A stretch of 23,242 nt of DNA, taken from the IMG/VR virus record IMGVR_UViG_3300046811_000099, positions 1-23,242 of that record, one strand, 5' to 3'. This DNA is from a virus. Every line of letters starts with the position of its first letter. Positions within the stretch are counted from its first letter, which is position 1. Positions 1 through 23,242 of the stretch are shown one piece after another. The translations under genes were made by a program, and so were the position numbers. A model generated the notes under the pieces. That model made no database searches. It was not told where the DNA came from and saw only the letters and a program-made list of their open reading frames with translations.

Positions 1-246
1 GCGGCCGCCGCGTGGGCCGCCGCGTGGGCCGCCGCGTGGGACGCCGCGTGGGACGCCGCGTGGGCCGCCGCGTGGGCCGCCGCGAGGGACGCCGCGTGGG
101 ACGCCGCGAGGGACGCCGCGTGGGACGCCGCGTGGGACGCCGCGAGGGCCGCCGCGAGTAAAAAACTGCGCGCCACCGTTGAAACACTTCAGGCGTCTGC
201 GCTGGAACTCGTGCGCGAGTTGTGCGCCATGAAGGACGTGGCATAG
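1..246 (+). CDS. Ala/Trp/Asp-rich tetrapeptide-repeat protein (3' part)
   Basis: An open frame enters from the left edge and stops at TAG 244-246; 81 residues are visible. Residues 1 to about 52 are repeats of A/D-A-A-W/R, followed by a non-repetitive tail that begins SKKLRATVETLQ. The four-residue period predicts a helix with Trp or Arg every fourth position, giving one aromatic/basic stripe, or a fibrous segment. Comparable AAW/AAR repeat proteins are common in phage genomes as uncharacterised products. The stop lies directly before the next ATG at 247. The start and any N-terminal domain lie outside the window, and no function is assigned. Confidence 0.75.
   Translation, partial: AAAAWAAAWAAAWDAAWDAAWAAAWAAARDAAWDAARDAAWDAAWDAARAAASKKLRATVETLQASALELVRELCAMKDVA
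4..159 (+). repeat. 12-bp coding tandem repeat, 13 units
   Basis: Thirteen consecutive 12-base units of the form G(C/A)C-GCC-GCG-(T/A)GG, the last ending in AGT, run without interruption. Units vary only at the second base of codon 1 (Ala or Asp) and at codon 4 (Trp or Arg). Since the period is a multiple of three, the array keeps the reading frame and encodes four-residue Ala/Asp-Ala-Ala-Trp/Arg repeats. It starts at the window edge, so the full array may be longer. Confidence 0.95.
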
Positions 247-456
247 ATGAACATGCGCACCCCCGAGGGCAACGTCACGTTGCTCTCCGATTATCTCAAG
301 AAGGACAACCCGCTGAAGTGGGAGCCAGGGCAGCTCGCGCCGGTCGACGTGCCGGAGTGGGCGCGGAAGAAAGCGCCGGTGGTGCCGATCCGGAAGAGCC
401 CGATCCGGCATTTTCTCGCTCCGTTGAACCCGTTTCGGGGAAGGCGCGCGCGGTGA
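247..456 (+). CDS. Small hypothetical phage protein
   Basis: This 69-residue protein starts at the ATG directly following the upstream stop, with a weak AAGGA at 232-236. Its stop TGA (454-456) overlaps the GTG start of the methyltransferase gene, which suggests translational coupling. The protein is basic at its C-terminus (PFRGRRAR) and has a Leu/Trp/Pro-rich middle (KWEPGQLAP). It shows no signal peptide, membrane segment or cysteine cluster. I do not recognise the family. The tight junctions on both sides support a real gene. Confidence 0.6.
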   Translation: MNMRTPEGNVTLLSDYLKKDNPLKWEPGQLAPVDVPEWARKKAPVVPIRKSPIRHFLAPLNPFRGRRAR

Positions 457-1553
457 GCGTTCAGATTCTGCAAGGCGACGCGCTCACGCGGCTACGAGAG
501 ATGCCCGACGAGTCGGTGCATTGCTGCATCACGTCCCCGCCGTACTGGGGACTCAGGGACTACGGCGTGCTGGGGCAGATCGGGCTGGAGGCGACGCCGT
601 CGGAATACGTGGCGCGCGTGATTGAGACGTTCTCCGAAGTCAAGCGAGCGCTCAGGCGTGACGGAACGCTCTGGTTAAACCTTGGCGATTCCTATGCTGA
701 CGGCGGCCGCGGCTCGGACACAAACTCAACGCTGGATGGCACCCGCCACAATCAACGCGAGTCGCGGCGTGTTCGCGTGCGCGAATCGTATCGGCGAGAT
801 CGCCGGCCGCGCGAGGACGATCCACACAAGCGCGTGGCCAACCTGAAACCGAAAGACCTGATGGGCATCCCATGGATGGTCGCTCTGGCGCTGCGCTCTG
901 AAGGCTGGTATCTCCGCCAGGACATTATCTGGTCTAAACCCAACCCGATGCCCGAGTCGGTTCGAGATCGTTGCACCAAGGCCCACGAGTACGTGTTCCT
1001 GCTGTCGAAATCGGAACGGTACTACTACGACGTCGACGCGGTTCGTGAGCCGCTCGCGGAGGCGAGTGTCGATCGACTCCGGCAGGATGTTGATTCACAA
1101 GATGGCAGCGGTCGCGTGCCGGGAAAAACGAATGGAACGATGAAAGCGGTTGGTGGCGATCGTCGGCGCGGTCGATCGAGCGAGGACTTTCGCGGCCACG
1201 ACATGCGCAACAAAGACATGGAGCGATTCGGAACGACTCGCGGCAAGACGAACGAGTCCTGCACGCATCCGAATGGCCGCAACAAGCGCAGCGTCTGGAC
1301 CGTCACCACGCAGCCGTTCAAGGAAGCGCACTTCGCCACATTCCCGCCGAAGCTCATCGAGCCGATGGTCAAGGCGGGTTACCCCGTTGGCGGTACCGTG
1401 CTGGATCCGTTCGGCGGCGCCGGAACCACCGGGCTCGTGGCGGATCGGCTTGGGCGTAACGCTATCCTGATCGAACTCAACCCTGACTACTGCGAGATGG
1501 CGCGTCGGCGGATTCGTGACGACGCGCCGCTACTCGCCGGGGGTGACGCATGA
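453..1553 (+). CDS. DNA methyltransferase (TSPPYW type, beta-class order)
   Basis: S-adenosylmethionine-dependent DNA methyltransferase of 366 residues acting on the exocyclic amino group of adenine or cytosine. Catalytic motif IV is TSPPYW at residues 27-32, and the SAM-binding motif DPFGGAGTTG comes late, at about 318-327. This IV-before-I order is typical of the beta class. Conserved blocks KPKDLMGIPW and AHEYVFLLSKSERYYYD lie between them, with a long Arg-rich insertion likely to contact DNA. The in-frame frame opens earlier, at 222, but the GTG at 453 is preferred: it overlaps the preceding stop, has GGGGAAGG at 437-444, and puts motif IV at the usual distance from the N-terminus. No restriction endonuclease is adjacent, so it is probably an orphan enzyme protecting phage DNA or altering host methylation. 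N4C versus N6A specificity cannot be told. Confidence 0.93.
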   Translation: MSVQILQGDALTRLREMPDESVHCCITSPPYWGLRDYGVLGQIGLEATPSEYVARVIETFSEVKRALRRDGTLWLNLGDSYADGGRGSDTNSTLDGTRHNQRESRRVRVRESYRRDRRPREDDPHKRVANLKPKDLMGIPWMVALALRSEGWYLRQDIIWSKPNPMPESVRDRCTKAHEYVFLLSKSERYYYDVDAVREPLAEASVDRLRQDVDSQDGSGRVPGKTNGTMKAVGGDRRRGRSSEDFRGHDMRNKDMERFGTTRGKTNESCTHPNGRNKRSVWTVTTQPFKEAHFATFPPKLIEPMVKAGYPVGGTVLDPFGGAGTTGLVADRLGRNAILIELNPDYCEMARRRIRDDAPLLAGGDA

Positions 1554-1618
1554 AATCCCCCGTCATGGCCGAAGCGCTGGCGCGGGCGCAGTTCGTGGAA
1601 TTGGAGGCGGCGGCGTGA
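1550..1618 (+). CDS. 22-residue micro-ORF bridging two genes
   Basis: The ATG at 1550 overlaps the methyltransferase stop (ATGA). The 22-codon frame encodes an alanine-rich, helix-prone peptide beginning MKSPVMAEALARAQ. Its TGA at 1616-1618 overlaps the GTG start of the next gene at 1615. A GGGGGTGA stretch lies just before the ATG and a GGAGG lies inside it, upstream of the next start. It may be a real small gene or a coupling leader that delivers ribosomes to the zinc-finger gene. It is too short for homology judgement. Confidence 0.45.
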   Translation: MKSPVMAEALARAQFVELEAAA

Positions 1619-2241
1619 TCTCTGAATCCCTTCGTGCGCAGCTCATCGCGGAGCGACAGGAGCTTCTCGATCTTGTTGCAGCTATCGAGCGATTGCTGGG
1701 TGGCCAACCTGCGCGATCTTCAGGCGAATTACGCGAGCGGGCGGAGATCATAACCGCAGTGGCCGAGCCTCCCGCGCCTGTCCCAACGGGTTTTGGGCGC
1801 TGTGTTGATTGTCAGGCCGACCTGACCGATCGGCGGCAGGTGCGCTGCCCGGAGTGCCGTGTAAACCGCCAGCGTGCCTACGCGCGCGATTACAAAAAGA
1901 AAAGGAGTCAAAATGGAATTGTGCAAACACCATCCGAGGAGCTTCGCACTATTCTGCCACAACTGCGTGAAGGAAGCCGACCAAGTGTCGAAGCGGACGG
2001 CCGCGAAGCTCGTGCGCAGCCGCAAGATTCCGGCAGCACCCGTGAAGTGGCAGGAGATCACGATGCTCGAGCGCGACGTGAACGCACTATTGGAGCGGAT
2101 CGCCAAAGAAATCGAATCATGATGCCGGTGCCTACGCCGAAGCCACCAAAGCTCGACCCAACGCCGCTCTTGTCCCGCGAGGAAATGGAAACCGAGGCCG
2201 CGCTGAAACGCTTGCGCGGCGCGAACAGGAGAGACGCATGA
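1615..2241 (+). CDS. Zinc-ribbon protein with read-through C-terminus
   Basis: From GTG 1615 (overlapping the preceding TGA and preceded by GGAGG) the open frame runs 208 codons. Residues 1 to about 50 form a charged helix. A zinc ribbon follows, with paired cysteines CVDC and CPEC about 13 residues apart, then a basic tail around DYKKKRSQ. From about residue 100 on, composition changes to what an out-of-frame reading of another gene gives, and a better-looking gene with its own Shine-Dalgarno (1913-2122) lies in the +1 frame. The functional protein therefore probably ends near KKKRSQ: a single C-to-T change in the CAA codon at 1909-1911 would make a stop. The last 40 codons may be translated separately from 2119. 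The zinc ribbon suggests nucleic-acid or protein binding. Confidence 0.6.
   Translation: MISESLRAQLIAERQELLDLVAAIERLLGGQPARSSGELRERAEIITAVAEPPAPVPTGFGRCVDCQADLTDRRQVRCPECRVNRQRAYARDYKKKRSQNGIVQTPSEELRTILPQLREGSRPSVEADGREARAQPQDSGSTREVAGDHDARARRERTIGADRQRNRIMMPVPTPKPPKLDPTPLLSREEMETEAALKRLRGANRRDA
1913..2122 (+). CDS. Small B-box-like zinc-finger protein
   Basis: This 69-residue protein starts at an ATG preceded by a strong AAAAGGAG. It begins MELCKHHPRSFALFCHNC, a C-x2-H ... C-x2-C arrangement resembling a short B-box-type zinc-binding motif, followed by a basic segment (SKRTAAKLVRSRK) and an amphipathic C-terminal helix. Its stop overlaps the next ATG pair at 2119. It lies entirely inside the longer zinc-ribbon frame but in a different phase. 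Codon third-position composition and its own ribosome-binding site favour this frame here. Role unknown; probably a small regulatory or DNA/RNA-binding protein. Confidence 0.65.
   Translation: MELCKHHPRSFALFCHNCVKEADQVSKRTAAKLVRSRKIPAAPVKWQEITMLERDVNALLERIAKEIES
2119..2241 (+). CDS. Small Pro-rich protein (alternative start)
   Basis: A tandem ATGATG at 2119-2124 overlaps the stop of the B-box-like gene and opens a 40-codon frame ending at the TGA whose neighbouring ATG starts the next gene. The product begins MMPVPTPKPPKLDPTPLLS and continues with a charged helix EEMETEAALKRLR. The frame is the same as that of the long zinc-ribbon ORF, so this may be its C-terminus instead. The overlap junctions at both ends argue for an independent small gene. 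No family is recognised. Confidence 0.4.
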   Translation: MMPVPTPKPPKLDPTPLLSREEMETEAALKRLRGANRRDA

Positions 2242-2729
2242 CCCGTAAATTTGCCGAGGACACGATTGTCCCGGTTGCCAAGTCGCGCAGTGAAATCGAG
2301 GCGCTGGTGACGAAGCACGGCGCCACGAAGTTCATGAGCTTCTTCGAGGAAGGGCGCGCGGTCATTGCCTTTGGGATGAAAGACCGGCTTGTGCGGTTCA
2401 CGATCACACTACCCGACCGCAAGGACCGCAAGTTCACGCACACCGCGCACAAGGATACATGGAACCAGTACCTGCGCAACGCGGACCAGCAGGAAAAGGC
2501 GTATCAGGCTGAGCTGCGTCGCATTTGGCGGGCTCTTTTGCTCGTCATCAAGGCGAAGCTCGAAGCCGTGCACAGTGAGATCACCACGTTCGAGCAGGAG
2601 TTCCTGCCGTTCATCGTCCTGGCGGACGGCCAGACCGTCGGGGAGACGATCATCCCGCGTCTGAACGGGCAGGCCGGGAGCCTCGACATTACGCGCATGC
2701 TGCCCATGCCAACCGGAGGCGACGAATGA
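2238..2729 (+). CDS. Conserved phage hypothetical protein
   Basis: A 163-residue protein with an ATG at 2238 (ATGA overlap) and AGGAGA upstream. Its N-terminus (FAEDTIVPVAKSRSEIEAL, then HGATKF and AVIAFGM) matches a protein type I recognise as widespread in tailed-phage genomes, often near replication or recombination genes; no biochemical role is established to my knowledge. The middle (IWRALLLVIKAKLEAVHSEI) is helical, and the C-terminus contains FLPFIVLADGQTVGE. No transmembrane segment or cysteine cluster is present. Confident as a real gene, function unknown. Confidence 0.85.
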   Translation: MTRKFAEDTIVPVAKSRSEIEALVTKHGATKFMSFFEEGRAVIAFGMKDRLVRFTITLPDRKDRKFTHTAHKDTWNQYLRNADQQEKAYQAELRRIWRALLLVIKAKLEAVHSEITTFEQEFLPFIVLADGQTVGETIIPRLNGQAGSLDITRMLPMPTGGDE

Positions 2730-3091
2730 CCAACGTGAAATGGATACTCGCTCCGGTGGTGTGTCTGCTGATGGTGGGACTGTCGGGATGCGACGACGAT
2801 GAGACGGTGCACAAATTATTCCCGAGCGACGGCGATCAGAGCGCGTGGAGGGTGGATACCACGACGACGATCACGAGGACCGGCGCGAAGGTGGACACAA
2901 CCGTGAGTATGTCCTGCCTGTACGCGACGCTCCCGAATGGTTGGTGGGGCGGCGTGATTACCGTCGAGAAGCGCGTCGGCTTTTACGAGATTGTTGACAA
3001 CGGCCGATGGAGTAACAACACCATCACTCTATCACCGGCTCAGGCGAGGGCGCTCGCGTCTCTCATCGACCGCGCGGAGATGCGGAAGTGA
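2726..3091 (+). CDS. Putative phage-encoded lipoprotein
   Basis: A 121-residue protein with ATG at 2726 overlapping the previous stop and GGAGG at 2715-2719. The N-terminus is a lipoprotein signal peptide: a hydrophobic stretch (residues 6-18) ending in lipobox L19-S20-G21-C22. Asp23 directly after the lipidated Cys would favour inner-membrane retention in a diderm host by the Lol +2 rule. The mature part is acidic, then beta-rich, with a Thr-rich stretch (VDTTTTITR). Phage lipoproteins are usually o-spanins or superinfection-exclusion proteins. This one is larger than Rz1-type spanins and sits among DNA metabolism genes, so exclusion or an envelope role is the better guess, without direct proof. 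It is coupled to the membrane protein gene that follows. Confidence 0.72.
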   Translation: MTNVKWILAPVVCLLMVGLSGCDDDETVHKLFPSDGDQSAWRVDTTTTITRTGAKVDTTVSMSCLYATLPNGWWGGVITVEKRVGFYEIVDNGRWSNNTITLSPAQARALASLIDRAEMRK

Positions 3092-3513
3092 TTACGTTCC
3101 GCATTGTTCCCGATTCTCTCAACGGCGTCATCCATGAAGGCCTTACGCCCGCCGGCATGGATTCGCTGAAAACATTTCAGGTGATCAGGCACGAAGTGTA
3201 CCGCGCGCCCGTCATAACGCTTCACCAGCCCGCTAATTTTACCAGCGGGACCATCACGTTCGCGCTGCCGCCGGAGCACCACTGGTGGTTCTACGTGGTT
3301 ACGGGCGTCGTGATTCTATTGGCACTTTTAGCGGTGATCGAAATCTGCGACTGGTGGCAGTGGCGAAAGACGGAGAAGCTAGTACCCGCAGCTCATCCAG
3401 AGCGCGGCCACGACAAACAAGAGGATGATAACGAAGGACAGGATCGACCACACATGGTCGCGATGGGGGCGCATGGGACTAATGATAGCGCGGACGAAGG
3501 AGAGCTTCAATGA
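3088..3513 (+). CDS. Single-pass membrane protein
   Basis: A 141-residue frame with GTG start overlapping the lipoprotein stop. The N-terminal 60 residues are polar and lack a signal peptide. One transmembrane segment lies at about residues 66-86 (FYVVTGVVILLALLAVI), flanked by aromatic belts (HHWW and DWWQW), followed by a short basic stretch (RKTEK). The last ~45 residues are very hydrophilic (His, Asp, Glu, Gln, Gly) with codon third positions far less G/C-rich than elsewhere, so this tail may be weakly constrained. Pairing with the upstream lipoprotein suggests a two-component envelope function. A holin role is not supported, since there is a single long soluble domain and no neighbouring endolysin. 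Confidence 0.65.
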   Translation: MITFRIVPDSLNGVIHEGLTPAGMDSLKTFQVIRHEVYRAPVITLHQPANFTSGTITFALPPEHHWWFYVVTGVVILLALLAVIEICDWWQWRKTEKLVPAAHPERGHDKQEDDNEGQDRPHMVAMGAHGTNDSADEGELQ

Positions 3514-4034
3514 TCCAGTTTACGGTACTTGGTACGCCGGCCCCGAAGGGCAGCGGTCGCGCGATGTTGATCGCCGGCCGCGCGGTGCACGTCCCGTCCA
3601 CATCCAACGTGAACCGGAACGCATTGGCAGCGTGGAAGAACGCGGTGCAGCGTGCAGCCGCGGGGGCTATTGCCGACGCCGCGCTCGCTGGAAAGGACGT
3701 CCAGCGGCCGATCTTCAAGGACACGCCGGTCTACGTGCGGATCATCTTTTTCCTCGAACGCCCACAGGGCCACTACAACGCCAAGGGCGAGTTGAAGCCA
3801 TGGGCGATCGGCATGGTGCCGGCCGTGAAGCCCGACAAGGACAAGCTCGAGCGCGCGACCCTGGACGCCTTGACCGGGATCATCTTCGACGACGACTCGC
3901 GCGTGGTGGACGGCCGAACGACCAAGCAATATGCGGACGCCCGCGGCGACGAGGGCGCCTTCATCCGGGTTAAGGAATTCGTGCGCCAGGTGGCGACCAC
4001 ACCGCTTTTCGCGGAGACGCGCGCTGGCCCGTGA
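3510..4034 (+). CDS. rusA: RusA-family Holliday junction resolvase
   Basis: A 174-residue endonuclease of the RusA family, which cuts four-way DNA junctions as a homodimer using divalent metal ions. The diagnostic block is KPDKDKLERATLDALTG at residues 107-123 followed by IIFDDDSRV. It supplies the conserved acidic residues (Asp109, Asp111, Asp127-129) that correspond to the active-site aspartates of E. coli RusA. The N-terminus VLGTPAPKGSGR also fits the family (typical PxxKxR motif). The usual Asn of KPDxDN is Lys here. GGAG lies just before the ATG, which overlaps the preceding stop. Position beside a replication initiator fits a role in processing recombination or replication intermediates before packaging. 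Confidence 0.92.
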   Translation: MIQFTVLGTPAPKGSGRAMLIAGRAVHVPSTSNVNRNALAAWKNAVQRAAAGAIADAALAGKDVQRPIFKDTPVYVRIIFFLERPQGHYNAKGELKPWAIGMVPAVKPDKDKLERATLDALTGIIFDDDSRVVDGRTTKQYADARGDEGAFIRVKEFVRQVATTPLFAETRAGP

Positions 4035-4108
4035 CCCAAGGTGCTGTGGTGGGTGAATTCGTCGGAGGTCGGAAGTACAACAATCGGACGAGAAGGGGTG
4101 CGGGAAAC

Positions 4109-5002
4109 GTGTCGAAAAAACCGTGGTCAAAGTTCTGGGACGCCGACTACCTGGCGGACATGGAACTCAACCAACTGTCCCTCGCGGAGCGCTCGGTGGT
4201 CACACTTTTGTGGGCAATTTCGCGGACCCAGATGGACGAGCATGGGGTGTTCGTAAAGCGGTCGAAGGTGCTCGGTACCAAGGCCATAGCCCTGTCGTTG
4301 AGGCCTCATACACCCCGCGTCGAGGACCGGAAGCGCCTCCATAGCATGGTCGTAGCGGTACTCAAGACCGGGGCGTTCGCTCAACGAGAGGACGGTGCGT
4401 GGTTTTCACCACGCATCGTCAGAGACGCGGAACACAGTGCAAAACAATCCACTTACGGCAAGTTGGGCGGAAACCCACAACTAAAGTCACTCCATTATAG
4501 TGAGGATGACACAACGACGCGCCAGGATAAGGCCAGCCATAAGGCCAGCCATAAGATAGATGCAGAGGTAGAGGTAGATGTAGATGCAGAGGTAGATGTA
4601 GATGCAGACGGAGCCTTGGGGCTGGACCGCGACATCGCGACCCCGATGGGGATCGTCCGGATCTGGAACCGCCTGGCACCGAAGGCCGGGCTCACACTGA
4701 TCGACCCACCCACCGCGCACGTGCTGAAACTCGCGAGCCTCCGGAGCCGAGACCTCCCAACCCTGAGCGCATGGCGGGAACTCATCGAGCGCGTCTGCGC
4801 GAGCAGCTTCCTGCGTGGCGAGAAGACGGACTTCAAGGCCGACCTCGAGTGGCTGCTCCAGGCGTCGACGCGGTCGAAGATCGTGAGTGGACGGTACGAC
4901 GACCGCGCACCCCGAGGGCGAACGTCATCGGGCAAGACCGCCGGCAACGTGGACGCGATCCGGAAATTTGTGAATCCCAAACCCGTGGAGAGTTCGTCAT
5001 GA
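4109..5002 (+). CDS. O-like phage replication initiator
   Basis: From GTG 4109 the protein is 297 residues. The N-terminal ~110 residues (KFWDADYLADMELNQLS, LLWAISRTQMDEHG) look like the winged-helix region of phage replication initiators. A linker with GKLGGNP and an acidic Glu-Val/Asp-Val repeat spans about 120-170. The C-terminal part ends in FKADLEWLLQASTRSKIVSGRYDDR, a signature common to phage replication proteins of the lambda O / DnaD-like type. The frame also allows GTG 4031, which overlaps the rusA stop; 4109 is chosen because the family-like sequence begins there and AAGGGG lies upstream. It would bind the phage origin and recruit the helicase loader encoded just downstream (ATGA overlap). 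Repeats inside the gene may be the origin itself. Confidence 0.75.
   Translation: MSKKPWSKFWDADYLADMELNQLSLAERSVVTLLWAISRTQMDEHGVFVKRSKVLGTKAIALSLRPHTPRVEDRKRLHSMVVAVLKTGAFAQREDGAWFSPRIVRDAEHSAKQSTYGKLGGNPQLKSLHYSEDDTTTRQDKASHKASHKIDAEVEVDVDAEVDVDADGALGLDRDIATPMGIVRIWNRLAPKAGLTLIDPPTAHVLKLASLRSRDLPTLSAWRELIERVCASSFLRGEKTDFKADLEWLLQASTRSKIVSGRYDDRAPRGRTSSGKTAGNVDAIRKFVNPKPVESSS
4527..4606 (+). repeat. Iteron-like direct repeats in initiator gene (candidate origin)
   Basis: Two perfect 12-base copies of ATAAGGCCAGCC sit at 4527-4538 and 4539-4550, with a third partial copy at 4551-4555. They are followed by GATGCAGA-type repeats starting at 4559, 4583 and 4601, spaced 24 and 18 bases and built from GTAGAT/GTAGAG hexamers. 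All lie in the interdomain linker of the initiator gene. Lambda and its relatives place the origin iterons at the equivalent position inside gene O. The sequence just upstream (about 4480-4505) is relatively A+T rich. Origin function is inferred. Confidence 0.55.
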
Positions 5003-5445
5003 ACAAGTACGACAAGGAAATCTTCGCCATGCACCTGGGCGTCTGCGCGGAGGTGTTCAACGAACCGATCACCGCGGTACGGATAGCGGCGTATTTCGAG
5101 GCGCTCGAAGACATGGACGTTGGCGACGTGGTCGGCGCGCTCAAGTACGCGATGCGCGAGAGTAAATTCTTTCCCAGGCCGGCCGACATCCGCGGCTTCG
5201 TGAACGGTACACCCGACGAGTTGGCCGACGCAGCGTGGGCGAAGGCGGATGAGCACGGCGGAATTCTGAAGCAGCTCGGGCTCTCGCAGTTCGATTTCAG
5301 AATGCTCGAGCGTGGACAGCGGGTGCGCATGCGCGAACCGTTCCGCGCGCTGTACAAGCGGCAACTTGCGAACGCGGCGCTCGACGCCCAGCGAAAGGCG
5401 CTTGGCGTGACGGCACCGAAAGCGATAGGTTCCCCGACGGAGTGA
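4999..5445 (+). CDS. Putative replicative helicase loader (G39P/P-like)
   Basis: A 148-residue, mainly helical protein starting at ATG 4999, which overlaps the initiator stop (ATGA). The N-terminal half reads like phage helicase-loader proteins: two helices containing AAYFEALEDMDVGDVVGALK, then AMRESKFFPRPADIRGFV, similar to the ...SxFFPxxAEI... segment seen in G39P-like loaders. The C-terminal half is charged (LERGQRVRMREPFRALYKRQ) and may contact the host DnaB-type helicase. Position directly after an O-like initiator is where loaders normally lie (compare lambda O-P). The match is a remembered pattern, not an alignment, so the specific role is tentative. Confidence 0.55.
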   Translation: MNKYDKEIFAMHLGVCAEVFNEPITAVRIAAYFEALEDMDVGDVVGALKYAMRESKFFPRPADIRGFVNGTPDELADAAWAKADEHGGILKQLGLSQFDFRMLERGQRVRMREPFRALYKRQLANAALDAQRKALGVTAPKAIGSPTE

Positions 5446-5494
5446 TCACCCAATACGAAACGCGAAGTCGTTTCCGAAAGCGAAGGAGCTGGTC

Positions 5495-5971
5495 ATGAAC
5501 AAAGGCGTAATCAAGTTCCACGTCACGGTGTGCGACGCGTGCAAGCAAGCGAAGCACGAGCACGTGGGGCTCGACGGGCAGTTCCTGCTCTTCGCCGAAT
5601 ACCGGATGGTGCGCACGGTACTCGCCGGCCACTGCGCCGGGCGCCCAGTTGGCGACTGCGCGCTGTGCGGGAAGCGCGCGGAGGAGTTGGGCGTCGCGGC
5701 CGAGCGGCACATGGACCTCATCACGGCTCCGGCGCGGCTGATCGAGAACCTGGACGGCTCCAAGACGCCGGCGGGGACACCGACGGTCAAGAGCGTGTGC
5801 GGCCACTGCGTGACGAAGCTCGCGGTGACGTTCACGGATCCAGCGAACCACGCGGGGATCCAGGAACTCATCGACGCATGCGCCACGAAGATCGTGCGGC
5901 CGGACGTGCCGCTGCCTGACAACATTCCGGCGGGCGCGGCGAAGGTAATGGCGTTTCCGAAGGGCAACTAA
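5495..5971 (+). CDS. Cysteine-rich putative zinc-binding phage protein
   Basis: A 158-residue protein with ATG at 5495 and AAGGAG at 5483-5488. Three CxxC pairs are visible: CDAC near residue 13, CALCGK around 55, and CGHC around 102. Together with nearby His residues they could bind one or two zinc ions. Between the pairs lie mixed alpha/beta stretches with no enzyme motif. The C-terminus ends in AAKVMAFPKGN. It closes the replication block and precedes the terminase genes. I do not recognise a named family. Confidence 0.7.
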   Translation: MNKGVIKFHVTVCDACKQAKHEHVGLDGQFLLFAEYRMVRTVLAGHCAGRPVGDCALCGKRAEELGVAAERHMDLITAPARLIENLDGSKTPAGTPTVKSVCGHCVTKLAVTFTDPANHAGIQELIDACATKIVRPDVPLPDNIPAGAAKVMAFPKGN

Positions 5972-5992
5972 CCACAACACCCAACGAAAACT

Positions 5993-6520
5993 ATGCCAAC
6001 CCTTGCTGTTCAAAAACATAAGCCTAACCCACAACAACTCGCGTTTATCGAGCTCCTGGCAGACCCGGGCGATTTCCGATCGATCAGCGAGAAAGCGGTC
6101 GAGGTTGGGTATGAGGCGAGTTATGGCCGGCACCTCGCAGCGGACCCGACCTTCTCGGAATGGGTGCTCGAGCGCGCGCGTGAGATGGTACGCTCGCGAA
6201 AGCCGGCGATATATCGCGAGCTCGTCCAGGACGCGACGACACACACGGACGGCGACAGCATCACGCGCCACCGCGCCGCGCGACTGATCTTCCAAGCCAC
6301 GGGTGAGATCAAACCCGCGACGCCCCACGTGACGATCAACGACAATCGCCAGGTCGTCCTGGTTGGCTTCTCGGATAAACTATCCGCGCTATTCTCGGAA
6401 CGTCGCGCGCAGTTGCAGGAGGTGGGCGTCGTTGAGGCGAGAGCAGACCAGGAAGATGGTGCGCGAAGCAAGAAGCCGAAGCGCAAAGGCACGAACGGCA
6501 ACGGCCACTCAGCCGAGTAG
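5993..6520 (+). CDS. Putative terminase small subunit
   Basis: A 175-residue protein immediately upstream of, and overlapping, the terminase large subunit gene. The N-terminus (NPQQLAFIELLADPGDFRSISEKAVEVGY) fits the helix-turn-helix of small terminase subunits of the phBC6A51 kind. This is followed by helical segments (WVLERAREMVRSRKPAIYREL) that would form the oligomerisation region. The tail is basic and low-complexity (SKKPKRKGTNGNGHSAE). Small subunits recognise packaging sites on phage DNA and stimulate the large-subunit motor. No Shine-Dalgarno is evident before the ATG, and the first codons are less G+C rich than the neighbourhood. Assignment rests on position and fold-like pattern. 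Confidence 0.7.
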   Translation: MPTLAVQKHKPNPQQLAFIELLADPGDFRSISEKAVEVGYEASYGRHLAADPTFSEWVLERAREMVRSRKPAIYRELVQDATTHTDGDSITRHRAARLIFQATGEIKPATPHVTINDNRQVVLVGFSDKLSALFSERRAQLQEVGVVEARADQEDGARSKKPKRKGTNGNGHSAE

Positions 6521-8054
6521 CGACCCCGCGAGCGAAGAAGAACTCATTGCCCGCTGGTTCAACGATCCCCGCTACTTCGCGGAGACGGCGCTCAAGATTC
6601 GCATCGCCGGCACCGCGCGCCCATGGCAGTTCTCCAGGACGCAGAATCTAAACTTCGAAGAGCTCTACCGCCGCACGCCTGGCGGCGCGTGGTACCGCTG
6701 GATTCTCTCCGACATCGAGGGCAAGGGCCGCCAGCGCGGTGGCTCGACCGAGCGTCTGCTGTATCAGTTTCACCCGTGGTGCTTCGGCGGCGACTTCGGC
6801 CCCGCGTTCGTCGGGAAGATCATCGCATTCGCGGACGACACGGCGCAGAAACTGAAGCTCATTGTCGAGCTATTCCACGACTCCGCGCTCGAGACGTGCG
6901 AGAAGGTGCTCTCGTGCGATCCCTACGAGATCATCCCGCGCATCGCGACGGGCAACGTGCACGAGCTCCGCGGTGAACGCGGCAACTCGCTCCGCTTCGC
7001 ATCCGAGAAGACCCGCGGCGCCGGGCGCGCCGAGACCACCAACGCGCTCTACATCACCGACCTCGGCGAGTGGACCAACTACGACGAGGTGATCGCGGGC
7101 TATGCAGGCTCGCTCTCACAGACGGGCCATGAGTTTGTTGACCGTGACTTCACTGGCAAGGGACCGGGTAATGCGGCGCACCGCGTGTACGAGCGCATGA
7201 AGCGCATCGTGAAGGAAAATCCGAACGGTCGCACGCGCGCCCGCTTCTTCGGGCGCAAGGACATCGACTACCCGCCGGGGCACTTGAAGCAAGCGCGTGA
7301 CAACATGGACGAGGACACGTTCGAGCGCGAGTTTCCCCTGACCGAAGAGGACATGTTCCGCGGTTCACCAAACGCGCGCTTCAAACCCGTCTGGGTGAAA
7401 GCGGCGTATGAGCGCGAGTATCGCTTCCTTGTGGACTTCAGGACGCCCGAGCAGATCCTTGAGAATTGCATCCCGTGCTACGGGGTCGACTCAGCCGAAG
7501 GCACGCCGGAGAGCGACTTCTCGGTCATCAAGTGCCGGTGTGCAAAATGCGGCCTCGAGATCATGCCGCCGGTGCGCGAGCGCCTCACGCCCAACGAAAC
7601 GGCGCACAAGGTCAAGGCGATGCATGACCAATTCCCCGGGCTTATCAACCCGCTGCGCAAGAACCACGGCCACGCGGTCATCGACAACTTGAAGGGCCTC
7701 GGGCTCGGGCCGTGGATCTACCGCCAGGACGTGGGGAACGAGGACGATCGCCACGGGCTTGATGAGAATACGCTCACGAAACCCAAGATGCAGGACACGC
7801 TGGAAAAGCTGATGAAGGACGGGCTGATCAACATGCCGGACGAAGAGACGCGCATGGAGGTCACGATTTTCGGGAAGCAGAAAAACGGCGAGATTGAAGC
7901 GCCGCCGGGGTTCCACGACGACACGGTCGTCGCCGAGATGGCGTGCGTGGTGGCGTTTCCACAGGCGTTGCGCAAGCACGAATCCCTCACGACACCGGCC
8001 ACGATGGCATCGCAATCCAGCTCGTTCGAGAACTTCGACGCGTTCGACCAGTAG
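6456..8054 (+). CDS. terL: Terminase large subunit
   Basis: DNA-packaging motor subunit with an N-terminal ATPase and a C-terminal RNase H-like nuclease. From ATG 6456 it is 532 residues. A variant Walker A (GRQRGGST, residues 91-98) resembles the RQxGxST loops of other large terminases. Walker B is ALYITDLGEW (197-206, Asp202 with Glu205 as catalytic carboxylate). Nuclease acidic residues are Asp345 (YGVDSAEG), Asp410 (HAVIDN) and Asp488/489 (FHDDTVVAE). A Cys cluster (C360, C362, C365) lies within the nuclease domain. The frame extends upstream to a TTG at 6363, deep inside the small-subunit gene. ATG 6456 is the first ATG that fits, still overlapping that gene by 65 bases. Confidence 0.93.
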   Translation: MVREARSRSAKARTATATQPSSDPASEEELIARWFNDPRYFAETALKIRIAGTARPWQFSRTQNLNFEELYRRTPGGAWYRWILSDIEGKGRQRGGSTERLLYQFHPWCFGGDFGPAFVGKIIAFADDTAQKLKLIVELFHDSALETCEKVLSCDPYEIIPRIATGNVHELRGERGNSLRFASEKTRGAGRAETTNALYITDLGEWTNYDEVIAGYAGSLSQTGHEFVDRDFTGKGPGNAAHRVYERMKRIVKENPNGRTRARFFGRKDIDYPPGHLKQARDNMDEDTFEREFPLTEEDMFRGSPNARFKPVWVKAAYEREYRFLVDFRTPEQILENCIPCYGVDSAEGTPESDFSVIKCRCAKCGLEIMPPVRERLTPNETAHKVKAMHDQFPGLINPLRKNHGHAVIDNLKGLGLGPWIYRQDVGNEDDRHGLDENTLTKPKMQDTLEKLMKDGLINMPDEETRMEVTIFGKQKNGEIEAPPGFHDDTVVAEMACVVAFPQALRKHESLTTPATMASQSSSFENFDAFDQ

Positions 8055-8099
8055 CGATTCCACTTGACGCGCCACGGCGCTGGAGATTATGCAGCAGCG

Positions 8100-10040
8100 G
8101 TGAAGACGCCCGAGAAGAAGTCCAGTTCACGTCGCGCGTCACGCACGCCCACACACCACAATCCCGTCCAGCTCGCCGACGGTGGGGCTGCCGCCATCAA
8201 GACCGGCAAAGAGTATGCATCCTTTGCCGGCATGTCCGTCGCGGGCTTCAGCGCCACCGGCACCGGACCCCTGATCAACATGATGCCCGTCATCGGTCAG
8301 CGCGGCCACCAGGCTGTCGACCAGATGATGACCGACGACACGCTCGGCACGTGCATCGAGATCAAGAAGCGCGCGGCGCTCTCGACACCGTGGTCGTGGG
8401 AGGCGGCGAGCGATGATCCCGAGCACCAGAAAGACCAGCAATACCTGACCCGCGTCTTTGACCGGCTGGATTCCGCCGAGCAGGACGAGAACGGTGTCAA
8501 CGTCGGCGTCGTCAATAAGCTCCGCGACATCCTCTCGAAGATCGAGCACGGCTACAGCGTGACGAACATCCTGTTCGACGTGATGGAGGACGGCGACTTC
8601 GCTGGGTCGTACGGCCTGGCGGACCTCAAAACGAAGCCGCCGCACTTCTTCACCTTCGAGACCGACCAGTTCCTGAATCTGAAACCGGATGGGATCATCC
8701 ACAACTACACCGACAAACTGCCGGTCGACCAGTTCCTGGTCGCGACGCACGATCCCCGGTTCAACAACGTGTACGGGTACAGCGAATGCATCCGCGCGTA
8801 CGAGCCGTGGAACTACAAGAAAATGTTCCAGCGCATGCGCGCCGTTCGCCTGGAGCGGTTTGCCTCCGGGACGCTTGACGCGGAAGAGAACAGCCAGGAT
8901 CCACCGAGCGCCGGCGAGCGTGCGAACGTCGACTCGCTGGGCCGCGGCATGCAGGCGAAGAGCTACATTCGCCACACCGACAAGATCAAGATCAGCATCC
9001 TCGAAGCGGCCTCGGGCACGGACGACTTCGCCGCGGCGATCACCGACCAGAATATCCAGATCGCCCGCGCGGTCTTCTTTCCCGACAAGATGGGCTTCTC
9101 AGCGGGCGACAAGGCGGGCGGTGCCTACGCCATGTCGAAAACGCACCTCGACACGTGGGTGCAGATCGTGACATCGCTCCAGCGCGACCTGGCCGTGCAG
9201 ATGAAGCGGCTGGGGAGAAAGCTGATCGTCGCATCGTTCGGCGTGCGCGACAAGTATCCGAACTTCGTGTTCGGCGATATGACCGAAGAGCAGGTCGGGG
9301 CGTTCGTGACGCAGGTGGTGCAGCTCACGACCGCAGGCTACCTGGACCCGCTCGACACGACAGTGCGCAAGAAAGTCCGCGAGCTGATGGAGTTCCCGGA
9401 GGAAGAGGACGCGACGGTCGAGCAGATGCGAAAAGAGCGCGACGCAAAGAGGAAATCCATGAACCAGAAGCAGACCGATCCCAACGCGGACCCGAACGCC
9501 GATCCGCAGGCCGGGGGCGACACGCAGAATTTTGCGGAGGACGACGGCCGGGTAAGTGACGGCGGCATTGATTGCGATTCGCTCGACGGCAGACTGTTCG
9601 CCGCCGCTGATCCCGAGACGACCATCACGGCGGCGATCGCCGCCATTCAGGCGGCTCCCGGAGGCGTCGTCATCGTTGGCGGGCCCAAGTCCGGCAAGTC
9701 CACGATCGCGTCGGTGGCGGCCGAGCGGTTCAAGATTCGCGCGCGCTACGGCGACAACCTGATCGGGCAGATGGGCTGGTCCGCCATGTCGGACACCGTG
9801 GCCGAGTGGTTCGACGCGCCGGGCAAGTGGATCGTCGAGGGCGTCGTGACCGTGCGTGCAATTCGCAAGTGGCTCTCGTTCCACCCGGACGAGACGCCGC
9901 CGTTCACGATCATCGTGCTCTCCGGTTCGATCCAGAAGCGCAGCCCCGGCCAGTCCGCGATGGCTGCGGGCGTGACGACGATCTGGAACGAGATTCAGCC
10001 CGAGCTGGAAGCGCGGGGCGCGACGGTGGTGATGGTGTGA
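8100..10040 (+). CDS. Portal protein (DUF935/Mu gp29-like) with C-terminal P-loop domain
   Basis: A 646-residue protein when started at GTG 8100; a TTG at 8064 would add 12 residues, and neither has a convincing Shine-Dalgarno. The first ~440 residues match DUF935-type portals, with TDDTLGTCIEIKKRAALSTPW, IEHGYSVTNILFDVMEDG, EPWNYKKMFQ, KTHLDTWVQIVTSLQRDLA. The portal forms the dodecameric DNA channel at the capsid vertex. A flexible linker with (NADP)2 repeats follows. The last ~126 residues are a kinase/AAA-like P-loop domain with Walker A GGPKSGKST at 527-535, WIVEGVVTVRAIRKWL, and GQSAMAAG. This resembles small phage ATPases I know as separate proteins. An internal start at 9459 could release the domain. 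Confidence 0.87.
   Translation: MKTPEKKSSSRRASRTPTHHNPVQLADGGAAAIKTGKEYASFAGMSVAGFSATGTGPLINMMPVIGQRGHQAVDQMMTDDTLGTCIEIKKRAALSTPWSWEAASDDPEHQKDQQYLTRVFDRLDSAEQDENGVNVGVVNKLRDILSKIEHGYSVTNILFDVMEDGDFAGSYGLADLKTKPPHFFTFETDQFLNLKPDGIIHNYTDKLPVDQFLVATHDPRFNNVYGYSECIRAYEPWNYKKMFQRMRAVRLERFASGTLDAEENSQDPPSAGERANVDSLGRGMQAKSYIRHTDKIKISILEAASGTDDFAAAITDQNIQIARAVFFPDKMGFSAGDKAGGAYAMSKTHLDTWVQIVTSLQRDLAVQMKRLGRKLIVASFGVRDKYPNFVFGDMTEEQVGAFVTQVVQLTTAGYLDPLDTTVRKKVRELMEFPEEEDATVEQMRKERDAKRKSMNQKQTDPNADPNADPQAGGDTQNFAEDDGRVSDGGIDCDSLDGRLFAAADPETTITAAIAAIQAAPGGVVIVGGPKSGKSTIASVAAERFKIRARYGDNLIGQMGWSAMSDTVAEWFDAPGKWIVEGVVTVRAIRKWLSFHPDETPPFTIIVLSGSIQKRSPGQSAMAAGVTTIWNEIQPELEARGATVVMV
9448..9461 (+). promoter_or_regulatory. 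Internal ribosome-binding site and ATG for P-loop domain
   Basis: AGAGGA at 9448-9453 lies 5 bases before ATG 9459-9461, in frame with the portal gene. Initiation here would give a 193-residue product containing the linker and the complete P-loop domain. The portal's own start has no comparable signal. Whether it is used cannot be told from sequence. Confidence 0.45.
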
Positions 10041-10237
10041 GCAACCACGGCGCGGAATGTCTTTGCTCGCGGTGTTCGCCGCTTCGTTCGATCTATGTGG
10101 CCGAGGCGGAGCAAGACCGACTCGCGAGCCGCTTGTTGAAGGCGGTAGCGCTGGATGCTGCGTCGGCTCTTGAGCGCGAGATAGAGCAAGATTGTCAACC
10201 CGACGAACGCGACCTCATGCGGGAGGACTGGCTGTGA
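10037..10237 (+). CDS. Small cysteine-containing protein
   Basis: A 66-residue protein whose GTG start overlaps the portal stop (GTGA). It begins MSNHGAECLCSRCSPL, a C-x-C-x2-C cluster near the N-terminus, followed by a long predicted helix rich in Ala, Leu and Glu; a fourth Cys is in EQDCQPDE. Possible metal binding, but the spacing fits no standard zinc finger. Its stop overlaps the GTG of the next gene. Function unknown. Confidence 0.6.
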   Translation: MSNHGAECLCSRCSPLRSIYVAEAEQDRLASRLLKAVALDAASALEREIEQDCQPDERDLMREDWL

Positions 10238-10434
10238 GCGACTTTAGGCCGATAGAAGTCCCGACGTTTCTATGTCCCGACTGCCGCCAGCGCGCATCGG
10301 AGCGCGCAATCCTTGTTCGCGTCGATTCGCCCGAGATTGGCTTCGCCTGTCTGACGTGTCGGCATCAATGGGTCTACAACCCACAGACGAAGGAAACGCG
10401 CTGCGTCATGCGGGCGAATGTGGCAACCCCATGA
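10234..10434 (+). CDS. Small zinc-ribbon protein
   Basis: A 66-residue protein with GTG at 10234 overlapping the preceding stop. Two knuckles, CPDC and CLTC, are separated by about 23 residues, followed by RHQWVYNPQTKETRC. This is the pattern of a small zinc ribbon such as those of nucleic-acid-binding or scaffold-like phage proteins. The stop overlaps the next ATG. It belongs to a run of four tiny overlapping genes after the portal; role unknown. Confidence 0.65.
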   Translation: MSDFRPIEVPTFLCPDCRQRASERAILVRVDSPEIGFACLTCRHQWVYNPQTKETRCVMRANVATP

Positions 10435-10643
10435 GCACCGTCCTCATCACCCTCCGCGACGGGGAGACCATCAAGGCCCCTCTGTCTGACTTCAACGTGC
10501 ATGCCTATTCTCTCCGGACAGACGGGGCCATTCGCATTATCACGGCGGCGGAAGTGGCCAGCCTGGTATTGGCGCCTGAGACGGAGAACGCCACCGATGG
10601 CGGTGGAACGGGCGGGAAGCCCGAGCCGGAGCCGACCGAATGA
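10431..10643 (+). CDS. Small hypothetical protein
   Basis: A 70-residue protein, ATG overlapping the previous stop. The N-terminal two thirds look like a small beta-rich fold (VLITLRDGETIKAPLSDF, then GAIRIITAAEVASLVL). The C-terminus is a Gly/Pro/Glu-rich tail (GGGTGGKPEPEPTE). No Shine-Dalgarno is seen, so translation probably depends on coupling to the upstream gene. Not recognised. Confidence 0.6.
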   Translation: MSTVLITLRDGETIKAPLSDFNVHAYSLRTDGAIRIITAAEVASLVLAPETENATDGGGTGGKPEPEPTE

Positions 10644-10894
10644 ACATCCCCTTCGGCGCCACCGTCCGCGACGAGATCACCGGCATGATCGGCATCGTGA
10701 TCGCGCGCACCGAGCACATGACGGGGCACGTGTACTGCGGATTCATCCCGCGCAGCAACGACACCCCGACCGTCGAACCGGCGCTCGTGTGGATCGCGCA
10801 GGAGCGGTTGCAGGTGCTCGACTACGAGCTCTTGAAACTCCCCGGCGATCATCGTGACGTTGAAAATCTTGCGGCGCAGGAGAAATTGTCTTGA
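10640..10894 (+). CDS. Conserved small phage protein (GxxVxDxITGxxGIV type)
   Basis: An 84-residue protein with ATG overlapping the previous stop. Its opening FGATVRDEITGMIGIVIARTEHMTGHVYCGF matches a short phage protein family I recognise by its V.D.ITGF.GIV.AR..Y.TG pattern, followed by WIAQERLQ. These are thought to be small beta-barrel proteins of unknown function, frequently encoded near virion genes. It is the last gene before the structured non-coding gap and the terminator, so it closes the terminase-portal transcription unit. Confidence 0.7.
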   Translation: MNIPFGATVRDEITGMIGIVIARTEHMTGHVYCGFIPRSNDTPTVEPALVWIAQERLQVLDYELLKLPGDHRDVENLAAQEKLS

Positions 10895-10935
10895 CGGGGT
10901 ATCAGAGAAAACCGTAAGTAGCGCGTAGACATTCC

Positions 10936-10956
10936 AGCGCGGCTTGCAACCGCGCT
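10936..10956 (+). other. GC-rich hairpin
   Basis: AGCGCGG (10936-10942) is the exact reverse complement of CCGCGCT (10950-10956), with a 7-base loop CTTGCAA. It lies 15 bases upstream of the terminator stem and could be a separate RNA fold or protect a 3' end. Confidence 0.6.
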
Positions 10957-10971
10957 TTGCTAAAAGGTTCG

Positions 10972-11010
10972 GCTATCGCAAAGGTTCGACAACCATGCGA
11001 TGGCTTTTTT
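10972..11010 (+). terminator. Rho-independent terminator after the portal cluster
   Basis: GCTATCGCA (10972-10980) pairs with TGCGATGGC (10996-11004) over nine positions including one G-U. The loop contains a further four-pair stem, GGTT with AACC. Six T residues follow at 11005-11010, then GTTTG. The stem plus T-run is typical of an intrinsic terminator on the + strand. Confidence 0.72.
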
Positions 11011-11087
11011 GTTTGTACAGACCATGCACGGGGCGGGCGGGCACGCTTGCCTTTTGGCGCTCGTTACGGGGTTTGAGTCGAACCTTT
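10980..11087 (+). repeat. 11-bp inverted repeat overlapping the terminator
   Basis: AAAGGTTCGAC at 10980-10990 is the exact reverse complement of GTCGAACCTTT at 11077-11087. The left arm sits inside the terminator loop and stem end, so the long-range pairing and the terminator hairpin exclude each other. AAAGGTTCG at 10963-10971 is a second possible partner for the right arm. Confidence 0.75.
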
Positions 11088-11088
11088 C

Positions 11089-11100
11089 CCCGCTAGCGGG
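11089..11100. other. 12-bp perfect palindrome
   Basis: CCCGCTAGCGGG is perfectly self-complementary and lies 31 bases before the ATG at 11132. It could be an operator-like binding site or a short hairpin. No homologous site is seen elsewhere in the window. Confidence 0.5.
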
Positions 11101-11131
11101 CGCCTCTTCTTTCTGGGCGGTGACGCGCTAA

Positions 11132-11389
11132 ATGGCCACCGTCACCTATACCCGCAGCTATTCCGTCGACACCATCATCTGGGACGGGACCAACCTCGCC
11201 GAGATTGTCGCGCTCTGCGGCGCCAACGCGGTCGAGCAGGTTTGGAATCCCGGGACCGCCACGACGCGGCTGCGCGTCTTCAACACGGACATTTCCATCG
11301 GTGAAGCCGTCGCCGTCATCCACGGCACGACAACCCCGCCCGGCACCGGGCGTAAGTACGTCCCGGGCGATCCGGAGTACAGCCTGTGA
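11132..11389 (+). CDS. Small protein of the tail-module paralogue type
   Basis: An 85-residue protein, first gene after the terminator, with a weak GGGCGGTGA before the ATG. The core VDTIIWDGTNLAEIVALCG, a short strand (RLRVFNTD) and GEAVAVIHG recall the small phage beta proteins with pattern V.A..W.G.N..EI....G ... G..... and resembles the genes at 20983, 21244 and 21531. Its stop overlaps the GTG of the protease gene, so the two are probably coupled. Role unknown. Confidence 0.62.
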   Translation: MATVTYTRSYSVDTIIWDGTNLAEIVALCGANAVEQVWNPGTATTRLRVFNTDISIGEAVAVIHGTTTPPGTGRKYVPGDPEYSL

Positions 11390-12933
11390 AGAAGCTGAGC
11401 CGGAAACAACTCACCGCGAAGGTCAAAGCCGATTGGGCCAAGGTGGACGCGCTCGCCAGCGCTCCCGATTGCGTGGAGCTCTGCTATGTCGAAGCCGTGG
11501 GCGATGCCTACGCGGTCAAGTGGAAGCAGTACCCCGAAACGATGGGCGAAGCCGTCACCATCGACACGTTCAACGATCCCAAGCAGGCCGCTGACTACTG
11601 CGCGCTGATGAACCAGATGCGCATGGATTCCTTGCGCATCGACGCATTGAACACGGCCGGCGATCTCGAGGACGCAAAAGAAGAAGCCGCGGCCGACGCC
11701 ACGCTCGACAATTACGGGCTCTCGGAATGCGAGTACGCATCCCCTGATGGTTCCGATCCCCTCCCGACCAAGGACCTGCACGACGTGCCGATGCTCGACG
11801 CGGGTACCTGGCGCTCGATGTCCGGGGAGACGGTCACGTTCACGAAGAAGGACCTGGCCGAGCTCGTCGCCAGCTTCAACGCGACCAAGGACGTTCTCAA
11901 GCCCTTCGCAAAGCTCGGCCACATTTTTGACGAAGACCAGCGCGCGCGGACCGGTGCGCCATCGGTGGGACGCATGGCGAACCTGCGTCTCACGAATGAA
12001 GGCAACCGCATCATTGGTTCGCTCCTGAACGTGCCGCTCAAGCTGGCGCGCTTGATGGAAGCCAAGAGTTACACGCGGCTATCACCCGAAATCTTCCGCG
12101 ACTTCAAGGACGCAAAAGGCAAGGTCTATCGCCTCGCCTTCAAAGCGGTGTCCATCCTCGGGGCAACACTCCCGGCCTGTCACACGCTCGACGACATCAT
12201 CGTGAACCTTTTCGGCGAGGGCGCGCGCGCGACCGCCATCGCGCCGGTATCCACCGGAACGGTGATCGCGCTCTCCGAACCGATTCAGCAGGAGGAATCA
12301 GTCATGACGAAAGACCAGTTGATCCAGCTCGCCACGTCGCTCGGCCTTCCGGCGACCGCGGACGAAGCGACGATTCTTGCCGCGGCTGCCGCACTCCGGC
12401 GCGCGCACACCGAGTCCGCCGAGCAGCTCGAAACTGCCCAGCGCACCGAACTCGCGGCCGGCATCACGACGCAGCTCACGCGCGCCAAGGCCGAGGGCCG
12501 GATCATGCCGCAGCAGGAGAACGGCCTGCGCGAGATGGTCAACGGCTGGGTGAAGGACGCGACCAACGACGATGGCCGTCTTCAGACGGTCGAGTTCGCC
12601 GCCACGGTCGACGGCAACACCGTCACCAAGAAGGGCACGATCGTCGAGAAGTTCTCGGCGTTCGTGGACCAGCTCCCGGTCGTGTTCAAGCACGTCACCG
12701 AGCTCGGTAGCGGCGAGCAGGACGACAACAGCAACCTCGGCAACGGTGTCGCGCGCGACACGCTGCGTTTCGCCGCGGGAATGCTCGGCCGCCAGATCGG
12801 TTTCGATCGCGGCTCTCTGGAGCGCGATCGCCGCATCAAGGCGTACGCCAACAAAAACAATCTCCGCAAAGCAGACGGCACGATCGATTACTGCGCGGCG
12901 TACACCGCCGTCGTGGTCGAAGGGGCGGTGTAA
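11386..12933 (+). CDS. Head maturation protease/scaffold (Mu I-like)
   Basis: A 515-residue protein with GTG at 11386 overlapping the previous stop. Residues 1-130 are an unrecognised N-terminal extension. The protease region has PFAKLGH at 173-179, GAPSVGRMANLRL after it, and YTRLSPEIFRDF near 229-240, followed by LAFKAVSILGATLPA, matching the Mu-like prophage I protease pattern. It would cleave scaffold and capsid precursors during head assembly. From about residue 300 the protein becomes helical and charged, typical of scaffold. A strong internal ribosome-binding site at 12290 precedes an in-frame ATG at 12304, so the C-terminal part is probably also made alone. It lies directly upstream of the decoration and major capsid genes. 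Confidence 0.85.
   Translation: MKKLSRKQLTAKVKADWAKVDALASAPDCVELCYVEAVGDAYAVKWKQYPETMGEAVTIDTFNDPKQAADYCALMNQMRMDSLRIDALNTAGDLEDAKEEAAADATLDNYGLSECEYASPDGSDPLPTKDLHDVPMLDAGTWRSMSGETVTFTKKDLAELVASFNATKDVLKPFAKLGHIFDEDQRARTGAPSVGRMANLRLTNEGNRIIGSLLNVPLKLARLMEAKSYTRLSPEIFRDFKDAKGKVYRLAFKAVSILGATLPACHTLDDIIVNLFGEGARATAIAPVSTGTVIALSEPIQQEESVMTKDQLIQLATSLGLPATADEATILAAAAALRRAHTESAEQLETAQRTELAAGITTQLTRAKAEGRIMPQQENGLREMVNGWVKDATNDDGRLQTVEFAATVDGNTVTKKGTIVEKFSAFVDQLPVVFKHVTELGSGEQDDNSNLGNGVARDTLRFAAGMLGRQIGFDRGSLERDRRIKAYANKNNLRKADGTIDYCAAYTAVVVEGAV
12290..12306 (+). promoter_or_regulatory. Strong internal Shine-Dalgarno for nested scaffold
   Basis: AGGAGG at 12290-12295 is spaced 8 bases from ATG 12304-12306, in frame with the protease gene. 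It is among the best ribosome-binding sites in the window, although it lies inside a gene. Confidence 0.8.
12304..12933 (+). CDS. Nested scaffold protein (in-frame internal start)
   Basis: Initiation at ATG 12304 gives a 209-residue protein identical to the C-terminus of the protease gene product. It starts MTKDQLIQLATSLGLP, continues with Ala/Glu/Arg-rich helices (AAAAALRRAHTESAEQLETAQ), and ends near DYCAAYTAVVVEGAV. In Mu (I/Z) and lambda (C/Nu3) the scaffold is likewise made from an internal start of the protease gene. The scaffold would guide major capsid protein assembly and then be degraded by the protease. The ribosome-binding site directly supports this; the expression itself is inferred. 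Confidence 0.72.
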   Translation: MTKDQLIQLATSLGLPATADEATILAAAAALRRAHTESAEQLETAQRTELAAGITTQLTRAKAEGRIMPQQENGLREMVNGWVKDATNDDGRLQTVEFAATVDGNTVTKKGTIVEKFSAFVDQLPVVFKHVTELGSGEQDDNSNLGNGVARDTLRFAAGMLGRQIGFDRGSLERDRRIKAYANKNNLRKADGTIDYCAAYTAVVVEGAV

Positions 12934-12939
12934 CGAGAC

Positions 12940-13374
12940 ATGGCAGCAATCACTCTTCCGTTTGATTTCCCCGGTCTGTTCCGGGGCCAGGCTCTCTCGT
13001 ACTACTCGGGCGCGGCGATCAAAGAAGGCTTTGCCTGCGTTGTCGCCGGAACGGCCGAGAACGAAGTCATCGAGTCGCCCGGGACCAACCTGGTCTCCTT
13101 CGGCTTCGTCCGGTACAACACCGGCAAGAGCTACGCCGTCGCCGGCAACGTCGCTCAGATCCCCATCGCGACGGTCATCAGCGTCTTCGTCAGCGGCATC
13201 GTCATCGCGGTCGCCAGCGCGGCCATCGCCAAGAATGCGCGCGTCGGCACCGCGGCCAACGGACAGGTCGTGACCGCGACCAATGCGAATCCCTACGTCG
13301 GCATCGCGCGCACCGCGGCGGCCAACGCGGGCGAATATTTCGCACTCGAAATCACCAACGGCTCGGGTGCGTAA
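12940..13374 (+). CDS. Capsid decoration/cement protein (DUF2190-like)
   Basis: A 144-residue protein starting 6 bases after the protease stop and ending 25 bases before the major capsid ATG. It is glycine/alanine/valine-rich with repeated short strands (AIKEGFACVVAGTAENEVI, VSVFVSGIVIAVASAAI) and ends ANAGEYFALEITNGSGA. This matches the head-stabilising proteins of the DUF2190 type that often sit between protease/scaffold and major capsid genes. Expected location is the outer capsid surface at three-fold or quasi-three-fold axes. The upstream Shine-Dalgarno is weak. Confidence 0.65.
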   Translation: MAAITLPFDFPGLFRGQALSYYSGAAIKEGFACVVAGTAENEVIESPGTNLVSFGFVRYNTGKSYAVAGNVAQIPIATVISVFVSGIVIAVASAAIAKNARVGTAANGQVVTATNANPYVGIARTAAANAGEYFALEITNGSGA

Positions 13375-13399
13375 CCCAGGAAAGACGAGGAAAACGAAC

Positions 13400-14422
13400 A
13401 TGCGAAACAATCTGATTCATGCTCGCTCGCCGCACGAAACGGACATCGTCTACCTGGCGGATCGCCTGCACAACCAGGAGCCTGACTTCTTGGAGTTCGC
13501 CACCGCGGCCGGCGTCGTCGTGCAGGAAGACCTGACCAATCTGGCGCGGGCCTACAAGCCCGAGTCGATGGGACTCATCGCCGATATTGTGGCGCCGGTA
13601 CGCGGCGTCACCACCGAGGCGGGACGCTATACGGCGTTCGGTCAGGAAGGTTTCGACATCGACACGAGCGACGCGCTCGCCGATGACGCCGAAGCCGGGA
13701 CGATCGATCTCGCGGCCGAAAAGGTCAGCTACCAGATTGACCCGCGCGGGCTGCAGGCGTTCATCAGCGACCGCCTGGTGCGGCAGATGCCGAACCTCGT
13801 CGCGATGACGATCAAGCGTCTGAAGTTTGCGCTGCTGCTCCGCATGGAGATTCGTGTGCGCAATCTCGCCGACGCCGCCTCGGGCGCGATGGTCTCCGCG
13901 AACCTCACGAACTTCGACTCGAGCACGCAGACGCTGCAGGACATCGCGGCCGCCATCTCGGCGTTCGAGGCCAACCTCGGCCTTTCGCCGAATCTCTTCG
14001 TCATGCCGAAAAACGCGGCAGACATCTGGGTCGCGAATCCGGACCTGCGCGCGAGCATCGCGGCCGCCACGGCGGTGCAGGACGGCCGGAAGTGGATGGG
14101 CCTCATCACGTCGAAGGGGCTCGACGCCAACAACCCGCTCGGCATGAACATGGTGTTCCCGAACGCGTTCTACACGAACTCGGCGCCGGGTGCGGCGCGC
14201 ACGAAGACCCGCCTGTGGGCCAACGACGCGTACCTGATCTATCAGGACACGGAGACGGAATCGTCCTCGTGGGCGGTGCAGCTCTCGTACCTCGAGCCGA
14301 CGGTCGTGTCCTGGCGCGAGGAATCGCGCGGCACCGGCGGTGCCATGTACAAGGTCTATTTCCAGCGTCTCGAGAAGCAGCTGACGCCGGAGTCGATCTA
14401 TAAGCTCCTGTCGATCATCTAA
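13400..14422 (+). CDS. Major capsid protein
   Basis: A 340-residue protein starting at ATG 13400 with GACGAGGA upstream; the frame is open from 13283, but that would overlap the decoration gene. It shows features of HK97-fold capsid proteins: an N-terminal helical part, a core (DALADDAEAGTIDLAAEKVS, ISDRLVRQMPNLVAMTIKRL), and a C-terminal domain with WANDAYLIYQDTETE and LEPTVVSWREE. Position after protease/scaffold/decoration and codon use typical of highly expressed genes support this. It lacks an obvious long N-terminal delta domain, consistent with a separate scaffold protein. Confidence 0.88.
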   Translation: MRNNLIHARSPHETDIVYLADRLHNQEPDFLEFATAAGVVVQEDLTNLARAYKPESMGLIADIVAPVRGVTTEAGRYTAFGQEGFDIDTSDALADDAEAGTIDLAAEKVSYQIDPRGLQAFISDRLVRQMPNLVAMTIKRLKFALLLRMEIRVRNLADAASGAMVSANLTNFDSSTQTLQDIAAAISAFEANLGLSPNLFVMPKNAADIWVANPDLRASIAAATAVQDGRKWMGLITSKGLDANNPLGMNMVFPNAFYTNSAPGAARTKTRLWANDAYLIYQDTETESSSWAVQLSYLEPTVVSWREESRGTGGAMYKVYFQRLEKQLTPESIYKLLSII

Positions 14423-14444
14423 CGCCACGAGAAAGGAAGGAATC

Positions 14445-14873
14445 ATGGCGAACGAACGAGTCTACAAGGTTCTCGTGCCCATCCACGGGGGTGGGCACGA
14501 GGCCGTCGAAGTGTTGAAGCTCTCCGGCCCGATGGTGCAGAACCGCATCATCCCGGCCGGATCGATCATCAAGTTCACCGGCGAGTACGACGAGTCGAAT
14601 CTCATCGATCGCGGCGTCATCGAAGCGACCACGGCGGCCGCTGCCAAAACCGAGAAGCCGAAGGGTGGAAACGGCAACGGCAAGGCCGCGAAGGATGCCG
14701 AGGCGGACGACGACGACGAGACCGACGAGGACACCGACGACGCCGGCGAGGGCGAGGGCGAGACGGTGACCGCGCCGAAGCACGCGAATCCGATCCCGAC
14801 TGGCGAAAAGCCGGCCAAGGTCCAGAAGAAGCAGCCGCTGCCGAAGCACGCGAATCAGATCCCGACCGCATAA
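14445..14873 (+). CDS. Acidic accessory protein after major capsid gene
   Basis: A 142-residue protein with a strong AAGGAAGGA before ATG 14445. The N-terminal ~65 residues look folded (YKVLVPIHGGGHEAVEVLKL, IIPAGSIIKFTGEYDESNL). The remainder is low-complexity: an Asp/Glu run (ADDDDETDEDTDD), a Gly/Glu stretch, and two copies of PKHANxIPT. It is probably a small head-associated protein with a disordered tail, found next to the capsid gene in many phages. No named family is recognised. Confidence 0.65.
   Translation: MANERVYKVLVPIHGGGHEAVEVLKLSGPMVQNRIIPAGSIIKFTGEYDESNLIDRGVIEATTAAAAKTEKPKGGNGNGKAAKDAEADDDDETDEDTDDAGEGEGETVTAPKHANPIPTGEKPAKVQKKQPLPKHANQIPTA
14775..14866 (+). repeat. Direct repeat encoding PKHANxIPT
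   Basis: A 26-base segment at 14775-14800 recurs at 14841-14866 with one base difference. Both copies are in frame and encode PKHAN-(P/Q)-IPT. This suggests a recent in-frame duplication in the tail of the accessory protein. Confidence 0.85.
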
Positions 14874-14889
14874 GCAGGAGGACAGGTCC

Positions 14890-15237
14890 ATGAAGCGCCT
14901 TCTGGTTTTCATTGTCATCATGGCGCTGGCCACCGCTGTCTTTGCGAAGACGCGGCTAAAGCAGTTCCGCATCGAGCCCGGTGACGCTACCAATCCGCAA
15001 ACGGTCTCGATCGTGACGACCTATGGCGTGCGTGCCACATCGTGGATCGCGAGCGCTGGCAATAGCGATGTGACGATCAAGCTGCACGGCCTGGATGGAC
15101 GAGCGGGCACGTGGCAGACCATCCGCGCCGGTGACAAGCTCAAGGTCACCAATAACGACTACCCCGTCGATACGCTCATCGTGCTGCGTTCGTCCACGAG
15201 TGGCAGCTTCGATTTCACCATTCTCGGGGCGGAGTAA
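14890..15237 (+). CDS. Small exported protein with Sec signal peptide
   Basis: A 115-residue protein with CAGGAGGA before ATG 14890. Residues 1-19 form a classical signal peptide (MKRLLVFIVIMALATAVFA) with cleavage expected after Ala19. The mature ~96 residues are beta-rich (TVSIVTTYGVRATSW, DVTIKLHGLDGRAG, SGSFDFTILG) and have no cysteine. A signal peptide is unexpected among capsid genes, because virion proteins assemble in the cytoplasm. It precedes another exported protein by 3 bases, so the two probably act together outside the cytoplasm or at the envelope. Family not recognised. Confidence 0.72.
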   Translation: MKRLLVFIVIMALATAVFAKTRLKQFRIEPGDATNPQTVSIVTTYGVRATSWIASAGNSDVTIKLHGLDGRAGTWQTIRAGDKLKVTNNDYPVDTLIVLRSSTSGSFDFTILGAE

Positions 15238-15240
15238 GCG

Positions 15241-17034
15241 ATGCGTCTCACCCGACGACTCACGGCCGCCATTTGTGCGGCGGAACTCTGCACGGCGGCG
15301 ATGATCATGCTTGGCATGTCGCACGACGCGGCGGCGGATATTGATCTGACGCGAAATGGTAGTAGTTCATCGGTCTCGACCAACAGCACGGAGCAGGACA
15401 CGCTCTGCGCGACGCTGTCTTTCGATTTTGACGACAACTACAAAGAAGATTTCGACTCGGCGGGCGCTTTCCGCTATCCGGGACATTGGAACTATGTAGC
15501 GGGCCTCACCGTTGAGCCGCAGAGCTGCCGCGTTTCTACCGGCGGCGATACGACAAACAATCTATCCCTCGCCAAGATTCAGGCGCTTTACCGCCGCGGT
15601 TGGTCGATGGGTACGGTTGGATGGGATGAGAAGGGCAGTCTCTACTCACAGTTCAGCGGCAAGGTCGCGACTGGAAACTTCACGAGCGAAAACGCTTTCC
15701 GCGACAACCTGCACGCGGCCGTCTTGTCGATGCGAGACACACTCGGAATCGGCGCGCCGCAATGGATCAGTTGGAGCTTTTCATCGGCAACGTTCTGGCA
15801 GGAGCGGCTCGCGCGCCTCGAAGGGATCAACTACGGATTCACCGGCGTTGGAGCCGCGAGCGGATCGTCCACGGATGGCTGGCGTCCCAATGCACCCTGG
15901 GCGTACGGCAGATGGTCAACGCCCGAGACGGTCGTCGGCGGCGATACGACGTCCGATGGCATTTTGTGCTGCGCTCTCCCCGGGTTGCATGACGACCCGA
16001 TGCAGATGGCCGGTGTCATCGGCGAAAACACGGATTCGCTCACGTTCAAGCGAGTCATCGCCAAGGCAGTGGCGAACAAGTCGATGGTCTTCTGGTGCGG
16101 CCACAAGCTGAGCACATGGGACTTAAACCTCGACGGGCACCTTGACGGACCGGGCGGCACCAACGACGGAAAGCTGCGCACTGCCAAGCAGTGCATCGCG
16201 TGGGTGACGAAAACATACGTCAAGACCGGGAAGCTCCGGATCGTACCGCTGCACGAAGCGTTCCAGATGTATTGCTCGCGTCCGATCTCGCCCACTGCGA
16301 ACTACATCAACACTGAGTTTGAGGATTTCGATCACTTCTACATGAACCCGAGCGGCACCGCGCGCGTACCCGATAACTGGTTCTCGTGGACGAGCGGCAA
16401 TGATCCGGCTGGCAGAACTCGCGCGGCTATTAGCTGGCCCAAGACTGGCGGTTACGGTGGCCATAAGTACGTCACGATGAAGTGGGCACCGAACACCGCG
16501 CGCGCCTTCTGGGGCTTGGGGCCGACCAAGCGGCCATGGTTCAACCAGATGATGGTGGCGCCCGTGTTCTGCCCTCCCGGCGGAAATTACATCGCGCACG
16601 TGGAAGTCTGGATGATCGCCGACACGACTGTCTCGGGATGGGCGGGAGGAACCGCTCCACAGCTTAACGACTCGGTCGGCGTCGCGTTCTACGGCGTCAC
16701 GATGGATACGTGGAACGATTACGCGGGCAACTCGCCCAAGTTCCAGATCGCGGGGTCGGAAGCGGGCGGCGGCATGCTCTTCACGGGCAACTATTACGTC
16801 GGGCCCAACTCGAACCGATGGGGACAGACGACGGTCGCGGCGAACGGCAGAAAGCTGAATGCGCGAAACAACATCAGCCGCACGGGCCACGAATGGGCGC
16901 ACGTCACCGCGTCCTTTCGATACCCAGGCGACAGCCAGATTCTCATGATCAATCTATGGAAGGGCAACCAGATCCCGAGCGACGGAATCCGCGTGTCCTA
17001 CCCATATGTCACATTCGAGAAGATCGCCAATTAG
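15241..17034 (+). CDS. Secreted NodB/CE4-like (polysaccharide deacetylase fold) protein
   Basis: A 597-residue protein with ATG at 15241, three bases after the previous stop. An N-terminal signal sequence (residues 1-32, ending SHDAAA) is followed by a CE4-like domain. This includes ATLSFDFDDNY at 57-67 (the FDD motif that supplies catalytic and metal Asp residues), LSLAKIQALYRRGWSMG near 108-124, His288 in FWCGHK, and VPLHEAF near the domain end. The usual HxxxH after the Gly is absent (GWSMGTVGWD), so metal binding may differ or be lost. The C-terminal ~230 residues, Trp/Tyr/Gly rich, resemble a beta-sandwich carbohydrate-binding module. Such proteins remove N-acetyl groups from glycans. 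In a phage this suggests modification or recognition of the host surface. Confidence 0.58.
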   Translation: MRLTRRLTAAICAAELCTAAMIMLGMSHDAAADIDLTRNGSSSSVSTNSTEQDTLCATLSFDFDDNYKEDFDSAGAFRYPGHWNYVAGLTVEPQSCRVSTGGDTTNNLSLAKIQALYRRGWSMGTVGWDEKGSLYSQFSGKVATGNFTSENAFRDNLHAAVLSMRDTLGIGAPQWISWSFSSATFWQERLARLEGINYGFTGVGAASGSSTDGWRPNAPWAYGRWSTPETVVGGDTTSDGILCCALPGLHDDPMQMAGVIGENTDSLTFKRVIAKAVANKSMVFWCGHKLSTWDLNLDGHLDGPGGTNDGKLRTAKQCIAWVTKTYVKTGKLRIVPLHEAFQMYCSRPISPTANYINTEFEDFDHFYMNPSGTARVPDNWFSWTSGNDPAGRTRAAISWPKTGGYGGHKYVTMKWAPNTARAFWGLGPTKRPWFNQMMVAPVFCPPGGNYIAHVEVWMIADTTVSGWAGGTAPQLNDSVGVAFYGVTMDTWNDYAGNSPKFQIAGSEAGGGMLFTGNYYVGPNSNRWGQTTVAANGRKLNARNNISRTGHEWAHVTASFRYPGDSQILMINLWKGNQIPSDGIRVSYPYVTFEKIAN

Positions 17035-17048
17035 GCGGGGAGCAAATA

Positions 17049-17966
17049 ATGATCCTCGTCGATTGCATGTCCCGTGGCACGACGTCGCAGGCGGAAGCTG
17101 ATTTCCGCAACAGCCACTTCCAGGTCCACATCGCGCAGGTGGAACTGTACCCGCTGACCGGAACGCGGTTTGAATACTGCCGTCCGTTCTGGGCGAACGA
17201 CTTCCTACTGCACCCGTTGGGACTTCCGACCTTGCCGATCCCTGGTGGCACCGTATTCGACCTGACGCTGCTCTCGACGCGAAATGCCATCGTGACCGCG
17301 CTCGTCAACCGGGTGAACACGCTGGGTGTCGAGGGCCTGTTCATCGATACCTATCTGCAGTTCGCGACCGGGCAGGACGCCCAGGCGATTGCACTTCTGA
17401 CCGCACTCAAGGCGGCGCTCGCACCTAAGATTTTGATGCTGAACGCTGGCGATCTTCTTACGTGGGCCACCACGACGCCGGGAACCGTGCTGACGATTCA
17501 AAATCTGATCCCGTATCAGTTCGTGCAACTCGCGTTCGACGTGGACCCGGCGAGCACGCTGCCCAGCCAGACGGCACCCTATAACACGCGGTTGGCGCTA
17601 CTCGAAAGCACACTGGCCGCGCGAAGTGCGGCAGGTTGTCACGTCACCGTGGGTCTCTTTGACGCGAACGGTGTGCGCGCGCAAGCGGCGTACAACCTGA
17701 TGCTAGAACTCTCGGCCTATTCCAACACGTCGCTCTTTTACGCCACGGTCGCGTTCTCAGACACCCTGCCGATCCGGCAATTCCAGTGGTGCGAGGCGAT
17801 CCCCGAGGGAGATGTCGACGAGGCGATCCCGACACTCGCTATCGGGACGGCGGATGACGCAAGGGCGGTCAGTGGGATGCATGCGCTCTGCGCGACCGGC
17901 GCATCCGCCAGCACTGTTTACCGCGCTGGTGGGACGAAACCCGAACCACAACCGGATCAACCCTGA
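17049..17966 (+). CDS. TIM-barrel glycoside hydrolase-like protein
   Basis: A 305-residue protein from ATG 17049, with GGGGAG at 17037-17042. The frame is open from 16710, but the earlier part overlaps the CE4-like gene. Alternating strands and helices suggest a (beta/alpha)8 barrel: ILVDCMSR, HFQVHIAQVELYP, VNTLGVEGLFIDTYLQ near 90-104, PKILMLNAGDLL, YQFVQLAFDVD, GCHVTVGLFD. The GLFIDT segment with Asp100 recalls the catalytic-strand region of GH114/GHL-type glycosidases, though I cannot assign the acid/base residues. No signal peptide is present, unlike the two genes before it. Together with the deacetylase-like gene it may degrade or bind host glycans as a virion part. Confidence in the fold is moderate; specificity is unknown. 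Confidence 0.45.
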   Translation: MILVDCMSRGTTSQAEADFRNSHFQVHIAQVELYPLTGTRFEYCRPFWANDFLLHPLGLPTLPIPGGTVFDLTLLSTRNAIVTALVNRVNTLGVEGLFIDTYLQFATGQDAQAIALLTALKAALAPKILMLNAGDLLTWATTTPGTVLTIQNLIPYQFVQLAFDVDPASTLPSQTAPYNTRLALLESTLAARSAAGCHVTVGLFDANGVRAQAAYNLMLELSAYSNTSLFYATVAFSDTLPIRQFQWCEAIPEGDVDEAIPTLAIGTADDARAVSGMHALCATGASASTVYRAGGTKPEPQPDQP

Positions 17967-18328
17967 TGTATGCCACCGTCTTTCAAATTGCCGTCGGGAA
18001 TCTGAAACCCGCGATCCCGATCAGTCTCGTGGAACGCGGGACGCATGACGCGGCCGATGTCGCCGGCGCCACCGGATTCAAGTTCTCGATGGCGAAGATC
18101 AAAGATGATGGCACGCGTGACACGCCGAAAATCAACGGCGCCAACGTAACGCTAACGTCACTCGATCCTCCCATCGTGACCTATCAGTGGGCGGGGTTGG
18201 ATACCGACACCGCCGGGCAGTACGCGAGCTGGGTCGATGTCGCATTCGGGACCGGATTCACGCAGGTCCAGACATTCGACGGCCCCGTGATCGAAGTCTA
18301 TGCGAAGGGCGATAAGGTGGCGCGCTGA
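17966..18328 (+). CDS. BppU-like small Ig-type structural protein
   Basis: A 120-residue protein whose ATG shares one base with the previous stop (TGATG). The sequence has a beta-sandwich look: GFKFSMAKIKDDGTRD, VTLTSLDPPIVTYQWAGLDTDTAGQYASW and a closing strand VIEVYAKGDKVA. The Y.W...DTDTAG.Y segment is typical of BppU N-terminal-like domains widespread near phage head-tail genes. It may be a virion decoration or tail-attached protein. It is coupled to the connector gene downstream. Confidence 0.62.
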   Translation: MYATVFQIAVGNLKPAIPISLVERGTHDAADVAGATGFKFSMAKIKDDGTRDTPKINGANVTLTSLDPPIVTYQWAGLDTDTAGQYASWVDVAFGTGFTQVQTFDGPVIEVYAKGDKVAR

Positions 18329-18798
18329 TGGCCGTCTACACGAGCACCGGCACGTTCAACGAACTCTTCTTCCCGACGGTGACGCCCAAGCCGTCTCCGG
18401 AGCAACTCCAGCGCGCCGCCGTGATTGCCTACAACTACATCAACGCGCGGCTGGATGGCATCTACCCGGTTCCGTTTGCGTCCGCGCCCGGACTGATCGT
18501 GGACATCTCAGACCTTCTGACCAAGTGCTATGCACGCGCAATCTCGCTCGGCAATACGCCGACGACGCCCAAGAAAGTGCCGCGCGACAAGCCCGGCGCC
18601 GACGGTTGCGGCATCGCTGTTGTGATGCTCGACGATCTCGTCGCCAACCGCGCGCAGCTTCCTGGTATCAGCCGTCTCAATGGCGCCGACGGCGCGACCG
18701 AGCGCACCGGTGGCACCACGTTTGACATCGACGATCCGATCGACCACGTGCCACCGCGGTCGGTGCTGGATGAGATTGCGAGCGAGCGCAATACATGA
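18328..18798 (+). CDS. Head-tail connector (gp36/DUF1320-like)
   Basis: A 156-residue protein with ATG sharing one base with the preceding stop. The pattern AAVIAYNYINARLDGIYPVPF, then PGLIVDISDLLTKCYARAI, matches DUF1320/gp36 head-completion adaptors, which bind under the portal and link it to the tail. The C-terminal part is Gly/Thr-rich then acidic. Location directly before the morphogenesis and tail completion genes agrees with the usual order of Mu-like heads. Confidence 0.78.
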   Translation: MAVYTSTGTFNELFFPTVTPKPSPEQLQRAAVIAYNYINARLDGIYPVPFASAPGLIVDISDLLTKCYARAISLGNTPTTPKKVPRDKPGADGCGIAVVMLDDLVANRAQLPGISRLNGADGATERTGGTTFDIDDPIDHVPPRSVLDEIASERNT

Positions 18799-19400
18799 GC
18801 AACGGACTGGAATACACGCTGAACTCCAGCGACATCGCGCCGCATCTCACGGGCTTCATTCGCTCGCTTGGATTGGGGCCGGTGGAACTCAAGGTTCCCC
18901 TGGAGAAGTGGGGCAAGTACTACATCGCCCAGATGCCGCAGATGTTTCGCCGGTCGGGGCGCGACGGTGTGCATTGGACCTCCTTGTCGGCGTCCACGCG
19001 AGCAGGACTGCGCGCCCGGGGGATACAGGGCGCGCTTCCGCTCTTTCGCACCGGCGCCATGATGCGATCCATCCGCACGGAAGGTCACGTTGGATTTGGC
19101 ACATACGAACAGCAAATCATGAGCGATGACCCGAACATCGGATTCCACCAGGGCGGGGCGCATCTGCCGGCGCGCACATTCGGACCGAGAAACGCGCAGG
19201 CGCTGCGGTTCCGCATCGGCGGTAAGTGGGTCTATGCCAAGAAGGTCACGATCCCGGCGGCCAATATCCCCGCGCGTCTCGTGCTCTTCATCGCGGAGAC
19301 CGACCACGCGAAGGCCGTCCAGTTCCTGCTCGAGCAGATCAAGAAGCTCATCAACGCGGGCTGGCAATACGTGCCTGCGAGCTCACTGGAGGCCGCATGA
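18795..19400 (+). CDS. Phage virion morphogenesis protein (gpG/gpS type)
   Basis: A 201-residue protein, ATG overlapping the previous stop. Diagnostic elements of the virion morphogenesis/tail completion family are present: WTSLSASTRAGLRARG, LFRTGAMMRSI, then GFHQGG (116-121) and PAR (125-127), and near the C-terminus ANIPARLVLFI. It is longer than the typical ~150 residues because of an inserted stretch (LRFRIGGKWVYAKKVTI) between the two PAR motifs. These proteins act in joining head and tail and are found in the same position in Mu-like phages. Confident in family; the exact step is not shown by sequence. Confidence 0.82.
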   Translation: MSNGLEYTLNSSDIAPHLTGFIRSLGLGPVELKVPLEKWGKYYIAQMPQMFRRSGRDGVHWTSLSASTRAGLRARGIQGALPLFRTGAMMRSIRTEGHVGFGTYEQQIMSDDPNIGFHQGGAHLPARTFGPRNAQALRFRIGGKWVYAKKVTIPAANIPARLVLFIAETDHAKAVQFLLEQIKKLINAGWQYVPASSLEAA

Positions 19401-19909
19401 CAGCTCAGTCCTACGGCCTCGAGATGTCGGACCTTCTCCTCGCCATGAAATCGGCCGCGATTGCCGATACGGAGCTGTTGGGGTTTGTCACCGACGTGCA
19501 GATCATGTCGGCCGCGTCGTACCCGACACCGCAGAGCGAATACACGCTCTATCTGGTGCCGATGGGATCGCCGGAAACCCCGCAAACCGATCAGGGAGAC
19601 GTGTACGCAGAGCACTTCGTCTTTTTCGATTGCGTCATCGCGACGAATGACCCGAATGAAGAAAACGCCATTGGGCGTGGCAGCGTGATCGGGATTACCA
19701 CCTTCTTCTCGCGGGCCATCCAGTTCTTCTCCGGCAACATGTTTGGACTCACGGCGGCGGATGGCATGGAAGAAGGATTTCCGCCGGTGTGCGACGCGAT
19801 GCGCGACACCTTTGTCCCGTTCGACACGGGCGATGAAAACAACACCATTCTTTTGACGGGGCGCGGCCGCTACCGCGCCCGAACCCGGCCGTTCAGACGA
19901 GCGGCGTAG
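19397..19909 (+). CDS. Putative tail terminator/completion protein
   Basis: A 170-residue protein starting at ATG 19397 (ATGA overlap). The frame opens at 19226, but that lies within the preceding gene. It has an N-terminal helix (EMSDLLLAMKSAAIADTELL), strands around YTLYLVPMGSPETP and a central HFVFFDCVIATNDPNEENA, and a basic C-terminus (RYRARTRPFRRAA). Position between the gpG-type protein and the major tail protein is that of a tail terminator. I see no definitive motif, so the call rests on gene order. Confidence 0.5.
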   Translation: MTAQSYGLEMSDLLLAMKSAAIADTELLGFVTDVQIMSAASYPTPQSEYTLYLVPMGSPETPQTDQGDVYAEHFVFFDCVIATNDPNEENAIGRGSVIGITTFFSRAIQFFSGNMFGLTAADGMEEGFPPVCDAMRDTFVPFDTGDENNTILLTGRGRYRARTRPFRRAA

Positions 19910-19925
19910 CAGAAAGGAACGAACG

Positions 19926-20459
19926 ATGGCTATTCAACCCGGAAACTACGTCGTCGGCAACATCACGGTCGGCATGGGGACGTCGGTCGCCAACGACGTC
20001 GGCGCCACGCAGGGCGGCGTCAAGTTCACGCCGACGAACACGACGTTCACGCCGAACATCGACCAGGAGCTGTTCAAGTCGCGCTTCTGGACGACCGAGA
20101 AGACCTTCAAGGTCGAGTTCACGATGTGCGAGGCGACGATGAACAACATCAAGACGGCGTGGGACTGCATCAACGCGACCGCGGGCGTCGCGCCGGCGGA
20201 CACGACGTTGAACTTCGGCACGGCGACGCTCCCGGAGTTTGTGCCGCGCGCATTCCTGGGCGCGTTCACGTCGTACGCCCCGGGCGGCGCCGCCGGAACG
20301 CTGTTCACGCGAACGATCACCTTCTCGAGGCTCCTGCTCGACACGCCGGGTGTCCTGAGCTTCCTGAAAGACGACATCGCGAAACTGCCGCAGACGTGGA
20401 ACGCGTGCTATGACGCGGTCAATTCGCGCGTCGGCGTCATCACGGACAAGAACACGTAG
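19926..20459 (+). CDS. Major tail (tube) protein
   Basis: A 177-residue protein with AAGGAA upstream of ATG 19926. The N-terminus GNYVVGNITVGMGTS, followed by GATQGGVKFTPTNTTFTP and then KTFKVEFTMCEATMNNIKTAWD, matches the tail-tube fold. That fold has an N-terminal strand pair, a characteristic G.T.GGV segment and a helix packed behind the sheet. Third codon positions are strongly G/C-biased, as in the capsid gene, suggesting high expression. It would form stacked hexameric rings around the tape measure encoded at 22730. Confidence 0.83.
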   Translation: MAIQPGNYVVGNITVGMGTSVANDVGATQGGVKFTPTNTTFTPNIDQELFKSRFWTTEKTFKVEFTMCEATMNNIKTAWDCINATAGVAPADTTLNFGTATLPEFVPRAFLGAFTSYAPGGAAGTLFTRTITFSRLLLDTPGVLSFLKDDIAKLPQTWNACYDAVNSRVGVITDKNT

Positions 20460-20464
20460 GTCCA

Positions 20465-20986
20465 ATGACGGCGACCGGCCTCAGCCTTGACGACGAGCGA
20501 GCGCTTGTCCTGGAGATGACCGATTTGCCACCGCATTTCGCTCTCTTCCAGGACGCGCTCGAACTCGGGTCTTGGTGGCAGGACGTCGAGTGGGCCGCGA
20601 TGCTCATGTCGCGTGGCGTCTGGTACGACAAGCCGTACAACACGGAAGACTGGACCCGAAAGATTGAGGTAAAGGTGCCGTTCACGCTGAAGTATACCGA
20701 GCGCTTGATCGGCAAGATCTACGTGGGCACGCCGCGCGAGCGCGAGGCGGTCTACATCAAGTTCGGGATCGGCGGCAACATCGGTCTGGAGATACGGGGA
20801 AAGCTCAACGACTTCCTGAACGCGCAGTTTGTCCCGCGCGATGACGACCGGCTGAAGGCGCTGAAGATCCTGACCGACGTGTACCGCGAAGCGAAAGAAT
20901 TCCACCGCGGGCTGCGCGATGTGAAGCATCTCGACGCCGCGGGGCAGCAGACAATCAACATGAATCCACAGGTGGTACCGGCATGA
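20465..20986 (+). CDS. Tail-module hypothetical protein
   Basis: A 173-residue protein starting 6 bases after the major tail stop, with no good Shine-Dalgarno. It is mainly helical and charged, with tryptophans (ELGSWWQDVEWAAMLMSRGVWYDKP), a basic region (RLIGKIYVGTPREREAVYIKF) and a C-terminal helix (EAKEFHRGLRDVKHL). No enzyme motif, signal peptide or membrane segment is visible. Its stop overlaps the first of three small related genes. Function not recognised. Confidence 0.65.
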   Translation: MTATGLSLDDERALVLEMTDLPPHFALFQDALELGSWWQDVEWAAMLMSRGVWYDKPYNTEDWTRKIEVKVPFTLKYTERLIGKIYVGTPREREAVYIKFGIGGNIGLEIRGKLNDFLNAQFVPRDDDRLKALKILTDVYREAKEFHRGLRDVKHLDAAGQQTINMNPQVVPA

Positions 20987-21240
20987 GCGAAACATGGGTG
21001 AGCAAACCAAAGCACGTCGACGTAGTCGCGTGGGCGCCATTCAACCGCCTGACCGGCGCGGCGTCGAACATTGATGCCGTGGTCGCGGAATCCGGCGTCG
21101 ACGCCGTCCGCTACGTCGGCGGCGATCTGCAGGTCGCGAACCAGACGGCCGAGACCGACGATTTTGTGGGCGAGGACGGCGTGGGCAACCCCGTGCACAA
21201 GACGCCTGGCGAAATCGAAACGCAGTACACGGAGGACTAA
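20983..21240 (+). CDS. Small tail-module protein, paralogue 1
   Basis: An 85-residue protein, ATG overlapping the previous stop. The core VVAWAPFNRLTGAASNIDAVVAESG shares FNRLTGxASNID with the next gene product, followed by a short strand (GGDLQV) and an acidic tail ending ETQYTED. This is one of three consecutive, clearly or probably related genes between the major tail protein and the tail chaperone. It might be a tail-tube decoration or assembly protein; no direct evidence. Confidence 0.65.
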   Translation: MSETWVSKPKHVDVVAWAPFNRLTGAASNIDAVVAESGVDAVRYVGGDLQVANQTAETDDFVGEDGVGNPVHKTPGEIETQYTED

Positions 21241-21243
21241 GCC

Positions 21244-21504
21244 ATGACGACCTTCAATCAGAACTCGATCACGCTGCAGGTGGAAGAATACTCCGCGTTC
21301 AACCGTCTGACGGGCGAGGCGTCGAACATCGACACGATCGTCGCGCTCGTGCCCGACAACGTGGTCTACAAGGAAGGAAAGCTCACCATCCTGGGTGCGC
21401 GCGAGGCGCTGGATGGCGAGAAGGTGACGTGGAACGACGACCTCGCGGTGGCGGGCGTCAAGACCGCCGCCGAGCTGTCTGCGGACTTCAGCAGCTCACC
21501 ATAA
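21244..21504 (+). CDS. Small tail-module protein, paralogue 2
   Basis: An 86-residue protein starting 3 bases after paralogue 1. The sequence VEEYSAFNRLTGEASNIDTIVAL closely repeats the motif of paralogue 1. The following strand (GKLTILGAREALDGEKV) takes the place of GGDLQV. The similarity points to tandem duplication and divergence. Ends AELSADFSSSP. Role unknown. Confidence 0.65.
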   Translation: MTTFNQNSITLQVEEYSAFNRLTGEASNIDTIVALVPDNVVYKEGKLTILGAREALDGEKVTWNDDLAVAGVKTAAELSADFSSSP

Positions 21505-21530
21505 TCACGACTTTCACGGAGGAATAAATC

Positions 21531-21854
21531 ATGTCCGCAATTCTCGACAAGGAAATCAAGCCCGTAGCGGTGAAGGCGCGCCAGTACACGACGACCAACA
21601 AGGGCGAGATCGAAGCGCTCGTGGGCTGCGATCAGATCAAGGTCGAAAACGGCGTGTTCTACGTGCGCACACCATCCGGTTGGGTGGAGTGCGCGAACAA
21701 CGATTACGTCATCTGCTACGCGCCGACGGACTATGTCGCAGCGGACCCGGATGCCGATCCCGATCCGATCGCGGAAGTGCCGTTCGTGCCGGGCGTCGTC
21801 ATCGAGGTGACGAACGGAGCGGGTCTGACGGCTCGTTACCAGGATCCCGCGTAG
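21531..21854 (+). CDS. Small tail-module protein, paralogue 3 (PGDWI-like pattern)
   Basis: A 107-residue protein with a good GGAGGA before ATG 21531. The core KPVAVKARQYTTTNKGEIEALVG, then GVFYVRTPSGWVECANNDYVIC, recalls a widespread small phage family with pattern KPV.V.A.Q....N..EI....G....G.L.I.T..G.......D.I. It aligns by position with paralogues 1 and 2, which are more diverged. A C-terminal extension contains ADPDADPDPIAEVPFVPG. Function unknown. Confidence 0.65.
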   Translation: MSAILDKEIKPVAVKARQYTTTNKGEIEALVGCDQIKVENGVFYVRTPSGWVECANNDYVICYAPTDYVAADPDADPDPIAEVPFVPGVVIEVTNGAGLTARYQDPA

Positions 21855-21887
21855 TAAACCGTAGCCTGAGGAAGGAAGGACACGGCC

Positions 21888-22403
21888 ATGGAACGCAACG
21901 AGGCTCAGATTCTGTTGAACAAGCCGATCGTGGTGCCGATCGGCATGGATCCCGACAATCCGATCATGGTGACCGTCAAGGCACCATGCTCGGACGTCGA
22001 GGACGAGTACCTCGCGCTCATCGGCGAATCGCTGCGCAAGTTCGCGAAAACGAACCTGCCGGTGATTCTCGGGACGCTTCAGGGCAAGAACGTGGACGAC
22101 CTGCCGTTCGATCCCGCCGAGATCGTCAACCTATTCCGAAAGCCGCTGGTGCGAATCATCGCCGATGGAACAGGGCGCGACGACATCGACATGGCGTGGA
22201 TCGGCCAGAACACGAACAAGGCGCAGCAGGCGGCGCTCCTTCGCGCGTTTGGCGACGTGATCGGCTGGGAGTATCTGAAGGCGACTTTTTCCCTGGCGAT
22301 CACGGCGGTGGTGAAGAGCATGACCTCGCAGAGCGGCAGCGCCGCGGGGCCGTCGTGGTCGCGCGAGTCCTCCTCGACATCACCGAACAATTCCCCGAAC
22401 TGA
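21888..22403 (+). CDS. Tail assembly chaperone (G-like, zero-frame product)
   Basis: A 171-residue protein with AGGAAGGA before ATG 21888. It lies between the tail tube region and the tape measure gene, the standard place of the tail assembly chaperone pair (lambda G/GT). The first ~140 residues are coherent (VPIGMDPDNPIMVTVKAPCSDVED; DDLPFDPAEIVNLFRKPL; FGDVIGWEYLKATFSLAITAVV). The last ~25 are Ser-rich and out of character, indicating the real chain continues in another frame. The frame downstream is -1, the same direction as the known chaperone frameshifts. The protein would bind the tape measure to promote tail-tube assembly. Confidence 0.75.
   Translation: MERNEAQILLNKPIVVPIGMDPDNPIMVTVKAPCSDVEDEYLALIGESLRKFAKTNLPVILGTLQGKNVDDLPFDPAEIVNLFRKPLVRIIADGTGRDDIDMAWIGQNTNKAQQAALLRAFGDVIGWEYLKATFSLAITAVVKSMTSQSGSAAGPSWSRESSSTSPNNSPN
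22341..22352 (+). promoter_or_regulatory. Candidate -1 frameshift site
   Basis: The zero-frame codons GCC-GCG-GGG-CCG contain the run GGGG, where a ribosome could slip one base back. Frame-specific composition changes from frame 0 to frame -1 between about 22320 and 22370. The heptamer is not a canonical X-XXY-YYZ sequence. The TTTTTCC at 22286-22292 is an alternative but lies early. Confidence 0.4.
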
Positions 22404-22720
22404 CGCCGGAGGTGGTGTGGTACACGCGCTCGCGCGGCCAGATGATGTCCTACTGGCGCGCGGCGCAACGGCAGAAGAAGCGGGCCACCGCGGCGAATGC
22501 AATCTCGATGCACGCCGCCGCGCGCGCCGCCATCTGGGGAGACAAAGAGCGTGTCTTCCAGACCATGATCGACAAGCTCATGGAAGGCCAGGGGCAGGAC
22601 ACCGGGCGCGCCGGGATCCCGAATGCGGCGACGCTCAGCAAGATGTCGCCGGCGGTCCCGGGAGAGAAGGCGACATTCACGCAAGGGGCATCGGGCCTCG
22701 ACGGGTTTACAAAGTTCTAG
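22349..22720 (+). CDS. Tail assembly chaperone extension (T-like, -1 frame)
   Basis: The -1 frame relative to the upstream chaperone gene encodes AVVVARVLLDITEQFPELTP, then VVWYTRSRGQMMSYWRAAQ and Ala/Lys-rich helices, ending in GLDGFTKF at TAG 22718-22720. Its start is not a proper start codon region unless GTG 22355 or ATG 22442 is used. A -1 shift from the chaperone gives a fused 277-residue protein spanning 21888-22720, an integral number of codons. The T-like part would contact the tail tube or tape measure. An indel in the GGGG run would look the same. Confidence 0.62.
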   Translation, partial: AVVVARVLLDITEQFPELTPEVVWYTRSRGQMMSYWRAAQRQKKRATAANAISMHAAARAAIWGDKERVFQTMIDKLMEGQGQDTGRAGIPNAATLSKMSPAVPGEKATFTQGASGLDGFTKF

Positions 22721-22729
22721 GAGTAGCCG

Positions 22730-23242
22730 GTGACGAAGATCGTTGACGAACTGCTAGTAAAGCTCGGAGTCGATCCGTCGAAGTGGAAGACCGGCCTTTC
22801 CGAAGCCACGCGCGCGTCGAACTCGTTCGTGCAGGGGCTGAAAGAGCACCAGGCGGCGCTCAACGGCCTTACCCTCACGTCCGGCCTCACGCTCGCCGGC
22901 CAGATCGCGTTTATCAAAAAGGCCACCGACGCCGCGGAGGAGCAGCTCCTCGCCACGTCTAAGCTCGAGAACAACCTCAAGTCAGACCAGCGCACGCGCG
23001 CGGATTCGATTGATGTTCTCCGCGCTCAAGCTACTGAACTCCAGAAAGTCACGCGCTTTGACGACGAGCAGACCGTTGCCTCACAGGCTATGCTCGCGGG
23101 CTTCGGACTCACCGACCAGCAGATTCTCGCGATCACGCCTCATCTTCAGGACGCGGCGGAACAAGTCGCGTTTCTGAACAATGAAGAAGTAGACCTTGGC
23201 GCCGTCACGAAGGCAGTAGGAAAAGCGATCGAGACCGGCAAC
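22730..23242 (+). CDS. Tape measure protein (5' part)
   Basis: From GTG 22730, with TAGGAG at 22718-22723, the frame stays open to the window edge (171 codons). The N-terminus VDELLVKLGVDPSKWKTGLSEATRASNSFVQGLKE is the typical opening of tape measure proteins, with a beta strand and then a helix that repeats in this family (LGVD...F..GL..A). It continues as long amphipathic helices (ATDAAEEQLLATSKLENNLK) and a tape-measure-like block (TRFDDEQTVASQAMLAGFGLT). It sets tail length and is released with DNA. Size and C-terminal domains are not visible. Confidence 0.87.
   Translation, partial: MTKIVDELLVKLGVDPSKWKTGLSEATRASNSFVQGLKEHQAALNGLTLTSGLTLAGQIAFIKKATDAAEEQLLATSKLENNLKSDQRTRADSIDVLRAQATELQKVTRFDDEQTVASQAMLAGFGLTDQQILAITPHLQDAAEQVAFLNNEEVDLGAVTKAVGKAIETGN

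Follow-up and report, generated by a model that had tools for sequence, protein, structure and literature searches.

Accounts of phage DNA packaging usually feature a single ATPase, the terminase. The window studied here, the whole of a 23,242-base IMG/VR viral contig that is the sole contig for its virus, raises the question of what a second P-loop would do on the portal itself, as one open frame at 8055-10040 (+) runs from a portal through a linker into a Walker A domain with no internal stop. The answer is dependent on several aspects, which include whether the fusion is real, what kind of domain has been added, where its relatives are found, and what they are joined to. The coordinates of the locus are collected in Table 1. 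Elsewhere in the window there are a 12-bp tandem repeat at 6-156 (12.6 copies, 93% match; encoding AAAW-type repeats on the + strand), an N6/N4 DNA methylase early in the contig (222-1553; PF01555, E 8.9e-48) and a RusA-like resolvase (3510-4034).

Table 1. Features of the fused gene and of its neighbours in the window (residues counted from TTG 8064)
Feature	Position	Residues	Strand	Basis or remark
Probable terminase small subunit	5993..6520		+	HTH_Tnp_1_2-like, weak: Pfam E 0.004, below cut-off
Terminase large subunit, directly upstream of portal	6363..8054		+	phrog_24361 E 8.4e-11; start codon not fixed
Fused ORF (Mu-type portal by profile, linker, predicted P-loop kinase-fold domain)	8064..10040		+	
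Portal domain PF06074	8310..9368	83-435	+	Pfam E 9.9e-35; phrog_113
Linker	9459..9608	466-515	+	low-complexity
P-loop kinase-fold domain (predicted)	9609..10037	516-658	+	structure model, fold matches
Walker A GGPKSGKST	9678..9704	539-547	+	matches GxxxxGK[ST]
D564 after strand beta-2	9753..9755	564	+	Asp/Glu in 71/72
WIVEGV, end of strand beta-3	9828..9845	589-594	+	model and homologue alignment
GQSAMAAG, lid position	9948..9971	629-636	+	homologue alignment
Head maturation protease/scaffold	11386..12933		+	phrog_3894 E 8.7e-33
Major head protein	13283..14422		+	phrog_1005 E 7.7e-25; true start probably downstream of 13283

The fused ORF has two candidate starts, TTG 8064 (658 aa) and GTG 8100 (646 aa), and ends with TGA at 10038-10040. 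Judged by its profile matches, the portal half is a Mu-type portal (Portal_Mu, PF06074/DUF935), with a score of 120.9 bits against a cut-off of 23.9 over profile positions 2-331 of 336, while phrog_113 matches residues 86-494 (E 2.7e-40). The original prediction of a portal fused to a P-loop kinase-like domain is borne out by the single open frame, the PF06074 match and the intact Walker A. Its (NADP)2 linker, GGPKSGKST, WIVEGV and GQSAMAAG all read as it had described them, the first at residues 474-481 (9483-9506) and the others as in Table 1. The structure model has low pLDDT across linker residues 495-514, and in the best explanation the linker between portal and domain would be a flexible tether.

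A sequencing or assembly error could imitate such a fusion if a one-base indel in the linker had joined two separate overlapping genes. No stop is hidden between 9440 and 9660, the interval in which one had been feared; the other two frames are interrupted across the junction by stops at 9460/9553 and 9557/9569/9608, and a single indel in about 9460-9608 is therefore the one remaining artefact route. A single-base change there, in a virus represented by one contig, would yield two overlapping genes, and separate genes with a PF06074 portal are indeed kept in loci L069, L074 and L075. No near-identical contig was found among the viral contigs, either by single-sequence pattern scans with the domain or whole protein or by a junction-pattern search. 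Against an indel, G+C is highest at codon position 3 throughout the junction (0.75-0.97, with a weak contrast at 9480-9660, where position 3 has 0.75-0.78 vs 0.70-0.72), so that the maximum persists in the fused frame. Likewise, the portal-P-loop architecture is present in three other contigs (L012, L041, L092), and in the domain tree the window clusters with L012 and L041 (SH-aLRT 87, from few columns, with no bootstrap and with L092 absent). An error of this kind is thus considered very improbable. At the level of sequence, the fusion of portal and P-loop is confirmed as real rather than chance, because the domain has viral relatives 40-48% identical to it (lowest tblastn E 2e-33) and a set of active-site residues is invariant.

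The junction may also give rise to two products, a reading that is compatible with all the others. The in-frame ATG 9459, which is the sole in-frame start there ahead of the Walker A, has a Shine-Dalgarno-like AGAGG upstream and would additionally yield a free 193-aa P-loop protein. Similarly, L012 has an in-frame ATG (2590) near the start of its domain, after GGGAGG. However, L041 has no comparable start site, and Shine-Dalgarno-like motifs are short and arise by chance, which leaves a second product doubtful.

What the domain may be is best approached through its fold. A domain model (AlphaFold2, 72 homologues; pLDDT 90.6, pTM 0.83) has a helix at 517-530 followed by a core at 533-658, and the closest solved folds are gluconate kinase (Z 9.7), adenylate kinase (9.2) and shikimate kinase (9.1), with bacterial polynucleotide kinase also matched (Z 8.5, 127 residues aligned). 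The likeness to kinases extends in this way from Z 9.7 to 8.5 over 111-127 residues, and as the top kinase folds all lie within about 1.2 Z, they settle the class but not the exact family. Hence, a fold of the small-molecule/nucleotide-kinase type is predicted confidently. The RNase J entries in the fold list are partial overlaps with higher rmsd and were set aside. As for curated families, the last ~140 residues match none above cut-off, weak kinase-like matches being limited to the Walker A half. Zeta toxin (PF06414) was rejected at 11.7 bits against a cut-off of 22.3 and AAA_18 (PF13238) at 17.2 bits against 29.4, the latter match being confined to the Walker A half; an AAA+ identity is unsupported by profile scores and fold matches alike.

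The active site is sharply conserved. G539, P541, G544, K545, E592 and R598 are invariant in 72/72 homologues, and D/E564, R601, K602, Q630 and M633 are kept in 71/72. E592, within WIVEGV, is a Walker-B-like acidic residue, after which come R598, R601 and K602. In the alignment with T4 polynucleotide kinase, the column of D564 corresponds to Asp35, the general-base aspartate of that enzyme, which has an established catalytic role. Classic nucleotide kinases and polynucleotide kinase (PNK) use lid arginines, those of PNK binding the phosphate donor. By comparison, residues 619-640 contain no conserved lid arginine, the best candidate being R626 (24/72 homologues); the domain is therefore not filed as a polynucleotide kinase, and its catalysis could be atypical or absent. 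A nucleotide or DNA-end kinase is accordingly no more than a candidate, as the beta-2 acidic residue fits PNK-like chemistry whereas the lid does not. ATP binding can be safely predicted from the motif and the modelled fold, and from there we infer phosphotransfer. In general, the domain has in common with gluconate, adenylate, shikimate and polynucleotide kinases the predicted fold, the Walker A and the beta-2 and beta-3 acidic residues, while its sequence match to P-loop kinases is restricted to the Walker A half. Unlike those kinases, the family is shorter, has conserved RALRKW and GQxAM motifs of its own, and is without a conserved lid arginine.

A domain HMM recognises 122 distinct viral loci, the window included, and most of the members are stand-alone genes of about 120-150 aa that lie mainly in the terminase-portal-head module. 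The resemblance to small stand-alone phage proteins, which had been remarked on at the outset, thus holds for most of the 122 loci, and they have no curated family name. These relatives were reached via two-sequence and later alignments used in viral-contig scans, single-sequence pattern scans of those contigs, run with the domain or the complete protein, having found none. No convincing cellular relative appeared in the genome contig scans, in which short patterns can miss divergent members. One locus (L083) was dropped as a large FtsK/HerA-like ATPase matched through its Walker A, and in another (L113:5924-6376) the P-loop coding region is spread over two overlapping frames, which suggests a frameshift or sequencing error. 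In the best explanation, the family would comprise unnamed small P-loop kinase-fold phage proteins that look catalytically intact from their residues. One cultured-collection record, the Caudoviricetes phage MW202476.1, has a relative of the domain (UOF77383.1, annotated 'ADP-ribosylation factor-binding protein') that is 40% identical. Unlike the window fusion, it is a separate ORF overlapping the portal gene end, and its portal belongs to another family (DUF4055/phrog_145) than the window portal.

The arrangement from which the window fusion came can be approached through the PF06074 portals that lack the domain. In L069, L074 and L075 the portals have an open frame of 443-483 aa and, unlike the window portal, end without the kinase-fold domain; a separate P-loop gene begins within a few bases of the portal end or overlaps it, and L076 likewise has a PF06074-type portal with a separate P-loop gene. 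A survey of cultured phages gave 78 records with a match to the portal part of the window, and in the 40 matches listed there is no P-loop extension, the alignment ending by about residue 498. The same architecture, for which a survey of DUF935 portals had been proposed, is lacking from L069, L074, L075 and the 40 cultured matches listed. It had also been considered that the two parts might always be separate in relatives; they are separate in L069, L074, L075 and L076, and fused in L012, L041 and L092. Because L069, L074 and L075 keep a PF06074 portal with an adjoining separate P-loop gene, the window fusion is most simply derived from the separate-gene arrangement, or was acquired with the fused tail of L012/L041.

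Portals are one of several partners. The domain is found at the C-terminus of PF06381-type portals (L012, L041, L092), a family other than the PF06074 of the window; on TerL, at the C-terminus in L099 and at the N-terminus in L109; at the N-terminus of a TerS-like protein (L103); on MuF, at the C-terminus in L042 and at the N-terminus in L072, L073, L077, L079 and L080; and at the N-terminus of the scaffold (L019, L020, L123 and L125, and L128 with a weaker scaffold match). As TerL, TerS-like, MuF and scaffold proteins also carry the domain, its relation to its partners is not portal-specific. The fusions to different partners apparently arose independently, and the domain tree holds at least four switches between the fused and the stand-alone state. 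Within the MuF fusions dN/dS is 0.02-0.09, and the domain is therefore maintained.

Other composite proteins were met in the same loci. The five N-terminal P-loop and MuF proteins (e.g., L079:5192-7318) contain, as judged by eye only, long proline-rich repeats and a ParB-like ELTDGRHRMAAARAAGA segment at the C-terminus. In L027:3005-5326 and L031:3372-5705 a PF06381 portal and a sigma-54-interaction AAA+ domain with its lid form one ORF of 774-778 aa, with a weak HTH_17 match also in L027; both have a stand-alone P-loop gene about 300 bp downstream.

The genomic context of the family points in the direction of its fusion partners. A portal, TerL, MuF or scaffold lies within 3.5 kb in 86/122 loci and a portal within 1.5 kb in 68/122, counts that may be biased, as packaging-linked members supplied the seeds of the scan patterns. 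Among the 57 contigs of at least 30 kb, portal or TerL is within 3.5 kb in 32, vs 19% expected from a simple uniform-placement estimate (p 8e-10, a value that is too small because related phages are non-independent draws), and by the HMMs used it is not within that distance in the other 25. Where no packaging neighbour was detected (36 loci), the genes that can be recognised nearby are again most often TerL, head maturation protease and tail sheath, with some nucleases and other genes also present. The association with the packaging module is strong but not universal. The adjoining portals represent at least five families (PF06074/phrog_113, phrog_145, phrog_146/PF06381, phrog_104-like and phrog_156), and a PF04860 portal scan of unassigned contigs gave one clear additional case only. 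ORFs homologous to the window TerL adjoin a P-loop gene in L003, L004, L006, L026, L033 and L059. Near some copies there are further genes, such as an 864-aa ORF with a beta-1,4-glycosyltransferase phrog match (L016:5291-7882, E 6.5e-29), which lies some 1.4 kb downstream from the P-loop gene and is related to ORFs in 11 loci with a phrog_104-like portal, and a 523-aa ORF (L021:3632-5200) with an HD-domain/5'-deoxynucleotidase-like region (HD_3, E 2.7e-21), the first 250 residues of which have no assignment and after which comes a DUF2213 protein.

The position of the stand-alone copies varies: some follow TerL and precede the portal, others come immediately after the portal, at the portal-MuF junction or just upstream of TerL, and those of L002, L075 and L076 overlap the portal stop or adjoin it. 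In a compact operon, adjacency of genes is enough to produce fusions, and a small late-operon gene with an unrelated role, packed tightly against portal or terminase, might simply join whichever neighbour loses its stop codon, the link itself being functionless. The overlaps and the varied junctions agree with this, as the partners are the neighbours of the gene. Yet adjacency leaves unexplained why packaging modules retain the gene across phages whose portals are of many unrelated kinds; moreover, there are several partner types with both termini used, and some of the fusions persist within clades (five MuF, four or five scaffold and three PF06381-portal loci). Adjacency is the least favoured of the three functional accounts considered here.

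The account we prefer, with a probability of about 0.47, is that the domain is an active kinase-fold accessory of packaging and head assembly that is tethered here to the portal, with phosphotransfer as its presumed reaction. The family proteins would work alongside the machinery that packages DNA and assembles heads, in most phages as a small gene of their own inside the terminase-portal-head operon, and in the window phage by way of the flexible linker to the portal C-terminus, with up to twelve copies per portal vertex. The domain would bind ATP and move phosphate onto a hydroxyl, with D564 as the putative general base and E592 near the metal; the acceptor may be a nucleic-acid end, a nucleotide or a protein handled in packaging or assembly. 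The tether would only raise the local concentration at the portal. Portals are expected to have their C-terminus towards the inside of the capsid, and because of this the placement of twelve NTPases beside the terminase motor, as originally pictured, is not the obvious geometry, although the proposed number of up to twelve copies is retained.

The same interior position suits a different account, in which portal, MuF or scaffold would carry the domain inside the capsid, and it would be injected along with the DNA to modify a nucleotide or macromolecule in the host, for example in counter-defence, in the manner of other enzymes that are joined to portal or MuF. Fusions to all three of these proteins would put the domain in the procapsid interior, and the published precedent is good (PMC5512222; PMC9503650). 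Against this account, no release site was identified, and the fusions to TerL (L099, L109) and TerS-like (L103) put the domain on proteins absent from the virion. The fusion partners sit on both sides of the capsid shell, TerL/TerS outside and scaffold/MuF inside, and this argues against a purely injected cargo and for a packaging or assembly role, or for a late-expressed enzyme indifferent to its neighbour. Injection is hence regarded as unlikely, if slightly less so than mere adjacency; the weights given to the packaging/assembly kinase, the injected cargo and adjacency are judgements, ranked in that order.

To return to the packaging and assembly role, which is what the partners have as their common denominator, a further step can be ventured tentatively. 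The family might be a common partner of phage packaging that performs ATP-dependent phosphorylation at the vertex and has been repeatedly fixed there because location matters, with DNA ends, nucleotides or an assembly protein as candidate targets. The findings point to an enzyme-like protein that is widespread in phage packaging modules and whose active site is sharply conserved, and its natural fusions offer a means of locating its action in place and time. If true, a second ATP-binding partner, tied in different phages to portal, terminase and scaffold, would be a testable addition to packaging by one ATPase.

No literature report was found of a P-loop kinase-fold domain common to portal, terminase, MuF and scaffold, in a search outside of which most subscription journals lie. 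Enzymes joined to head proteins have been described, and include the domains of PBECR RNase, 2H phosphoesterase and InPase (inorganic pyrophosphatase-like) type that phage portal or MuF proteins carry (PMC5512222), and the Nudix and 2H domains fused to MuF, portal or head protease, which were proposed to be packaged and injected (PMC9503650). A portal-P-loop-kinase fusion is not among the enzyme fusions in the available portions of these accounts, against which enzyme-portal fusions appear as already known and the kinase-fold P-loop variant as new. As far as those portions extend, the PBECR, 2H, InPase and Nudix fusions and the window protein have in common an enzymatic domain, a predicted one in the window, on a head or packaging protein, while the window family goes beyond their descriptions in being carried by terminase subunits and scaffold as well (PMC5512222; PMC9503650).

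Follow-up and report, generated by a model that had tools for sequence, protein, structure and literature searches.

Gene content of the capsid-to-neck region

The head module of an uncultured virus, IMGVR_UViG_3300046811_000099, raises the question of what a block of genes other than connector genes is doing in the stretch that separates the major capsid gene of a phage from its neck genes. Among the proteins encoded by the whole record of 23,242 bases, hereafter the window, are a head maturation protease, a major head protein and a portal of the Mu type (PF06074, E 9.9e-35). An earlier annotation made from the letters alone (the sequence-only reading) had placed here an inserted glycan-processing cassette, consisting of a small Sec-exported beta protein, a Sec-exported CE4-like protein and a TIM-barrel glycosidase-like protein. 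All three genes are indeed present at this place (Table 1), and their coordinates hold except for the start of gene 3, now set at 17049; a longer GTG frame starting at 16710 overlaps gene 2.

Table 1. Genes from the major capsid gene to the neck genes of the window, with amino acid identities to the related contig L002.
Feature	Position	Strand	Remarks
Major capsid protein	13400..14422	+	phrog_1005, E 7.7e-25; left border of the slot
Acidic accessory protein	14445..14873	+	between the capsid gene and gene 1; diverged in L002 (32%)
Gene 1, small beta protein, predicted to be Sec-exported	14890..15237	+	115 aa; constant member of the slot; 43% identical in L002
Gene 2, probable Sec-exported protein	15241..17034	+	597 aa; possibly CE4/NodB-like at about residues 45-205
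Gene 3, orphan without signal peptide	17049..17966	+	305 aa; GGGGAG, then ATG
Small protein	17966..18328	+	right edge of the slot; no family match; 42% identical in L002
Probable head-tail adaptor	18328..18798	+	phrog_195, weak, E 0.048; 49% identical in L002
Neck1/tail completion protein	18795..19400	+	phrog_26, E 3.8e-5; 55% identical in L002; right-hand conserved block

Genes 1 to 3 belong to a single, tightly spaced run on one strand which leads from the major capsid gene to the neck genes, the successive intergenic gaps along it measuring 22, 16, 3, 14, -1 and -1 bases. As a test for a moron, which would bring its own promoter and terminator, positions 13300-18400 were scanned: no sigma-70-like promoter was detected (other promoter types being outside the scan), and terminator-like sites occurred in a number expected by chance.

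Exchange of the slot contents in a related phage

The only relative found was IMGVR_UViG_3300046514_000137 (referred to here as L002), a 19.9-kb virus contig which, like the window, breaks off within the tape measure gene. The two head modules are colinear, with protein identities of 66% for the terminase, 57% for the portal, 72% for the capsid protein and 82% for the tail tube, and with a DNA similarity of ∼67-72% along the head module. This similarity stops at position 14421, where the capsid gene is about to end, and is picked up again from 18411, within the gene of the probable adaptor, leaving a break of ∼4 kb. The acidic protein, gene 1 and the gene at 17966 are kept inside the break in the same order, but in diverged form; since their products are only 32-43% identical as compared with the conserved flanks, identity drops from both sides towards the pair formed by genes 2 and 3. 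The products of the latter two show no detectable similarity to the proteins encoded at the same place in L002 (tblastn best E 0.86; shuffle Z ∼0), and homology of gene 3 with its positional counterpart, considered separately, was rejected as undetectable by sequence (Z 0.2).

Because L002 retains gene 1 and the gene order, yet has unrelated second and third proteins, the capsid-to-neck slot is, as judged from the sequences, a cargo-exchange slot in two related uncultured phages. An assembly oddity is excluded by the second phage, in which the slot is found again together with the small gene. The survey of gene neighbourhoods which the sequence-only reading had proposed yielded one phage with the slot, gene 1 kept and genes 2 and 3 replaced, and supports its view in so far as the block is not made up of conserved connector genes. 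The term “inserted”, in turn, understates the situation, as the slot is occupied in both phages of the clade and it is the contents that differ.

The comparison rests on these two phages. Alignment scans with the capsid, tail-tube and terminase proteins returned L002 only, as did the scan with gene 1, a weak one that relied on signal-peptide patterns, and the capsid and terminase alignments gave no match when run against genome contigs. Neither viral contigs nor phages yielded relatives of genes 2 and 3, and plasmids yielded none of gene 2. In both phages the slot shows a reduced third-codon GC; since some of the neighbouring genes show the same dip, this is weak evidence of foreign origin.

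Putative export signals and the second gene of L002

The N-termini of the predicted genes of both phages were scored by hydropathy, charge and cleavage site in a simple scan devised ad hoc, used in place of a SignalP-type predictor; a Sec signal should show a positive n-region, a hydrophobic core and small residues at -3/-1. Gene 1 starts with a textbook Sec signal, MKRLLVFIVIMALATAVFA|K, the hydropathy of which (3.37) is the maximum for the window; with its L002 counterpart (3.48) it forms the strongest pair across both phages. For comparison, a lipoprotein-like gene at 2726 scores 3.01. The N-terminus of gene 2 is a plausible but weaker Sec signal (2.07), with a Glu within the hydrophobic stretch, and this value alone is not decisive because values above 2 are also reached by a few genes with cytoplasmic or structural products, e.g. 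the L002 gene at 7999 with 2.50. In the same scan gene 3 displays no signal-like N-terminus. Of the two signal peptides claimed earlier, the one on gene 1 is therefore clear in both phages, whereas that on gene 2 is the weaker by this simple measure.

The second gene of L002 (10237-12057) encodes a member of the right-handed beta-helix family, matching Pfam Beta_helix (PF13229) above its curated cut-off of 25.9 bits both as a whole protein (27.4 bits, E 3e-6) and with its N-terminal part (33.7 bits, E 3.4e-8). Right-handed beta-helices are a common fold in phage depolymerases. The start of this gene was taken, by our choice, as the ATG at 10237, since the longest frame, starting at GTG 10102, would overlap L002 gene 1 by 149 bases; with the ATG start the protein has a clear signal-like N-terminus (hydropathy 2.82). 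The best argument that export matters is that two unrelated proteins at one place of the slot both bear a signal-like N-terminus. The third gene of L002 codes for an orphan of 453 aa.

Genes 2, 3 and 1 examined for glycan-related folds

Gene 2 has no match in Pfam or NCBIfam, and its N-terminal part gave no hit to the PF01522 model at E 10; a genome search with that model was negative as well. A CE4 profile was built from four CE4 domains, one from E. coli PgaB and the others from three relatives in the PDB. Aligned to it with hhalign, gene 2 covers 141 columns with the motifs in CE4 order, between FDDNY and the motif-3 region, with a score of 18.5. This score was equalled by 12 of 300 shuffles, a figure left uncorrected for the facts that the segment had been picked after a CE4-motif search and that single-sequence comparison, hmmsearch and hhalign were all tried; none of the 300 shuffles aligned over at least 120 columns, and a capsid decoy outscored gene 2, over 30 columns. 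With hmmsearch and the same profile gene 2 performed no better than shuffles, while single-sequence comparisons with PgaB and ArnD were non-discriminating, two known CE4 proteins scoring no better than gene 2. The metal-binding His-x-x-x-His of motif 2 is absent, the aligned region reading MGTVGWDE, and the sole match of the HxxxH type lies in the C-terminal part, at residue 550. A single-sequence AlphaFold2 model of gene 2 was discarded (pLDDT 30.6).

As it can be seen, the N-terminal part of gene 2 is at the borderline of detection and may possibly be CE4/NodB-like, but the CE4 assignment made by the sequence-only reading was not established. If the fold is that of CE4, the protein would be a divergent or non-catalytic member. 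Compared with CE4 deacetylases of the PgaB type (E. coli PgaB, PDB 4f9d), gene 2 can be aligned colinearly between the FDD motif and the region of motif 3, and differs in the missing motif-2 histidines, the borderline score and the absence of a Pfam hit. PgaB itself unites a CE4 part with a glycosidase part.

In the case of gene 3, no family model matched, and the best enzyme match, a chitinase, had an E value of 0.42, i.e. at chance level. Inspection by eye suggests a putative TIM-barrel-like fold for the third genes of both the window and L002; the TIM-barrel glycosidase proposed for gene 3 by the sequence-only reading was likewise not established.

For gene 1, AlphaFold2 run with the two sequences produced an all-beta model (pLDDT 66.5, pTM 0.59). 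None of the solved structures stood out in a fold search, as the best of them, a domain of the dengue envelope with a Z of 6.5 and an rmsd of 3.0 over 89, was within the range common among unrelated models, and the viral fold matches were small uncharacterised phage proteins with E values of 0.03 or worse. A match to FAD_binding_9 (E 0.01, below cut-off) was taken as chance. Binding of glycans by the gene 1 product is a conjecture.

The slot contents probably handle host surface sugars. It might alternatively be supposed that the slot is a recombination hotspot open to any late genes, and that genes 2 and 3 perform some other exported or cytoplasmic function, as would suit their lack of family matches, the borderline CE4 signal, a TIM barrel suggested only by eye and the GC dip seen in both phages. 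The conservation of gene 1 beside swapped genes, the colinear CE4 alignment of gene 2 and its replacement by a signal-bearing beta-helix protein speak against this explanation, which appears improbable. Still less credence is given to the view of the slot products as auxiliary metabolic enzymes, secreted to degrade polysaccharides that feed the host or to break down polymers in the environment. This has been proposed for viruses in soil, from which virus-encoded glycoside hydrolases are reported, one with confirmed endomannanase activity (PMC6786970). Genes 1 and 2 do look exported, as such enzymes would be; the placement and spacing inside the head operon, the absence of a match to known enzyme families and the possible catalytic residues missing in gene 2 make this view very improbable.

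Comparison with other phages and a possible place in the virion

A glycan-type protein in the capsid-to-neck slot is not without precedent, because Bacillus phage vB_BpsS-36 (MH884513) carries between its capsid gene and head-tail adaptor a pectate-lyase-like gene (9769-11445) noted as similar to tailspikes. Unlike the window, this distantly related phage (portal 26.5% identical) has no signal-like N-terminus on that protein and no gene 1 was seen in it. In phages Finn, Riggi and Blastoid the slot holds only a small ORF, and the relative Finn has its annotated tail spike gene after the tape measure; in Streptomyces phage Evy, the tail tube of which is distant, no more than a short hypothetical gene separates the virion structural protein from the adaptor. 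A gene set both exported and exchanged was not found elsewhere in limited searches that included these five phages.

The slot proteins may be thought of as virion appendages, i.e. spikes or decorations of the neck or capsid which act on host glycan during adsorption by binding or cutting it, with the hydrophobic N-termini serving as a structural element or reflecting an unusual incorporation of proteins. Receptor-binding modules are usually swapped, and the slot contents would be swapped likewise. To our knowledge, neither Sec signals nor a pairwise exchange are known for phage decoration and head-fibre proteins. The position of the slot between capsid and neck genes and the tailspike-like gene of vB_BpsS-36 in the same slot fit such appendages. 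So does an FCCH-type insert at about residues 403-475 of the L002 beta-helix protein: Pelagibacter, Vibrio and spring phages have segments with ∼40-53% identity to it in proteins annotated as tail tubular (B) or stabilization proteins, and its occurrence in phage tail proteins is a pointer to a virion role. Host-attachment roles of capsid decoration proteins are documented, and T4 Hoc and phi29 gp8.5, accessory beta proteins that bind surface glycans, resemble the slot proteins by description (PMC7602432). The clear Sec-type signals on gene 1 of both phages and on the L002 beta-helix protein, together with the slot protein of vB_BpsS-36 that lacks such an N-terminus, weigh against a virion location, which on balance is regarded as the main rival explanation, possible but doubtful.

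A possible parallel for the two alternative second genes is offered by the receptor-binding proteins of Klebsiella prophages, among which SGNH deacetylases have been described and glycan deacetylation is an alternative to depolymerisation (PMC13123978). There, as may be the case in the slot pair, a beta-helix and a deacetylase are alternative solutions; the Klebsiella proteins, however, have an SGNH rather than a CE4-like fold, and are tail fibres instead of exported head-module proteins.

Predicted role of the slot

Signal-like N-termini combined with swapped cargo favour the reading in which the slot supplies exported, exchangeable proteins that would attach to or modify glycans of the host surface in the late phase of infection, their activity being a prediction; the confidence placed in it falls a little short of even. 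According to this reading, gene 1 would be the constant part, and the larger, Sec-exported gene 2 with its non-exported partner, gene 3, the swapped one. The slot genes would be transcribed late, together with the capsid genes, and the products of genes 1 and 2 would cross the inner membrane, there to bind or alter the surface or exopolysaccharide of the infected cell itself before lysis, with the presumed benefit that the progeny are not trapped or that the cell is not re-infected. Replacing gene 2, possibly CE4-like here and a beta-helix in L002, might re-tune the module to another host glycan. Against this reading stand the simplicity of the hydropathy scan by which export is predicted, the lack of a signal on gene 3, the Glu in the putative signal of gene 2, the chosen start of the L002 beta-helix gene, the FCCH-type insert, the borderline CE4 match with its higher-scoring capsid decoy, and the small number of phages, two.

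A wider proposition, that the lineage reserves a slot of its head operon for exchange, in which a constant small exported protein is accompanied by interchangeable, Sec-exported glycan-modifying partners acting at the cell surface, is considered rather unlikely. Were it true, host-range or release traits would be swapped outside the tail-fibre locus. Phage glycan-active proteins are mainly sought among tail-tip genes, and an exchange slot in the head operon, if its constant partner is exported, would add another site at which to look for determinants of host range and release, as well as a source of polysaccharide-active proteins missed by current family models.

Other features of the two phages

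Several further features of the window were recorded. The C-terminus of the acidic accessory protein (14445-14873) consists of a repeated peptide, KHANPIPTG followed by KHANQIPTA. The portal ORF (8064-10040) has a C-terminal P-loop-like extension (9543-10040) with the sequence GGPKSGKST and a match to AAA_18 below cut-off (E 0.013); the extension is kept in L002, where the loop reads GGPKTLKTT. Upstream of RusA, at positions 2726-3513, an ORF resembling a lipoprotein gene (lipobox LSGC) precedes another that has a membrane-spanning stretch; no family match was obtained. Finally, three tandem small genes located after the tail tube gene (20983-21854) look mutually paralogous, as judged from cross hits, and the same holds for L002.
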